The notes: generated by a model from the sequence alone, not told the origin. A stretch of DNA of 64,000 nt from Candidatus Melainabacteria bacterium (GCA_003963305.1 RXJR01000027.1:335-64334); one strand, 5' to 3'. Positions 1 through 64,000 are shown, counted from the first letter of the stretch. Numbers and translations are program-made.

Positions 1-560
1 GGTGGCGGCGGAGGCGGCGGCGGCGGCACTGGTGGCGCCGTAACGGTAGCAGCGGTCTGCACCGTGAAGCTCTGCCCGAGTTCAGGGAACACATAGGTTC
101 TGTTGTAAACCATGGTGTCGTTCTGAAGTTTCGCGCCAAACAAATTGATCATGACCGGAATTTGAATCGGCTGAGTCACCGTGATTTCGTTGTACGGTGC
201 TTGCGATAACTGCCCCAGTCGAGTGACGTCGAATTGCTGGGCAATCTGAGTCGGACTGACGACACAAGTTGGCGTGCCGACGAAGACCGACGGATTGTTG
301 TGCGATGACAGAGCAGCGTTAGCGGCAGCCTGCGCAGCAGCGGTTGTCGCTACAGGGTCGTAGACCTGAGCACCACTAACTGTTTTCGTAATGTACGGAG
401 CTGAAGCTGCGGCACGAGCAGCATCTCTCGCTGCCTGGTCAGCATTGACATATGCCAGAAGCGGAATGGCTACGTCGAAGGCTACGACCCCGAAGGCTGC
501 GACAAAGATGGATGTTGCTGCCACCTCGACTGTCACGGAACCTGATTGGATTCTCTTCAT
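1..560 (-). CDS. TadE-like pseudopilin, C-terminus cut by window edge
   Basis: The minus-strand frame is open from an ATG at 560 to base 1 without a stop, so the gene runs off the left edge. The visible 186 residues start MKRIQSGSVTVEVAATSIFV, a short basic leader followed by a Gly-Ser, a nearby Glu and a single hydrophobic helix, as in class III (Tad/Flp) prepilins and TadE-like minor pilins. An Ala-rich helix (DQAARDAARAAA) follows, then a beta-rich part, and the visible end is a run of prolines (APPVPPPP..). It lies 17 bases after the VWA gene on the same strand, so it is the third gene of a Tad-like operon. I infer an envelope or pilus-tip role. The proline run may link to a further domain outside the window. 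Confidence 0.7.
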   Translation of the reverse strand, partial: MKRIQSGSVTVEVAATSIFVAAFGVVAFDVAIPLLAYVNADQAARDAARAAASAPYITKTVSGAQVYDPVATTAAAQAAANAALSSHNNPSVFVGTPTCVVSPTQIAQQFDVTRLGQLSQAPYNEITVTQPIQIPVMINLFGAKLQNDTMVYNRTYVFPELGQSFTVQTAATVTAPPVPPPPPPPP

Positions 561-577
561 TTTACGTCAACCCCTTT

Positions 578-2551
578 TTAGCCGCCGGCTCTGAGTAGGA
601 CAAGGCTTCTAGCGATAGCCTGGAATGCTGCGTTCAACTGACTTGCAGATGTGGTCGGGAAGTATGTACCGCCGGAGCCACCTGCAGACGAGATACCTGA
701 AAGTAAAGTGTTTTCTGCGGTCACCAGGGTTGGATCTGCATTCTGAGCCAGACCGATTGTGTAGATCGGAATGTTCGGTGCGTTGCAGGTCGCAGCCAGT
801 GCGAACAATCCTGCATTGGTGTTCCCGGCTGGAATAGTGGCCGGTGTACCAGGAGGTGGTGTCGGAATACCGTCCGTAAACAATACGATTGCTTTGCGGG
901 CTGTAGTTCGACCATTGGCGGTTACGTCTTGAATAGCGTTGTTCAAAGCGTCCCATATATTGGTTTGGCCTGTTGGCACAGCTTGTGTCGTAGTGGTGGT
1001 CGGGTCATAAGAACTCGTAGGCGGAGCTAGAGCTGCGAAAGCATTGTTGTAAGAACCAGGCGTTCCATCAGACAACGACACCCATGGCAGTGGGAACGTA
1101 CCACCAGATGGTTGTCCACCTGGCGTGTAAGGACTTGGGTACCAGGTACCGAAAGCACCTGAAATCAGATAGTTCGGTCCGGCGATAGTGTTCAAAGTTG
1201 GGCTCGAAGCGTAATCGGCAAAAGTGGAGAGACCGAAACGAGCATCAGTAGACAAGTTCATTGTACTGACGAAGTTCTGACCGGCACTGAGAGCCAGGTA
1301 GCTGGGGTTAGTGTTCTGAGCTGCATAAGCCCAGTACTGTTGCGCGGTCTGTCCGAGTGCCGCTACGAGCTGTGTCTTGTACGGGTTATTGTTCAAGTAG
1401 GTGGCACCGCCATTACTTGCATTGAGAACAGTGATGTTCGCAAGGTTCCCACGCGACTGTTCACATTCGACCACTGCTGTGGCTTTCCATGTGGCAGCGT
1501 TGAAGGTATACGCACCACCTGTAGTAGTGCTGGGGATCACGACCATATCGGTGAAACTAGCGCCACCTGGGTTGTACCAGCTCGGGTTGGGAGTTGACCC
1601 AGATATGTAAGGGTTCTGGGTTCCGTAGGCGGTGCCGGTGTAGGTGATGGGCTGTGGTGTGGGCACTCCGCTGACCAGAACGACGCCGCCAGGCAACTGA
1701 CCGGCTTCCGAACCAGCGCCACAACGTACTTGCTCGTTAAAGAACAAGCTCGTGCTGCACTTCGCAAGATTCTGTGGAGGCAGGGCATTCACCTGAGTAC
1801 CGTTGATCTGAATACCAGGAGTCTGGTTGTAGATGGTGTTAGGCGTATTACTGTTCTGGTTGGCAGTGAAGCCGTAGTTAACTCCACCAGCTCCGCCTCC
1901 GAGAGTCACATCCCAGTAACGGTTGACGTAAGCAACACCAGTCTGGTCGTCCATTGAACCGGAGAGGTCGAAGCAGAGGAACACGTCTAATTGCGGAAGA
2001 CCACCGGTCGATGAGGCTGTAGCTGTCTCAGTCGGCATGAGATTCATGAGCAACCCAGGTGCTGAGAAGATAGGCTTTGTCGTGTACGAGATCGTCACCG
2101 ACATTTTGACAGCACCAGAAGTCGTCAAATCTTGGTGCCAACTTCCGTCCTGGTTGAGAAATGAAATCGAGATGTTAGCCTTGCCCACGGGCGGAGTGGG
2201 TGGTGCCACATAAGGAGCGAGAGTGTTATTACAAATGGTCTGCACGTTATTGCTCATCGCACTGCCGAGGATCGAGTTCAGCTGCAGACAGAACACTGCC
2301 TCCTGCGCACATCCGTTGTACAGACCTTGCAATCCAGGTCCGGAGGATGCACTCGATGGAATCGTTGCAATCGCCCCTGTTCCAGAGAGTGCACATGCAC
2401 CAGCAACGTTCTCAACTTGAGTTATGAGCAGAAAGTATCTACCAATTTCAAATCCGAGAAGGCTTAACGGCAACACAATGAAAAATGCGATACAAGTGAT
2501 CAACACGATCATTGAGGCACCCTTGCGAGAACGTATGTTCTTTAGTCTCAT
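578..2551 (-). CDS. TadG-like protein with von Willebrand factor A domain
   Basis: A 657-residue protein. Residues 1-60 hold a basic leader (MRLKNIRSRKGAS) and one hydrophobic helix with a following Glu-rich turn, typical of the TadG/TadE N-terminal region. Near residue 195 the sequence LDVFLCFDLSGSMDD gives the DxSxS metal-ion-dependent adhesion motif of a VWA domain. A later KAIVLFTDGIPTPPPG gives the strand and Asp expected near the end of that fold. A long insert (about residues 205-480), rich in Asn, Gly, Thr and Pro, separates the two halves. Such proteins are anchored in the inner membrane and exposed to the outside, and are linked to Flp pilus assembly or adhesion. GGAG about 9 bases before the ATG supports the start. 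It sits between two TadE-like genes. Confidence 0.75.
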   Translation of the reverse strand: MRLKNIRSRKGASMIVLITCIAFFIVLPLSLLGFEIGRYFLLITQVENVAGACALSGTGAIATIPSSASSGPGLQGLYNGCAQEAVFCLQLNSILGSAMSNNVQTICNNTLAPYVAPPTPPVGKANISISFLNQDGSWHQDLTTSGAVKMSVTISYTTKPIFSAPGLLMNLMPTETATASSTGGLPQLDVFLCFDLSGSMDDQTGVAYVNRYWDVTLGGGAGGVNYGFTANQNSNTPNTIYNQTPGIQINGTQVNALPPQNLAKCSTSLFFNEQVRCGAGSEAGQLPGGVVLVSGVPTPQPITYTGTAYGTQNPYISGSTPNPSWYNPGGASFTDMVVIPSTTTGGAYTFNAATWKATAVVECEQSRGNLANITVLNASNGGATYLNNNPYKTQLVAALGQTAQQYWAYAAQNTNPSYLALSAGQNFVSTMNLSTDARFGLSTFADYASSPTLNTIAGPNYLISGAFGTWYPSPYTPGGQPSGGTFPLPWVSLSDGTPGSYNNAFAALAPPTSSYDPTTTTTQAVPTGQTNIWDALNNAIQDVTANGRTTARKAIVLFTDGIPTPPPGTPATIPAGNTNAGLFALAATCNAPNIPIYTIGLAQNADPTLVTAENTLLSGISSAGGSGGTYFPTTSASQLNAAFQAIARSLVLLRAGG

Positions 2552-2587
2552 TTCTTTGCTCCAGAGGGACAGAGTGATCGTTTGTGG

Positions 2588-3079
2588 TTACGAGCCACCA
2601 GAGGCTGCTGCTGCAGCGGTCTGGTTTTCGAAGTAAACAGCCTGGGTTGCCTGCAGAGTGATCGGTCCGGTTAGACCAGGTACCTGCAAACCGAATAAGT
2701 CATGCATCTGTACAAGCGGTGAAACACTTCCAGTGTCGGTTACCTGAAGGAAGTAAGCAGGATAGGTCTTGGGCGCTCCTGACGAGGTGTACGTGACTGT
2801 ACGCTGCACAAAACTGACAACCGGAGTGGCACATGAGACACCAGCCGGCTTGTGCGTCGTGCAATAGTTCGATGCAGCGGTAGTAGCAGTCGCGAGGTCA
2901 GGCATCTCTGAGCCGAGTTGCGCGCCGTTTTTGACGATGCACTCAAACATGTAGACCTTATAGAAGATCGACGCCATGATGATGATCGGAAAGGCTACTC
3001 CCAACAATAACAAGATAATTGCAGCAGGAAACTCTGCCAATTGACTGCCGTGGGAACTTCTAACTCTGTTTTTTCGCAT
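2588..3079 (-). CDS. TadE-like pseudopilin
   Basis: A 163-residue protein, first gene of the three-gene pseudopilin operon. The N-terminus has a charged leader (MRKNRVRSSHGSQLAEF) followed by a hydrophobic helix (AAIILLLLGVAFPIIIMASIF). The Glu five residues or so into the mature part matches the class III prepilin and TadE pattern. Two pairs of cysteines occur in the C-terminal beta-rich part (FECIV, YCTTH, VSCAT), so disulphides are possible outside the cell. It ends in an Ala/Ser/Gly tail. No clear ribosome site was seen before the ATG. I infer a minor pilin or pilus-like envelope protein that works with the two genes downstream. Confidence 0.65.
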   Translation of the reverse strand: MRKNRVRSSHGSQLAEFPAAIILLLLGVAFPIIIMASIFYKVYMFECIVKNGAQLGSEMPDLATATTAASNYCTTHKPAGVSCATPVVSFVQRTVTYTSSGAPKTYPAYFLQVTDTGSVSPLVQMHDLFGLQVPGLTGPITLQATQAVYFENQTAAAAASGGS

Positions 3080-3199
3080 GGTAAAAGGTTAGCTGAGGAG
3101 ACTACTATTATTCTCTTGCCCAAAGCCGAGTTCGCAATAACGGAACGAATAAATAATTAAGATTCGTCCGATTCTCTGAAACGCAACAAGATTGAGGCA

Positions 3200-6100
3200 T
3201 TAGCCCGAAGGCATTGCGATTTTACCCTTCTCTGATGTCAGGTTGGAAGTTGTTTTGAGCTTTTCAATGGCTGCCAAGTATCGCGCGGATGATGAAGGAT
3301 CCACTTTCTGACCGTCCTGACAGGCTTCTACGGCCTTCGCGACGTTGCCACTAGCCGCATAGGCTTCAACGAGTTTCAGCCTACAGTAAGTGTCTCTGGG
3401 GTTTTCGGTTACGAGTTTCAGGAAAACATCAACTGCTTCGTTCCCTCTCTTAGCTTCGAGTAAAAGCAGCCCAAGATTTCGCCGATCGGTCGGATCAGCA
3501 GCTCCGGAGGCATCTAGCGATTGGAATTCACTGATTGCATCCGTCGAGTTCCCTTTCATCACAAGCGCATAGGCAAGATACTTTCGAGCCTGTGTGCTGT
3601 TCGGATTGACTTGAACTGCTGACGCAAAATAGTTACAAGCAGCTCTCGCGTCGTGAGCTTTCATCTTCGCATAACCCTGATTCATCAGAGTTTGATAGTC
3701 ACCCTGAATAATCTTGATTCCATCTGAAGCGCTGGCTACAGTTACAGAAGAGTGTCGCTCGACTTTGTTCAGCGCCGCAAGTTTTCTCTTCGCTTCCGCG
3801 TAGTCTGGATTTACAGCTAGAGCGGCCTGATAATCTTGTATAGCTGAAGCAGAGTCGCCCTTTTGCTCGAAAATGACACCACGCCAGAAGTGTGCATCAG
3901 CATTCTTGGGATCCAGACTCAATGCCTTTTCAAACTCTTGCGCTGCTGTGACAGTGTTGCCTACAAACTGGTTATAGAAGCCGTGCGAAGCAACATACTG
4001 TGCATTGGTTGGATTTATATCAATGGCAGCCTGAACCGCCGCCAGTGCTGCAGGGTAATTCTTCATAACGCCATAACAGTAAGCTTGATCCATATAAGCG
4101 TCAGGATCTCGCTTGGGGTCTATAGCAAAGCCTTGTTTGAAGTTCGCAATCGCTTCCTTCATCTTGTTCAAGCGCATGTACGCACGCCCCCTGGCGATGG
4201 CCAGTTCAAAGCCGTCATATTTCTTGGGCACGGCCAGCAACTCTTTCAAAGCGGCATCAAGCTTATTCTGCCTGGTATAAATGTCTGCTATCGCTATGTA
4301 AGCAGCGACATAGCCCGGATCATAGTGCAGGGCTGTGTTGTAGTCGGCAAGAGCTTTATCGAACTTATTTAAGTATCCGTATAGCCAGGCTCGAGTCGCA
4401 TAAATGGGCGCACTCTTCGGATCTACTTTAAGAGCAGCGTCATATGCAGCTAACGCACCAGCAGTGTCGTTCATATCACGGAGGGCTGCGCCTTTTCCGA
4501 CATAAGCGTCAGCAGTCGCATCGTTCTTGGGAAAGCTTATAGCTGTATTGAAATCCTTGAGCGCAGCTTTAGGATTGCCCTTCTTAACAAGAGCCCAGCC
4601 TCTTCTTGCATAAATCCATGGGGCGCGCTGACCAAGTCTGAGTGCAGTGGTGCAATCATCGTATGCGCCTTTTGCATCGTTAAGATCAAGTTCGGCCTTG
4701 GCTCTCAAGCCGTACAAGAATCCATCGGCCTTTGCTGTTGGGTCGTTTTCGATCAATGCATCTGTATCTTTCTTCAAAACCGCATGCTTATTCAGCTTCC
4801 AGGCAGCAAGCGCATGCGCACGCAATAACTGTCCATCGAGAGGAGTTGCATTCAAAGCCTGATCGTACTCTTCGAAAGCCTGAGCCAATTTCCCTTGAGC
4901 GCCTAGAATTTTGCCCTTCAGATAGTGGGCCTGAGTATTTGAAGGGTCGAAGAAGAAGACTGGACTGATTGTGGACTCTGCACCCTTAAAATCGCGTTTG
5001 TTGAACTGACTTTCTGCAGAAGCGACCAGTGAATTAGCAACTGGAATTCGTACAACGAAGAACAAAGCTACCAATCCAACTACGCCGCCAAGTGCAATGC
5101 CGACCTTGGGTGATAGAGTCACCTTCTTTGTTGGTCGAATTGATGGTGGAGGCAACTGCTGCGGACCAGTGGGACGAATGTTCTTCGCCCGGGCAGCGTC
5201 TTCGGCGCTGTCTGCCTTCTCTTCTAAATTTATGGGCTCTGCCTTCTTCGAGGCAAATTTCATACGCTGTGCACGCGCCGCTTCAGCCTCGATCTCTGCA
5301 TCAGGCGGGCGGAATTTCTTCAACCGCTCGACATTGGCCTGGGCACTTAGCGTAAGGGCGTCAGTAGCAGGATCAAATGGAGCAGCAGTATCAGAAGTGG
5401 CAGAGGAATCTCCTGGTGCGAAGCTTTCAGCAGATGGCACATTGGTGTGTGTGGCGGCTGCCTTGGAGTCCTTTTTGAATTTTGCAAGTAAATTACCTGG
5501 CTTAGAGCTGACTTTTGGCGCTTCTGCCTCTTCCGTAGAAGAGGAGCCAACTCCAATCGAGTCAAGCTCGGACTTGGAGTAGTTTGTCGTTCCGATCGAG
5601 TCTAGCTCGGACTTGGAGTAGTTTGCCGTTCCAATCGAGTCTAGCTCGGACTTGGAGTAATTTGACGTTCCAATCGAATCTAGCTCGGACTTGGAGTAGT
5701 TTGCTGTTCCAATCGAGTCTAGCTCGGACTTGGAGTAATTTGACGTTCCAATCGAATCTAGCTCGGACTTGGAGTAGTTTGCTGTTCCAATTGAGTCTAG
5801 CTCGGACTTGGAGTAATTTGACGTTCCAATCGAATCTAGCTCGGACTTGGAGTAATTTGACGTTCCAATCGAATCTAGCTCGGACTTGGAGTAGTTTGTC
5901 GTTCCAATCGAGTCTAGCTCGGACTTGGAGTAATTTGACGTTCCAATTGAGTCAAGCTCTGATTTCGAGTATGCAGGCTCAGTTTGGTCTTCTGCCAAAG
6001 TTTCAACTTCAGAATGTTCCTGCACATGCTCAATCAGCTCTTCAGATTCGCCGTCTGAGTGATCTGAACTCTCTGGTGCGAGTTCTTCTTGCTCTTGAAC

Positions 6101-6547
6101 GGATTCCGGCGCGACCTCCTCTTGTGTGGCCTCATCGTAAACAACCGCGGATTCTTCAGCGTAGGTTTCGTCTGACTCTGAGGTTAGAGAATCTGTCGCT
6201 GCTTCACCACCATTATTCGCATGGCTGGAAAGCAGCTCGGTGATGTCCATTTCCAGATTCTGGTTCAGCCTGGAAAGCTCTTTCTGAGGCACCTCGTAAT
6301 ACTCGAAGGTACCGGTTGTGAGCCCTAGAATCTTATCTACAGCCCCACTATCGGTCAGTCGCCCCGCCTGGGGATCCTTTGTCACCGCACCAACAATGCG
6401 GCTTGCGGATTCTATACCTATAAGTCCTATAAAATCGTCGCAGGCAATTCTCAAGACGCCGCAGTTGATGTCCACGTCTTTGACACGACTCAAGGCGTCG
6501 TACAGACCAGTCGTCTCTTCAATTTCGCCAGCTAATAAGGGAGGCAA
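3200..6547 (-). CDS. Large membrane-anchored TPR protein with 13-residue repeats
   Basis: An 1115-residue protein. Residues 1-90 look like a PATAN/DUF4388-type domain (a GVLRI strand, then a GRLTDSGAVDKILGL..GTFEYYEV end), a family found in signalling proteins; this is a weak pattern match. Residues 100-190 are acidic. Residues about 191-334 are eleven tandem copies of YSKSELDSIGT(S/T/A)N. One membrane helix (VGIALGGVVGLVALFFVVRI) lies near residue 480-500. The rest is a superhelix of many TPR units (for example KAALKDFNTAISFPKNDA, ALADYNTALHYDPGYVAA). The start is a TTG: no ATG or GTG lies between it and the in-frame stop at about 6587. The likely layout is an N-terminal cytosolic regulatory part and a C-terminal outside TPR scaffold. 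Function unknown. Confidence 0.75.
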   Translation of the reverse strand: MPPLLAGEIEETTGLYDALSRVKDVDINCGVLRIACDDFIGLIGIESASRIVGAVTKDPQAGRLTDSGAVDKILGLTTGTFEYYEVPQKELSRLNQNLEMDITELLSSHANNGGEAATDSLTSESDETYAEESAVVYDEATQEEVAPESVQEQEELAPESSDHSDGESEELIEHVQEHSEVETLAEDQTEPAYSKSELDSIGTSNYSKSELDSIGTTNYSKSELDSIGTSNYSKSELDSIGTSNYSKSELDSIGTANYSKSELDSIGTSNYSKSELDSIGTANYSKSELDSIGTSNYSKSELDSIGTANYSKSELDSIGTTNYSKSELDSIGVGSSSTEEAEAPKVSSKPGNLLAKFKKDSKAAATHTNVPSAESFAPGDSSATSDTAAPFDPATDALTLSAQANVERLKKFRPPDAEIEAEAARAQRMKFASKKAEPINLEEKADSAEDAARAKNIRPTGPQQLPPPSIRPTKKVTLSPKVGIALGGVVGLVALFFVVRIPVANSLVASAESQFNKRDFKGAESTISPVFFFDPSNTQAHYLKGKILGAQGKLAQAFEEYDQALNATPLDGQLLRAHALAAWKLNKHAVLKKDTDALIENDPTAKADGFLYGLRAKAELDLNDAKGAYDDCTTALRLGQRAPWIYARRGWALVKKGNPKAALKDFNTAISFPKNDATADAYVGKGAALRDMNDTAGALAAYDAALKVDPKSAPIYATRAWLYGYLNKFDKALADYNTALHYDPGYVAAYIAIADIYTRQNKLDAALKELLAVPKKYDGFELAIARGRAYMRLNKMKEAIANFKQGFAIDPKRDPDAYMDQAYCYGVMKNYPAALAAVQAAIDINPTNAQYVASHGFYNQFVGNTVTAAQEFEKALSLDPKNADAHFWRGVIFEQKGDSASAIQDYQAALAVNPDYAEAKRKLAALNKVERHSSVTVASASDGIKIIQGDYQTLMNQGYAKMKAHDARAACNYFASAVQVNPNSTQARKYLAYALVMKGNSTDAISEFQSLDASGAADPTDRRNLGLLLLEAKRGNEAVDVFLKLVTENPRDTYCRLKLVEAYAASGNVAKAVEACQDGQKVDPSSSARYLAAIEKLKTTSNLTSEKGKIAMPSG
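5546..5975 (-). repeat. Eleven 39-bp in-frame tandem repeats
   Basis: Eleven units of 39 bases encode a 13-residue motif with core YSKSELDSIG inside the large TPR gene. The units fall into two DNA types that differ at about four positions (read on + strand, one type begins gtttgctgttcc, the other atttgacgttcc). They mostly alternate, which suggests copying of a 78-base double unit. The edge units are the most diverged. Confidence 0.95.
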
Positions 6548-6700
6548 GGCAGTTCTTTTGTTTGATTGGGGCCGTTGGGCTTCTATCTATTTACCCTGAA
6601 TGTTCACCAGAATAGCGTTTCCCCGAGAGCCCGCAGGATTCGCAATCTACTGAACACATACAGTATAGATTATCCGTGTAAATCGATGCACTTCGAAAGG

Positions 6701-8458
6701 TTACTTTCTCGACCGACTGCCCTTTGCAAGAGGTCTCAGGTCAAAGACTTCGAAGGGAGAGACACGCCAACCAATCTCCATACCCAGGACCCAGGGGTGT
6801 TTGGCTGTATACGTGTTAAACAGCATCGGCGCCCGCTTCGTGAGCGCATGATAGAAGGCATACTCCTGTGGATACTTTTCTTTCTGTTCCTCGAGCATGT
6901 AATAATCCCGGTTCCACTTCTGCACGATCATATATTCGAAACCTGCGTTTGCCAGGTCTTCCGGAGTGCGATAGTTGTGGGGTCTGGGCGGCACGAAGTC
7001 TGGTCGCCAGATATCGGGTGTAACCTTATAAAGCTCGAAATCAGGCCACTCCCAGGAGCTTTCGAGCGCGATTTTCGTTCCAGGTGGAATATTCTTCTTT
7101 AAAAAGGGGTAAACCAGAGCTCGCTCGCTCAGATGCGACTTCTGCCACTGGTCAAAAACCAGCCGCCGCATCGGGAAGAAGAAAGCTGACAATCCAATAA
7201 TTGTCACCAATATCAAGCTGCCCGTGCGAGCCGCAGTAGTTGACATTCGTTTGGCAAAAATGCAGTTCAGGAAGTCGTAAATACAAGTCAAGCCATATCC
7301 GGCTAACAGAGAGATGACAGGCAGCATCGGCAAAACCCAGCGAGCCCAGTGCCTGGGATTCAGACAGGTGCCGACCATAAAAACCGTCAACAGAATTAGA
7401 TATATGTATGTCTTAAAACAGCGCCGCCGAAAAGGAACAACAAATAAAGCAATCACGGCCGCTGCCGTCAAATATTTGCCGATTGCCTCAGGAATGCCCT
7501 CGACCATGTAATAGTGAAAATTGCCGAACGGTCCAAGCCCTGTCAGTTCAGCAAAATTAGACTGAGTCTCGAACTTCAAGTCATCAAGCAATTGGTGGAA
7601 ATCGAAAAATACAAACGGAGAGGTCATGAAGAAAGTGACGAAACTCACCAGAGCGGTGACTATGCCGGCTCTGAAGAGCGCCGGTCGCTGGGAGCTGTAA
7701 GATTTACGAAGCAGCGATACACCATATATAGTGGCAAGAGGAAGCGTTAAAGCCAGACAAAAAAATCTCGTCGAAACAGCAAGCCCAATCGTAATTCCAA
7801 TAGCGATTGCCAGGAAGCGATTGGTGGGGCGCTCGATAATTTGATCGAGAAGAAACATCGAAATCAAAATCAGCAGATTGGCCAGCATGTCGGGGCGCAA
7901 GATCTGACCGTAGTAAACGACAAGCGGCGAGAGCGCATAAAACGTCACAGCCAGCATCGCCGGCACTCGACCCACCCACCGCCGCCCAACGACGTACAAC
8001 AACGGCAAAGAGAGAATCACAAAAGCAACAGAGCTCAGGCGAGGCCACTTGAGCAGCACATCCATGTTTCGAAATACCATCTGAAATGGAGTGTAGTGTG
8101 GATCTACAATGGCTTGCCCTGTGAATAATTGAACAATTTTGTAGTAAGCCCAGAGTGAATAAATGGTCGTAGATGCAGGATTAACGAACCATCCCGGGTC
8201 GAGCGTGTTATGGGTAATCATAAAGAGACTGACCGGTCCGTAACAGAGTTCATCGTTCTCAACACAAATCGGACTATCGCCATTCAGCCCGACCAATAGA
8301 AAAGCCAGACAAGACAAAACGATAGCCAACATAAAGCGCGTATCGGATTTCTGCCATTCAAGCTCGGACAGGAATGTGTGAAACATTTCTTCCAGGCGCA
8401 AGGCAAAATAGCTCACTTGAAAGTGCAGCTCACCTAATGCTTTATTCAGCGATGACAT
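6701..8458 (-). CDS. GT-C fold membrane glycosyltransferase (GT39/ArnT-like)
   Basis: A 585-residue polytopic protein with about ten hydrophobic segments. After the first membrane helix there is an acidic loop (CVENDELCYGPVSLFM) that matches the place of the catalytic Asp/Glu in GT-C enzymes of the GT39/PMT/ArnT group. These use polyprenyl-phosphate sugars and transfer them to lipid or protein on the outer face of the inner membrane. The C-terminal third is a soluble domain (EDLANAGFEYMIVQKW) like the outside domains of this group. The ATG start is followed by an amphipathic soluble N-terminus of about 40 residues. It stands alone between the large TPR gene and a divergent secreted protein. 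The acceptor cannot be told from sequence. Confidence 0.75.
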   Translation of the reverse strand: MSSLNKALGELHFQVSYFALRLEEMFHTFLSELEWQKSDTRFMLAIVLSCLAFLLVGLNGDSPICVENDELCYGPVSLFMITHNTLDPGWFVNPASTTIYSLWAYYKIVQLFTGQAIVDPHYTPFQMVFRNMDVLLKWPRLSSVAFVILSLPLLYVVGRRWVGRVPAMLAVTFYALSPLVVYYGQILRPDMLANLLILISMFLLDQIIERPTNRFLAIAIGITIGLAVSTRFFCLALTLPLATIYGVSLLRKSYSSQRPALFRAGIVTALVSFVTFFMTSPFVFFDFHQLLDDLKFETQSNFAELTGLGPFGNFHYYMVEGIPEAIGKYLTAAAVIALFVVPFRRRCFKTYIYLILLTVFMVGTCLNPRHWARWVLPMLPVISLLAGYGLTCIYDFLNCIFAKRMSTTAARTGSLILVTIIGLSAFFFPMRRLVFDQWQKSHLSERALVYPFLKKNIPPGTKIALESSWEWPDFELYKVTPDIWRPDFVPPRPHNYRTPEDLANAGFEYMIVQKWNRDYYMLEEQKEKYPQEYAFYHALTKRAPMLFNTYTAKHPWVLGMEIGWRVSPFEVFDLRPLAKGSRSRK

Positions 8459-8551
8459 TACTCGCTACTTGTCTCGATTCAAACAATGACTGAGTATTAA
8501 GGCGGAGTTCCAAATTCAGGTATCCGCGGAAATCCAAGCTCATAGACGCTT

Positions 8552-8569
8552 ATGGAATACAAATTCCAT
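8552..8569. promoter_or_regulatory. Operator-like inverted repeat
   Basis: A perfect 7-base inverted repeat with a 4-base spacer (ATGGAAT, ACAA, ATTCCAT) in the 237-base gap between the divergent GT-C gene and the secreted-protein gene. Size and symmetry suit a repressor dimer site. No protein in the window can be tied to it. Confidence 0.4.
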
Positions 8570-8623
8570 CCTAAATCGTATGTTAAACGGTGTCAACGCA
8601 CAGACAGACTCCAATATGAGTGA

Positions 8624-8658
8624 ATTCTAGAGCGCCGAAGCGGGAAAAGCTCTAGAAT
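8624..8658. promoter_or_regulatory. 10-bp inverted repeat just upstream of secreted-protein gene
   Basis: Perfect arms ATTCTAGAGC (8624-8633) and GCTCTAGAAT (8649-8658) flank a 15-base loop. It ends 37 bases before the ATG of the gene at 8696, so it would form a hairpin in its leader or serve as a protein site. No T-run follows, so it is not a standard terminator. Confidence 0.45.
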
Positions 8659-8695
8659 CATGAATTGGCTTAGGCCCGCAATTCTGGATTGATTT

Positions 8696-9589
8696 ATGGT
8701 CTTCAAAAACATTCAACTGATTATCAGCACATTCTCGCTTCTCACTGCACTCAGTCTGAGCACCGTCTACGCGCAGCAAACTGCTTCGGCGAACCTTTCA
8801 GGCGAAGTCAACGACGCGGCAGCGGCAAACGAAACCAGCCGAAAACCAAACGAGAAATCATCTGATCATGGCTTCAGCACAGCAGATTTTCTGCCACCAG
8901 AGCAGCGGAAGAATCTACCTGTAGAGGCAGATTCGAAGGTGCCAGTAAAAATCTCCGTCAACGTGCCACACAACATCGACGCCCACAACGAATTCACCTT
9001 CTATCCCTATCCGATGAAGCCACCACCCGTGAGGCAACCGGTCAAAGGGTTGCCCGAAACGGCCAGAAGTGGCTTGCAGAACATGTTGCTCACTTCAGGC
9101 TATTCGCAGAGAACCCAGCCGGCATCGAGATATCCTTTCGGCGGATGGCGCTGGCAATATGCCTATAACGCCGCTTTACGAAGAAGCGGTCTGGGAGTGC
9201 CCCACATGATGTCCGAGATGTACGCATGGGTAGACGAAATGATGCCCTACATCAAACCAGAGGTGATTCGCTCGAACCAGGCCGAAAAGGATAGACAGCA
9301 GCGCTACCAGCGCGCCAAAGATGAATACGAGGAGACTCGTGTCGATATAGAATCGGACTCTGTGCGAAAAGGTTTGTTTCCAGTGCCCGTACGCATTCAA
9401 ACTTTTTCGGGACGAGTAACGCGTTTTGGCTCGGCTCGCGTACTGCCAGGCTCCTGGTGGCTGGTCGGAACACACAAGGCAGCCGGTATCACCTATTACT
9501 GGAACCAGCCTGTCGAGATCGATGAAAACCAACCCAAGTCAATCGAACTGAACGAAGCCAACGCACTGCTTATTGAGGGCGGTTGGTAA
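8696..9589 (+). CDS. Secreted protein of unknown function
   Basis: A 297-residue protein with a clear signal peptide (MVFKNIQLIISTFSLLTALS to about VYAQQ). The mature part starts with a low-complexity stretch, then a Pro-rich segment (YPYPMKPPPVRQPVKGLP). A central helical region has aromatic residues (RYPFGGWRWQYAYNAALRRS, AWVDEMMPYIKP). A short charged coil (EKDRQQRYQRAKDEYEE) leads to a beta-rich end (FSGRVTRFGSARVLPGSWW) that could be a small beta-sandwich. I do not recognise the family. The last 20 bases overlap the end of the convergent RNase J-like gene, so both stop codons lie inside the neighbour. Confidence 0.65.
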   Translation: MVFKNIQLIISTFSLLTALSLSTVYAQQTASANLSGEVNDAAAANETSRKPNEKSSDHGFSTADFLPPEQRKNLPVEADSKVPVKISVNVPHNIDAHNEFTFYPYPMKPPPVRQPVKGLPETARSGLQNMLLTSGYSQRTQPASRYPFGGWRWQYAYNAALRRSGLGVPHMMSEMYAWVDEMMPYIKPEVIRSNQAEKDRQQRYQRAKDEYEETRVDIESDSVRKGLFPVPVRIQTFSGRVTRFGSARVLPGSWWLVGTHKAAGITYYWNQPVEIDENQPKSIELNEANALLIEGGW

Positions 9590-11348
9590 GTAATTCGTGA
9601 ACCATCACCTGGACTGTCGGTTTTGATTGCAACTTCGATCGCAGCGCTTTCATAGCCACTTCGCGTACAGCAGACTTCAATGCATTCACGTCGAAGGCTG
9701 AACGAGGCTCACTGCCGACGGGCTCGGGACTGCGCATACGATCGACAGCTTCTACGATGGCTTGAGTCAACTCCTCCTCAGCCATGACCCACTCGAATGA
9801 TTGCAAGAATCCCGCAGCACCGACCTCTAGAGTCGGACCGCGCAGCAACCTGCCATCACCGTCAACAACGAGCCCGATAGTGACAATGCCTTCTAAACTG
9901 AGCGCTCGTCTCTCGCTCACAGAGAACTGACTGACGCTCTCTCCCTGCTCGCGATTGAACATAACCGATTCAGCTTCCACAGTACCAGCTATGGTGGCAA
10001 CTCCGTTATAAATCTCCAGAATATCGCCATTGTGCAAAGCGAAAACGCTCTCGGCAGGTATGCCCCACTCAGTCGCCATCTGAGCATGGTGCATGATGTG
10101 ACGACCTTCGCCCAGCGCTGGAATGAAGTATTTGGGATTTGTGATGGAGAGCATGAATTTGAGCTCTTCTCGGCTTGCATGTTTGGAAACATGCACACCT
10201 TGCTTACTCCCCCAGACAAATTTGATTCCTACAGATAAGAAGTGATCTTGGATCATCGCCATTTGACGCGATCTACCAGACGCGACCGCAGCACTGTATA
10301 CAACGGTATCGCCTTCTTTGAGCGCCAGATCTCTGCAAGCAGAATCGGCAAGCGCAAGCATAATGCCCATAGCATCGCCGTCTTGCCCGGTGGCGATAAT
10401 CAAACTCTCGTTATCAGGCAGCTTTCCCATCTGCTCCAGACTTGATTCAATACTGCGCTCATAATTCAAATTACCTGTTATGGCAGCTGAAATAGCCGTT
10501 CTGGTCAGCGTTTCCCCGAGCAAGGCTACTTTCCTGCCGGTCTCTCTGGCAAGGTCGAACAATATTTGCAGCCTGTGAGTGTTAGTGCCAGGCATCACAA
10601 CAACAACACGTCCCGAAGCCTGCTCGATGGTTCGTCTGAGGGCAGGCATGACAGCCTTCTCCGAAGGAGTATAGCCCTCAGTCTCGATGCCGGCGGAGTC
10701 TCCAATCAAGAGCAAAACACCGCTATCGCCAGCCTGCGCCAATTTGCGGATGTCCATATACTTATTATCGACCGGCGTTTGATCCAGCTTAAAGCTTGAT
10801 GTGTACAGGACAGTGCCTTCATGAGTGCCGATTTTTAGAGCCGTGGCGTCAGCGATTGCATCGTTCACCTGCACCCATTCCACGTCAAATGGACCGACAG
10901 TGTAAGAAGAGCCAATTTCTACAGTATCTACAATCGGGCAGGGAAAGCCCGTCTCCTTATTTACAACGATGGCGCACTGCGCCAGAAAGGTCGAAACGAA
11001 GCGTGGTCCCATAATCTTCGGGATCTTCAAGTGATGCAGAAGATAGGCCACAGACCCGCAATGCTCATCGTGAGCATTTGTCAGAACAAGACCGGCGATT
11101 CTATCCTCGTTGGCTTTGAGGAAGCTGGTGTTGGGAAAGAGCAAATCGACGCCTGGCATATCCTCGGTCGGATAGGCAGACCCGGCGTCGACAAGTAGTA
11201 TCTCGCCGCCAAAGATGAAGGCCCAGAGAGCCTGACCGACTTCAGACTGCCCGCCAAGAGGAATGACCGAGAGACTGTTATGTTTTAGAACCGCGTCGCC
11301 CGTAACAATATTTGCCAATTGGTGAACCTGGAAGCGAAAGAGAACCAT
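9570..11348 (-). CDS. RNase J paralogue with most metal ligands missing
   Basis: A 592-residue protein that follows the RNase J layout: metallo-beta-lactamase part, beta-CASP insert (IIATGQDGDAMGIMLALA, VHVSKHASREELK) and a C-terminal RNase J domain (SAVREVAMKALRSKL..KPTVQVMVHE). The family cuts or trims RNA with two metals held by HxHxDH and further His/Asp residues. Here the motif THGHEDH is TNAHDEH (residues 90-96), NHSIPD is NDAIAD (D163), HTGDFKFD is YTSSFKLD (S185), and PVHGE is PALGE (L412). Measured against B. subtilis RNase J1, five of seven ligands (H74, D78, H142, D164, H390) are changed. I infer a protein that keeps the fold and perhaps RNA binding but not standard catalysis. Its start is an ATG at 11348, divergent from the acyl-CoA synthetase. 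Confidence 0.8.
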   Translation of the reverse strand: MVLFRFQVHQLANIVTGDAVLKHNSLSVIPLGGQSEVGQALWAFIFGGEILLVDAGSAYPTEDMPGVDLLFPNTSFLKANEDRIAGLVLTNAHDEHCGSVAYLLHHLKIPKIMGPRFVSTFLAQCAIVVNKETGFPCPIVDTVEIGSSYTVGPFDVEWVQVNDAIADATALKIGTHEGTVLYTSSFKLDQTPVDNKYMDIRKLAQAGDSGVLLLIGDSAGIETEGYTPSEKAVMPALRRTIEQASGRVVVVMPGTNTHRLQILFDLARETGRKVALLGETLTRTAISAAITGNLNYERSIESSLEQMGKLPDNESLIIATGQDGDAMGIMLALADSACRDLALKEGDTVVYSAAVASGRSRQMAMIQDHFLSVGIKFVWGSKQGVHVSKHASREELKFMLSITNPKYFIPALGEGRHIMHHAQMATEWGIPAESVFALHNGDILEIYNGVATIAGTVEAESVMFNREQGESVSQFSVSERRALSLEGIVTIGLVVDGDGRLLRGPTLEVGAAGFLQSFEWVMAEEELTQAIVEAVDRMRSPEPVGSEPRSAFDVNALKSAVREVAMKALRSKLQSKPTVQVMVHELLTNRPQ

Positions 11349-11448
11349 ACAATTCTATAGGTGTAGGAGCAAGAATCCGCCAATATCCAAAACAGCGTAA
11401 AATTTCCTCATCTGGAAACCATACAGCCGCTCGCACATCGAGAAAATA

Positions 11449-12993
11449 ATGGACACAACAATAGAATCAATTAAGCACCTGCTCTACCCTGCCACGTCGC
11501 GTCCGCAGATGGCGGCACTGCCATGCATGATTCAAGCGGCAGCTAATGACAGGGTCGTCACTTTCGAGCAGTTCGAGAAACTAATCGACAGCGCCCATAA
11601 GGGACTGACAGACGTTGGCGTTAAAAAAGGCGACAAGGTCATGCTGACGGCGCCTAACTCACCTGAACTGGCTGCAGCGATTGCAGCCACCTGGCGACTG
11701 GGAGCAGTTGCCATTCCAGTTGACTACCGCATGACACTCGCTGAAGTGATTAATGTAGTGAGAAGAATATCGGCAAAAGCGCTGGTTGCATCGAGCCAGG
11801 TGATACCAGATTTCGAAAAGACACTTGCGCCTGTCACCGAAAGTGGTGCGAAAATTTTGGACTTAGCCACCGTCAATGAAAATTCTGCACAATTACCGAA
11901 TGTGCTCGATCAGCTGACGCCTGACGAAGACGCACTCGTCATCCTAACTTCAGGCACTACAGGCAATCCCAAAGGTGCGGTGCACGACCTGCGAACGCTT
12001 GTCGAAAATTTGGAAGACTGGGGCAAGCTGGTTGATATGAGACCTGAAAAGAAAGGATTGCTGCCGCTTCCGCTCAGTCATGTCTTTGGGCTGGAAGTAA
12101 CTTTCGTGTGCGTGATCTCGGGGGCATGCGTCATCTTCACAGATCCGGCATCGCCCAAATCATTCTTCGTTTGCCTGCCCAAATTTCAGCCGCACATACT
12201 CGTAGGCGTTCCAACCCTGTACACAAATATGTTGCCGATGGATCCCAAAAGCGTTGGTCTGAACAATGCCGAGATCCTTCTTTCAGGGGGAGCTCCTCTG
12301 CCAACGTCGCTGGCCAGAGAGTTTGAAGCAAAATTTGGAAAGACACTGAACAACGGCTATGGCTCAACAGAATCAAAAATCATTTCACTGAATCTGGGTG
12401 GACCTTTTGAAAGTGTTGGTCGCAGCATTGCCAGGGCAAAAATCGAAATCGTCAACGATAACGACGAAGTCTTGCCGGAAGGCGAAACGGGCGAAATCCG
12501 CATCTCCGGTCCGATGCTGATGAAAGGTTATCTCAACGACAAAGAAGCTACAGACAAAGTAATCAGAGGTAACAGCTACTACACAGGCGACATGGGACGG
12601 CTGGAAGACGGTTATCTCTTCATATCGGGACGTACAAAAGAGATGATCATTGTGGCGGGCAATAAAGTTTTCCCGTCTGAAGTTGAAGACGTGCTTCGCA
12701 AAGATCCGCTCGTAAAAGAAGTAGCTGTTGTCGGATTGCCACATAGCAAACTTGGACAGATTGTGAAAGCAATCGTTGTCATCTCAGACCTCGAACTCAG
12801 TAAAAAACTGGAAGGTTCAGACGAGGAAAAGAAAGACGCACGACAAGAATTGATCGGTAAAATGAAGGAATACTGCAAGGACAGCCTGAAGCGCGAATTG
12901 CGCCCGATGGATTGGGATTTTCTGCCGGCTAAGACGACGCTGCCGAAGACCGCAATCGGCAAGGTCGACAAGAAACAACTGGTGACAGCCTGA
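11449..12993 (+). CDS. Acyl-CoA synthetase / AMP-dependent ligase
   Basis: A 514-residue class I adenylate-forming enzyme. It activates a carboxylic acid with ATP to an acyl-AMP and then joins it to CoA. The phosphate loop is LTSGTTGNPKG (near residues 166-176). Other motifs are GYGSTES, YYTGDMGRLEDGYLFISGR with the hinge Asp/Arg, KVFPSEVEDVL, and the C-terminal PKTAIGK whose last Lys (about 505) is the adenylation lysine. Length and motifs fit medium or long-chain fatty acyl-CoA ligases (FadD-like), but the substrate pocket cannot be read with certainty, and a benzoate or malonyl-type ligase is not excluded. The gene is alone, divergent from the RNase J-like gene and convergent with the next gene (11 bases between stops). 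Confidence 0.85.
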   Translation: MDTTIESIKHLLYPATSRPQMAALPCMIQAAANDRVVTFEQFEKLIDSAHKGLTDVGVKKGDKVMLTAPNSPELAAAIAATWRLGAVAIPVDYRMTLAEVINVVRRISAKALVASSQVIPDFEKTLAPVTESGAKILDLATVNENSAQLPNVLDQLTPDEDALVILTSGTTGNPKGAVHDLRTLVENLEDWGKLVDMRPEKKGLLPLPLSHVFGLEVTFVCVISGACVIFTDPASPKSFFVCLPKFQPHILVGVPTLYTNMLPMDPKSVGLNNAEILLSGGAPLPTSLAREFEAKFGKTLNNGYGSTESKIISLNLGGPFESVGRSIARAKIEIVNDNDEVLPEGETGEIRISGPMLMKGYLNDKEATDKVIRGNSYYTGDMGRLEDGYLFISGRTKEMIIVAGNKVFPSEVEDVLRKDPLVKEVAVVGLPHSKLGQIVKAIVVISDLELSKKLEGSDEEKKDARQELIGKMKEYCKDSLKRELRPMDWDFLPAKTTLPKTAIGKVDKKQLVTA

Positions 12994-13004
12994 AGTCTTT
13001 AGCG

Positions 13005-14780
13005 CTACTTAGTCAGAAATCTGTAGATGTCGCGTACTTCATTGCCCATCACTTGCTTACCGATTCTCGCTGTATCTAATGCCATCCCCCCCAATTTGAG
13101 AAGCTGAGTGTCAGCCTCATCCAGCAACCTTATGGCGCCGTTGCCAACTTTAGTTACGGCACCATCAACAGTATCAGCCGCCTTAAGGAAATTTGACGCC
13201 GCGCCTCCCTGCAAAGCATCAGCCGCCATGCCGGCAATTTCCCGCGAAGAATTACTCAACGAGCCGGTCTGATCGAATTTCAAAGGCAGCAATAGCTTCG
13301 TATGACTGTCGGCGGCAAGCGGATTGGTCATATTGATGTCTAAACGCCAGTGACCGTTACCATCAACGGCAGGATTCAAGTCGCCTGCATTCAGTTTGAT
13401 TCGCACGGAGTCAACGATTGAATCGGCCCTGACAGTGAGCGCGCGCGCGGGATTGTCCTTCGGTCCATATTTGGGGCTGAGCGACACGCCAGTGATACCA
13501 ACAGCAAGTTCGGAGCCAAGTCCAAGACGACTGGGCAAAGAAGGTAGTGCGGTCACTAACTTAACGCCATCAATGTTTCTTACGTCGATACCACCGGCAG
13601 CCGTATCGATCTGGCAGCGGATGACAGGTGACACTCTCAAACGAGGACCGCCGAAATCATGCTCAGACACGCCATTATCGCGCACTATCGTCAGTTCGTT
13701 GCCCTTCTTCTCGATGCTCGTCAGACCCTTGAGCACGTCGACAAGCTTGTTGCGAATACCTTCGTCAGGCAAACCGGACAGCAACATGCCGGCATCTCTG
13801 CTTTGCAGAGCCGTCTTAGAATCAGAAAGGGTTTTCACCAGGCCTTTGAGAAAATCAGCGTTCAGACCGGGCACAGCAGCAGATAAATCGAGAGGCACTG
13901 TCACTGTCTTGCTCAATTCTCGCGCCCAGCGAGCCGGATTATCAACGGTGACTTTCAACATGGGCTTTTCACCGGACGTATCAAGCGAGATCTCATGAAT
14001 AGCGAGAGGGTCTGCGCCCTGACGTTCAAGGGTCATTCCGGAGATATTTTTGATAGAAACTCGTTCTGTGTTTTTCGGATCAAACTGCACTTCGAACTTA
14101 AATTGTTTATCGGCATTGCCAACACGCAAGTCAGTAATCTTGCCCACCATCACAATATCGCGATCAATTTTCAGCTTCGCAACGTCTTTCAAATCCATAG
14201 TGAACTTATCACCGTCGAGACTGATTCGTTTGGCGGCGCCGACAATACCTTTCACCTCACCACCGAGATCCACACCAGGAGTGGCTTCGAGCAGTTTAGT
14301 AAAATCAGTCTCCATCGAAAGTTTCTTATCTGCAAACGCGATTTTGAAATCAGGTAGACGACTGATTACAGTCGAGGTCTTAGTAATTGGATCTGCTTCG
14401 CGAAAGCGTTCCACATCAGACTTGAACTTGACCTCTACAACCGCGTCGGCGCGAACCTCTCCAGGCTTTGCTGGTCGAGCATCAAGACCACCACCACCGG
14501 CGTTCGCATCGGCCGGCTTGACCGGCGGCAATGCATTCAGTTGCTTTAAAAGCGCTTCCGTTGTTTGATCGACCGGCTGACGCTGGAATCTTCCAAAATC
14601 AGGTTTAAAAAAGTCCAGTGACTTAATATCCGGGCTGGACTTATCACGACTGTGACAGGTGACGCAGACCCCAGGGCTTCTGTAGGCGAGCACTCGGGCT
14701 TCATCAACAAATTTATTCGAACCGTCGCGTGCAGGAGTAAGCGGGGCTTTATCGCCCCGGTCGTTCGGGTTATCTGGCAT
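13005..14780 (-). CDS. Large protein of unknown function with one CxxCH
   Basis: A 591-residue protein I do not recognise. It has no signal peptide and no membrane helix. Near the N-terminus a single CVTCH (about residues 38-42) sits in a charged, likely disordered region. CxxCH is the heme c motif, but without export that use is doubtful. The body (about 110-530) is built of repeated beta-strand-like segments with alternating hydrophobic residues and many Asp/Lys (VMVGKITDLRVGNADKQFKF, KFTMDLKDVAKLKIDRDI). This is compatible with an all-beta scaffold. The C-terminus is helical (GAIRLLDEADTQLLKLGG). It is convergent with the acyl-CoA synthetase. Role unknown. Confidence 0.6.
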   Translation of the reverse strand: MPDNPNDRGDKAPLTPARDGSNKFVDEARVLAYRSPGVCVTCHSRDKSSPDIKSLDFFKPDFGRFQRQPVDQTTEALLKQLNALPPVKPADANAGGGGLDARPAKPGEVRADAVVEVKFKSDVERFREADPITKTSTVISRLPDFKIAFADKKLSMETDFTKLLEATPGVDLGGEVKGIVGAAKRISLDGDKFTMDLKDVAKLKIDRDIVMVGKITDLRVGNADKQFKFEVQFDPKNTERVSIKNISGMTLERQGADPLAIHEISLDTSGEKPMLKVTVDNPARWARELSKTVTVPLDLSAAVPGLNADFLKGLVKTLSDSKTALQSRDAGMLLSGLPDEGIRNKLVDVLKGLTSIEKKGNELTIVRDNGVSEHDFGGPRLRVSPVIRCQIDTAAGGIDVRNIDGVKLVTALPSLPSRLGLGSELAVGITGVSLSPKYGPKDNPARALTVRADSIVDSVRIKLNAGDLNPAVDGNGHWRLDINMTNPLAADSHTKLLLPLKFDQTGSLSNSSREIAGMAADALQGGAASNFLKAADTVDGAVTKVGNGAIRLLDEADTQLLKLGGMALDTARIGKQVMGNEVRDIYRFLTK

Positions 14781-14946
14781 GATGTTCGCGCCTTAGAATC
14801 AGGGTGAGTAAGTTGCAGTCTTTGCTTTGCGCTTCCGACTCTGGAGAGCTAGCATACGTGATGCCGGGTGTTAAGCTCTCACATTCAAATCATGCGCCGG
14901 AATTGTGTCAGCAATGTTGCTCCTGAATCGGCTGCTGAGATCAGCT

Positions 14947-16086
14947 TCAACGCTTATGTTCACGACTGCCTTTGTATTTTTCAAAGTCTAGAGCAAACTG
15001 TTGTGAGTCTTTAATTTTGCATTTGTCGACGGCGAGGCTAGCGCTAGCTGATTCCGCTTCTTTTAGTTGAAAGTCAATTGCAGTCTCAGGCATTCGATGC
15101 AGTTGATTCTCGAATCGCTCCAATTCATAAAAAACTTCAGGCTCGGTCAGCTTTGGTTGCTTAGCCAGAGCCGCAAGAATCTGCCGAAAAGTTGCAAGCG
15201 CGAGATCGGGCTTCTTCTCGAGTACATAAATGTCGTTCAGCCCACTGATAGCGACTGCTAACGGTGGCGCCTCAGGAATGAGGAATTGCTTGTAGGTGCC
15301 AATCAAGCGCAGCCTTAATCCCAGCATCTGAGGGTGATTTTCAATCACAGCAATGGCTTTTTTGGTCCAGAGTTCAGCTTCAGGAAATCTGTTCTGAAAC
15401 ATATAGCAATTGGATAACGCCGAATAAACGTACACTAAAAGGGCCTGATGCTCATCGTTTTTTTCATCCAGCTCATTGAGAACACTGAGCAGTTCTTTCT
15501 CAGCCTCGTCATATTTGTGTCCGCGTATGAGACTGCCTGCCAGAAGAAAACGAGCAATTGCAATGCGGTCTGCGCCTGCACCTTCCAGCGAAAGCCTAAA
15601 CCATTTTTGAGCCTCGGCCGGTTCGCCGTGGGCGTTTGCTTCCATTCCTTTATGAAAACCGGCCAGGAATTTCAAGTCATTGAAGAAAAAGGCCAATACG
15701 CCTGTGACTGCCACCACGACGGCAACAAATGTCCACTTACCAATCTTAAGACTGAGCGGCCAGCCCTCGTCGATGGTATCACTCAATTTATCATCGAAGG
15801 CAGCATCTTTTTGATCTGCACCACGATTGGTGGCGACCTGTCCGGCCACACCAAACAAAAATGAACCAATCAGAAAATTCAAGAAACTAATAAGCGACGC
15901 GACAAGAACAATCCACAAAGGAAATTTGCTTTGTGACTCTTCAATGAAACCATAACCAAACCAGGTGACGATTACCGCCACATCTGCGATTACGGTGCCC
16001 ACAATCATCATGGACGCGGCTATTTTGAGTAACCAAACTATCGCGTTCACGAATTTACCGCGCTTGCGCCAGGGGCGAACCTGCAA
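14947..16086 (-). CDS. Membrane protein with TPR-like domain
   Basis: A 379-residue protein with three predicted membrane helices in the first 140 residues (FVNAIVWLLKIAASMMIVGT, FPLWIVLVASLISFLNFLIG, TFVAVVVAVTGVLAFFF). A helical repeat region like TPR units follows (KWFRLSLEGAGADRIAIARF, EAELWTKKAIAVIENHP). It most likely anchors a protein-binding superhelix at the inner membrane. The start is a TTG at 16086 because no ATG lies before the first helix; this start is uncertain. Its stop is about 170 bases from the unknown 591-residue gene, and the mutase gene follows upstream on the same strand. No enzymatic motif is seen. Confidence 0.65.
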   Translation of the reverse strand: MQVRPWRKRGKFVNAIVWLLKIAASMMIVGTVIADVAVIVTWFGYGFIEESQSKFPLWIVLVASLISFLNFLIGSFLFGVAGQVATNRGADQKDAAFDDKLSDTIDEGWPLSLKIGKWTFVAVVVAVTGVLAFFFNDLKFLAGFHKGMEANAHGEPAEAQKWFRLSLEGAGADRIAIARFLLAGSLIRGHKYDEAEKELLSVLNELDEKNDEHQALLVYVYSALSNCYMFQNRFPEAELWTKKAIAVIENHPQMLGLRLRLIGTYKQFLIPEAPPLAVAISGLNDIYVLEKKPDLALATFRQILAALAKQPKLTEPEVFYELERFENQLHRMPETAIDFQLKEAESASASLAVDKCKIKDSQQFALDFEKYKGSREHKR

Positions 16087-16123
16087 AAGTGAGACTGGCT
16101 AAAATTCGAAATATTCTGGACTT

Positions 16124-17752
16124 CTAGATTACAGCGGTCTCGCGATACGCTCCCCAGACTTCTCTCATGGCGTCGCAAATTTCGCCCATAGTGGCATAGG
16201 CTTTGACGCAATCAAGAATGAGAGGGAATGTATTGTCGCCAGAGCGCATAGCCTTTTTCAACGCTTCGATAGTATTCGCTACTTCTTCGTTGTTGCGGCG
16301 AGCCCGGAGACTCTTCAATCTTTCAGTCTGGCGCTTTTCGTATTCAGGACCAATCTTCAAGATATCGATATTGGCGCCTTTTGCCTGCTCAGTGAAAGCA
16401 TTCAAACCAACGAATACTCTCTCGCCCGAATCCAACTTTTGCTGGAAGCGATAGGCAGAGTCGGCTATCTCTTTCATGAAATAACCAGATTCGATACCAG
16501 CGATGACGCCTCCGATTTCTTCGATTTGCTTGAAGTATTCGTTTGCGCCCTTCTCCATTTCGTCAGTCAGCCATTCAACATAATATGAACCCGCAAGCGG
16601 ATCTACAACATTGGCGACGCCTGTTTCATGAGCGATGATCTGTTGTGTTCGCAAAGCGATATGAGCAGCTTTCTCAGTCGGGAGGCCCAGCACTTCGTCC
16701 ATAGAATTGGTGTGCAGTGATTGCGTTCCGCCCAGTACACCGGCCAGAGCTTCGATGGCGGTACGAATGATGTTGTTCTCAGGCTGAGGCGCAGTCAGAC
16801 TGCAACCAGCTGTTTGAGTGTGGAAACGCAACTTGAGCGATCTCTCGTCTTTAGCACCATAATGGTCTCGCATGCGCTTCGCCCAGATGCGACGAGCGGC
16901 GCGGTATTTGGCGATTTCTTCAAAGAAATCGATGTGAGCATTGAAGAAGAATGAAAGACGCGGCACGAAGTCATCCAGCTGCAAACCGGCTTCCAGACCA
17001 GCGTCAACGTAGGCAAAACCATCTGCCAGAGTGAAGGCGAGTTCCTGAATAGCTGTGGCACCGGCTTCGCGAATGTGATAACCACTCACTGAAATTGTGT
17101 TCCAGCGCGGCACTTCCCTGGTGCAGAAAACCATCATGTCCTGAATAAGTTTCAGACCCTGCCGTGGTGGAACGAGATAAGTCTTCTGAGCTATGTACTC
17201 CTTAAAAATATCGTTCTGGAGCGTGCCGTTCAGTTTCTTCAAGTCGATGCCGCGCTTCTGGGCATTGGCCAGAAACATGCAGAAGATAACGACGGCCGGA
17301 CCATTGATAGTCATGGAAGTTGAAATTTCGTCCAGTGGGATGTCTCGGTAGAGGATCTCCACGTCTTCAAGGCTGTCGATGGCTACACCACACACACCGA
17401 CTTCGCCGAGAGACTTCGGATGGTCTGAGTCGTAACCCATCAATGTCGGCAAATCAAAAGCCGTGGACAGACCGGTCTGTCCCTGGCTCAGCAAGTATTT
17501 GAAACGCGCATTGGTCTCTTCTGGTCCGCCATAGCCGGCGAACTGTCTCATCGTCCAGAGCTTGCCAAGATACATGTTGTGGTGAATGCCACGTGTGTAG
17601 GGAAATTGACCCGGATCAGCCAGATCACGCTTGTAATCCCAATTCTTCAGGTCTTCGGCAGTGTAGACAGGCTTGAGCGGCAGTCCGGATAAGGTCTCGA
17701 TTGTCCGTTTCGTGACTTTCTCGCTCTTCGGCTTGGATAATTCTTTAACCAT
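16124..17752 (-). CDS. Methylmalonyl-CoA mutase-family catalytic subunit
   Basis: A 542-residue acyl-CoA mutase catalytic domain (TIM barrel). It rearranges the carbon skeleton of an acyl-CoA using adenosylcobalamin. Family motifs seen are NMYLGKLWTMRQFAGYGG with the active-site Tyr, GLSTAFDLPTLMGYDSDHP, NTISVSGYHIREAGA, and GGTQSLHTNSMDEVLGLP. The separate B12-binding domain (DxHxxG) is absent, so this is the split-subunit type and needs a partner encoded elsewhere. The ORF can extend to a GTG at 17788, but AGGGAG six bases before the ATG at 17752 decides the shorter start. Substrate could be methylmalonyl-CoA or isobutyryl-CoA. It is divergent from urocanate hydratase. Confidence 0.87.
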   Translation of the reverse strand: MVKELSKPKSEKVTKRTIETLSGLPLKPVYTAEDLKNWDYKRDLADPGQFPYTRGIHHNMYLGKLWTMRQFAGYGGPEETNARFKYLLSQGQTGLSTAFDLPTLMGYDSDHPKSLGEVGVCGVAIDSLEDVEILYRDIPLDEISTSMTINGPAVVIFCMFLANAQKRGIDLKKLNGTLQNDIFKEYIAQKTYLVPPRQGLKLIQDMMVFCTREVPRWNTISVSGYHIREAGATAIQELAFTLADGFAYVDAGLEAGLQLDDFVPRLSFFFNAHIDFFEEIAKYRAARRIWAKRMRDHYGAKDERSLKLRFHTQTAGCSLTAPQPENNIIRTAIEALAGVLGGTQSLHTNSMDEVLGLPTEKAAHIALRTQQIIAHETGVANVVDPLAGSYYVEWLTDEMEKGANEYFKQIEEIGGVIAGIESGYFMKEIADSAYRFQQKLDSGERVFVGLNAFTEQAKGANIDILKIGPEYEKRQTERLKSLRARRNNEEVANTIEALKKAMRSGDNTFPLILDCVKAYATMGEICDAMREVWGAYRETAVI

Positions 17753-17912
17753 TACTGCTCCCTGAGACGTTCGACGGGTGATCACCACAGCCAGTCTACA
17801 ACACAGATCTATAACTGTAATGTTTTTATAAGGCGTCAGAACCTGGAATTGTCGCCACTAAGCTGCATAATCGAGTAATGCTACAGCGTTCACTCAGCCA
17901 AAGGAGTAGTTC

Positions 17913-19628
17913 ATGACATCAGCCACCTCGGCAGCCACGGGTGCAGATTTGCTGCGAAAAATCCTGGCCAGCGACAAACCGATAACAGTGCAGGCTCCGC
18001 ATGGCTCAGAACTGAACACAAAAGGCTGGATACAGGAAGCGGCACTACGCATGTTGCTCAACAATTTGGACCCTGCCGTGGCAGAGCGACCAGAAGAGTT
18101 GGTCGTCTATGGTGGTTCAGGAAAAGCGGCACGCAACTGGAGTTGCCTGAAAGCAATCGTCAAATCGTTGATGAACCTGGAGACCGATGAAACCCTGATT
18201 GTGCAATCAGGCAAACCAGTGGGGATTTTTAAGAGTCATGCAGACGCTCCCCGTGTGCTTATCGCCAATTCCAACCTGGTAGGCAACTGGGCGAACTGGG
18301 AGCACTTCAGAGAACTGGACAAAAAAGGTCTGATGATGTTCGGTCAGATGACCGCCGGTTCCTGGATTTACATCGGCACGCAGGGAATCTTGCAGGGAAC
18401 TTTCGAAACGTTCGCCGCTCTGGCTCGCAAGCATTATGGTGATTCGCTGAAAGGCAAAATCGTTCTGACAAGCGGACTCGGTGGCATGGGTGGAGCTCAA
18501 CCGCTGTCGATCACGATGAATGAAGGTGTAGCCCTCTGTGTAGAAGTAGACCCTGTCCGCATCCAGCGTCGCATCGAAACCCGCTACTGCGACGTCAAAG
18601 CAGATTCTCTAGAACACGCCGTTCAGCTTGCCAATCAAGCCAAAGATAAAGGCGAAGCACTGTCTATCGCTATTCTCGGCAATGCCTCAGAAGTGTTGCC
18701 CGCTCTTCTGAAATCAGGTTTCAAACCAGATGTGGTGACAGACCAGACATCTGCTCACGACCCTCTGAACGGCTACATACCTGCCGGAATGAGCCTGGAA
18801 CAAGCAGCCGAATTGAGATCCGGCGATCCTGCAAAATATCTTGAGCTGGCAAACAAATCAATAGTCACTCATGTAGAGACGATGTTGGGCTTCCAGAAGC
18901 AAGGCTCAATCGTCTTCGATTACGGCAACAACATCAGACAAGTGGCGCGCGACAACGGTGTCAAGGATGCCTTCAACTTTCCCGGATTTGTGCCCGCATA
19001 CATACGTCCACTCTTCTGTGAAGGCAAAGGTCCTTTCAGATGGGCAGCGCTGTCAGGAGACCCTGCCGATATCGCTGTACTGGACGAGGCCATACTGAAA
19101 AATTTCAGCCACGATAAACACTTGTGCCGCTGGATTGAGATGGCTTCCAAGAAAGTAGCTTTCCAGGGACTGCCGGCGCGCATTTGTTGGCTGGGCTACG
19201 GCGATCGCGCCAAGATGGGTTTGATTATGAATAAGCTCGTGGCTGAGAAGAAGCTGAAAGCGCCAATCGTAATTGGACGGGACCATCTCGATTCTGGCTC
19301 TGTGGCTTCTCCAAATCGCGAAACCGAAGCCATGAAAGATGGCTCTGACGCCGTTGCAGATTGGGTTTACTTGAATGCGCTGATCAATGCTGTCGGTGGC
19401 GCCAGCTGGGTTTCCCTGCATCATGGAGGCGGCGTAGGCATGGGTTATTCGTTGCACTCCGGTCAAGTGATTGTCGCTGACGGCACCGAATCTGCCACCA
19501 TACGACTGCAGCGGGTGCTGACAACCGACCCCGGAATGGGTGTGATCAGACACGTCGATGCAGGCTATGATGAAGCGATAGACTTTGCCAAAAAGTCTGG
19601 AATTAGAATTCCGATGTGGGAAGTCTGA
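17913..19628 (+). CDS. hutU: Urocanate hydratase
   Basis: A 571-residue cytosolic enzyme. It adds water to urocanate to give imidazolonepropionate in histidine breakdown, with tightly bound NAD+ as an electrophile. Clear family features are [13 protein letters not shown] near the start, [20 protein letters not shown], the dinucleotide loop [51 protein letters not shown], the Cys-containing [13 protein letters not shown], and [15 protein letters not shown]. Length is close to the usual 555-560 residues with a slightly longer N-terminus. A strong AAAGGAG seven bases before the ATG supports the start. No hutH, hutI or hutG is nearby, so the histidine pathway would be scattered. Confidence 0.96.
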
Positions 19629-19651
19629 ATGGCGCGATTCTTTAGATTGGG

Positions 19652-22135
19652 GTGACGATGGCCGGGATCAGTAAGGAAGAGAGATTTGAACTCCTCCGTG
19701 CGATCAAAGCTGCAGACGCGAACTTCGAAAAGGGCATGTACGCTCTGGCCGAACCGACGTACAGGAAAGGCGTCGAATGCCTCGGCGACGGCGCGGCTGA
19801 AATCACTGGCTGCTTGAAGAATTTAGCCCACATCTGCGCTGAGCGGAAGGATTTCGACGAGGCTCTGAAGCTCGACATCCAACTGCTCCTGTTGAGTGAA
19901 GAGCGCTTCGGTGAAAGCCACGTCAAAACGATAGCTCTAATGGATGAGATTGCCGGGCTCTACGAAAAGCTCGGTCGCAGCGATGAGTCACGCGATATGT
20001 ATGAGCGCGCCCGCAAAGCCAGTGAGCGCTCGCTTTGGGCAGACCAGAGCAATGAACCGGACGGCGTTCAAAGTCCTGCCGAACTTTCAGAAGAGCTTGA
20101 CCTTGGCTATCAATACTCAGACACGGCCAAAACTGCACTGGAGACAGCAGTACCGAAGCCTGGCGAAATCAATTACGAATTTGGCGCTCCCCAGCCTGAG
20201 CCGAAGAAACGGGAAATAGCCGAGGAGACCATGAAACTTCCAAAGATCCGAGACGAGGATCTGGAAAAGCGCAAAAAAGATCCGCAGTTGGAGACTTTGA
20301 TCCTCGACCGGTCAGAGGTCAAAAAGTCTCTGGAGAAAAAAGACGATAAATCTGCTCTCGGAAATGGCACCGGTGCCAATGTTTCTGGTACCACTACAAG
20401 CGGTACCAATAGAAGCAGCGCCAATGCAAGCGGTGACACTATTTCCGGTACCACCACAAACGGTAGCGCTGCATCCGCTTCCGCCTCTGGAACCGAGTCA
20501 GCGGCAAAGCCAGCCAGCTCAGACATCTTAAAGAAGATGAAATCGAAACTAGAACTTAGTGGTGGTTTTAGTATCCAGCCACAAGCAGACTCTAAGCCGA
20601 CTTCGGATTCAGCATCAGTTGACCGCACTGAACAGCCGAGCCCATCAAAGCCAGATGCAGCATCATCACTTGATCTTCTTATAAATGCTGCATCCAGAGG
20701 TCCATCAGATCCATCCGTCCTCGAAGCAGTCCGTAAAAATATCGACGCGCTGGAAAACAATGCAGCAAGCCCATCCATCAAACCGCAGGCAACAGACCCG
20801 TCCACTATTTCAATTGAACCAACGCTAATTGATGCGACAGCTCTGTCCAATGAAACGCCTGAAGTCATCGGTGCAGATGCCATCAAAGCCGGTGCCTGGA
20901 AATCAGACGCTGCGATTTCAAAAACTGTACTCGGCAATGCTCTGAAACAAGAGGCGAAAGAAAAACTGGATTCCAGTCCAGAGCTTGTGGTCAAAGCATC
21001 ACCTGAAAGAAAGCAAGAAGTAGCTCGCACCGACGATGGGTCGAAGAAAGAAGCGACAACAAAAAAGAAGGAACCGACAGTATTAAAACTGTTCCAATCT
21101 GATAAACAGCGCAATTGGATTCTCGGCATTTTTATAGGCTGCTTCGTACTTCTGCTTCTAACCAGCTTGTTCACCAGCCATGCCAATACGAAAGAAGACT
21201 ACAGGAATATGGCGCATCGCTATCGCACTGTAGATGGTGAAAAACTGTTCTTTCTCACCTCACCCAGTGAGTGCGAATTCGTAGCGGGCGCCGATACGGC
21301 AAAAATGCCTTATTACCAGCATCACGGAGATTTCCTCGACACCTGGAGAATCGTCTTTGGACCGCTTTTGCATCATCCTCACTGGTTGACAAAGCAAAAG
21401 AATACGATCATCGACGAACAAGGATCTCCTCTGTATGCCGAAGCAAGTCCTGAACTTGGTGTGACCGACTTCGCCGAGGAGATAGGCAAAGCGGCCCAAC
21501 TGGCGTATCTGAAGACAAAGCATTATCCGAAGAACTTGAACGAGTTGGAAGTGAGCAAGCGAGCCTATCACAATCCATTTACAGGTCAGCTCGACAAGCC
21601 AAACATCCAGAACGCAACGCTCGGAAAGAAAACACAAGCAGATGATGGCGGAATTCGCAGAAAATGGTTTGATAGCACGCTCAATGGCAATCGCTGGCCG
21701 AACGAAACTAAACGACACCCCGGCGGAATCAACTGTTACTCTGTTGTCATTCACACCAAGAAAGGTGATCTGAACAGCTTCTACATCAGACCGTTCGATA
21801 GAGACGGCAAGCCCTTCGTGGGCAGTGAGCCGCAATTGACTTACGGCATAATCCTGGAAAACGGAGCCAACAAATCTTCGCCAAGACCGAACTTATCGTT
21901 CCATACCAATACGGTTCGTCCGCATCGTGCCTGGCTGATGCCACCGATGAACTCCTCAGTTCTATTTCTGCTCAGGTATGGCGCGACGATGATGCTCATC
22001 CTGGTCTCTTTTGCATTGTGGATTTTTTCAGAGTTCACCCGTCAGAACAAGATGCTGAGCACTGGTTTGAAAGGCGGAATGGTCCTCAGCCTGATCATTC
22101 TCCTCATGTACGTTCTGACAGGCGTTCTTCCGTAA
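19652..22135 (+). CDS. Membrane protein with N-terminal TPR and long disordered linker
   Basis: An 827-residue protein. Residues 1-130 are TPR-like helices (ALAEPTYRKGVECLGDGAA, DEALKLDIQLLLLSEERFGE). Residues about 180-480 are charged and low complexity, with a Gly/Thr/Ser stretch near 240-290 (GTTTSGTNRSS..). A membrane helix (NWILGIFIGCFVLLLLTSLF) lies near 487-507. The next 250 residues form a probable outside domain, and two helices at the end (FLLRYGATMMLILVSFALWI, VLSLIILLMYVLTG) return it to the membrane. The GTG at 19652 and the ATG at 19658 are both usable starts; a G-rich stretch lies just before both. It begins 23 bases after hutU but is unlikely to be related to it. Function unknown. 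Confidence 0.7.
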   Translation: MTMAGISKEERFELLRAIKAADANFEKGMYALAEPTYRKGVECLGDGAAEITGCLKNLAHICAERKDFDEALKLDIQLLLLSEERFGESHVKTIALMDEIAGLYEKLGRSDESRDMYERARKASERSLWADQSNEPDGVQSPAELSEELDLGYQYSDTAKTALETAVPKPGEINYEFGAPQPEPKKREIAEETMKLPKIRDEDLEKRKKDPQLETLILDRSEVKKSLEKKDDKSALGNGTGANVSGTTTSGTNRSSANASGDTISGTTTNGSAASASASGTESAAKPASSDILKKMKSKLELSGGFSIQPQADSKPTSDSASVDRTEQPSPSKPDAASSLDLLINAASRGPSDPSVLEAVRKNIDALENNAASPSIKPQATDPSTISIEPTLIDATALSNETPEVIGADAIKAGAWKSDAAISKTVLGNALKQEAKEKLDSSPELVVKASPERKQEVARTDDGSKKEATTKKKEPTVLKLFQSDKQRNWILGIFIGCFVLLLLTSLFTSHANTKEDYRNMAHRYRTVDGEKLFFLTSPSECEFVAGADTAKMPYYQHHGDFLDTWRIVFGPLLHHPHWLTKQKNTIIDEQGSPLYAEASPELGVTDFAEEIGKAAQLAYLKTKHYPKNLNELEVSKRAYHNPFTGQLDKPNIQNATLGKKTQADDGGIRRKWFDSTLNGNRWPNETKRHPGGINCYSVVIHTKKGDLNSFYIRPFDRDGKPFVGSEPQLTYGIILENGANKSSPRPNLSFHTNTVRPHRAWLMPPMNSSVLFLLRYGATMMLILVSFALWIFSEFTRQNKMLSTGLKGGMVLSLIILLMYVLTGVLP

Positions 22136-22200
22136 CGCAACATTGTACGTTCTAAAAAGCGCGGTTCTGTAAGTAACACAAAATGACGGCAAAGCGCTGA

Positions 22201-23841
22201 TCAATTTTTCCGCACAAATAACTCGGAGGCGCGATCCGATTTCACGGGAGGTCCCCACTGTGGATCGGCAGCCAGGGAACTATTGATTCCACCCCCACGC
22301 GGCATCAAAACCCACTGTACAGTTGCTCCGGAGCGGGCCGTATCTTTGAAGAAACCTCCATCAAGCTGCTCTTTCCAGCCCGGCTGATTCAAAGCAATAA
22401 CAGTGTATTTGTAGTAGAAAGGCGCTCCGAAAAACTCGGCCCTATCGTCTAATGCCACCGGTCGTCCCAGTTTGTATCCCAAATAACCGCCCCAGTTGTC
22501 GTAGTTGAACCCTCTTTCACTGTCCAGTCTCTTAGCGTCCAACTCACCGCGCAAGTACTCCAGTGTCTCAGTTGGCTTGTCGTCTGCGCTCCAACCACTG
22601 TGCAACACCTGAGAACCTAACAATTGACCATGATTGAGAGCAGCGATACTGAGCCCGAGAAACATCACCAGCGATACCACATGCTTGCCGCAGAGCACCT
22701 CGTTTTCGTAGAAACCTTTGTCCAGATTTCTCAACTTATCGCTGATGGTGCGGAACAGGTTAAATTGCTCGTCCCCATCTTTGAGCAACATCTGTGCGAA
22801 TGCAGTCTGGGAGGAGAGCTGCGAGATAGCAGGCAAAACAACCAGAACGAAGAGCGGCATATTACGCACTGCCGACAGGGTCAAATGAAGAAAAGCAATG
22901 CACAGCAAAAGGCGAGGCAGCGAGAGCTTTACTTTAGACAAACCAAGTCCGAGCAGAAGCAATCCGATCAGAATTTCAAGACAAACCGGTTGAAGTTGAC
23001 CGTGGAATACAGGCGACAGGAACTCGCTGGTGGCGTTCGCCAGACCAGGCGTCCCTTTGAAGTAATCAACAAGATAGGCATGCAGCTTGGGTCCATAGGG
23101 ATTTATAAAGGTAGCCACAGCACAAGCGAGCAACATTGCAGAGTAGGCTTTTAGCTTGTCCATGTAATTTGGAAACGAGCTTGTTTTCCATGAAAATGCA
23201 GCACCAAACAATGCACTCGCCCAGTAAATACCAGTCAGCGCAAATGCGAACATAAATGCAGGATGCACATTCACCCAGATCAAAACGACCAGTGAAAGCC
23301 TCATCAGCAGAGCCTTTGCGCTGAGCTTGCCCTGCCAGAAGTCTTCCAGATAAATGGTGAAAAAGTAGACCCCAAAAAAGGTAAAAATATGCGGACGAGC
23401 GAGCCAGTGAATAGCGGAAATAATAGAACCGACTATGACAAGGAAAAATGCAAGCGGAAAACTTGCTCCTTCTTTTCGACAACGCTCGTAAAGCAACATC
23501 ATCAGCGCGGCAACAGAACAGCTCACACAAACGGCAAGCAGGTTGAGATCGCCTGATCCCAGTTTCACCATGCCGGCCATGATTGTGTCTGAGAGCCATT
23601 CATAAGCCACCCACGCCTTCTCTGGAAACGTGTACGACAGGATGTCTTTAGTAGGCACACCGTGCTGCAAAATATAGTCACCGGTGGCAATATGCCAGCC
23701 GGTTGAGCCGTCACCAAAGACAAAATCAGGGCGCAAGAAAAGCAGAAACGCAATCAGAAGAATGAAGAGAATATCCCCCGGGTTGGGAAGAAACCAGGAG
23801 ACAATGCGATCGGCGCGGCTCAGTTGACGGGTCTCAGTCAT
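22201..23841 (-). CDS. Polytopic membrane protein, GT-C-like
   Basis: A 546-residue protein with about nine or ten membrane helices. The first outside loop contains DGSTGWHIATGDYIL and a later PTKDILSYTF, an acidic and His pattern shared with a group of GT-C-like membrane proteins of unassigned substrate. The C-terminal soluble part has NYDNWGGYLGYKLG and LDDRAEFFG, also typical of that group. I infer a lipid-linked sugar transferase in the inner membrane. GAGGTG directly before the ATG at 23841 acts as ribosome site, so the two-codon GTG extension to 23847 is not used. It follows the sugar gene cassette on the same strand (71 bases after the aminotransferase stop) and may belong with it. Confidence 0.65.
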   Translation of the reverse strand: MTETRQLSRADRIVSWFLPNPGDILFILLIAFLLFLRPDFVFGDGSTGWHIATGDYILQHGVPTKDILSYTFPEKAWVAYEWLSDTIMAGMVKLGSGDLNLLAVCVSCSVAALMMLLYERCRKEGASFPLAFFLVIVGSIISAIHWLARPHIFTFFGVYFFTIYLEDFWQGKLSAKALLMRLSLVVLIWVNVHPAFMFAFALTGIYWASALFGAAFSWKTSSFPNYMDKLKAYSAMLLACAVATFINPYGPKLHAYLVDYFKGTPGLANATSEFLSPVFHGQLQPVCLEILIGLLLLGLGLSKVKLSLPRLLLCIAFLHLTLSAVRNMPLFVLVVLPAISQLSSQTAFAQMLLKDGDEQFNLFRTISDKLRNLDKGFYENEVLCGKHVVSLVMFLGLSIAALNHGQLLGSQVLHSGWSADDKPTETLEYLRGELDAKRLDSERGFNYDNWGGYLGYKLGRPVALDDRAEFFGAPFYYKYTVIALNQPGWKEQLDGGFFKDTARSGATVQWVLMPRGGGINSSLAADPQWGPPVKSDRASELFVRKN

Positions 23842-23912
23842 GAGCACCTCAGCCCGACTGACCCGACTCTCTTTTGAAGTAAGTATTTCGAAACCATTAT
23901 GGCGCGGACTTT

Positions 23913-25055
23913 TCAGCCTCCGTTTCGCATCAGCTCAGAAGCTCGCACAATGGCTGCAACCACACGGTCGCGATCTGCAAGCGGAATGTCCGGGTAAATC
24001 GGCAAACTCACAACAGTCTGGGAGAGCTCTTCTGAAACGGGAAACGAACCAGTCTTCTGATTCAAAAACTGGTAAGCATTCTGCAAATGAATTGGGATGG
24101 GATAGTGAATACCAAATGCAACTCGCGATGCTTGCAACTGCTCTAACACCAGATCGCGATTAGCGGTTCGAACTACATAGAGGTGATAGACGGGCTCGCA
24201 TTCAGGAATTGTCTTGATAGGGCTGATCCCAAATAACCCCTCGAACTTTCTGTCGTAGAAAGCGGCAATCTCTCGCCGCTTCTCATTTCCAGAATCGAGG
24301 GAGGGCAATTTGGCGCTGAGAATAACGGCTTGCAGCGAATCGAGTCTGAAGTTATGCCCGATCATGTCGTGATGATACTTCTGCTCCGAGCCGTGGTTGC
24401 GCAACAAAGTCACTTTCTCAGCAAGAGCTGCGTCATTGGTCACGATAGCGCCACCGTCTCCGGCGGCACCCAAATTCTTTCCCGGGTAAAAACTAAAGGC
24501 TGCTGCATGTCCAAACGAACCGACCCTGGACCCTTTGAACTTGGCACCATGCCCCTGACAGGCATCTTCCAGGACCAACAATTTATGCGCTTTAGCAATG
24601 TCCATAATTTTGTCCATCTGTGCAGGTTGTCCATACAGATGAACAGGAATCAAGGCCTTTGTCTTTTTCGTAATGGACTGTTCGATCAGATCGGGGTTTA
24701 TATTAGCTGTGTCGCGTAATGCATCGACAAATCGAGGCTCTCCACCACAAAATGAAATCGCTTCAGCTGTAGCAATAAAACTGTTTGGTGCCGTTATAAC
24801 CTCGTCGCCGGGTCCAATGCCCATAGCAAGCAGAGCCAGATGCAGAGCTGCAGTACCTGAATTCAAACCGACACAGTACTCAACCCCGCAATAAGCAGCA
24901 AACTCCTCCTCGAACTTCTTCAGAGCAGGTCCCATAACAAAACTCGAATCTTTGAAGACAGTACTGATGCCGGCAAAAATTTCGTCTTTCAAATTTTCAT
25001 GTTGAAGCGACAGATCCAGGAACGGTACTAATTTCTCTGTAGATACATCAGCCAT
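23913..25055 (-). CDS. DegT/DnrJ/EryC1/StrS aminotransferase
   Basis: A 380-residue PLP enzyme of the sugar aminotransferase family. It moves an amino group from glutamate to a keto-sugar nucleotide. Seen: the start PFLDLSLQHENLKDEI, the phosphate-binding GLNSGTAALHLALLA, LVLEDACQGHGAKFKG with Asp164 and Gln167, and SFYPGKNLGAAGDGGA with the Schiff-base Lys193. The C-terminal YHLYVVR and FGIHYPIPIHLQ are family-standard. With the acyltransferase and the Gfo/Idh/MocA dehydrogenase upstream it forms a three-step dehydrogenate, aminate, acetylate set like WlbA-WlbE(C)-WlbD(B). The likely product is a 3-acetamido sugar nucleotide for surface polysaccharide. Confidence 0.9.
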   Translation of the reverse strand: MADVSTEKLVPFLDLSLQHENLKDEIFAGISTVFKDSSFVMGPALKKFEEEFAAYCGVEYCVGLNSGTAALHLALLAMGIGPGDEVITAPNSFIATAEAISFCGGEPRFVDALRDTANINPDLIEQSITKKTKALIPVHLYGQPAQMDKIMDIAKAHKLLVLEDACQGHGAKFKGSRVGSFGHAAAFSFYPGKNLGAAGDGGAIVTNDAALAEKVTLLRNHGSEQKYHHDMIGHNFRLDSLQAVILSAKLPSLDSGNEKRREIAAFYDRKFEGLFGISPIKTIPECEPVYHLYVVRTANRDLVLEQLQASRVAFGIHYPIPIHLQNAYQFLNQKTGSFPVSEELSQTVVSLPIYPDIPLADRDRVVAAIVRASELMRNGG

Positions 25056-25096
25056 TTTTTGAATCTCCGGTCGCTTCCAAAATCTTCACTACTATC

Positions 25097-25591
25097 TCAA
25101 GCGCCGCCTGCAATCGTTCGAAGCACACGAGACGGATTGCCTGCAACAACGCAATCGTTCGGCACATCCTTAACGACTACGGCACCTGCTCCGATAACCG
25201 CATTGCGACCGATGGTGATTCCGCACATTATCACCGCACCTGAGCCAATTGAAGCACCAGCCTGTACTACAGTCTTTACGAGCGTCCAGTCGCTTTCCGT
25301 TTGCAACGCACCGCCTGCAGTAGCACGGGGAATACGATCATTAATGAATACGACACCATGACCGACAAATACTTCATCTTCAATAGTCACACCCTCGCAA
25401 ATAAAAGTGTGACTGGAAATTTTGCAGCGCTCGCCGATAAAGGCATTTTTCTGAATTTCGACAAACGGACCGACTTTGGTTTCAGCGCCAATCGTGCAGC
25501 CGTACAAATTGACGAAATCATTGATCACTACATTGTTTCCCAACTTCACGTCAGGAGCGATTTTTTGCAGCGGTCCGGGCTGAAAACTCAT
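25097..25591 (-). CDS. Left-handed beta-helix sugar N-acyltransferase
   Basis: A 164-residue hexapeptide-repeat protein. Repeats such as GNNVVINDFVNLYG, GAETKVGPFVEIQ, GAVIMCGITIG and NAVIGAGAVVVKDVP build a trimeric left-handed beta-helix. A His in the middle (CKISSHTFICEG) lies in the area of the usual active site. Length and ending (DCVVAGNPSRVLR) match WlbB/WbpD-type acetyl-CoA transferases that acetylate the 3-amino group of a UDP-sugar. Its ATG overlaps the stop of the upstream dehydrogenase by one base (TAATG), a sign of translational coupling. The aminotransferase follows 41 bases later. Confidence 0.85.
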   Translation of the reverse strand: MSFQPGPLQKIAPDVKLGNNVVINDFVNLYGCTIGAETKVGPFVEIQKNAFIGERCKISSHTFICEGVTIEDEVFVGHGVVFINDRIPRATAGGALQTESDWTLVKTVVQAGASIGSGAVIMCGITIGRNAVIGAGAVVVKDVPNDCVVAGNPSRVLRTIAGGA

Positions 25592-26625
25592 TACTTCTCC
25601 ATCTTCACATTTGCGAGAGATGGTCTTTTGATTGACTCTTCAGCAAGCTCCAGCAACCGAACCACCCTCAAACCAGAGTGCCCATCGGTCAACGGCACTT
25701 TCTTGTTGACGATGCAATCGACAAAATGCAGTGTTTCATACTTAAGCGCTTCTGTCATATCGTAGACCGGCGCCTTCATTTCACCGTGCCTGTATTGAAC
25801 AAGAGCCTTATACCGAGCCGTTTCCGTCTCAGGTGGCTTACTCAATAATTCTATGCCCTTATCGTAAATACGAACCTTTTCAATCGGTCGATGGTCGTCA
25901 AACGCCAACATCTTGCGCGTGCCACCAATCAGCATCTCGCGAATTTTCACAGGTGAAAGCCAGCTGACATGGAAATGAGCAATGAAGTCGTCTTCGAACT
26001 CCATGGTCATAAATGCCACATCTTCGATTCTCGTTTCAGTGTGTGATTTACCGATCGCCTGGATAGACCGCGGCGCTCTTCCAATCAGGTGATCGAGCAA
26101 AGAAAAATCGTGCGCTCCCAGATCCCAGATCACATTGACATCATTTTGAAAGAGTCCAAGATTTATCCTCGTCGAACTGAGATAAAGCAGAGTGCCCAGC
26201 TCGCCGTCATCTATCAATTGTTTGATCAATCGCACAGGTCCGTGATAAACGAAGGTGTGGTCGACCATGAGGACGAGTCCCTTCTCTTCGGCAATAGCAA
26301 TCAAATCTTCGCATTGGGCAGAGCTTCTGCACATCGGCTTGGACAGTAACACATGCTTTCCCGCTTTCAAAGCTTGTTTTGCCAGCTCATAATGCGAGTC
26401 AACCGGAGTAGCGATGACGATGGCATTTAGATCCTTGTCTTCCAGCATCAACGTGTAGTCAGTAATGAAATTGACAGACTTGTATCTGGAACGATGCCGC
26501 TCGAGGTTGGCAGGGTTCAAATCACAGATATACTTCAAATCGACGTTATCGATTTCGCTGAAATTACGGACGAAATTTGGTCCCCAATATCCGTAACCGA
26601 TTATTCCTACACTTATTTGCTGCAT
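25591..26625 (-). CDS. Gfo/Idh/MocA-family sugar dehydrogenase
   Basis: A 344-residue oxidoreductase. The N-terminal Rossmann domain has VGIIGYGYWGPNFVRNF and the ATPVDSHYELAKQALKAGKHV stretch. The C-terminal domain carries VWDLGAHDFSLLDHLIG with the family Asp and His. The catalytic Lys96 is in LLSKPM, where most relatives have EKP, so the Glu is replaced by Ser. In WlbA-type enzymes the C3 hydroxyl of a UDP-GlcNAc derivative is oxidised with NAD. It is the first gene of the three-gene sugar cassette and couples by stop/start overlap to the acyltransferase. Substrate is inferred from context only. Confidence 0.88.
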   Translation of the reverse strand: MQQISVGIIGYGYWGPNFVRNFSEIDNVDLKYICDLNPANLERHRSRYKSVNFITDYTLMLEDKDLNAIVIATPVDSHYELAKQALKAGKHVLLSKPMCRSSAQCEDLIAIAEEKGLVLMVDHTFVYHGPVRLIKQLIDDGELGTLLYLSSTRINLGLFQNDVNVIWDLGAHDFSLLDHLIGRAPRSIQAIGKSHTETRIEDVAFMTMEFEDDFIAHFHVSWLSPVKIREMLIGGTRKMLAFDDHRPIEKVRIYDKGIELLSKPPETETARYKALVQYRHGEMKAPVYDMTEALKYETLHFVDCIVNKKVPLTDGHSGLRVVRLLELAEESIKRPSLANVKMEK

Positions 26626-26723
26626 CGAAAGCGCCTTAATTTACCTGTGTGCAATCATATCACGATCAAATTGCCCCGGAAGGGCGCCCAGACCGGCTCG
26701 ACCGGCATTGCAAAACATCATTG

Positions 26724-27521
26724 CTAACGACCTTTCTGAGAAGTCGCGGTCATTCGCTTGAAGGTACGCTCGCGCCAGTAGGAAAAGACGTCGATCAAGG
26801 ACGCAATTACCACTTTCAAAGCACCAGCCCTTGCTACGCCTGCCTCACGAGGCAGATACTCGATACTGACTTCGCCAATTTTATAACCGGCGTCATTTGC
26901 TCGAAGCAAGAGCTCCGGCATTGCAAAGCCGGTACTTTTGCCCTTCATATCGCCCAGAAGCGACCGCACAACCTGGCGCTTGTAGACCTGAATGAAACTG
27001 TAGTCTCGCAGTTTCATGTCGAACAACAAATGCAAAAGCAAAAGATTGGCATGCGAGAGGAACAGCCTGTAAGGGGTGTATCCGGGGCGCCCCTTCCGGC
27101 TCGCAACGACAACATCGTGGTTATCAAGCTCAGGAAGAATGAGGGAAAGGTCGTTCAAGTCAAACGGGTAATCGACTCCGTTGTGAGTAATCAGATCACC
27201 TCTTGCCACTGCGAAAGCCTTAAGCAGACTCTCACCCTGTCGCAGATTTTTCTCGTTGTTTATCAGGCGAATGCGCTCATCGACCGAAGCCAGTCGCTGA
27301 GCGATGGCTGGTGTTGAATCGGTACTGGCATCATTGACGATGATGATTTCGAAGCTGTCAAAAAACTTCTCCAGAGCCTGGACAGACCGCCTGATCGTAC
27401 TTTCCAGACTTTCTTCTTCGTTGTAGGCAGGATAGACTACCGTTATTGGAGTTTTTTGCTCTGATTCGATCACAGCTAATGGCGCCAGGTAATAGTAAGT
27501 AGGGCTAGGAAAAACATGCAA
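26724..27521 (-). CDS. Family 2 glycosyltransferase (polyprenyl-phosphate type)
   Basis: A 265-residue GT2 enzyme without membrane helices at the end. The nucleotide-binding start is TVVYPAYNEEESLE, followed by EIIIVNDASTDST and NLRQGESLLKAFAVARGDLI. In related dolichol- or undecaprenyl-phosphate sugar transferases the next segment is DADLQ(D/H)PP; here it is HNGVDYPFDLNDL, so the metal DxD is shifted or altered. The later KGKSTGFAMPELLLRAND fits the acceptor region (usually GF..E). It lies 98 bases before the sugar dehydrogenase on the same strand and probably makes a lipid-linked sugar for the GT-C proteins nearby. The soluble start MHVFPSPTYYYLAPLAV is unusual and a shorter start is not available. 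Confidence 0.8.
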   Translation of the reverse strand: MHVFPSPTYYYLAPLAVIESEQKTPITVVYPAYNEEESLESTIRRSVQALEKFFDSFEIIIVNDASTDSTPAIAQRLASVDERIRLINNEKNLRQGESLLKAFAVARGDLITHNGVDYPFDLNDLSLILPELDNHDVVVASRKGRPGYTPYRLFLSHANLLLLHLLFDMKLRDYSFIQVYKRQVVRSLLGDMKGKSTGFAMPELLLRANDAGYKIGEVSIEYLPREAGVARAGALKVVIASLIDVFSYWRERTFKRMTATSQKGR

Positions 27522-27745
27522 AATGCACGCCCATGCATAGATTGTACCCCCGAGCCAGGCAATTTAACGACAGAGCATCGGTGGCAGAAAGTCCTTCTGT
27601 TATGGACCGGGCGGACCAGACCGCCCAGTGTTAACGAAGCTTAATATTTAGATCGCACCGCACATGGTGACAGGCGGAGCAACAGTTAGCACCACATGCG
27701 GTTCAGATCGATCGCCACCCTCCCTGGTGGCAAGATTATTAAAAA

Positions 27746-27776
27746 TTGAACAATTCCGGGACAATTTATATATAAT
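27746..27776 (+). promoter_or_regulatory. Sigma-70-like promoter of aspartate kinase
   Basis: TTGAAC at 27746-27751 and TATATAAT at 27769-27776 (spacer 17 to TATATA, 19 to TATAAT) give a good match to a housekeeping promoter. Transcription would begin near 27783, leaving a leader of about 30 bases before the ATG at 27812. The rest of the 290-base gap holds a GC-rich 6-bp hairpin (27609-27626) and nothing else I can name. Confidence 0.6.
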
Positions 27777-27811
27777 CTGCTTATCTAATGGTTCGCATTT
27801 GGTGGCAGATC

Positions 27812-29059
27812 ATGGGCAGGTTAGTTCAAAAATTTGGCGGAGCAACGATAGCGGATCTCGATCGCATTCGGAAAGCCGCAGAAATAGCCGTTAAACAAGC
27901 GTCGGAAGGCAATGAAGTCGTAGCAGTGGTATCAGCCATGGGGCGCAGCAGCGACCACCTGAAAGCGATGGCTGACGAATTGACGGATCAACCGAGCGCG
28001 CGAGAACTTGATGTCTTATTGTCGACTGGTGAACAAGTATCAGGAGCGCTGATGACGATGGCGATTCAATCGCTTGGCTACCAGGCGCGTTCCTTTACCG
28101 GTGCTCAGGCAGGCATTGTCACAGAACACCGCCATGGCATGGCGAGCATCAAAGACGTGCACCCTGAAGCAATCGAAGCCGCACTCAATCGTGGGGAGAT
28201 CGCCGTAGTCGCGGGCTTTCAGGGCATGACCGAAACCAGCGAGATCACCACGCTGGGACCTGGGGGCTCCGATACCACTGCAGTAGCACTGACCGCGGCC
28301 CTCGCCGCGGAGCGATGCGATATATACAGTGACGTAAGGGGAGTGTTCACAGCCGACCCGCAAATCGTCGGTAATGCTCGCTGCTTACCGGCCTTGAGCT
28401 ATGAAGAGATGCTCGAGATGACTTCGTCTGGAACCGACTTGCTCAGCACCAGTTCCCTCGAACTGGCTCTTGACACTCACATTCCCATAAGGGTCAGAGC
28501 CAGTCACAGACCAGACGATCTGGGCACATTAATCACTCACAAATGGGTTGCCCCTGACTATGCCATCTGTGCTGTGTCTGTCGATCGCAATCACGCTTCG
28601 CTAAACCTGACTACCACCACACCTGGTGCGCAGACGCTGGAAGGGGTCTCGAATCTTTTCACACGGCTGCAAGAGTTGAGCATCTCAACAGATATGATGA
28701 TGCTTCTGGCTCGCGAGGATGAACCGTCTCAGGAACTTGCCCTTACCGTTGATCGAAGAGCCATCAATCGCGTCAAAACAATTATCGAGTCGTTATCTGA
28801 AAGCCTCGGCAATCCTAAAGTGACATTCGACACAACCAGCGCCCGCATATCTGTAATCGGCAGACACTTGACTTCGCGAACAGATATCGTAGCCGGGGTC
28901 TTCGCCACGCTACACGCAGCCTCGATTCCTGTGCAATTAGTAGCTACAAGCGATATGCGAGTGACGGTACTTTTACCCGATCAACATGCCGCTGAGGCTG
29001 TGCGATTGATACACAATCGGTTCAAACTCGCCGACTCATCCTCAGCAGCCTTTAACTAG
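27812..29059 (+). CDS. lysC: Aspartate kinase family protein with altered motifs
   Basis: A 415-residue protein that follows monofunctional aspartate kinases over the full length: amino-acid kinase domain, then two ACT domains (EGVSNLFTRLQELSI and ISVIGRHLTSRTDIVAGVFA). The family phosphorylates aspartate for Lys, Met and Thr synthesis. STGEQV, SAMG, FQGMTE and YSDVRGVFTADP are normal. KFGGTS is KFGGAT, TLGRGGSDTT is TLGPGGSDTT, and GA(K/G)VLHPRAVE is GTDLLSTSSLE. Activity may be changed or lost. The ATG at 27812 is chosen over 27788 because family members begin six residues before KFGG. The gene stands alone, with no asd or hom next to it. Confidence 0.83.
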   Translation: MGRLVQKFGGATIADLDRIRKAAEIAVKQASEGNEVVAVVSAMGRSSDHLKAMADELTDQPSARELDVLLSTGEQVSGALMTMAIQSLGYQARSFTGAQAGIVTEHRHGMASIKDVHPEAIEAALNRGEIAVVAGFQGMTETSEITTLGPGGSDTTAVALTAALAAERCDIYSDVRGVFTADPQIVGNARCLPALSYEEMLEMTSSGTDLLSTSSLELALDTHIPIRVRASHRPDDLGTLITHKWVAPDYAICAVSVDRNHASLNLTTTTPGAQTLEGVSNLFTRLQELSISTDMMMLLAREDEPSQELALTVDRRAINRVKTIIESLSESLGNPKVTFDTTSARISVIGRHLTSRTDIVAGVFATLHAASIPVQLVATSDMRVTVLLPDQHAAEAVRLIHNRFKLADSSSAAFN

Positions 29060-29147
29060 AATCAATTTGCTTCTCAGCACCTCTAGAGCGACACTTTTCA
29101 CAGGTCGTCGCGTATAGTAGTGATCGTAGTCTTTGAGAGATAGACAA

Positions 29148-29531
29148 ATGTCCCCAAATTTTGACAATCTGGTAAACAAAGGCAAAGGCTTTTTAAAACA
29201 AGCTGCCGACCAAACAACACGCATCGCGAAAATCGGTAAGCTCAACACGAACGTATTGACACTGCGCTCTGAGAAGGGCAGGCATCTGCAAACGATCGGA
29301 CTGCGCACATATACTCTGTTCACCGAGAACAGCAAGATTGACGGCGTCGTTCTGCAAGAGAAAGTGCGCGACGAAATTGCTCAAATCGAGCGCATCGAAG
29401 GTCGCGTCAAAGAATTAGAAGAAGAGATTGCAGAATTACGCGCCAACACCCACGTCGACGTCACTGATGTCACCGATGATGATGACGATGACGATGAAGA
29501 AGAGCACGAAAAAAGCGATAAGGACAAATAA
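29148..29531 (+). CDS. Small helical protein with acidic tail
   Basis: A 127-residue protein of no family I know. The first part (FDNLVNKGKGFLKQAADQTT) looks amphipathic, the middle has a beta hairpin-like GRHLQTIGLRTYTLF, then a coiled coil (VRDEIAQIERIEGRVKELEE). It ends in a run of Asp and Glu with KSDKDK. The architecture resembles small stress or envelope-linked coiled-coil proteins, but this is only a shape match. The ATG at 29148 is preferred to a TTG at 29133. It lies 88 bases after the aspartate kinase and 88 bases before a TPR gene, all on the plus strand, so a loose operon is possible. Confidence 0.6.
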   Translation: MSPNFDNLVNKGKGFLKQAADQTTRIAKIGKLNTNVLTLRSEKGRHLQTIGLRTYTLFTENSKIDGVVLQEKVRDEIAQIERIEGRVKELEEEIAELRANTHVDVTDVTDDDDDDDEEEHEKSDKDK

Positions 29532-29619
29532 GATCGCCAACAGCCTTCGCAAAAATCAATTGGAATCCAAATAATCCGCAAATAGAAACTGATCACGATA
29601 ACTACGAGAATTTAGAAGC

Positions 29620-30159
29620 ATGAATGGTAAACGAACTCGCAACGAAGTAATCGCTGTTAGTGTAGTGTTGATGCTGTCTCAGTTGCCGGCACTGGCTGAC
29701 GCAATATCACCGGCAATCAAAGGCGACGGAAAACAATACTCGAAAGACGCTGCCAATACGTCTTACTATGGCACGGGTATTTCAGGGCGATTGACCGAAG
29801 CATCCACGCTTCGATTTGAAGGCGAGCAAGAAACAGCAGCTGCCAATCACGACCTCGCAATCAAGAAATTACAGAAAGCTGTTCAGCTGGACCCCGCCGA
29901 TCCGACAGGGCACATTCTTCTGGCGCGAGCACTCTCAGCCAAGGTGCGCTCGTCGTCCAGACCAGACGAAAAACAAATCGCACAGGCGATTGAAGAGTGG
30001 AAATTGATCTGGCACCACGACGCAGATCTGCTCGAACAAGTCGAAGGCAGACGGGAAACACATGCTCTTCAAAAACTGGCCAAAGCGGTAGCAAAATACA
30101 ATCAGGAGCATCCTGCTAATTCGCAGGTAGCAGCCAAAACTTCTACAGATAAGCTTTAA
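29620..30159 (+). CDS. Secreted TPR protein
   Basis: A 179-residue protein with a signal peptide (MNGKRTRNEVIAVSVVLMLS to about ALADA). The mature part has one clear TPR pair (NHDLAIKKLQKAVQLDPADP, GHILLARALSAKV) and a helical C-terminal part (IEEWKLIWHHDADLLEQV). It is likely periplasmic and protein-binding. No catalytic motif is seen. It is the last of three plus-strand genes after the aspartate kinase and converges on ilvE across a low-complexity repeat. Confidence 0.65.
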   Translation: MNGKRTRNEVIAVSVVLMLSQLPALADAISPAIKGDGKQYSKDAANTSYYGTGISGRLTEASTLRFEGEQETAAANHDLAIKKLQKAVQLDPADPTGHILLARALSAKVRSSSRPDEKQIAQAIEEWKLIWHHDADLLEQVEGRRETHALQKLAKAVAKYNQEHPANSQVAAKTSTDKL

Positions 30160-30167
30160 GCAGGGCT

Positions 30168-30292
30168 TGCTGCTTGGGTTTGGCTTCCTGCTTGGGTTTA
30201 GCTTCCTGCTTGGGTTTAGCTTCCTGCTTGGTTTAGCTTCTGCTTGGGATTAGCGTCCGGGCTTTGGGCTTTGGGCTTTGGGCTTTGGGCTT
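30168..30292. repeat. Degenerate 18-bp and 7-bp tandem repeats
   Basis: Between the ends of two convergent genes lie about four decaying copies of an 18-base unit (agcttcctgcttgggttt) and then four to five copies of the 7-base unit gggcttt. On the minus strand the 18-base unit would read Glu-Ala-Lys-Pro-Lys-Gln, like the Lys/Ala-rich tail of IlvE just upstream on that strand, but stops and frame shifts separate them. Confidence 0.85.
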
Positions 30293-30304
30293 GAAGCTTC
30301 AGGC

Positions 30305-31282
30305 TTAGAGCTTGCTAGCGGCCTTTTCCTTGGCGGCAGATTTGCTGGTCGCCTTTCCGTGCACAGGTGTCAGCCACTTGTGATATTTCTCGTTCTCACC
30401 ACGACAGATAGAGATGTAGGTGTCTTTGATCTGGTTAGAAATCGAGCCTGACTTTCCGTCACCTATTTTACGTTTGTCCACTTCAATAATAGGTGCGATC
30501 TGAGCCCCGGTACCGCAGAAGAAGAGTTCGTCAGCAGTGTAGAGTTCGCTTCGATCTACTGTGCGAGAGACGGTCTTCAATCCCAACTCTTGTTCCGCCA
30601 ACTCCATGATGCTACTGCGGGTGATGCCCTCAAGAATATTCTCTGTAGTCGGTGTCGTAATCAATTGTCCACGCTTGACCATGAAAAGGTTCATGGCACT
30701 GCCTTCAGAGACGTGTCCGTTCTCAGAAAGCACTATGCACTCATCAAAGCCGGCCATGACAGCATCTGTCTTTGCCAGAGCGGTATTGGCATATGCTCCG
30801 ACAATTTTAGCTCTTGCCGGTATAGCGTTATCTTCAACTCGCCGCCAGCTTGAGATTTGAACTTTCAGTCCTTCGGCACCATGAAAGTAATCGCCAAAGG
30901 GGACAGTGAATATACAAACGTCGCTAGGATTGTTATCGAGACTCGGACCCACTCTGTGAGCAGTCTTATAGGCAGCCGGTCTGATATAGGTGTCCGTGGT
31001 CGGGGCATTGCGCTTCAAAAGCTCGACAACAATGTTGCAGAGCTCATCAACTGAGTACTTCGGCTCAAGATACATGATTTTCATGCTGTCCTTCATGCGC
31101 TCGAAGTGCTCACGCAACCGGAAAATGAACAACTCCTCCTGCTTGGCGTTCCAGTAAGCTCGGATGCCTTCAAAAACAGCCGTGCCGTACATGAAAGAGT
31201 GATTCATGATGTTGATGTTGGCCTCTTCGATCGGTACGAAGTTACCTTTGAAGTATGCCAACGATTTGTTATCAGTTTCCAT
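30305..31282 (-). CDS. ilvE: Branched-chain amino acid aminotransferase
   Basis: A 325-residue fold-type IV PLP enzyme. It makes or breaks Val, Leu and Ile by exchange with glutamate. Seen: MNHSFMYGTAVFEGIRAYW with the substrate-binding Tyr and Arg, the PLP Lys in PARAKIVGAYANTALAK, and the phosphate site SENGHVSEGSAMNLFMV. The last 20 residues (GKATSKSAAKEKAASKL) are a Lys/Ala-rich tail beyond the usual end, and eroded repeats of similar composition follow the stop. GAGG five bases before the ATG supports the start. A lipoprotein gene lies upstream on the same strand. Confidence 0.93.
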   Translation of the reverse strand: METDNKSLAYFKGNFVPIEEANINIMNHSFMYGTAVFEGIRAYWNAKQEELFIFRLREHFERMKDSMKIMYLEPKYSVDELCNIVVELLKRNAPTTDTYIRPAAYKTAHRVGPSLDNNPSDVCIFTVPFGDYFHGAEGLKVQISSWRRVEDNAIPARAKIVGAYANTALAKTDAVMAGFDECIVLSENGHVSEGSAMNLFMVKRGQLITTPTTENILEGITRSSIMELAEQELGLKTVSRTVDRSELYTADELFFCGTGAQIAPIIEVDKRKIGDGKSGSISNQIKDTYISICRGENEKYHKWLTPVHGKATSKSAAKEKAASKL

Positions 31283-31334
31283 TGCGCCTCACAGAGTGAT
31301 GTTTGATGTTTGGTGATTGGTTTATTCGGGGATT

Positions 31335-31811
31335 CTATGCGTCTGGTTTCTTACTGTCACAAAAACGAATGCGATCAACAACAGCTTGTCGCTGGCCCGC
31401 ATCTGGCTTCAAGTCCAGAAACCGGCTGAATGCTTTGGATGCGTTGTCCCATTCCTGGTCGCTTTCACAGACTGTGCCAAGCTCGTACCAGGCATCAGCC
31501 AGTGTAGGCTCGAGCTGCACCGCTGTGCGAAACTCAGCCTTAGCTTCACTGTATTTAGTCAATCGCTTCAGGCATTTGCCAATGCCGAGGTGGCACTGAC
31601 CTGAGTTGGGATATTTAGCCGACTGCTTCTGGAAGAATGCCAGCGCCGTTTCGGTATTACCCATGGTGAGTTGGTTATATCCGCTGCTCAGAGCCTTATT
31701 CCAATCTGCCGGGTCCTTACCAAACGATGGCAGACTGAAGCAGCCTGCCATCGTTATCGTGATTGGAATGAGAACTGCGCCGCGGAGTCTGGAGTTAAAT
31801 GAGGAAATCAT
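31335..31811 (-). CDS. TPR lipoprotein
   Basis: A 158-residue protein. The N-terminus is a lipoprotein signal (hydrophobic LIPITIT followed by MAGC), so the mature Cys is about residue 24. Three TPR units follow (YNQLTMGNTETALAFFQKQS, YSEAKAEFRTAVQLEPTLAD, WDNASKAFSRFLDLKPDAGQ). It is probably tethered to the outer or inner membrane and binds other envelope proteins. AAAGGA nine bases before the ATG supports the start. It follows the CsgG-like gene by 29 bases on the same strand, suggesting one transcript. Confidence 0.75.
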   Translation of the reverse strand: MISSFNSRLRGAVLIPITITMAGCFSLPSFGKDPADWNKALSSGYNQLTMGNTETALAFFQKQSAKYPNSGQCHLGIGKCLKRLTKYSEAKAEFRTAVQLEPTLADAWYELGTVCESDQEWDNASKAFSRFLDLKPDAGQRQAVVDRIRFCDSKKPDA

Positions 31812-31840
31812 TTTATTTGTCCTTTTCCGCTTTGTCGCCC

Positions 31841-32935
31841 TTACTTAGTTTTCTTGGGTGGTGCCAACACGGTTCCGGTCGCGCTTATTGAGCGAATCGG
31901 AGCGATATCGCTGCCGGGCACCGGTTGTACAACAATTGCCGAGACATCTGTCGTTACCTTAGCCACGTTATCACCGACTTTTACTCCGGAACCTTTAGTG
32001 ATGTTACCGGTGGAATTGTCTGCTTCAACACTGCTCAACTTGATGATGGCAATTGTGTTTGTCAGCTCTTTCAAGACCTTACCGCTGGTTGGGTCTTTAA
32101 TAGTCTTGTAAGCACGTTGCACTTGCAAGTTATCTCCGGCAGCAAGACCGTTAACCTTGCCCAGGTTGACGATAACCTGAGTACCGGTCACATCTGCAAT
32201 CTTTCCAGTTACGTTCTGAGCAGCAAGCGATTGATTGTCGGGAATTTTTGCAGCCAGAGCATCGAGCTGCGATCCGAGCGAATCAACTGCCTGCATTGTG
32301 GCTTCACCAGCAATGGAGGTGGCAAAGTCAGAGGAGCCCATGTCGAAACCGGCGCCGCCACCGAACAGAGATACACCTTTTCTCAGTGATTCACCTGTTC
32401 CATGTACAGAGCCGAGAATTTCTCCGGTTGTGACGTCGATGATGCGAGCATCAACTGCCACCTTAACCGTGCTCTTGTGGCTGCTGGCGCCACCGAACAT
32501 GCTCAAGTAGCCACCGTAGGGCACATATCCCAGTGCACCAACTGCGCCACTAGCACTGGTCGATTTCGACTCGAAACCGAACTGTGTGACAGTTCCCACA
32601 ACCATCGCATCGATGCTCAACAGTTTACCGATTTTGATAGCTGTTTGCGGATCGGCGCGGTCGCTGACTGAAAAATTCTGTTCTTTCAAAATTGAGTCGA
32701 GCATCTGTCTGTCGACCACTGAGTACGTCCCATCGTTAACCAGCTTGGTGATAAGCAAGCTGACGATACCTTTACCTACGTCGTAAGTGCCAACTTGACC
32801 ACCTTGTACCGCGCCATAATCGAAAGGCATGATAGCAATGCGTCTTTTTGCACCAGCCATCGCTGTCTGCGGCATTACGAGGTTTACAACGAAAAGAAGT
32901 GCGATAAGCATTGCACTGGTTTTGCGCGTATTCAT
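31841..32935 (-). CDS. CsgG-like secreted protein
   Basis: A 364-residue protein with a signal peptide (MNTRKTSAMLIALLFVVNLV to AMA). The CsgG fold is seen in RRIAIMPFDY, GKGIVSLLITKLVNDGTYSVVDRQ, KIGKLLSIDAMVVGTVTQFG and ARIIDVTTGEILGSVHGTGES. A second part after about residue 230 (NVTGKIADVTGTQVIVNLGK) resembles small beta-barrel domains found after CsgG in other bacteria. Unlike curli CsgG there is no lipobox Cys. The ORF can extend to a GTG at 32992, but the signal peptide begins at the ATG at 32935. It could be a pore or an envelope assembly factor; no curli subunit genes are in the window. Confidence 0.75.
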   Translation of the reverse strand: MNTRKTSAMLIALLFVVNLVMPQTAMAGAKRRIAIMPFDYGAVQGGQVGTYDVGKGIVSLLITKLVNDGTYSVVDRQMLDSILKEQNFSVSDRADPQTAIKIGKLLSIDAMVVGTVTQFGFESKSTSASGAVGALGYVPYGGYLSMFGGASSHKSTVKVAVDARIIDVTTGEILGSVHGTGESLRKGVSLFGGGAGFDMGSSDFATSIAGEATMQAVDSLGSQLDALAAKIPDNQSLAAQNVTGKIADVTGTQVIVNLGKVNGLAAGDNLQVQRAYKTIKDPTSGKVLKELTNTIAIIKLSSVEADNSTGNITKGSGVKVGDNVAKVTTDVSAIVVQPVPGSDIAPIRSISATGTVLAPPKKTK

Positions 32936-33099
32936 CTTTATGTATTCTCTCCCTACCAAATTTGGAGTGGTTTTTCGTTTGCCGCTGCGCACGGCTAAAA
33001 CGCAGGCACTAGCCTAGAAGTTTACTGGATTGACGCCGGAGAATAGGAGGTTTTTATGTTAAGACTGCGACTGGCACAGCTTTCCAGGTTAAGTTCTCA

Positions 33100-33777
33100 C
33101 TAATGTGCAGCGGCCTTGTGGGCTTTAGAAACGGGTTTCGGCTTGGCATCCCGCTGCATTTCCAGCTTTCTTTTCAATTGCTGAACGGCCGCGAAGTGAG
33201 GCGTATCTGGACTGATCGGTCGTAACAAAGCGATAGCTTCATCAAACTTGCGCTCTTGACCCAATCTGGTTGCTTTGATCATGCGCTCGCGAGTTTCCAT
33301 TTCAATTTCAACAGCCTGTTGAATCGGACCCACGGCGCGATCTGCCAGACCGCCGATGACGTCTTGCACCGCGTTGTCGACAAGCTTTTTGTTCAACTGG
33401 GCGCCCGGAGTGAGCGAAAAGTCCTGGTTATATTTCTGCAACGAGACCGTATTGATGATATGTCCGTTCGTCGTTTTAGTGGTCACAGTGCCGTTGTAGC
33501 GAATTTGACCACTATTTTGATCGAGCATCTCTTTGATGTTGCAAACGACGTACCAGTCTGGATTGACGGTACTCAGGGCAACATCTTGATTGCTCTGCAA
33601 CTGCCCGTTGATGCGGTCACAGACTTCTTGTTCTTGACCGGAGCCCCCACCGGGCACTACCGCGATGCGTACAGGAGGTGCATCAGCAAAAGCTGGACCG
33701 GCGCAGGTGAGAGCTGCCAGGCACAGCCCCATGCACCAGTAGACGATTCTTCTGGCTTCCGACCAGTTAAAAGCCAT
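33100..33777 (-). CDS. Secreted protein, possible CsgG-operon partner
   Basis: A 225-residue protein with a signal peptide (to about PAFADA). The mature part starts with VRIAVVPGGGSGQEQEVCDR, a strand and turn like the start of CsgG-type domains, and has a second Cys in WYVVCNIKEM that could pair with the first. A helical region (IQQAVEIEMETRERMIKATR) and a TPR-like end (RKFDEAIALLRPISPDTPHF) follow, then a Lys-rich tail. A near-perfect AGGAGG seven bases before the ATG fixes the start. It lies 164 bases upstream of the CsgG-like gene on the same strand. I infer the two act together in the periplasm. Confidence 0.65.
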   Translation of the reverse strand: MAFNWSEARRIVYWCMGLCLAALTCAGPAFADAPPVRIAVVPGGGSGQEQEVCDRINGQLQSNQDVALSTVNPDWYVVCNIKEMLDQNSGQIRYNGTVTTKTTNGHIINTVSLQKYNQDFSLTPGAQLNKKLVDNAVQDVIGGLADRAVGPIQQAVEIEMETRERMIKATRLGQERKFDEAIALLRPISPDTPHFAAVQQLKRKLEMQRDAKPKPVSKAHKAAAH

Positions 33778-33805
33778 TCTCTATCCTCCTGAAATACGCT
33801 CGTAA

Positions 33806-33823
33806 AGCAGGCAGCTGCCTGCT
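33806..33823. promoter_or_regulatory. 18-bp perfect palindrome
   Basis: AGCAGGCAGCTGCCTGCT is fully self-complementary. It lies 29 bases upstream of the ATG at 33777 and downstream of the alaS stop, in the 164-base gap. It could be an operator for the secreted-protein gene or a hairpin in the alaS 3' region. Confidence 0.45.
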
Positions 33824-33941
33824 CAGCTTACTGGGGTAAGTCAGCCGGATGCAATCAAACAGCCCGGCTATCCTCTTATCGGGCGGTCAACTCCGGCTTA
33901 ATTAACGAAGTTCAACCCAACAATTACGGACGCATTTGATC

Positions 33942-36635
33942 TTAACCGGATTTCTCCGCGAGGGCTTGCTTGAGTTGTGAGAAAGCAGCTCCGATTTTGC
34001 TTGGATCTTTGCCGCCAGCCTGCGCCACCTGAGGCTTTCCGCCTCCGCCTCCACCGCAGACAGCTGCGAAATCCTTAACTAAATTACCTGCACTTATCCC
34101 ATCTTTAACAAGCGGGTCGGCCACACCTGCTGCAATAGAGACTTTATCGGGTCCGGAAGCAGAGGCGAGCAAAACGACCGTAGCGTTGCTCTGATTTCTC
34201 ATTTTTTCTACTGCACTCTTCAATCCTTCAGGAGTCATGCCAGGCAATTCTCCAGCGATCAAATCGATGCGCCCCAGTTTCTCAGGACGCAAGCTGGAAA
34301 CCCGCACCAGAGCGAGTTCTTCTTCACGCGATTGCAAAACTTTGTCTTTTTGCTTCAACTGCTCTTGCAGTCTTTCAATTTGAGCTGCCAGGTCAGCCGG
34401 CTTGACTCGCAAGATGCCTGAGGCATCGTTGAGAACAGACATGCTCTGAGCAATGTGATTCCAGGCAGCCGGTCCGGCCAGCGCCTCGACGCGTCTGACA
34501 CCAGATGCGATACTGCCTTCAGAGATGATCTTAATCGGTCCGATCTCACCCGTGCTCGAGACATGAGTGCCACCACAGAACTCCAGACTGACATCGCCCA
34601 TCTTCAAGACGCGCACGATATCACCGTACTTTTCGCCAAACATGGCGACAGCTCCAGTCTTCTTAGCTTCGTCGAGCGGCATCTCTTCAGTGATTACAGG
34701 ATAGTTGCTGCGTACCCATTCGTTCATAACCGATTCGACTTTCTTCAATTCGGCGGCAGTCGGCTGGCGCTCGAATGAGAAGTCGAAGCGCATCGTCTGT
34801 GGACCGACCTGCGAACCAGCCTGAGCCACGTGGCTGCCAAGCAACTGCCTGATGGCAGCGTGGAATATGTGGGCAGCGCTATGGTGCAGCATAGTCGCAG
34901 TGCGCCGTTCACGGTCGACGCTGGCGGTGAGTTCCTGACCGGGCTCAATCAAGCCGGACATAGCGCGCACTTTGTGCACGTGGAGACCTTCGTGCTTTTT
35001 GGTATCAAGCACATTCAGACGAGCGTCACGATTTTCCAACACACCGGTATCGCCAACCTGTCCACCTGATTCAGCATAGAACGGTGTCTCGCTCAAGACA
35101 ACCTCGACTTCTTCGCCCTCTTCTGCATGGTCGACGAGTTTGCCGTCTTTGACGATAGCAAGCACGTTTCCTGGCGATTCGAGAGTTTTATAGCCTGTAA
35201 ATTTCGTCTTTCCGTGTTCTTTCAAAACCTTTCCGAAAGCTTCGTCACCGGCAATGATGACGTTGAATTTGCTTCCTGCAGAAGCTTCTTCATGAGCTTT
35301 TCTCGCTTCAGCAAATCCAGCCATGTCAACGGTCTTCTTGTGCTCATCTGCAATCTCGCGAGTCAGCTCGATTGGAAATCCATAAGTCGAGTAGAGATTG
35401 AAAGCATCTTTGCCCGGAATTTCGGCAGCATCGCCCTCCAGCAATTCATTCAGCAACGTCATACCGCGGTCGATTGTCTTTGCAAAACGTTCTTCTTCGT
35501 CTTTGATCACTTGCGCGATCAACTGCTCATTACGCAATTCGGGATAATGCGAGCCGTAGAGCTCCACCACCTTTGGTACCAACTTGTAGATGAACGGTTC
35601 GGTAATTCCGAGCAAACGACCGAAGCGAGCGGCTCTGCGCAAAATGAAACGCAAAACATAACCACGACCGATATTGCTCGTACGCACTCCGTCAGCAACC
35701 AGGAAAGTGACTGCACGAGTGTGATCGGAAATGATTTTCAAGTAACTATCGCGCTTAACCTCGGGCTTGACCCAATCTGCAGCTCTCGGAACGCCGCCTG
35801 TATACTCGACCCCGGCAAGTTTCGCCGCCTCTTGCAAGATTGGAAAGAACAGATCAGTTTCGTAGTTGTTGTCCTTTTTCTGCAGAATCAAAGCAACACG
35901 TTCGAGCCCTGAGCCGGTATCAACGTTCTTCTTCGCCAGTTGGGAGAAATTGCCGTTTTCATCTTTGAACATTTCCATGAAAACGAGATTCCAGAACTCC
36001 AGATAGCGGTCGCAATCGCAAATCCCGATGCCGCATTTGGCAGGATCAGAGCTGCATCCAAATTGCTCGCCGCGATCGTAATAGATCTCAGAACAGGGTC
36101 CACATGGGCCTGTTGGTCCAGGCGGTCCCCAGAAGTTGTCCGACCGACCCATTCTGATGATGCGCTCGGCTGGCAAACCTACAGTCTTGTTCCAGATTTC
36201 GAATGCTTCCTCGTCTGGATCGTTTTTGTCATCACCTTTGAATATAGTGACGTACAGCTGCTCTGCTTCAAGTCCGAGATCTTTGGTTACAAATTCCCAG
36301 GCCCATGGAATCACTTCTTTCTTGAAGTAATCGCCGAAACTAAAATTGCCGAGCATTTCGAAAAAGCTGTGGTGACGAGCGGTTCTGCCTACATTTTCGA
36401 TATCTGAGTCTTTTCCACCGGCGCGAGCACACTTCTGAACCGTGACAGCGCGTGGAGGCTCAGGAGCAGGCGCCTGCCCGAGAAAAATGGGCACAAATTG
36501 CACCATTCCGGCTGATGTCAAAAGCAACGTCGGATTGTCAGGAATCAAACTGGAGCTGGGCAAGTGGGCATGACCGCGCTTATCACGGAAATACTCGATA
36601 AACTTGTCTCTTATTTGCGACCCTGACAGTGGCAT
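33942..36635 (-). CDS. alaS: Alanyl-tRNA synthetase
   Basis: An 897-residue class II synthetase that charges tRNA-Ala. Domains in order: catalytic core with HAHLPSSSLIPDNPTLLLTSAGM, NVGRTARHHSFFEMLGNFSFGDYFK and FWGPPGPTGPCGPCSEIYYD; tRNA-recognition helices; editing domain with HHSAAHIFHAA and the zinc CGGTH; and the C-Ala domain with a Gly run (VCGGGGGGKP). Length is typical (about 875). The ORF can extend to 36737, but the family start MPLSGSQIRDKFIEYF and GGAG before the ATG at 36635 show that the first 34 codons are not translated. It is divergent from nadK. Confidence 0.97.
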   Translation of the reverse strand: MPLSGSQIRDKFIEYFRDKRGHAHLPSSSLIPDNPTLLLTSAGMVQFVPIFLGQAPAPEPPRAVTVQKCARAGGKDSDIENVGRTARHHSFFEMLGNFSFGDYFKKEVIPWAWEFVTKDLGLEAEQLYVTIFKGDDKNDPDEEAFEIWNKTVGLPAERIIRMGRSDNFWGPPGPTGPCGPCSEIYYDRGEQFGCSSDPAKCGIGICDCDRYLEFWNLVFMEMFKDENGNFSQLAKKNVDTGSGLERVALILQKKDNNYETDLFFPILQEAAKLAGVEYTGGVPRAADWVKPEVKRDSYLKIISDHTRAVTFLVADGVRTSNIGRGYVLRFILRRAARFGRLLGITEPFIYKLVPKVVELYGSHYPELRNEQLIAQVIKDEEERFAKTIDRGMTLLNELLEGDAAEIPGKDAFNLYSTYGFPIELTREIADEHKKTVDMAGFAEARKAHEEASAGSKFNVIIAGDEAFGKVLKEHGKTKFTGYKTLESPGNVLAIVKDGKLVDHAEEGEEVEVVLSETPFYAESGGQVGDTGVLENRDARLNVLDTKKHEGLHVHKVRAMSGLIEPGQELTASVDRERRTATMLHHSAAHIFHAAIRQLLGSHVAQAGSQVGPQTMRFDFSFERQPTAAELKKVESVMNEWVRSNYPVITEEMPLDEAKKTGAVAMFGEKYGDIVRVLKMGDVSLEFCGGTHVSSTGEIGPIKIISEGSIASGVRRVEALAGPAAWNHIAQSMSVLNDASGILRVKPADLAAQIERLQEQLKQKDKVLQSREEELALVRVSSLRPEKLGRIDLIAGELPGMTPEGLKSAVEKMRNQSNATVVLLASASGPDKVSIAAGVADPLVKDGISAGNLVKDFAAVCGGGGGGKPQVAQAGGKDPSKIGAAFSQLKQALAEKSG

Positions 36636-36913
36636 GTTCTTCTCCAAATTAATGTGCCTAGAGTGGATACCGGCGGCTCTGCAAGCGCACGACAGTCGGT
36701 CTGTCTTGTGCAGACAACGACAATCAAGCACACTCAACTGAAGCTCTATTGAGTATATCCTACAAATGCCGTTATTTTGCGTAAGGTAACGGAACGCGAA
36801 AAGCAGACACAGCCTTGAGTTTACTTTGTTCGGGCGGAATCAAGGATGTAGCAATGATGCGCCGGATCTGCTACCCTTCCAGTCTGAGAATTTCTGGCTA
36901 CAGGCGGCTCCCG

Positions 36914-37810
36914 GTGAAACTTCGCAAGGTTCTGATTCTTCACAAGAAGTCCACCTATCAAATTCAAGCCTTAGAGCACAGAGAATCACGTTTTTTAAAA
37001 CTTTTAGAAGAGGGAAGCGACGTTGTCACACGCGTCAAAATCGCTCATAACGAGCACGTAGAAACCCTCGAACTACTTGAGAAGGAACTGATCAAACGCC
37101 AGGTCGAATATCGCTCCATAGCGCGCGCCGAGCTGACACAAAAGATTACAGATGTCGACCTGGTCATATCTGTGGGTGGTGACGGTACTTTTCTTGACGC
37201 TTCTCACTCAGTCGACGGCATTCCAGTCTTAGGCATCAACTCATCCAGCTCTTCTAGCTTCGGTCACTTCTGCCTTGGCAATCAGAAAAATCTCAAGGAA
37301 GTGTTGGAGCAAATCGAAGACGGAGAACTGACAACAAGACCGATTCTCAGGCTGGAGCTCTGGCTTAATGGCTCCCTTTTGCCGGAACTGGTACTAAATG
37401 AAGTGCTCGTCAGCCATTCAAACCCGGCTGCAACAACGCGCCTCTTCATGGAAATCAATGGCGAGCGCGAAGAGCAGCGCTCTTCGGGTGTCTGGATAGG
37501 CACACCGGGCGGCTCGACCGGCTCACTCAGATCGGCTGGTGGTGAAGTTTTACCAATCACCGATAACCGTTATCTGTATATCGTTCGTGAACCTTGTATG
37601 CGCCCGGGTGAGCACTATAAATATCTAAGAGGTATCCTCGACCATTCTCAGGAGATGCGCATCGTTTCTCAAATGAGAACGGGAGTCTTGCACATCGACG
37701 GTCAACATATAGACTATCAATTTGGGCTTGGTGATGAGCTGCTGATCAGAGGAAGCGAACACTACCTTCGCGCTTTTATCGCAGATGACGTCAATGCCAG
37801 GTTTGTTTGA
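36914..37810 (+). CDS. nadK: NAD kinase
   Basis: About 298 residues. It phosphorylates NAD to NADP with ATP or polyphosphate. Seen: the catalytic ISVGGDGTFLDAS, the NE motif in LVLNEVLVSH, and WIGTPGGSTGSLRSAGGEVLPI, the family signature (usually STPTGSTAY). The Tyr after GST is replaced by Leu, and the family resembles the eukaryotic mitochondrial-type NADK2 group more than E. coli NadK in the N-terminal LHKKSTYQIQALEH. The start is uncertain: GTG at 36914 with AGGCGG six bases before it, or ATG at 36854 with AAGGA. Homology begins just after 36914. Only 23 bases separate it from murT. Confidence 0.85.
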   Translation: MKLRKVLILHKKSTYQIQALEHRESRFLKLLEEGSDVVTRVKIAHNEHVETLELLEKELIKRQVEYRSIARAELTQKITDVDLVISVGGDGTFLDASHSVDGIPVLGINSSSSSSFGHFCLGNQKNLKEVLEQIEDGELTTRPILRLELWLNGSLLPELVLNEVLVSHSNPAATTRLFMEINGEREEQRSSGVWIGTPGGSTGSLRSAGGEVLPITDNRYLYIVREPCMRPGEHYKYLRGILDHSQEMRIVSQMRTGVLHIDGQHIDYQFGLGDELLIRGSEHYLRAFIADDVNARFV

Positions 37811-37833
37811 ATCCGAAAATTTGTGAGGTCGTA

Positions 37834-39222
37834 ATGGATCCTTCTGACACAGTTGCAGTCGTTGCCGGTAAATTTACGGCGCGCGCAATTCGTTTCATGG
37901 GTGCAGGATTGGGCTCGAACCTGCCCGGCAAGTTAGCAAGGCGTTTTGCTCCCACTGTTTTGACAAAACTCTCACAGCAAGCCAAAAGCGGCGTCATCGC
38001 AGTGACCGGCACGAACGGCAAAAGCACCACATCTGGTTTACTCTCGTCAATTTTGCGGGCTGCCGGTCTGGAGCTTGTGCACAATAAGCAAGGTGCAAAT
38101 CTGGTGGCAGGCATAACCGCCAGTCTGGTTGAGTCTGCCAGCTGGAGCGGCAAGCTCTCTGCCGACTATTGCCTCTTCGAAACAGACGAAGCAGCACTGC
38201 CTTTGATCGCCAGGGAAGTAAAGCTCACGCAGGTCGTGGTCACGAATCTATTCAGAGATCAGCTCGATCGCTTCGGAGAACTAGATACCACTGCCAAATT
38301 AATAGCCAGAGGAATTCTAGAAAATAAGACTCAGGCAATTCTCAACGCTGATGACCCCAATGTCAGTCAGCTCGTGCCTGAATGCCCGCGCATATTCTTT
38401 GGCATCGAGTCAGTGAAAGGACAAACAGAGAAACAGAGCACCATGCCTGATGGCATGGGTCCGCAATCAATGGAACTCTCCTACTGCGCTCAATGCGGTG
38501 CGGAGACAAAATACTCACTCGTGTTTTACGGGCAGCTCGGACACTGGAGCTGCACCAGTTGCGACTATAAACGCCCGGTTCCACGAGTGAAAGCCAGTGA
38601 CGTCGAAGTTGGACCGACCGGCTCCACTTTCACCCTCACAATTGATGAACGGCAAGGCGACGCCGTGGTACCGCTGCCAGGCATGTTCAACGTCTACAAT
38701 GCTCTCGCCGCCGCGGCAAGCGCCGCTTCGATCGGCGTTACGATCGAGACTATCAGGCAGGGCTTGAAAAACTATCAAACGCTCTTCGGACGCTCAGAAC
38801 GAGTGGTCATCTCAGGCAAGAACGTCTTGATTCAGTTGATCAAAAATCCGGCTGGTGCCAGTCAAGCAATCAGTGCGGTGGCAGCCGATCCCCAGGCACG
38901 AATTTTGATTGCCATCAACGACAATTATGCTGATGGAAGAGACATATCATGGCTCTGGGATGCTGATTTCGAACAACTTGCCGCTCACACGAAAAAACTG
39001 ATTGTCAGCGGGCAGCGCGCAGAAGACATGGCCGTGAGAATGAAGTATGCAGGAGTTGCCAACGAGAGCATCCATACCGAACCGAAACTTGATAAAGCTC
39101 TCGATCAGGCACTAGACATGGTGCAATCAGGAGAGACTTTGTGGATTCTTCCAACCTATACATGTTTGCTTGAGATGCAAAAGATCCTGAAAGCCAGAGG
39201 AGTGTCACTGGCGGGCACCTGA
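37834..39222 (+). CDS. murT: MurT, lipid II isoglutaminyl synthase subunit
   Basis: A 462-residue Mur ligase-family protein. MurT with the glutaminase GatD amidates the D-Glu of lipid II stem peptide. Seen: phosphate loop VTGTNGKSTTSGLL, the Mur core FETDEAALPLI and VTNLFRDQLDRFGELD, a Cys4 zinc ribbon (CAQC..HWSCTSC) inserted in the middle domain as in MurT, and the C-terminal DUF1727 motifs LIKNPAGASQAI and NDNYADGRDISWLWD. The ATG at 37834 with GAGG six bases before is chosen over a TTG at 37807. It follows nadK at 23 bases. The expected gatD is not next to it, since the next gene is on the other strand. Confidence 0.92.
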   Translation: MDPSDTVAVVAGKFTARAIRFMGAGLGSNLPGKLARRFAPTVLTKLSQQAKSGVIAVTGTNGKSTTSGLLSSILRAAGLELVHNKQGANLVAGITASLVESASWSGKLSADYCLFETDEAALPLIAREVKLTQVVVTNLFRDQLDRFGELDTTAKLIARGILENKTQAILNADDPNVSQLVPECPRIFFGIESVKGQTEKQSTMPDGMGPQSMELSYCAQCGAETKYSLVFYGQLGHWSCTSCDYKRPVPRVKASDVEVGPTGSTFTLTIDERQGDAVVPLPGMFNVYNALAAAASAASIGVTIETIRQGLKNYQTLFGRSERVVISGKNVLIQLIKNPAGASQAISAVAADPQARILIAINDNYADGRDISWLWDADFEQLAAHTKKLIVSGQRAEDMAVRMKYAGVANESIHTEPKLDKALDQALDMVQSGETLWILPTYTCLLEMQKILKARGVSLAGT

Positions 39223-39231
39223 ACACGGCTC

Positions 39232-39957
39232 TCACTTCGGTTTAGCTTTCTTATCTTCCGGCTCGCGCATGTAGTCGAGAGCATCGGGCGACGGGGAGGG
39301 AACATTCATCCCGTTTGTGCGCAACGAAACAAAGTTAGCCACACGCAGAAAGTTTTTTGGTTTAGCGAAAGTTTGGGGCGGCACGTATGCGCGTTCAATC
39401 GACTTGGTGCGGATGTGAGTAAATCTGCCACCATTTTCATTGATGCGCGCGGCACGCAGGGGCAACCCGTAGCCTGGTGGCATCTCGGAAAAGCTCATGA
39501 AAATGGCACAGGCGTCAGACAGCCTGGCTGGTACTGGAAAAGCTTTCGTCGCCCAGAACTCGAATGTCTGCCGACCTTTCTTATTTGCCACCTCGTATTT
39601 GTTAGCCTTGACACCGCAGATATCGAAATCACCGCCTTTCTTGATCGTATATTTGGCTGCCGTCTCCTTTCGACGTGAAGTATGCATGCTGAATGCTTCC
39701 ATCGGCAGCTGCAAATAGCGTTTGTTCTTTGGATTGAACAAATACATATCGTAATCAGGTGGCATGATCAGAAGCGTACAATCTTCCGTGTCGATACGAA
39801 TTGCATCTTTCGTCAAGGTCGTCTCAAGCACTCCCTGCTCGTCGCTTATCTGCAGAAGACGCCACCCATTCACAGGCGGAGCAGCGCAGACAGCACTGCC
39901 AGAGAAAAATGTCAGTCCCAAAATTCCTAAAATGCTCAGACGGCGAAGTAGTTTCAT
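39232..39957 (-). CDS. Secreted protein, first member of paralogous pair
   Basis: A 241-residue protein with a signal peptide (to about AVCAA). It shares with the gene at 42156 the blocks NGW..(Q)xSDExGVLET, ICGVKANxY, LxDACxIFxSxxEMxPGxGLP, and RAYxxPxTFxKPKxFxRVxNF, then ALDYM near the end. The middle part (TLLIMPPDYDMYLFNPKNKR) is beta-rich and recalls LolA or DUF4412-type lipid-binding sheets, which is only a shape match. Two conserved Cys (ICGV, DACAI) may pair. It is divergent from a Ser/Thr kinase gene, just as its paralogue is, so the two genes of each pair are probably controlled together. Function unknown. Confidence 0.7.
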   Translation of the reverse strand: MKLLRRLSILGILGLTFFSGSAVCAAPPVNGWRLLQISDEQGVLETTLTKDAIRIDTEDCTLLIMPPDYDMYLFNPKNKRYLQLPMEAFSMHTSRRKETAAKYTIKKGGDFDICGVKANKYEVANKKGRQTFEFWATKAFPVPARLSDACAIFMSFSEMPPGYGLPLRAARINENGGRFTHIRTKSIERAYVPPQTFAKPKNFLRVANFVSLRTNGMNVPSPSPDALDYMREPEDKKAKPK

Positions 39958-39988
39958 TACCCTGCATGTTTTTTGACGCCTGTTTTAA

Positions 39989-40021
39989 TATGCCCAGATA
40001 AAGCTCGACTTTCCGGGCATA
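39989..40021. promoter_or_regulatory. Inverted repeat between secreted-protein and kinase genes
   Basis: Perfect 7-base arms TATGCCC (39989-39995) and GGGCATA (40015-40021) lie in the 90-base gap between the divergent starts. Placement suits a site that controls both genes. The second module copy does not show the same sequence in its gap. Confidence 0.35.
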
Positions 40022-40047
40022 GTAATCCTACAAATAATGCAACAAAG

Positions 40048-42099
40048 ATGGATGCCAACTTAGAGCCCCAGAAAAATACAAAATCCCAGCGCGTATCATG
40101 GCTGGAGAGCTCAGAGACCACAGAGTCGACTGAGTCAGTGGCTTCTAATATCGATCCCTTTCTTGAAGCGGCGCGTGCCACCTCGGAGCGCCTGGAAATT
40201 CTCGAGCCGATTGGCAAAGGCGGCATGGCTGTCGTCTATAAAGCCCAACACATGGTGATGAACAAACCAGTGGCAGTCAAACTGCTGCTGCCTCACCTGA
40301 CCAGCGATCCGACCAGCTTGAAGCGCTTTCAGCAAGAAGCACAGGCGACCGCAACGCTGTCACATGCCAACATCGTGCACATTCACGATTGTGGTTTAAG
40401 CAACGGCCAGGCCTTCATCATCATGGATTTTGTCGAAGGCAAAAGTCTGGAGCAAATCGTGCGCGAAGAGCCGCTAACACCGGAGCGAGCCGTCGACATA
40501 TTCGTGCAAATTTGCGAGGCGCTCAATCATGCCCACGAGCGCAACATTATTCACCGCGACCTCAAGCCAAGCAACGTCATGCTCACGACTGATAAAAACG
40601 GGTTCGATGTGGTTAAAGTCGTAGACTTCGGCATCGCCAAGCTTCTGACCAACGACGATGGCATGACGATGAACAATCTCACCCAGACAGGCGATGTCTT
40701 CGGCAGCCCGCTCTATATGAGTCCGGAGCAGTGTGCGGGCAAGAAATTGGACAACCGTTCCGACATCTACTCGCTGGGATGCCTGATGTACGAGGCGCTG
40801 ACGGGATCTGCGCCCATAGTTGGAAAAAATTTCCTGGACACAATGCAAAAGCACCTCACTGATATGCCGGCACCGTTTCCGCCGGAGCTGACCAAAAATC
40901 CACTGGCCAAAAAACTGCAAGTAATAATTTTCACCTGCCTGGCTAAAGACCCTGCTCACCGCTATGCCAGCATGAAAGAGATATCGGTCGACTTGAGAAG
41001 CGCAGTAGCCAATACCAGCACCAAAGGCGGTGCGTGGAAAGAAAAGGAGAAGTCGCTCGAACAAATCATCAAAAAAACCAACTCGAAAAAAAATAAGTTT
41101 CAACAGATCGCCGCTTTCGGCGCTGCCGTGATCTTGATTCCTTGCTCATTCCTGCTCGTTACTGATATCACCACTTCATCTCCTTACGAAAATGTGCCCG
41201 TATTTCACATGGTCGATCTCAGTCAACCCAAGCAGAGTCTGACCTACGAGCACGACTTGAAAATTGTCTTGAACGACAAGTCGACTACATTGAGCGCAAT
41301 GCCGACTCTGATGCAGAGACTACGCACCGGAGACACTCTCGGGCAATTCTATATGTCAAATGGAAAATGGAATGAAGCAATTGCCGAATATGAAAAACTG
41401 GCAAAATTAGATGCTGGGCTGTCACGCTCCTGCGATTTCCAGAAGTACCTCGGCATCTGTCAGTTGCACTTGAACAATTTCGAAAGCGCTGCTCAACATA
41501 TGCAGACATGCCTTGATTATGTTTTCTCATCAGTATATGAGCTGAAAAAACGCGAACACACCAGAGCAAAATTGCAGCAACTCCTGAATGGCATTTATGG
41601 TGTGAACGAACAGATTGTGCGCTCTGTTTTGATCTACCTGGCTGTGATCGCGGAGCAGGAGAAGCGCTTCGATGTGGCGCAACAATACCTCGACGATCTT
41701 CACACCACAGACGAGAGAATTCTGGCCAATCCACATGCAATTGAGAGTTTCTCGGGAGATATTGTTGCTGAGAGCACCAGGAACTCAGCCTATCGAGCCG
41801 ATTTGCAACGTCTGAATAAAAATCCGGCGGCGGCAGACGAGCTGCAAAAACTTGCACAAAAACCTGATGACACCACGGTGACAGACTGGAAAGCCAAGCT
41901 CGACCTGACCCTCGGGCTTGCCAACATGCAAACAGCTAAGTACAGCGATGCCGCAAAGGCTTTCAAAAATGGGCTCAACGAAAAAATCGAAGAGCCGGAA
42001 ATTAAAAAAGCTTTGAACCGTGAATATTGTCGAGCCCTGTGGGCGAATGGACAGTTTCTTCAAGCGATTTTCGAAAAGCTAACTCATCTCAATTCTTAA
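40048..42099 (+). CDS. Membrane Ser/Thr protein kinase with TPR-like C-terminus (copy 1)
   Basis: A 683-residue PknB-type kinase. Residues 50-320 are the kinase domain: GKGGMAVVYKA loop, Lys78, alpha-C FQQEA, IIHRDLKPSN with Asp171, VVDFGIAKLL, and SPLYMSPEQ activation end. A membrane helix follows (about 355-373), then an outside helical repeat region of TPR type (WNEAIAEYEKLAKLDAGLSR, YSDAAKAFKNGLNEK). The ATG at 40048 is used because MDANLEPQ aligns with MENDLEST, the start of the copy at 43022; the TTG at 39973 is rejected. It is divergent from a secreted protein. I infer a sensor kinase that reads envelope proteins through its outside domain. Confidence 0.88.
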   Translation: MDANLEPQKNTKSQRVSWLESSETTESTESVASNIDPFLEAARATSERLEILEPIGKGGMAVVYKAQHMVMNKPVAVKLLLPHLTSDPTSLKRFQQEAQATATLSHANIVHIHDCGLSNGQAFIIMDFVEGKSLEQIVREEPLTPERAVDIFVQICEALNHAHERNIIHRDLKPSNVMLTTDKNGFDVVKVVDFGIAKLLTNDDGMTMNNLTQTGDVFGSPLYMSPEQCAGKKLDNRSDIYSLGCLMYEALTGSAPIVGKNFLDTMQKHLTDMPAPFPPELTKNPLAKKLQVIIFTCLAKDPAHRYASMKEISVDLRSAVANTSTKGGAWKEKEKSLEQIIKKTNSKKNKFQQIAAFGAAVILIPCSFLLVTDITTSSPYENVPVFHMVDLSQPKQSLTYEHDLKIVLNDKSTTLSAMPTLMQRLRTGDTLGQFYMSNGKWNEAIAEYEKLAKLDAGLSRSCDFQKYLGICQLHLNNFESAAQHMQTCLDYVFSSVYELKKREHTRAKLQQLLNGIYGVNEQIVRSVLIYLAVIAEQEKRFDVAQQYLDDLHTTDERILANPHAIESFSGDIVAESTRNSAYRADLQRLNKNPAAADELQKLAQKPDDTTVTDWKAKLDLTLGLANMQTAKYSDAAKAFKNGLNEKIEEPEIKKALNREYCRALWANGQFLQAIFEKLTHLNS

Positions 42100-42155
42100 A
42101 TGAAAAACGAAGCTCAGAGATAAATCTCTGTTCCCGAATTTGCTCATTGAATTTC

Positions 42156-42902
42156 CTACTTCTTCTTATTTTCTTCGAGCATATAGTCGAGAGCATGCGC
42201 GCCTGGTATGGGAACGTTTTCGCCAGAGCTGCTAAGAGCAACGAAATTATCTACCCGGGCAAAACCTTTCGGTTTAGAAAATGTTTCAGGACCAATGTAA
42301 GCGCGCTGAAGGGAACGTGTGGTCACGTATGCGAACTTGCTCCCGCTCGGGCTCAGACGAATCGCTGAAAGCGGCAAACCATGTCCTGGAGTCATTTCCG
42401 GCACACTGAAAAAAATCATGCAGGCGTCTGCCAATTTTTCCGGCACGTTTAAATTTCTCGTTGCTGAAAATTCGAAACGAGGCTTCAGATTTGGTTTTCT
42501 TGTATCGGTGCACAAATAGCGATTGGCCTTTACACCACAGATAGTGACATCAGGCTGTTTGTCGACGCGTATGTGTGGAGTAATCTGATTCGGGTGCGTA
42601 TGGACTATAAACGCTTCAGATGGCTCTTCGATATACCTCTTGGTTTTCTTGTTGTAAATAAAGAGCGGATATTTCGGAGGCAACAAAAGTATTGTCAAAT
42701 CTGGGGTATCGAGACGCAAAGACTTGGAGGTCAGCTGCGTCTCCAGCACACCGTATTCATCACTCGTCTGCTTCATTATCCAGCCATTGGAGGGCGGCTC
42801 AGCAAGCGACTTCTGGCCCATGCAGACCAACAGAAAAGCTATCATCGCAGATGCAACTAAAAGACTGAGGCGCATATGTTTTTGATCCGGGCAAGGTTTC
42901 AT
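42156..42902 (-). CDS. Secreted protein, second member of paralogous pair
   Basis: A 248-residue protein and clear paralogue of the gene at 39232. Shared blocks include YGVLETQLTSKSLRLDTPDL, ICGVKANRY, LADACMIFFSVPEMTPGHGL, and RAYIGPETFSKPKGFARVDN. Identity over the mature part is roughly 45% by eye. A signal peptide is present; the ATG at 42875 (MRLSLLVASAMIAF) would give a more standard one than the ATG at 42902. It lies between two kinase genes, 56 bases after the stop of copy 1 (convergent) and divergent from copy 2. Secreted, envelope-located, function unknown. Confidence 0.7.
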   Translation of the reverse strand: MKPCPDQKHMRLSLLVASAMIAFLLVCMGQKSLAEPPSNGWIMKQTSDEYGVLETQLTSKSLRLDTPDLTILLLPPKYPLFIYNKKTKRYIEEPSEAFIVHTHPNQITPHIRVDKQPDVTICGVKANRYLCTDTRKPNLKPRFEFSATRNLNVPEKLADACMIFFSVPEMTPGHGLPLSAIRLSPSGSKFAYVTTRSLQRAYIGPETFSKPKGFARVDNFVALSSSGENVPIPGAHALDYMLEENKKK

Positions 42903-43021
42903 GTCACAATTCAGTCTATGCCAAACTTACATTTTACGCCATTTGTAGAAGTCGAAAAACAGGCAATACTCTAGAATAGACTAACGTACCAGCCGCCATC
43001 GTCAGTTCTTTCGAGCAATAC

Positions 43022-45046
43022 ATGGAAAATGACCTAGAGTCTACGCGCAAAGAACAAGCACAAGATGCAGGCGAAATTGCCTGGCTCGATGATTCTTCAG
43101 ACGGTTTGCCACCGCTGAAAGACCCATTCTGGGCAACTTTGAGTTCCATCTCCGATCGCCTGCAAGTTCTCGGACGCATCGGCAAAGGCGGCATGAGCGT
43201 CGTTTACAAAGCACAGCATCTGGCAATGAAGAAGCTGGTTGCTGTGAAATTGCTGTTACCCCACCTGACCAGTGACGCACGCAGCCTGAAGCGCTTTCAG
43301 CTGGAAGCCCAGGCCACTGCCAATCTAAATCATCCCAACATAGTCCGAATTTATGACTGTGGAATGAGCCAGGACCAGGCTTTCATCATCATGGACTTTG
43401 TCGAAGGAGAAAGCCTGGAGCAGCTCCTCGATCGTGAAAGTAAGTTAACACCGGTGCGGGCGATGGGCATCTTCGCCGAGCTTTGTGAAGGAATGAATCA
43501 CGCCCATGAAAGCGGCATCATTCACCGGGACCTTAAACCAAGCAATGTCATGCTCACTGTCGATTCAGACGGAATCGAGCACGTAAAAATTGTAGACTTC
43601 GGTATAGCAAAGCTATTGGTTGACGACGAAGATGGCAGCACCAGGCATAAACTGACACAAACCGGCGATGTTTTCGGCAGCCCGCTCTATATGAGCCCTG
43701 AGCAGAGTGTCGGTGGAAAAATCGACAAGCGTTCGGACATATATTCGATCGGATGCTTGATGTACGAAGTCTTAGCAGGACGACCACCAATCGTCGGCAA
43801 AAACTTCCTCGATACCATGCAAAGGCACTCGACCGACGTACCAAAGCCATTTGCTGAAAAATCCGATGCGAAACTGATGACGCGCCTGCAGACGATCGTC
43901 TTTACCTGCATGGCTAAAGACCCTGCCGATCGCTATCAAGACATGAAGGCAATACTGAAAGACTTGCATGCAGCAGCTTCCGGAAAAGAAAGCACCGCCA
44001 TCGGTGCATGGAGTAATAAAGAAAAGTCCTTAGCGAAAATCATCAAGAAAGAAAGCAAGACAAGCCGCATCATCAAAACTGTTGCTCTTTCTGCCGCTGG
44101 TCTTTTCCTGGCACTTTCCGGATTTGCTCTTGCCGAAGAGATCAAACGTATAGACAGTCCTTCCAGTTATCAGAGCCAGAACGCTCCTCTTTTCAAACTC
44201 GTATCATTGCCCAAACCCACGCTTTTCGATAATTACGAAACACAGAAACAAAACATAGTCCTGGCTATAGACCGCACCGAAGCTGCAGACGACGTTCAAC
44301 AGGAGGAGGGTCTCGAGACTGCCGCACGCATGTACTTCGCTTACGGTAAGTGGCAGGAAGCAAAACGCCAGTATATGAAACTGCTCAAACTCCCAGTCGG
44401 GCTTGAGAAACAAGGTGATTATCACCTCGGTATTGGTTTGTGCTGCCTGGGAGAGAACAAACTTGCCGCAGCAAAAGATGAGTTTAAGACCAGCATCGAC
44501 TACTACCTGAAACTACAAGACGGCTACCAGAGAGGCGACGAGCATCCAAACATTCCCACTCTTCTTAGTGGCATCTACGGTATCAAGGCACGACAACCGA
44601 TCAGTTACCTGGCACTGACTGAAGAACTCATGGGCAATCTTTCCCAGGCAGCCGCCAACGCAAAAGTACTGGTCATTTCAGGACGTTCAGACGACGATAG
44701 TGAGCGCCCCGCTGAATTCGCCTACATAGCCGACCTGAATCGGCGCATGCAAAAGTACGGCACAGCTGTGGTTACGTTCGAGAATCTAAAAGCCAGTGAA
44801 AGTGTTGTTCCCGAAAGAGACTACCGGACGAAACTGTGCTTCGCTATTGGGCTTTGCCTCCTGGCTTCGAATGAACCAGCCAGAGCGGCGACTGTGCTGA
44901 ACGAAGGACTTCAATTAGGGGCAACAGACAAAGACCTTCTGGTGGCGATGGATCATGAGTATCACCGGGCCCTGTGGGAAAGCGGCTATAAGTTCAAAGC
45001 CTTCTTCGAACCCCACCGGCTGAAAGTCGTCAAAGCAGAGCACTGA
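43022..45046 (+). CDS. Membrane Ser/Thr protein kinase with TPR-like C-terminus (copy 2)
   Basis: A 674-residue paralogue of the kinase at 40048, alike in every part. Kinase domain: GKGGMSVVYKA, Lys76, FQLEA, IIHRDLKPSN with Asp170, IVDFGIAKLL, SPLYMSPEQ. The membrane helix (TVALSAAGLFLALSGFAL) lies near residues 353-371. The outside part has TPR-like pairs (WQEAKRQYMKLLKLPVGLEK, PARAATVLNEGLQLGATDK). All residues needed for catalysis are present. The divergent gene at 42156 is its secreted neighbour. The two kinases probably have different inputs, because their outside halves differ much more than their kinase halves. Confidence 0.88.
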   Translation: MENDLESTRKEQAQDAGEIAWLDDSSDGLPPLKDPFWATLSSISDRLQVLGRIGKGGMSVVYKAQHLAMKKLVAVKLLLPHLTSDARSLKRFQLEAQATANLNHPNIVRIYDCGMSQDQAFIIMDFVEGESLEQLLDRESKLTPVRAMGIFAELCEGMNHAHESGIIHRDLKPSNVMLTVDSDGIEHVKIVDFGIAKLLVDDEDGSTRHKLTQTGDVFGSPLYMSPEQSVGGKIDKRSDIYSIGCLMYEVLAGRPPIVGKNFLDTMQRHSTDVPKPFAEKSDAKLMTRLQTIVFTCMAKDPADRYQDMKAILKDLHAAASGKESTAIGAWSNKEKSLAKIIKKESKTSRIIKTVALSAAGLFLALSGFALAEEIKRIDSPSSYQSQNAPLFKLVSLPKPTLFDNYETQKQNIVLAIDRTEAADDVQQEEGLETAARMYFAYGKWQEAKRQYMKLLKLPVGLEKQGDYHLGIGLCCLGENKLAAAKDEFKTSIDYYLKLQDGYQRGDEHPNIPTLLSGIYGIKARQPISYLALTEELMGNLSQAAANAKVLVISGRSDDDSERPAEFAYIADLNRRMQKYGTAVVTFENLKASESVVPERDYRTKLCFAIGLCLLASNEPARAATVLNEGLQLGATDKDLLVAMDHEYHRALWESGYKFKAFFEPHRLKVVKAEH

Positions 45047-45163
45047 AAAGCTGAATGCCTTGGCAACCGAAGTAGTTTAAACCTCGGATTGTGGCATATT
45101 GATATTGGTGGATCATACAGTGCCCTCAAAAGGTCCATACGCTTCATAGTGCAATAGGGTTCT

Positions 45164-47158
45164 ATGCTCGGTCCTAACGAAAAAGAAAAGCGCTCGCGCA
45201 CAGACTCGCTGTTTGGAAACGTCGACCCATTGCTGGGTAAGACGATGGGCGGACGCTGGGAAGTGCAGGAGTTTCTGGGCGAAGGCAGTATGAGCGTTGT
45301 TTACAAGGCTCAGGACCTGGAAACCAACGAGCCGGTGGTTCTCAAGATTCTTCACCACCACCTGGTAGCCAATGCCAAAAGCCTGAAACGCTTTGAGCAG
45401 CGAGCCAAAGCGACAATCGACCTGAAACATGACCGCATTGCCAGAGTCATGGACATACACCTCTCTCCCGACGGTCAGGTCTTTCTGGTTGTCGAGCCCC
45501 TGAAGGGCGAGAGTTTAGAAGACCTCCTGGCAAAAACCGGACATTTATCAGTCGATCACGCCGTCGAGATTTTTTCTCAGTCTTGCGAAGCTCTCGAATA
45601 TGCGCACGGCGAAGATGTACTGCATCGAGATATAAAACCAAGCAACATCGTCTTGCTGGAATCAAATGCCATTACCGACGAAGTGAAATTAGTCGACTTC
45701 GGCATCGCGCGCCTGTTGACGGAAGAAGGCGATGACATCAAATCTAGTGGCTATATAACAAGAACCAGGGAAGTCTTCGGCAGCCCCATGTATATGAGCC
45801 CAGAGCAGTGCATGGGCAAGAAACTCGACGCCCGTTCCGACATTTACTCAATCGGTTGCGTCATGTACGAAACGCTTACAGGCAAACCTCCTTTTGTGGG
45901 CAAGAACGTTCTCGAAACTGCCTATAAACACATGAATGAAGCCCCCAAGCCGATGGTCACAGACACCACCTCGGGACGATCTCTGGCCCGCCTGGAATCA
46001 GTAATCTTCAAATGCCTGGCCAAAGATCCAAACGAGCGCTATCAACTCGTTTCCCAGTTGTATCAAGATTTGCAGATGTTGCTCAAAGCCAACGATACGA
46101 CCTGGGTCAACAATGCTTATGCCCTTAAGAAAATTGCCAAAGCCAAGAAACGCGAAAGCCGCAAGTTCGTGATGAGCTTCGAAGTTGGTGTCTTCAGCGG
46201 TGCAGCGCTTTTACTTTTCGCTGTCGTATCGATCTGGTCGTTCATGTTCCTGGGTGCGGATTCACAAGATTATCCAGCCTTCAAAAACGACAAACTATTC
46301 GTTGTACAAGAGCGCCGTCAGCCGCCTGAAGTGCCAGACTTCGGCAGTCAGGAAGAAGCATATAAAATGGATGCTGATTCCGCCAAAAAAGAAAAAGGCG
46401 AGAAAAGCAAAGACTACCTCAACGCCACCTGGCACCTTTATGAGTTGTACAGACGTGCTGGTCACTGGAATGAAGCAGCCGAAGAGTTAGGCAAATTTAT
46501 CGAACTGGCTCCGTCTACCGACCCGTCCATCTCTATTCCAGCCATGTACGCCAAGCAGTCACTTTGCTATTTCCAGCAGAATGAACTTGATAAAGCCTTC
46601 AAGATTGCTATGCAGTCCATTGAAGAATTTGATAAACAGGGAAATACGAAAGACAGTCACTTAAATCTTGTCTACACAATAGTCGGCGACTACTATTCAC
46701 AAAAGAACCAACTGTCTGAAGCTGTCGGCATTTACGACAAGGCTTACCAACTGGCCGATCAGCGAAAGTTGGTGGCACCTATGGACTATGTACAAGCTTG
46801 TGTTCTGCTAGGCGATATTTACAGACGTCAAAACAAACTGCAAGAAGCCGATCGCCTCTACAAACTGGCGATGGATACATCATCTAATTACATAAACGAT
46901 CAGAAGCTTTCGACGACACTATTTCTCGCCAAGGCAAAATACGGATATGGACTGGTTCTTTACGCCGAAGGGAAATACAAAGATGCTGAAGCATCATTTC
47001 GGGAAGCGCTGCAGAGCTGTAAAACCATACCCGCTCCCCTCGGTGGCGAGAAGAGCGGGCTGTATGGAGCTTGTCGCAGGATGATCGTCGAATGTTTGTG
47101 GAAAACAAACCCATTCGCGGCCATATCTGCTCGTTTCGGTAGCGACCCCACCAAGTAG
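45164..47158 (+). CDS. Membrane Ser/Thr protein kinase, divergent third copy
   Basis: A 664-residue protein with the same layout: kinase domain (33-310), membrane helix (about 341-363, GVFSGAALLLFAVVSIWSFM), outside TPR region (WNEAAEELGKFIELAPSTDP, KYKDAEASFREALQSC). The loop GEGSMSVVYKA, Lys61, HRDIKPSN with Asp156 and DFG are kept. The alpha-C helix reads LKRFEQRAKAT where the other two have FQQEA or FQLEA, so the Glu that pairs with Lys61 is an Arg (residue 80). It may use a nearby Glu (78) or be a weak kinase. It has no secreted partner gene of its own and follows copy 2 by 117 bases on the same strand. Confidence 0.86.
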   Translation: MLGPNEKEKRSRTDSLFGNVDPLLGKTMGGRWEVQEFLGEGSMSVVYKAQDLETNEPVVLKILHHHLVANAKSLKRFEQRAKATIDLKHDRIARVMDIHLSPDGQVFLVVEPLKGESLEDLLAKTGHLSVDHAVEIFSQSCEALEYAHGEDVLHRDIKPSNIVLLESNAITDEVKLVDFGIARLLTEEGDDIKSSGYITRTREVFGSPMYMSPEQCMGKKLDARSDIYSIGCVMYETLTGKPPFVGKNVLETAYKHMNEAPKPMVTDTTSGRSLARLESVIFKCLAKDPNERYQLVSQLYQDLQMLLKANDTTWVNNAYALKKIAKAKKRESRKFVMSFEVGVFSGAALLLFAVVSIWSFMFLGADSQDYPAFKNDKLFVVQERRQPPEVPDFGSQEEAYKMDADSAKKEKGEKSKDYLNATWHLYELYRRAGHWNEAAEELGKFIELAPSTDPSISIPAMYAKQSLCYFQQNELDKAFKIAMQSIEEFDKQGNTKDSHLNLVYTIVGDYYSQKNQLSEAVGIYDKAYQLADQRKLVAPMDYVQACVLLGDIYRRQNKLQEADRLYKLAMDTSSNYINDQKLSTTLFLAKAKYGYGLVLYAEGKYKDAEASFREALQSCKTIPAPLGGEKSGLYGACRRMIVECLWKTNPFAAISARFGSDPTK

Positions 47159-47170
47159 ATTACCTACCGC

Positions 47171-47254
47171 ATGGAGCGCCCGCATCCTGCGGGCACCGCA
47201 CCCTCACGCACGAATCCGCCCCCCTCATGGAGCGCCCGCATCCTGCGGGCACCG
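47171..47254. repeat. Two REP-like 28-bp palindromic repeats
   Basis: Identical 28-base copies at 47171-47198 and 47227-47254, each starting atggagcgcccgc. Each holds a perfect 7-bp stem with a 3-base loop (GCCCGCA tcc TGCGGGC). They lie between two convergent genes, 28 bases apart. They may stop transcription from both sides, though no T-run follows, or belong to a dispersed REP-like family. Confidence 0.8.
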
Positions 47255-47258
47255 TCTG

Positions 47259-48347
47259 CTATTGCGGATTCGCAGGTGACTTCTTGTTGTTCAAGTCAGC
47301 AAGCGCGTCCTGAGCAATCTTAGACTTAGGATTGATTTCCAGAGCCTTTTCGTATTGCGTTTTGGCATCGCCTGTTTGACCCTGTTTTGCAAGGAAAGCA
47401 GCATACTGAACGCGTGCAGTCACGTCACGAGGAGTAATCTGCAGTGTCTCTTCGAATGCAGCTTTAGCGCCTTTGGTATCACCATTAAGCGATAGTGCCT
47501 CTGCCAAACGGCGATGAGCAGGTCCAAATTTTGGATCTAACTTGATCGCTTTGCGCTGAGTTTCAATTGCGCCCGGCAGATCGCCTTTCTTCTGCATCAT
47601 CCAACCCAAGCCGCTGAGAGCATTTGGATGCTTGGGAGCAATCTTCAAGGCACTCTTGAAAGCAGCCATGGCGTTGTCTGTTTCGCCTGAATCAGCGTAA
47701 ATGTTGCCGAGATTGATGTAAGACTCCGGCACATCTTTATTGATTTCGATTGCTGCTTTTTCTTCCTTGATAGCGTTCTGGAAGTCATTCTTCTGCGCGA
47801 GCAAAACACCGAGATTGAGATGAGGTGTCGGATCTTTCGGATTCAATTCAGCTGCCTTTTTGTAAGCAGCAATCGCTTCATCAACCTGACCGACGTGAGT
47901 GAGGGCAAAACCAAGATCAAGGTGAGCTCTGAAACTAGTCGGTTTCAGTGCGGTAGCCTCACGGAACTCTTTCAGCGCCAGGTCGATTTTGCTCTGATTT
48001 GCATAAATCTGACCGAGCACTACGTGCGGCAAGAAGTACTTAGGATCGAGTTTAATCGCTTGCTGTTCTTCCAAAATAGCCGTCTCGTAGTCTTCGTTTG
48101 CTGCAAGGGCGGCACCCAATCTCTGGTGGGCTTTTGCATTGTTTGGTTCGAGTCGAATCGCTTCTCTAAATTCGGCGATTGCTTCTTTTACTTTGCCGCG
48201 ACCATAAAGCGATTCTGCTTTCCGCATCTGAGCGCTCTCAGGTGGTGCTTCATCGGCAAGAGCCGCTAAAGGAGCACTGAAAGCTGTGGCAGCGAACATG
48301 ACTGCAAGCGCACTGTTCAATGCCAATTTGTTTTTGTCCTTACTCAA
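47259..48347 (-). CDS. Secreted TPR protein
   Basis: A 362-residue protein with a signal peptide (to about AALADEA) and then about nine tandem TPR units nearly without linkers (KVKEAIAEFREAIRLEPNNA, KIDLALKEFREATALKPTSF, TDNAMAAFKSALKIAPKHPN and so on). It should form one periplasmic superhelix that binds peptides or proteins. The start is a TTG at 48347 with GGAGG nine bases before; no ATG lies closer to the signal peptide. The C-terminus is a short Asn/Lys tail. It is downstream of deoC on the same strand (77 bases) but is not metabolically related. Confidence 0.8.
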   Translation of the reverse strand: MSKDKNKLALNSALAVMFAATAFSAPLAALADEAPPESAQMRKAESLYGRGKVKEAIAEFREAIRLEPNNAKAHQRLGAALAANEDYETAILEEQQAIKLDPKYFLPHVVLGQIYANQSKIDLALKEFREATALKPTSFRAHLDLGFALTHVGQVDEAIAAYKKAAELNPKDPTPHLNLGVLLAQKNDFQNAIKEEKAAIEINKDVPESYINLGNIYADSGETDNAMAAFKSALKIAPKHPNALSGLGWMMQKKGDLPGAIETQRKAIKLDPKFGPAHRRLAEALSLNGDTKGAKAAFEETLQITPRDVTARVQYAAFLAKQGQTGDAKTQYEKALEINPKSKIAQDALADLNNKKSPANPQ

Positions 48348-48424
48348 TTGAAAACGCCTCCGTTAGCATTTATTTTTTAGTCGAGCACAAGAGTGTTGTA
48401 GCCCATGGCTTAGTCGCCCCCCGG

Positions 48425-49105
48425 CTAGTAGGCTGCTTGTACTGCTGGTGAACCCTTGACGATTGCGACACCTGCTGAAGTTCCCAGACGTGTCGCACCG
48501 GCATCAATCAATGCCTTTGCTTTTTCCACGTCGCGAATACCGGCGCTGGCTTTAATGCCCAGATTGGCTGAACCGAGCGTCTCTTTGATCAACTTAATAT
48601 CTTCGACAGTGGCGCCCTTACCATCTTTGACGAAACCAGTCGAAGTTTTCACCATCGCTGCACCGCCTGTGATGCAGGCCTTGGTAGCAGCCACTTTCTC
48701 TTCGTCTGTAAGCAAGTCACATTCGATGATCACTTTGACGGGATGGTCTTTTGCAACTTTGACGATTGCTTTGATTTCATCGGCAACAAACGAATGCTCA
48801 CCATCTTTGAGTGCGCCTATATTTATGACCATATCGATTTCTTCTGCGCCCTCAGAAATAGCTCTCTGAGTCTCTGCAATTTTCACATCAGTGAGATTGG
48901 CTCCAAGAGGAAAACCGACTACAGTCGCGACTGCAACATTACTCGCAGACAGCTCTTTGACTGCCTGGCGAACGTGCACAGGATTGACGCAGACAGCAAA
49001 AAACTTATTTTCTTTGGCTTCCTCACACAACTTGGTGATGTCCGCCTTACGAGCATTTGGATTCAACAAGGTGTGATCGATGTATTTAGCGAATTCTGAA
49101 CTCAC
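48425..49105 (-). CDS. deoC: Deoxyribose-phosphate aldolase
   Basis: A 226-residue class I aldolase. It splits 2-deoxyribose-5-phosphate to acetaldehyde and glyceraldehyde-3-phosphate in nucleoside salvage. Seen: YIDHTLLNPNA at the start, VVGFPLGAN, EIDMVINIGALKDG with Asp91, the Schiff-base Lys153 in MVKTSTGF, and the second Lys185 in LGIKASAGI. The phosphate-binding RLGTSAGVAIV ends the barrel. Length is typical of the short bacterial type. It follows carB by 73 bases on the same strand, so it may be read together with it. Confidence 0.96.
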   Translation of the reverse strand: MSSEFAKYIDHTLLNPNARKADITKLCEEAKENKFFAVCVNPVHVRQAVKELSASNVAVATVVGFPLGANLTDVKIAETQRAISEGAEEIDMVINIGALKDGEHSFVADEIKAIVKVAKDHPVKVIIECDLLTDEEKVAATKACITGGAAMVKTSTGFVKDGKGATVEDIKLIKETLGSANLGIKASAGIRDVEKAKALIDAGATRLGTSAGVAIVKGSPAVQAAY

Positions 49106-49178
49106 GACAAATTCTCCCGAACAAGCAAGTGTGCATTATAGCTGCTTGACGGGGTTCTTGTGGTGATCGAGCTATCAC

Positions 49179-52100
49179 TCAGGACGAAAAACCGACAGTA
49201 CGACGGCGACTCGACGTTTCCCAGAAAGCGATATTACGGTGATATTCCTGCAACGCCTGCACGCTCAACGGCCCCTGCTGCAATGCCGCAATCCCGGCGG
49301 CCGTGGCACGTGCGCCCGACAGCGTAGTGACGACAGGAATGTTGTAATCAACAGCGGCTCGGCGAATCAACTGGTCATCTTCACGGGCAGTTCTACCCGA
49401 GGGAATGTTAATGACTAATTGAATTTCACCATTCTTGATGCGGTCGACCAGGTTGGGTCTTCCCTCTGAAACCTTGTTGACGGTAGTGACTGGAATACCG
49501 CCCGTCTTAATGGCAGAGGAAGTACCTCTGGTCGCGACAATCTCGAGACCAAGCTGGTAAAGACTCTGAGCCACCTGAACGACCTCTTGCTTGTGAATAT
49601 CAGAGACACTGATAAAGCACTTGCCCTTGGTCGGTAAGACCTGCCCGGCAGCAATCTGAGCCTTAGCAAAAGCCAGACCGAACTGCTTAGCTACCCCCAT
49701 GACTTCGCCTGTGGAGCGCATCTCCGGTCCGAGCGAAATCTGAGAGCCGGGAAATCTCTTAAACGGAATAACGACAGATTTGACCGACACATGAGGAGGC
49801 AGAAGCCTTGGCGCAATACCCAGTTCAGACAAGGTCTTGCCGGTCATGACGGCCGCCGCCAACTTCGCCCATGGCACACCTGTCGCTTTGGAGACGAACG
49901 GGCAGGTGCGGCTGGCGCGCGGGTTGACTTCGAGGATGTAGAGGTCGTCACCCTGCAGAGCAAACTGAATGTTCATCAAACCGATCACTTTCAATTCTCT
50001 GGCCAGATCGTTTGTGGCCCGGCGAATCTCTTCAATAATTTTGAGCGGAATGGTCTGCGTCGGCAACACGCAAGTGCTGTCGCCCGAGTGAATTCCGGCT
50101 TCTTCGACGTGTTCCATGATGCCGGCAATGATGCAAGCTCTTCCGTCTGAGATGGCGTCAACGTCAATTTCAGTGGCATTTTCAAGGAACTGATCGATTA
50201 AAACAGACAGGTTCGGATTGCTGCCGTATCCCGTCTTCAACCAGCGGTCGAGCTCTTCCTGGTTATAGATAATCTCCATGGCACGACCGCCCAACACGTA
50301 ACTCGGGCGCACCAGAACCGGATATCCAATCTTTGTGGCAATAGCCACGGCTTCTTGCGGATTAGAGGCAACAGAGCCAGGCGGTTGACGCAATCCCAAC
50401 TTGTCGATCAAGACACCGAATCGAGCGCGATCTTCGGCGATGTCGATTGACTCAGGCGAGGTTCCCAAAATTTTGAAACCACGCGCTTCCAGTCCCTTAG
50501 CCAATTTAAGCGGTGTCTGCCCGCCCATTTGAACGATTATTCCTTCGGGCTTCTCGACCATGGCGATATTGGTCACATCTTCAAGAGTGAGCGGCTCGAA
50601 ATACAATCGATCAGAGACGTCGTAATCAGTCGATACCGTCTCTGGATTGGAATTGACCATCACAGCCTCATAACCCAGCTCACGCAGAGCGATGCTGCTG
50701 TGCACGCAACAATAATCAAACTCGATACCCTGACCGATACGATTCGGTCCGCCCCCGAGAATCATAATTCGTGGTTTCGTCGACGGTGGCACTTCACTCT
50801 CTTCGTCGTAAGTCGAATAGAGATACGGCGTGCTTGCTTCAAACTCGGCGGCGCAAGTATCAATCATCTTATAAACCGGCACCACTCCAAGCTTCTTACG
50901 ATGCTCGAAGACAGCAGTTTCATCAACACCTGGTATCAAACCGGCCAACTGTGCATCTGAAAATCCAGCTTGCTTGAGACGAACAAGATAGTCTTTGTCC
51001 AGGTCATCAAGACACTTTACCTTCTCTGAAAACCTTTGAGTTTCCTGGAAAATCTCAAGCAGGTTATCGAGGAACCAGGGGTCGATCGTGGTCAACTCAG
51101 CCACTTCCTCAATCGAAATTCCCGCCTGCAACGCGCCGAAAATGTCCGTAATGCGATGCTGTGTGGGCACGGAAAGACGACGTCGCCACTCCCAGAAATC
51201 AGCTTTTGCCCGCGCCGGCACAGCGTTGAAACCAGACAGACCAAGCTCAAGACCACGCAAAGCTTTCTGCACAGATTCCTGGAAAGTGCGTCCGACAGCC
51301 ATTACCTCGCCAACAGCTTTCATCTGAGTAGTCAACGTTGTATCTGCACCGCGGAACTTTTCGAAATTGAAGCGAGGAATCTTTGTAATTACATAGTCCA
51401 TCGTCGGCTCGAAAGATGCCGGCGTTGTTTTTGTAATATCGTTGGAAATTTCATCCAGAGTCAGTCCAATTGCCAGCTTAGCGGCAATTTTGGCAATCGG
51501 ATAGCCTGTCGCTTTACTGGCCAGGGCAGATGATCTCGAGACACGTGGATTCATCTCGATAACGATAATGCGACCGGTTTCAGGATGAATGCCAAACTGA
51601 ATATTGGAGCCGCCTGTGTCCACGCCAATGGCTCTGATGATTTTGACGCTGGCGTCGCGAAGCGCCTGGAACTCACGATCCGAAAGAGTCTGAACCGGAG
51701 CGACTGTAATTGAATCGCCCGTGTGAACACCCATCGGGTCAAAGTTTTCGATGCCGCAAATGATTACGACGTTATCGGCGCAATCTCGCATTACTTCCAG
51801 TTCGAGTTCTTTCCAACCAAGCACACTTTCTTCCAGAAGGATTTCACTGACTGGACTGGCTGTCAGCCCCTGCCAGGCAATATCTTCAAGCTCTTCATGG
51901 TTATACGCGATGCCACCGCCTGCGCCACCAAGGGTAAAAGCAGGACGAATAATTATAGGAAAACCTATTTTCGCAGCAATGTCTTTTACCTCAGACATTT
52001 TGTGGGCGATACCGGATTCCGGCACATCAAGCCCGATTTCGAGCATCTTGGCTTTGAATAATTGACGATCTTCAGCCAGTTTGATGGCATCGATCTTCGC

Positions 52101-52451
52101 CCCAATCAGCTCCACCTTGTATTCATCAAGAACACCGCTTTCTGCTAACTCAACCGCCACATTAAGCGCTGTTTGACCGCCCATCGTCGGCAAAAGCGCA
52201 TGCGGGCGCTCCTTGATGATCACCTCTTTGGCGACCTCGGCAGTGACCGGTTCTATATATGTTCGATCGGCGACCTCGGGGTCGGTCATGATCGTAGCCG
52301 GGTTGGAGTTGATTAAAACGACCTCGTAACCCTCGTCTCGCAGAGCTTTGCAAGCTTGACTGCCGGAATAATCAAATTCACAGGCCTGGCCGATAGTGAT
52401 TGGTCCCGCGCCCAGCACGAGAATCTTTTGAATGTCGGTGCGTTTAGCCAC
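49179..52451 (-). CDS. carB: Carbamoyl-phosphate synthase large subunit
   Basis: A 1090-residue enzyme. It makes carbamoyl phosphate from bicarbonate, ammonia and two ATP for arginine and pyrimidines. Two homologous ATP-grasp halves are seen: [20 protein letters not shown] and [10 protein letters not shown] in the first, [20 protein letters not shown] and [11 protein letters not shown] in the second, with [20 protein letters not shown] and its repeat [16 protein letters not shown]. The C-terminal MGS-like allosteric domain holds [13 protein letters not shown] and [19 protein letters not shown]. Length fits (about 1070). The small subunit carA is not in the window. Confidence 0.97.
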
Positions 52452-52736
52452 TTTCTTCTTCTTATATATATGAATAAATCCCGGGATTGATTATAAGCGC
52501 ATGTCAGCCTCGGATTCTCGCTCCATGACACGCTTTGGCATTAGCTTTACACAAACTATCTGATCAGCGTTCTCCAAATATGCGTGGCTGGTCGGATCCG
52601 GTCGTAGTTTCCTTAAACTTAGTCGGATAACGTTTTAAAGGGGCCGCTTGATTGGAATGATGTCAGGGGAGGTCTGGGAATTCCTCCTGATAAATAGTCA
52701 GCCGATGCGCCGGCCTGTGGCGCTTTGGAGGGGATC

Positions 52737-53732
52737 ATGCGTCGAGTTTCTAAATTCGCTCTTGCGTTTTTCTCTTGCCTGTCAGTTTTAGGCACACCAG
52801 CACAAGCAGAAGTAGTCCGCGAAGACACTGCTGAATCGCTATTGAATCGAAAAACACCCGTTTACGTTTGGCAAGACACCAACCAGAAACCACGAGCTGT
52901 AGCCATTGCCATACATGGTCTGGTGATGCACGGCGGTGTCTACAATGCACTGGCCAACAAGCTCGCCTCAGAAGGAATGATCGTCATGGCGCCCGACCTG
53001 CGTGGCTTTGGCCGCTGGCAAAGCAAACATAGCAAGGACGCCCAACTCGACTACGACAAAAGCTTGCAAGACATTGATGAACTGGTGAAGGCAGCCAGCG
53101 CTCGCTATCCGGATCTACCCCTCTATTGCATCGGTGAGAGCATGGGAGCCGGGCTGGCCATGCACACCGCCATTAACAATCCTCAGATAGTCGACGGACT
53201 GGTGCTTTCCGCGCCTGCGCTCAAACCTCGCATTTACATGGGTCCCTTAATCTCAGAGACCCTCAAGCCGCAGAAGCAAGTCAAACTTGAACCATACATC
53301 AGAAAGTGGGCTTCTGAAGATCCGCGCATTGTCGAAGAGAGCCTTGCCGATCCGCTCGTAACCAAAAGGCTAACGGCATGGCAGATTATGAAAAGTATTC
53401 ACTACATGAGACCTAACCTGGGTTACGCAAAAAAACTGCCATCCAACATTCCTTTTCTAGTTATGCAGGGCGACCAGGACCGAATACTCAAGTCTAATGC
53501 AGTCGTGAAGCTCATTTCGAATGCCAAAACGAAAGATCAAACAGTGCGTTGGTTCAATAACCGCGGACACTTGCTGCTGGAGACCGCTTTCATACCGCCT
53601 GACACGATCAATACGGTAAATAATTGGCTTCAGACTCATATCGAAGAGGCTTCGCAATCTCAACCCACGACAATTGTTTCACTTAATGCAGAAAGTCAGC
53701 TCGCTGACATACAGGCGAACAAAACAAACTAA
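52737..53732 (+). CDS. Secreted alpha/beta hydrolase (monoacylglycerol lipase-like)
   Basis: A 331-residue protein with a signal peptide (to about PAQAEV). The fold is alpha/beta hydrolase of the Hydrolase_4 group: oxyanion HGLVMHGGVYN, PDLRGFG, nucleophile Ser135 in CIGESMGAG, the Asp in MQGDQDRIL and the His in NNRGHLLLE. This group acts on esters of glycerol or on lysophospholipids, but the substrate is not certain. GGAGGGG four bases before the ATG at 52737 fixes the start, four codons after a spurious TTG. The 285-base gap upstream separates it from divergent carB and holds an imperfect hairpin (52663-52690). Confidence 0.82.
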   Translation: MRRVSKFALAFFSCLSVLGTPAQAEVVREDTAESLLNRKTPVYVWQDTNQKPRAVAIAIHGLVMHGGVYNALANKLASEGMIVMAPDLRGFGRWQSKHSKDAQLDYDKSLQDIDELVKAASARYPDLPLYCIGESMGAGLAMHTAINNPQIVDGLVLSAPALKPRIYMGPLISETLKPQKQVKLEPYIRKWASEDPRIVEESLADPLVTKRLTAWQIMKSIHYMRPNLGYAKKLPSNIPFLVMQGDQDRILKSNAVVKLISNAKTKDQTVRWFNNRGHLLLETAFIPPDTINTVNNWLQTHIEEASQSQPTTIVSLNAESQLADIQANKTN

Positions 53733-53745
53733 CTGACAGACAAGT

Positions 53746-53810
53746 CGCTTCTATCTGCCGCTTCTATCTGCCGCTTCTATCTGCCGCTTCTATCTGCCGC
53801 TTTTATCTGC
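53746..53810. repeat. Five 13-bp tandem repeats
   Basis: Five copies of CGCTTCTATCTGC in direct series; the last copy has one change (T for C). The final copy overlaps the stop codon of the minus-strand protease gene, and the array fills the gap after the hydrolase gene on the plus strand. Confidence 0.9.
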
Positions 53811-54801
53811 GATCCAGAATGCGAGCCAGTTCGGCCCATGTTGCCGAAGAGGAAGCTGGAGACAGTGTTGGGGACGGGCTTCTGTACACTTCAGTTCGGG
53901 CATTTTGCACATAGTAGTTTTGCATGCTGTAGGAGCCGTATCCAGGTGGCGGCGAATACAAACTGGACGGCATCTCGCTGCGCAAGCTCAGACCTGAGGT
54001 CCAGCCTGTGTTCGTTGCAACGTGCATCCTCTGGGTGGTACTGAGAAGTCTCTGCAAATCTTCGACGGGAGTAGCGTCGCCTTTGGTACCATTAGTGGTG
54101 CCAACATCCATTACTCCTACGACCTGAAAACGGGAATTGAACATGGGTCCGCCCGATATTCCCTGGTCTGCATTGATGCCGCTCTCAAGCGAAATGCGGT
54201 TGGGGTCCTCGCCAGGCATCAAACCGCCTCGCAAATTTCCGACGATATCACCGAACCGTTTGTATCCCTGAAATCCCCCTGGAGCCCAGCTAAAACCACC
54301 GACAGACATATACATTTTCTGGTCGCCGGCTGGAAAGCCCATGGCGATAGTGGCAGCACCCTGTTCCATCTGACTCGACGGTGCCAGATTGACGGGCTGG
54401 AAGCGCTGACCGTAGGCGTCGGTAAGTTTCAACAGAGCAAGATCGGTGCGCTGATCGACAGCATCGATACTGGCGTGATAGGTCGTATTTCCCAACCGCA
54501 CCCGAATATCACTGGCACCTTTGACGACATGATAATCGGTCGCGATCTCGCCGTCGGTCGTTACGACAAAACCCGAACCGACGCTGCCGGTAGGTGTTCC
54601 GTTATAGTCAGTGCCCTTTACGGCTTCAATGCGAGCCACACTTTTGCTCGCTTGCTGGTACTGAGCCACCAGGTTCATCTGGCTTGGATAGGCTGTGGCG
54701 TCGTTAGGATTGTATTGTTCGCCGACGCGCAAAGTTGGTATGCGCGTATACCCGTCGCCCTGGGGCGAGTATGGAGCTGACGAGTAACTTTCAAAAGGCA
54801 T
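53803..54801 (-). CDS. Trypsin-like serine protease (HtrA/DegP catalytic domain only)
   Basis: A 332-residue protein. The trypsin-fold catalytic triad is seen as His91 (ATDYHVVKGA), Asp120 (DQRTDLALLKL) and Ser216 (QGISGGPMF, where most have GNSGGP). There is no PDZ domain after it; the last 70 residues are Ser/Tyr/Pro-rich and end in LARILDRR. No signal peptide is seen at this ATG, and the in-frame upstream stretch has no start codon. The first 40 residues are disordered. Either it acts in the cytosol or is exported another way. It lies 89 bases after the carbonic-anhydrase-like gene on the same strand. Confidence 0.78.
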   Translation of the reverse strand: MPFESYSSAPYSPQGDGYTRIPTLRVGEQYNPNDATAYPSQMNLVAQYQQASKSVARIEAVKGTDYNGTPTGSVGSGFVVTTDGEIATDYHVVKGASDIRVRLGNTTYHASIDAVDQRTDLALLKLTDAYGQRFQPVNLAPSSQMEQGAATIAMGFPAGDQKMYMSVGGFSWAPGGFQGYKRFGDIVGNLRGGLMPGEDPNRISLESGINADQGISGGPMFNSRFQVVGVMDVGTTNGTKGDATPVEDLQRLLSTTQRMHVATNTGWTSGLSLRSEMPSSLYSPPPGYGSYSMQNYYVQNARTEVYRSPSPTLSPASSSATWAELARILDRR

Positions 54802-54890
54802 CGAGATATGAAATAAGGGCGCTTTCGCATACTTATTGAAGGCGAAATTGCACCAAGATTCGATGGGAAAAGCACGAAAAGCGAGACTTT

Positions 54891-55412
54891 CTAGTCCGAT
54901 TTTAATGTCATGCCCCGGTAAATGCCCGAATAGTGAAGATAGTTCTGCCAGCCACGGTCGATTTTATGCCGATCGTCGTCGGTCACCTGCCGAACGACTT
55001 TGGCAGGAACGCCCATGGCCAGACTGTTAGCAGGAATTTGCGAACCCGGAGCTACCACAGCTCCGGCGGCGATGATTGAGCCTGCGCCGACAACTGCTCC
55101 ATCCAGCACCACGGCACCCATAGAAATCAAGCAGTCTGCCTCCACTCTGCACCCGTGCAAGATAGCGCCATGGCCGACAGTGACCCGGTCGCCAACGTGC
55201 AGACCGTGCTTGTTGGTGACGTGAAGCAGGCACCCGTCTTGAATATTAGTGTTGTTGCCGATGTCGATGCGGTTGATGTCGGCACGGATAACCGTGTGAA
55301 ACCAGATGCTGGCGCCTTCAGCGACATGGGCACGACCGACAATGACTGCCGTGGGGGCAACGAAAACACTTTCGTGCACTTCTGGTTGAAAATTCTCAAA
55401 TGGAAAAAGCAT
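54891..55412 (-). CDS. Gamma-carbonic anhydrase family protein
   Basis: A 173-residue left-handed beta-helix protein of the YrdA/PaaY group. It has the three zinc-binding His of the family: His64 (CLLHVTNK), His81 and His86 (TVGHGAILHGC), held between trimer subunits. NTNIQDGCLLHV and the end NSLAMGVPAKVVRQV are family-standard, followed by a C-terminal helix. Members can be real carbonic anhydrases or have other hydrolase roles. The ATG start is well placed. No ligand loss is seen. Confidence 0.9.
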   Translation of the reverse strand: MLFPFENFQPEVHESVFVAPTAVIVGRAHVAEGASIWFHTVIRADINRIDIGNNTNIQDGCLLHVTNKHGLHVGDRVTVGHGAILHGCRVEADCLISMGAVVLDGAVVGAGSIIAAGAVVAPGSQIPANSLAMGVPAKVVRQVTDDDRHKIDRGWQNYLHYSGIYRGMTLKSD

Positions 55413-55531
55413 GCCTAAAGTCTACTAGGAAAAAGATGTGCATTGAATCATGAGGTTCATATAGTCGGTTTTTCCAGGTTTATTAATTGCCAAGATGTTA
55501 AAATTAAGCCTGATAGGGGAGGGAGAGCTTA

Positions 55532-55900
55532 ATGATGCCCGTGTACGATCAACCCATGCGTAAGTTACTAGGAGTCCTGTCACCGACCATTTCTTGGCTT
55601 AACGAGAAAGGTACGGTAGATGTCGGTGCCGTTCCAGAAAGCCACCTCGAAGCTATAAAACAGTTGGAAAGAATCGGCGTCGTGCACAAACGCAACAATC
55701 GTTGCTATGAACTGCAAAAAATCAGGCTAAAGAAACTGCTGGGCAACCTGGGAATCGACCAGTTGGTTGCCGAAGCAGCTGCAAGCGCTGCAGTAGCGCC
55801 GGCTCCGATTGCCGCAGCACAGAGTCCAGTTGTTGGCGTAACCGCCACAGTGACTGTCGAACCTGCGCTCGACACGGCTATTTCGACCGAGTTGAATTAG
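55532..55900 (+). CDS. Small protein of unknown function upstream of mutS2
   Basis: A 122-residue protein. Residues 10-80 look helical with a possible winged-helix pattern (MRKLLGVLSPTISWLNEKGT, ESHLEAIKQLERIGVVHKRN, NRCYELQKIRLKKLLGNLGI), followed by an Ala/Pro/Val-rich tail. I do not recognise a family. A long purine stretch (GGGAGGGAGAG) before the ATG supports translation. It precedes mutS2 by 56 bases on the same strand, so the pair may be one transcript. Confidence 0.55.
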   Translation: MMPVYDQPMRKLLGVLSPTISWLNEKGTVDVGAVPESHLEAIKQLERIGVVHKRNNRCYELQKIRLKKLLGNLGIDQLVAEAAASAAVAPAPIAAAQSPVVGVTATVTVEPALDTAISTELN

Positions 55901-55932
55901 TTTCATTTTAGACTTGCAAAACAGAGGAATCT

Positions 55933-55949
55933 TCTCCACAGGGCGGAGA
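55933..55949 (+). promoter_or_regulatory. Small hairpin over mutS2 ribosome site
   Basis: TCTCC (55933-55937) can pair with GGAGA (55945-55949). The 3' arm contains the GGAG that serves the mutS2 ATG at 55957, and TTTTGTT follows. It could slow translation of mutS2 or, if it forms in nascent RNA, weaken read-through. The stem is only 5 bp. Confidence 0.25.
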
Positions 55950-55956
55950 TTTTGTT

Positions 55957-58383
55957 ATGCCGTCCGTGAAAGACGATGAAGACATCCAAAAACGAACTCT
56001 CAGGGTTCTCGAATGGGATCGCCTGAAACAGTTTGTCGCCCATGAAGCCGACAGCGCGGGCGGCAAACACCTGTGTCTCAATCTGGAGCTCTCGGAACAC
56101 CGCATCGTCATCGAGCAAATACTGGACGAGACAAAAGAAGCTCTGGCAATGTATCAGGCGCGCAGCGGCATGTCGGCTGCCGGTTTGCCTGAACTAGATG
56201 AGGTTTTGGAGCGTCTGAAAATAGGTGCTTCTCTCTCCAGCGCCGAATTATTGGCTGTGCGCAACACGCTTGTAATCGGAAGAAAGTTTCGCTCGAATCT
56301 TTCACAACTGGAATCCGAACACTTTCCTCGACTGACTGCATTCATGTCAGCGCTGCCGCAAGCTGAAAAGCTTATTCAGGAAATCGACAATGCCATCGAT
56401 GATGGTGGCAATGTCAAAGACAAAGCCAGCCCACTGCTCAGGTCTTTGCGTCAAGAAGTACTCAAGTACGACAGTATGATCAAAGAGACTTTGCAACGCA
56501 TAATTCATTCAGCGACGCAAGCAAAGGCACTGACTGACCCACTTTACACGCAGCGCAACGGTCGTTTCGTCTTGCCGGTCAACGCCAGCATGCGTTCCTC
56601 GGTAAATGGTATCGTTCACGACAGCTCCGCATCGGGACTGACTGTTTATGTAGAACCAATCGCGGTTCTAGAACTCTCCAATCAGCAAAGAATGAAGCAG
56701 GCAGAAATAGAGCGAGAGATTGCAAGAATTCTCGACGTTTTGACACGCTTCGCTATCTCTCATTTTGAAGCTATAACCGATACTTACGCCACATGCATTC
56801 AGCTGGATGCAATCATGGCGCGAGCCAAGATTGCTTTCAAATACAAAGGCGAAAGACCAGAACTTTCGCAAGATGAGAAATTCCACCTCTTCAATGCACG
56901 ACACCCGCTGCTCATGCTGCAGGATGAACAAACCGTCGTTGTGCCAAATGACATCGTATTAGGTGGCAATGCCGGTCGCACTCTGATAATTACAGGTCCA
57001 AATACGGGCGGCAAAACCGTCTTGCTGAAAACTATCGGCATTTTCTCGCTCATGTTGCGAGCGGGATTGCTTTTGCCTGTTTCACCGGGGTCTACTGCAG
57101 CCATTTTTACACGAGTGTGCGCAGATATTGGTGATGAGCAATCGCTTGAACAGAGCCTCTCGACATTTTCATCACATATGAAAAATATAGTTGAAGTCGT
57201 CGACCAGTGTGCAGCCGGATCTCTCGTGCTGCTCGACGAACTGGGCGCCGGTACGGACCCGCGTGAGGGTGCGGCTCTGGCACGCGCCGTTCTGGAATTT
57301 CTCAATCAATCAGGCGCCGTCACGATTTCAACGACACACTTCGGTGAACTTAAAACACTCGCATACACTGAACCAAGCTTCGTCAACGGCAGTCTCGATT
57401 TCGATGAACAGACCCTTTCTCCAACCTACAAATTGCGCCTCGGCGTGCCGGGAAGTTCCAAAGCAACAACAATCGCCAGGCGATTGGGGCTGAATGCAAG
57501 CGTAATCGACCGCGCCAGAGAACTGGTAGAGGTGCACGATCAAGACCTGCAGCGCACAGTCGAGTTACTGGAAATAAAGCTGCGCGAAGCAACAGTGCGA
57601 GAAGAACAAGCCCAGGTAGCGAAACAACAAGCAGAAGAGCTAAAGCGCGAAACTGAAGAGCAGATGCGCAAACTGGAACTTGACACGCGAGCACTGCGGC
57701 AAAAACAGATCAACGAAATAGAGTCGGAATTCAAAGTAGGTAAAGACTACATCAAACACCTGATTGCTGATCTGCAAAAGCAGCCAAGCATAACGAAAGC
57801 TCAAAAAGCGCAACAAGAGATGGAAAAGGTGCGCAATGAACTGGGCTGGAAAAATCTCGCAGAAGATAGAGTACCCACTCTTACAGTTGGACAGAGTGTA
57901 AAAGTGCTTTCACTGAATCAGATCGGAGTGGTTACGGAAATCATCTCCGAAACTCCAAAGGAAGCAGCCCAGGTCACAGTAAAGTGCGGCAACCTGCGCA
58001 TCAAAGTTCCAAAAACAGATCTGGAAATGCTAGCTCAGGATAAACAAAAGCAAATTCAACTAAACAAGCAAAAATCAACCGTAAAAGTCGAAGCACCCGT
58101 CCATCGCACCAAAGGCAGTACCATTGACGTCTTTGTCCGCACCGCGGCTAACACCTTAGACCTCCGTGGAAAGAGGGTAGACGACGGCATGGCAGACCTG
58201 GTGCAATTTCTGGATGATAATTTGCTGACGAACACCAGTCCTCTGATGATCATTCATGGGCATGGAACAGGTGCCATGAAAAACGCAGTGCGAGATTACC
58301 TGCATAAACAAATGCCGAAAGGAACATACAGACCCGGAGACATTCATGAAGGCGGCGACGGCGTGACGATGGTCACTCTGTAA
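55957..58383 (+). CDS. mutS2: Endonuclease MutS2
   Basis: An 808-residue protein. It acts against recombination and, in some bacteria, rescues collided ribosomes. Domains: N-terminal clamp helices (RVLEWDRLKQFVAHEA), the MutS core with Walker A ITGPNTGGKT (about 346-355), DEQSLEQSLSTFSSHM, and Walker B LVLLDELGAGTDPREG; a long coiled coil (about 525-625); and the C-terminal Smr nuclease domain (LDLRGKRVDDGMADLVQF, IIHGHGTGAMKNAVRDYL). The HGHGTG loop needed for the Smr fold is intact. GGAG eight bases before the ATG supports the start. Confidence 0.95.
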   Translation: MPSVKDDEDIQKRTLRVLEWDRLKQFVAHEADSAGGKHLCLNLELSEHRIVIEQILDETKEALAMYQARSGMSAAGLPELDEVLERLKIGASLSSAELLAVRNTLVIGRKFRSNLSQLESEHFPRLTAFMSALPQAEKLIQEIDNAIDDGGNVKDKASPLLRSLRQEVLKYDSMIKETLQRIIHSATQAKALTDPLYTQRNGRFVLPVNASMRSSVNGIVHDSSASGLTVYVEPIAVLELSNQQRMKQAEIEREIARILDVLTRFAISHFEAITDTYATCIQLDAIMARAKIAFKYKGERPELSQDEKFHLFNARHPLLMLQDEQTVVVPNDIVLGGNAGRTLIITGPNTGGKTVLLKTIGIFSLMLRAGLLLPVSPGSTAAIFTRVCADIGDEQSLEQSLSTFSSHMKNIVEVVDQCAAGSLVLLDELGAGTDPREGAALARAVLEFLNQSGAVTISTTHFGELKTLAYTEPSFVNGSLDFDEQTLSPTYKLRLGVPGSSKATTIARRLGLNASVIDRARELVEVHDQDLQRTVELLEIKLREATVREEQAQVAKQQAEELKRETEEQMRKLELDTRALRQKQINEIESEFKVGKDYIKHLIADLQKQPSITKAQKAQQEMEKVRNELGWKNLAEDRVPTLTVGQSVKVLSLNQIGVVTEIISETPKEAAQVTVKCGNLRIKVPKTDLEMLAQDKQKQIQLNKQKSTVKVEAPVHRTKGSTIDVFVRTAANTLDLRGKRVDDGMADLVQFLDDNLLTNTSPLMIIHGHGTGAMKNAVRDYLHKQMPKGTYRPGDIHEGGDGVTMVTL

Positions 58384-58410
58384 TTCTGTTCTTATTCTCA
58401 GGCAACATTT

Positions 58411-60081
58411 TTACAAACCGATCTTCTTAGCCATGCTTTTCCAATGCTCGGTCAGCTCGGGATCTCGGTTCAATTTAAGAGCCTGCGCCATAACTACCTT
58501 TGCTTCATTATGATCGCCGTTCTTAGACAAAGCCAGTGAAAACACAAACCGGGTGATCGCAACTTGATTTTTCTCAGTCTGGACCGCATTTTTCCAACCA
58601 TTGTAATTGAGCAGCAGTTGTACATTGTTCGGACCAAGATATTGCTCGCGTCTCGTCAATATATCTTTCAAAGCGGGATTGAGTTTGACAAGTTGATTCT
58701 GTGCCTCCTGCCTTTCGACTGCATTAGGCGCTTTATCAATCGAGCCGTACAACTGCACTGCCACCCGCTTCTTATCAGGCGACATCTGAGCTGACGCTTT
58801 AGAGACCTCTTCATCAAAACCGACCATCACTTTTGCTATCTCAGGCGCCATCAGAGGTTTCAACAAGTTAGCGGCCTTCGTTTCTTGCTGCTGGAAAAAT
58901 GCCAACTTTGGCGATACGCCTGTGTCAGCATTTTTTATTGCCAATTCAAACTGTCGCCGTACCTCAGGTGTCAAGGTTTTGGCACCAGTGACGCTGGCGA
59001 AAGCAGATTGACTGGACTCGACTGGTGAACGTCCCTGACTATCAAGCGGTGCAAAACGTCCGACGGGAAGCTGCAGTGGTGTGACATCTGGTTGCTTAGA
59101 TTGTCGTCGCAATAAATCCAGAGGCGCTGGTTGATCCGGCAGCTTAAACTGGGGTGGTTGCTGCCATGGTTGCTGCCATGGTTGCTGTCGTGGCTCGACT
59201 GGCATCAATTGCGGTTGTCGCGGCTGAACTGGAAATTTTGGCTGAACTGGAAATTGTTGTGGCTGAATTGGAAACTGCGGTGGTTGCTGCCATGGTTGGA
59301 GTCGCGGCTCGACTGGCATCAATTGAGGCTGTCGAGGCTGAATTGGAAAAGGTTGCGGCTGAATTGGAAACTGCGGTGGTTGAATTGGAAACTGCGGTGG
59401 CTGCTGCCGTGGTTCGAACGGCACTACTTGCGGTGGCGCCAATCGCGGAACCGGCACCGGGTTTTTAGCATCTTGCCCTGCATCAATCGCATGCTTCAGA
59501 CGTCGCTGAAAGTCGGCGGACCGATTCATTTCCGGGTCTCGCTTCTGCGCTTCGAGGAGCAGCTGCATGCCGTTTAAGAAATTCCCGCTCTCAATCAACC
59601 GCAGAGCCAGGTCACTACGTACGATACCAGGAGACCTTTGTAAAATGCGCAAGTCTGCATCTTCTCTCTGCAACTTCTGGCGCGTATCCAGATCTATCTT
59701 ATCGCTCTTCAAAAGCTCTTTTACAATCGCTCTTTCTTTTAGCACCGCCTTTTGATCGATGGAATCAGCACATCGAATCGCGTCCTGGTAGCCAGGCAAA
59801 GCAGCACGCAGACCCTGCTTATTGAAGGAATCTTGAGCCCGCTGGAGACGCGACAAAACATTATCTAACTCCCGTGCCGTCATCTGTTGACTGAGAGTTG
59901 CTCTGTCAATCAACCGCTTATCGACCGGTTCTTTGCTGCCACCGAGCTTATCCGCTGAGCCTTTATCCAGGACCTTCGGATAAACATCTGCATGCAGTTT
60001 TGTCGGATCACAGACCCCCGTCACCGAGTCGCATTGACCAGACCTTTCAAAGGGAATAACACCACTTCGTTTGTTGCCCAT
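58411..60081 (-). CDS. Protein with Pro/Gln repeat region, unknown function
   Basis: A 556-residue protein without signal peptide or membrane helix. Residues 70-200 are helical (LDNVLSRLQRAQDSFNKQGL, KAVLKERAIVKELLKSDK) with weak TPR character. Residues about 214-314 are low complexity: repeats of PQFPIQP and a longer RQPQLMPVEPR..PWQQP unit occur twice. The C-terminal 230 residues are helical with TPR-like parts (RFVFSLALSKNGDHNEAKVV). I know no family. It is convergent with mutS2 (27 bases apart) and follows the 835-residue gene on the same strand. Confidence 0.6.
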   Translation of the reverse strand: MGNKRSGVIPFERSGQCDSVTGVCDPTKLHADVYPKVLDKGSADKLGGSKEPVDKRLIDRATLSQQMTARELDNVLSRLQRAQDSFNKQGLRAALPGYQDAIRCADSIDQKAVLKERAIVKELLKSDKIDLDTRQKLQREDADLRILQRSPGIVRSDLALRLIESGNFLNGMQLLLEAQKRDPEMNRSADFQRRLKHAIDAGQDAKNPVPVPRLAPPQVVPFEPRQQPPQFPIQPPQFPIQPQPFPIQPRQPQLMPVEPRLQPWQQPPQFPIQPQQFPVQPKFPVQPRQPQLMPVEPRQQPWQQPWQQPPQFKLPDQPAPLDLLRRQSKQPDVTPLQLPVGRFAPLDSQGRSPVESSQSAFASVTGAKTLTPEVRRQFELAIKNADTGVSPKLAFFQQQETKAANLLKPLMAPEIAKVMVGFDEEVSKASAQMSPDKKRVAVQLYGSIDKAPNAVERQEAQNQLVKLNPALKDILTRREQYLGPNNVQLLLNYNGWKNAVQTEKNQVAITRFVFSLALSKNGDHNEAKVVMAQALKLNRDPELTEHWKSMAKKIGL

Positions 60082-60182
60082 AGCCCTTCCATTGATTACA
60101 GCGCAGCAGCAGGAATGAAACTTCCTCTGGCTATATCAATGATAAGGAGCAATTGTTTCTACAAAGTTGCTGTCGTACGCGC

Positions 60183-62690
60183 TTATTTGACGGGTTCGTC
60201 AGTAATATCTTGATTCCGCAGTCTCTCAATTTCCTGCTCGGTCAGTTGTCTGCGCGGAGCAGCGGGCTGTTGATCGCCACCACCTTGTTGAGGTGGTGCT
60301 GCTTCAGGTCTGTAAAGACTTGGATTGACCGTGTTGTAATTCTGAGCAATCGTATTCGCTTCACCCGCATCTGCTGGATTGAGCGTGTGATGAGTGAGGT
60401 CGATGTAAGTATTCATACCGCCTTCAACAGCGGCCTTACCACCACCAGCGAAGAAGATATCCGTGCCGACTGCTTTAGCGACTCCAGTCGCGCGTGCAGC
60501 GGTACCATATGTAAGCGCCTGGAACGGAGCTTCCTTGGCGAAATCTACGCTTGCATCCTTCCACGACTTGCCATCGAAGGCAACTTGCATGCCCTGGTCG
60601 GCACCAGCTACGCCGGCACCATATGCGAGCGAAGCGCGAGTCAGTCCGAATTTTGCAAACGTGCTTGTACCGGTAGCGGCAGTTGCCTCGAGTGCGCCCA
60701 GTCCGGCGGCACCTGGAGCGAATGCAGCTCCAACTCTTATCATCGGAACAGCCGAAGCGCCGCCGATCAATGCACCTTCGCGGAAGTCTTTCCAGGTAAC
60801 GGTGTCTGTACCGAGAGCTGCAGCCTTGGTTCCGGTGAACACAAGACCACCGGCAAGAGCGCCACCGCCCACAGCAGCCATAATCGCTCCCGTTGTACCG
60901 ATACCGGCAGCGATACCACCAGGTCCGGTCAATAAACCGACGCCGACACCGACAACCACACCTGCTACAACCGCACCAACAGTAGCGATTGCGTGCCAGT
61001 TACGCTGGAACCAATTCTGGTGCTTGGTAGCATCAAGCAATTCATCGATTTTAAGATCTTTGTTTGCAGCCAGTTCAGGATCAGTCTTTTTGACTTCTTC
61101 AAAGAGCGCATGAGCTGTATCTTTGTCTTCCCTGGAATAAGCAAGCACACCTTGCAAATACTTGAGGTAAGGTCCCTGCTTTTCGAACTGCTCGTTTTGC
61201 TTTTGCACAGCTTCGATAGTCTTCTTCTCGTTGTTGAGACGCAACTGTTCGATCTTGTACTCTTCAGCGTCGGTGCTATCTTTCTTCTGCTCCAGCTCGG
61301 CAAGTTTTTTGTCAATCTCCGCCTTGGCTGCATCGAGTTTCGGCTTACCGGCATCAAGAGTAGCCTTTGTGTCCTGGAAATTCTTTTGCAGAGCGTCCAA
61401 TTCTTTCTGCGCCTGGTTGAATCGATCAGGATTGTTTGTATCCTGCATCAACTGTGCAAACTTAGCCTGGTGAGCTTGAAGTTCACCCTGTGGCATGCTC
61501 TTACCGAAAGTAGCGTCAGATACTAACTTGTTGTAAGTCGGATCTGCCTGCGCAAATTCAGGTGTGTCAGAACCTACTGAAAGTGCGATTGGCAATGCAT
61601 CATCATATTTGCCTTGCTTGACGAGAAAATTTGCATAGTGCATGCGAGCTTCTTTGACATCAGCCATGATACCAACAAGAGCCTGGGCAACTTGCGGATT
61701 AGACTGATTGTCTTGCAGCTTCAATTGAGCAGCAAGGAACTTCTGGTCGATAGACTCGCCCAACTGCCAGGCTTCTTTGTAGCGCTGTTCGGCTTTTGCA
61801 GTATCGCCAGACTGAGCGAGGGCATCAGCATCTTTCAACATACGCAGGATGTTCTGACCCTTTTCGTTTTGAGTAACGGCATAGTCGGTTTTGACTGCAT
61901 CGTTTACCGAAGCATACAAAGGTGAATTGAATACTTCTTGATTGGTGCGTCCGGCCTGAGCGGTTAGTAAAAATGCATCAGCGAGTTCCTTTTCAGATGG
62001 CTTCGGAACTCCAGTTGTTTTGTATGCTTCCATGCTGGCCATGGGATTGTCTGTCAAACCTTCAGCCTTGAGCATGGCATAAGTCAACATGGCAGTACCT
62101 GGCGCCATGCGAGCTGACTGCAACACTGCTTGATCTTGAGCAAGTTGACGAAGTTCTGGATTGTTTGCCGCTTTCTGAGCGAAATCTGCGCTGTTCGGAT
62201 CGATACCGAGTTTGGTGGCAGCGTCATGCAATTTAGCTGTAGCAGCATTCAAGTTTTGTTCCAGGTTCGGATTATTCTTGACCAGCTCGTTTGAGGCAGT
62301 GATGGCATTCTGGCAATCTTGATTGATCAATACACGCAAAGATTCAACGCGCTCAGCGACAGTGGTTTCGCGAATCTGTCCATTAGCATCTTTGTACTGA
62401 ATAACATCTGTTTCTTTATGACCGGCTTGCAAAATAGTAGAAATTTCTCTGCCGGCAGACTGTGCCTCAGCAATCAATTTGTTTGGATAAACAGCTGTTT
62501 GGTCTGGCTTGACCGAGCTGAGAGACTGATCTGAAACTCTCGAAACGTCGCGAGTTCTCTGTGAGCGGCTATCATCCTGCAATTGCGTGATGAAGACGCT
62601 ACTTGCATCAGTAATCGGATGCTGATCACCCTGGTGGGTAGCATCCGTTTGATTGGCGCTAGGTTGAACGTCGCGGTTTTGAGGAGCCAT
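60183..62690 (-). CDS. Large protein with Gly-rich hydrophobic segment, unknown function
   Basis: An 835-residue protein. Residues 1-75 are disordered and polar. The next 480 residues are helical with TPR-like and coiled-coil parts (DALAQSGDTAKAEQRYKEAW, KLDAAKAEIDKKLAELEQKK). Near 565-640 there is a strongly hydrophobic Gly/Ala stretch (TVGAVVAGVVVGVGVGLLTG), enough to cross or enter a membrane several times. The rest is Gly/Ala-rich with aromatic residues (FDGKSWKDASVDFAKEAPFQ) and a Pro/Gln tail. There is no signal peptide. AAGGA ten bases before the ATG supports the start. The layout recalls large effector-like or pore-forming proteins, but I see no toxin motif. Confidence 0.6.
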   Translation of the reverse strand: MAPQNRDVQPSANQTDATHQGDQHPITDASSVFITQLQDDSRSQRTRDVSRVSDQSLSSVKPDQTAVYPNKLIAEAQSAGREISTILQAGHKETDVIQYKDANGQIRETTVAERVESLRVLINQDCQNAITASNELVKNNPNLEQNLNAATAKLHDAATKLGIDPNSADFAQKAANNPELRQLAQDQAVLQSARMAPGTAMLTYAMLKAEGLTDNPMASMEAYKTTGVPKPSEKELADAFLLTAQAGRTNQEVFNSPLYASVNDAVKTDYAVTQNEKGQNILRMLKDADALAQSGDTAKAEQRYKEAWQLGESIDQKFLAAQLKLQDNQSNPQVAQALVGIMADVKEARMHYANFLVKQGKYDDALPIALSVGSDTPEFAQADPTYNKLVSDATFGKSMPQGELQAHQAKFAQLMQDTNNPDRFNQAQKELDALQKNFQDTKATLDAGKPKLDAAKAEIDKKLAELEQKKDSTDAEEYKIEQLRLNNEKKTIEAVQKQNEQFEKQGPYLKYLQGVLAYSREDKDTAHALFEEVKKTDPELAANKDLKIDELLDATKHQNWFQRNWHAIATVGAVVAGVVVGVGVGLLTGPGGIAAGIGTTGAIMAAVGGGALAGGLVFTGTKAAALGTDTVTWKDFREGALIGGASAVPMIRVGAAFAPGAAGLGALEATAATGTSTFAKFGLTRASLAYGAGVAGADQGMQVAFDGKSWKDASVDFAKEAPFQALTYGTAARATGVAKAVGTDIFFAGGGKAAVEGGMNTYIDLTHHTLNPADAGEANTIAQNYNTVNPSLYRPEAAPPQQGGGDQQPAAPRRQLTEQEIERLRNQDITDEPVK

Positions 62691-62980
62691 TTGTGTTAAT
62701 CCTTAAAGAATCAGAGACCTTTCGTGTTTGAATCTATACAGGTTGGGTAGTTTTTCGACATTGAACTTTACTGGTTTCCAAATTTGAGTTCTATGTATTT
62801 TTTCCTGGTGTACTTCGAGCTAAGAACTTACCTGTCTCTATCAATTTAACTGTCAGTTGTTTCAAACATGTTTAGGTCCTGGTTTCCAGTCTATCTACAG
62901 CGGATATCCAGAGCCTGTCAGAGCCCTGGATTTAAGCCGTTAAAATTGTTCTGAAACTTTCAGCAGGGTTTTCCTCCGTT

Positions 62981-64000
62981 TTAACCCAGTCCTGGAGTGC
63001 CTTGAGTCAGACCGCCGGGCTGTTGTTGCTGTTGCTGGGTTTGGTCGACCGGCTGATCTTGAATTGGCTGACCATTATCTTGTACCGGCTGTTGTGGAGT
63101 CGCCGGTGCATCTGTCTGACCTGCAGGCTTCTGACTCAAGACATTGGTGTCAGTTCCAGCGGCCTGCGGAGCACTCTGGTCTCTGATTGGCGCGTTCATA
63201 GCATCCAACTGGTGACCAATTGCGCGGGACTGCATGGCGCCCTGGAACAACTTCGACAGGTTCGAGAAGTTATAGATCGTCGAACCGATTGCCAGTTGAC
63301 CAGCTTGCATACCGGTCTTCAGGTAATTAGCGCTGCCCAGACCTTCAGCACCCATCGAACCAAGAGTGCTGACCTTGAACGGAGCCTTGAAGTAACCCCA
63401 TCCCTTGCCGATTGGTCCAGCGCCTTCAGCATAAACGCTCTTGGCCAGAGCGCCATCTTTCATAGCCGGCATGATACCGAGCCAGAGAGCATCTACAGCA
63501 GTGTTGTCACTAAGGCTACGGTAGTTGGATTGAATGAACGAATCAACGTAACTCATCTGCTTACCGGTCTTAGGATCGATTGGTCGATCGAAAGCGGCGA
63601 TTGAGCTATAAGTACCGATGGCTGAGAAAGCTGAGGAGTAGCCGCTTGCAAACGATCTTGAAGCGAGTTGTCCAGCCAGATTTCTATTCTCGAGACCAAA
63701 GTCGAGAGGCGAGAATGCACCTTTAGCTCTTGCGTATGCGCCGGATGGTGAATACCACTTGCCGACCGCACCTTCGCCTTCCTTAAGAACTCCAGCCGTC
63801 ATATTAGCCAGCTGAGCCTTCGAGTAGTAGCCAGACAGAGCCTGAGCGACTTCAGGATTGATTGCACCTGTAGTGGCATCGATAATAGGTTTGGCAGCGG
63901 CTTCACCTTTGGTCAGTGCGGCGAGAGACTCAGGAACCTTGGTCGTCTTGCCCATTGCAGCAACAAAGTCGCTGACGGTAGCGCCTTCAGCCAGTCCATA
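62981..64000 (-). CDS. Large Gly/Ala-rich protein, N-terminus beyond right edge
   Basis: The frame is open to base 64000 on the minus strand, so the start lies outside the window; an internal ATG at 63955 is unlikely to be the true start because codons before it (GLAEGATVSDFVAAM) look like normal protein. At least 339 residues are seen. The visible part is Ala/Gly-rich with hydrophobic patches (AVDALWLGIMPAMKDGALAK, SMGAEGLGSANYLKTGMQAG). It ends in a Gln/Pro-rich tail (PVDQTQQQQQQPGGLTQG). Composition and order match the C-terminal half of the 835-residue protein downstream, so the two may be related. The 290-base gap between them holds no gene; AT-rich stretches there may contain the promoter of the downstream gene. 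Confidence 0.55.
   Translation of the reverse strand, partial: YGLAEGATVSDFVAAMGKTTKVPESLAALTKGEAAAKPIIDATTGAINPEVAQALSGYYSKAQLANMTAGVLKEGEGAVGKWYSPSGAYARAKGAFSPLDFGLENRNLAGQLASRSFASGYSSAFSAIGTYSSIAAFDRPIDPKTGKQMSYVDSFIQSNYRSLSDNTAVDALWLGIMPAMKDGALAKSVYAEGAGPIGKGWGYFKAPFKVSTLGSMGAEGLGSANYLKTGMQAGQLAIGSTIYNFSNLSKLFQGAMQSRAIGHQLDAMNAPIRDQSAPQAAGTDTNVLSQKPAGQTDAPATPQQPVQDNGQPIQDQPVDQTQQQQQQPGGLTQGTPGLG

Follow-up and report, generated by a model that had tools for sequence, protein, structure and literature searches.

To our knowledge, the signals sensed by bacterial receptor Ser/Thr kinases are mostly unknown. Kinases of the PknB/PrkC type consist of a cytosolic Hanks-type kinase domain, one membrane helix, and an exported sensor domain. 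Half-barrel proteins of the LolA/RseB type bind either acyl chains or a regulator's exported segment. MucB/RseB, which has the LolA fold, grips the exported part of the transmembrane regulator MucA/RseA and is released by lipids, and lipid-controlled docking between MucB and MucA is established (PMC7400510). GlnH is proposed to inform a Ser/Thr kinase of the amino-acid levels in the periplasm (PMC6069109); in the actinobacterial GlnH-GlnX-PknG system, this exported binding protein is conserved and co-expressed with a TPR-bearing Ser/Thr kinase (PMC6069109; PMC8546545). GlnH has a solute-binding fold, the kinase and TPR portions of PknG are both cytosolic, and transmission is the task of a separate membrane protein, GlnX.

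The locus analyzed here lies within a 64,000-nucleotide stretch of DNA (the window) from Candidatus Melainabacteria bacterium (GCA_003963305.1 RXJR01000027.1:335-64334), whose source genome comprises 7.48 Mb in 44 contigs and contains 115 Pkinase matches. Two units, at 39232-42099 and 42156-45046, each pair a gene for a secreted protein with a divergently transcribed gene for a membrane kinase, an arrangement that suggests a two-part receptor of a type not previously described in which the two products would be in contact. The features are as follows:

36815..39222, plus strand: NAD kinase and MurT-type ligase, conserved neighbours by which the orthologous locus is recognised in eight genomes (context comparison)
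39232..39957, minus strand: secA, secreted LolA-fold protein of 241 aa, the partner of kinA (open reading frame, borderline DUF4412 match, signal-type N-terminus MKLLRRLSILGILGLTFFSGSAVCA)
39958..40047, no strand: start region common to the divergent genes secA and kinA (from the sequence; the extent presumes the kinA ATG at 40048 and is 15 bases with the TTG at 39973)
39973..42099, plus strand: kinA, receptor Ser/Thr kinase with kinase domain at aa 75-333, membrane helix at aa 379-397, and exported TPR domain at aa 398-708 (Pfam, hydrophobicity, model)
41164..42096, plus strand: kinA exported TPR domain with 14 helices (predicted model; matches to kinesin light chain, LGN TPR domains, and consensus TPR)
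42156..42902, minus strand: secB, secreted LolA-fold protein of 248 aa, the partner of kinB (open reading frame, identity to secA, model, PDB matches to LolA/RseB/MucB)
42903..43021, no strand: 119-base intergenic region between the divergent genes secB and kinB (from the sequence)
43022..45046, plus strand: kinB, receptor Ser/Thr kinase with kinase domain at aa 48-310, membrane helix from aa 353, and exported TPR-type domain (Pfam, hydrophobicity)
45164..47158, plus strand: kinC, third kinase, with a TPR exported domain and no adjacent secreted partner (Pfam; orthologues follow the pair in relatives G001 and G002)

A preliminary description of this DNA had reported two adjacent divergent two-gene units whose kinases carry a membrane helix and an outside TPR-like domain, and the four open reading frames bear this out in both position and orientation. 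Pfam assigns kinA and kinB to Pkinase (E = 2.6e-51 for kinA, 4.4e-52 for kinB) and to TPR families; both retain the VAVK, HRDLKPSN, and DFG motifs, and in each a single hydrophobic segment follows the kinase domain, at residue 379 in kinA and residue 353 in kinB. A Pkinase domain with its catalytic motifs, a membrane helix, and an exported domain place both among the Hanks-type receptor kinases. They differ from PknB/PrkC in having a TPR solenoid and a dedicated secreted partner gene, and Pfam finds no PASTA repeats in their exported domains, where TPR families match instead. The TTG start of kinA at 39973 may be wrong, since the first ATG lies at 40048. Both secA and secB begin with a hydrophobic signal-type segment, and the conserved blocks noted previously are present in each (ICGVKANK/RY; DACxIF...EMxPGxGLP; RAYxxPxTFxKPK). 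A promoter scan of 39850-43100 returned no sigma-70-like site, shuffled sequence giving more, and Rfam had no match in 36000-48000. The preliminary description had omitted kinC.

Between units A and B, the kinase domains are 70% identical, the secreted proteins 48% (46-48%), and the exported domains 28%, in keeping with the earlier remark that the kinase halves are closer to each other than the outside halves. The genus relative G001 matches the window's gene order, with units A and B and then a kinC orthologue; relative G002 carries unit A and the kinC orthologue, and unit B is absent. The G002 copy groups with unit A in both the secreted and the kinase trees (support 80-89, modest in the secreted tree), so the duplication, which these two relatives indicate took place as a unit as had been proposed, probably predates the genus split, with unit B lost or unassembled in G002.

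The predicted structure of secB (pLDDT 84.9, pTM 0.74) is one half-barrel of ~220 residues following the signal segment. Foldseek matches it in the PDB to LolA (8cgm, 2.3e-7; 4mxt, 1.3e-5), to RseB (E = 1.1e-5) and MucB (6.7e-5), the latter two with probability 1.00 and TM of about 0.35-0.43, and also to LprG and EPDR1. Because LolA and RseB align with low TM-scores (about 0.3-0.46), assignment to the LolA/RseB fold depends on the Foldseek E-values and on topology: in the model the fold class is clear, its details are not. The kinA exported domain is predicted with higher scores (pLDDT 90.9, pTM 0.87) as a seven-TPR solenoid of 14 helices, whose closest natural structures are the TPR domains of kinesin light chain and LGN; consensus TPR also matches. 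Kinesin light chain is a eukaryotic cytosolic cargo adaptor, and the likeness is structural only, with kinship not implied. The first 27 residues of the exported domain, next to the membrane, are extended and confidently placed in the model, where they may rest on the solenoid.

A profile built from 22 members detects the secreted family in 52/53 genomes of the order, at 1-28 copies each, with 14 copies in the window's genome (E<=1e-3). This order, presumably Obscuribacterales, is a non-photosynthetic branch related to cyanobacteria; in a narrow alignment of the family, the closest named relatives are the MAGs SZAS-4 (filed under Cyanobacteriota) and palsa_1080 (Candidatus Melainabacteria). 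The window's genome was the sole positive of 194 sampled from the phylum (0/193 others), and the family is therefore likely absent elsewhere in the phylum, though not exhaustively so, since the listed part of the draw leans toward one family of the same class. Most members have a signal-type N-terminus without a lipobox. The earlier designation of the family as unrecognised needs qualifying: its fold is LolA/RseB-like, and secA barely passes the Pfam cut-off for DUF4412 (PF14371; 21.9 bits against 21.6). secB does not match DUF4412; weak similarity to it occurs in 7/22 members at E<=0.05, and a DUF4412 scan of the window's own genome gave no match, as did its positive controls. Neither Pfam LolA (PF03548) nor MucB_RseB (PF03888, at E<=1e-3 genome-wide) matches secA, secB, or anything else in the genome; controls were detected for both, in six genomes for LolA. 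NCBIfam gave no match to the family, and a PDB search with its sequence profile found no convincing relative, which fold comparison alone provides. Literature searches returned no publication on DUF4412 and nothing joining LolA-like proteins, sensor kinases, and the periplasm.

Gene neighbourhoods were compared in 120 regions around family members from about 30 genomes, with open reading frames called and kinases marked by an iterated profile; MAG assemblies may truncate such neighbourhoods. A Ser/Thr kinase is the immediate neighbour of 38/131 members. With neighbours of <100 aa dropped, 40/129 members (31%) lie beside a Ser/Thr kinase compared with 32/519 background genes of the same regions (6%; Fisher 6e-13), and kinases make up 26/58 of the divergent neighbours compared with 5/181 in the background (Fisher 4e-14); both p-values overstate the significance because orthologues were counted as independent, separate lineages with the pair numbering ~20. 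The best member of each of nine further genomes, all outside this set, is transcribed divergently from a kinase (9/9). Pairs are divergent in 24 cases and convergent in 10, and in 4 the secreted gene is upstream in the same direction. Eight genomes have a common NAD kinase-MurT-secreted-kinase order. A related pair in L080/L138 has different neighbours on the secreted-gene side, the remaining pairs occupy other outer gene contexts in three orientations, and the partner kinases are spread over several branches of a 110-kinase tree rather than forming one clade. One frozen locus as the whole explanation of the pairs is ruled out by these varied contexts, orientations, and non-clade partner kinases.

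Across the family, kinase pairing is frequent and not obligatory, since 78/129 members have neither a Ser/Thr nor a histidine kinase as immediate neighbour. Most kinases of the window's genome, including most with exported TPR domains, likewise lack such a secreted partner. The preliminary description had suggested that the secreted proteins are ligands, regulators or load sensors of their own kinases unless the family should prove to lie mostly away from kinases. The family as a whole does lie mostly away from them, but the half of its tree that contains secA and secB does not (37/62 beside a Ser/Thr kinase); what stands of the partnership is that pairing is widespread, enriched over background, and matched to exported domains, and what does not is exclusiveness.

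A membrane helix follows the kinase domain in 37/38 partner kinases, and the exported part is >=240 aa in 35/38, compared with 35/72 among the unpaired kinases encoded in the window's genome (Fisher 2.4e-6). L118 and L135, two of the three partner kinases below that length, end at a contig edge. For 21 pairs, each representing a separate lineage, distances were compared by rank Mantel tests because the very long branch L112 distorted the Pearson Mantel test of kinase domain against secreted protein. Secreted-protein distance correlates with exported-domain distance (Spearman 0.51, p=0.0009), also when the kinase domain is allowed for (0.47, p=0.0009), compared with 0.22 (p=0.11) for the kinase domain. 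With long branches removed, the values are 0.47 (p 0.0013) for the exported domain, 0.37 (0.0097) for the partial correlation, and 0.34 (0.033) for the kinase domain. Such correlated divergence would be expected from contact between the secreted protein and the exported domain. Faster evolution of exported proteins throughout a lineage can account for part of the correlation; the kinase-domain control argues against this. A hydrophobic N-terminus was found in 11/16 divergent neighbours of unpaired membrane kinases compared with 4/9 of those of kinases without an exported domain, counts too small to separate the two groups.

The secreted protein and the kinase are thus probably functional partners of some kind, and the chances are about even that they form two halves of a transmembrane receptor in which the secreted half is an RseB-like periplasmic sensor or regulator. 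In such a receptor the kinase would cross the inner membrane, its catalytic domain on the cytosolic side and its seven-TPR solenoid in the periplasm, where the divergently encoded partner, a soluble half-barrel of LolA/RseB type, would also reside. Most likely, the secreted protein would dock on the solenoid of its own kinase and fix it in one activity state; an amphiphilic cargo, such as a lipid, a lipoprotein, or an envelope breakdown product, would alter docking and hence the kinase, as lipid does for MucB/RseB on MucA/RseA. The direction in which cargo would shift kinase activity is, like the contact itself, something we infer. Docking of this RseB-like kind, drawn from analogy, is a possibility that we advance tentatively.

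Like RseB/MucB, this system has a soluble secreted LolA-like protein whose gene adjoins that of a signalling protein that crosses the membrane once and bears an exported domain; docking under the control of cargo is a point of likeness only as proposed here. The partner in the window is a TPR-bearing receptor Ser/Thr kinase rather than a transmembrane anti-sigma factor, and secB has one LolA-type domain without a second C-terminal beta domain, whereas the RseB/MucB matches are chains of 260-290 aa. The family may work like RseB but is not RseB, since it fails the RseB/MucB tests of both sequence (no MucB_RseB match in Pfam) and partner, and it fails the LolA sequence test too. With LolA/LolB and the LprG/LppX carriers it shares the fold, and with DUF4412 the weak similarity described above; it differs from LolA/LolB and LprG/LppX in lacking a Pfam LolA match and in its genetic linkage to kinases. 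Unlike PknG, kinA and kinB bear their own membrane helix, with the TPR domain exported after it. If the docking scheme is true, RseB-type control would extend from anti-sigma factors to kinases, and the large set of kinase/secreted-partner pairs, across an order very rich in such kinases, would predict where the signal enters: at the pocket of a LolA-type protein bound to an exported TPR domain.

Alternatively, the secreted proteins could be LolA-type carriers that move lipids or lipoproteins in general, with kinase genes lying next to them because the carrier, instead of acting as the sensor, is an output or a co-regulated envelope gene. The size of the paralogous family (14 members here, up to 28 elsewhere), a genome without Pfam LolA or MucB_RseB matches despite detected controls, and the 60% of members without a kinase neighbour are all consistent with carriers. 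However, it is specifically kinases with an exported domain that are paired, and secreted-protein distance tracks that domain, neither of which is predicted by control of expression from the cytosol, so that we consider this explanation unlikely. It is quite unlikely that the neighbourhood is conserved without function, as an unbroken ancestral pair at the NAD kinase-MurT locus, the other pairs being chance neighbours in kinase-rich genomes: the order common to eight genomes and the abundance of kinases speak for it, but 6% of background genes in those regions adjoin a kinase against 31% of family members, contexts are many and orientations three, the related pair in L080/L138 has different secreted-side genes, and the trees require several changes per class.

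Export from the cell altogether, with the secreted protein released to act between cells as a ligand, or recognition tag, for a neighbour's kinase, would fit the signal-type N-termini without lipobox in most members and the rapid divergence of ligand-like proteins and exported domains. Known LolA-fold proteins are periplasmic or, in the case of EPDR1, lysosomal (PMC6363788), however, and a seven-TPR solenoid on a single inner-membrane helix would be unlikely to get past the outer membrane, which makes this reading highly improbable.

In the tree of the secreted family, two halves are separated with moderate support (85). The preliminary description had also named disagreement between the partner trees as a ground for refutation; the trees do not disagree, being concordant group by group at the tips, with deeper forks poorly resolved. 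The half containing secA and secB has 62 rows and is the one rich in Ser/Thr kinase neighbours; of the 67 rows in the other half, 12 lie directly upstream of a histidine kinase that Pfam identifies as CHASE3-PAS-HisKA and that has the same orientation. It is conceivable, if somewhat doubtful, that a diversified LolA-fold periplasmic family supplies interchangeable sensor subunits throughout the order, both to exported-TPR Ser/Thr kinases through divergent genes and to CHASE3 histidine kinases within the same operon. CHASE3 histidine kinases are a class of transmembrane sensors unrelated to Ser/Thr kinases. A response regulator is often the next gene after the CHASE3 histidine kinase.

The genome to which the window belongs encodes 14 paralogues of the LolA-fold secreted family, and searches of it with the Pfam models LolA and MucB_RseB returned no matches, with controls detected. 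Twelve members from the other half of the family are directly followed by a CHASE3-PAS-HisKA histidine kinase, and one family member has a different kind of divergent neighbour:

L031:1441-4765, L105, L125 and nine more loci, secreted gene followed by CHASE3-PAS-HisKA kinase
L107:4851-7529, 892-aa protein with TPR and caspase-type peptidase domains, divergent from a family member

At several of the CHASE3-PAS-HisKA loci, a response regulator is encoded close by, or there are permease genes of the peptide-type ABC class. At L037, L046 and L061 a third layout is seen, in which the kinase is convergent with the secreted gene and RND-type efflux transporter genes lie upstream of the latter.

The secA-kinA and secB-kinB units are flanked in the window as follows:

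36815-39222, plus strand, NAD kinase, then MurT-type ligase, a conserved pair
45164-47158, plus strand, kinC, receptor kinase with exported TPR domain

Eight genomes of the order keep the NAD kinase and MurT-type ligase together, with the secreted gene as their neighbour. Orthologues of kinC, a third receptor kinase without a secreted partner, lie downstream of the pair in the related genomes G001 and G002 (87-89%). Within the exported domain of kinA, the juxtamembrane segment (41164-41244) is predicted to be extended with pLDDT above 90, and it may occupy the TPR groove. Elsewhere, the four large kinases (~870-960 aa each) arranged in tandem on one strand at L183 (G000:C1:175300-189400) are a recent local amplification.
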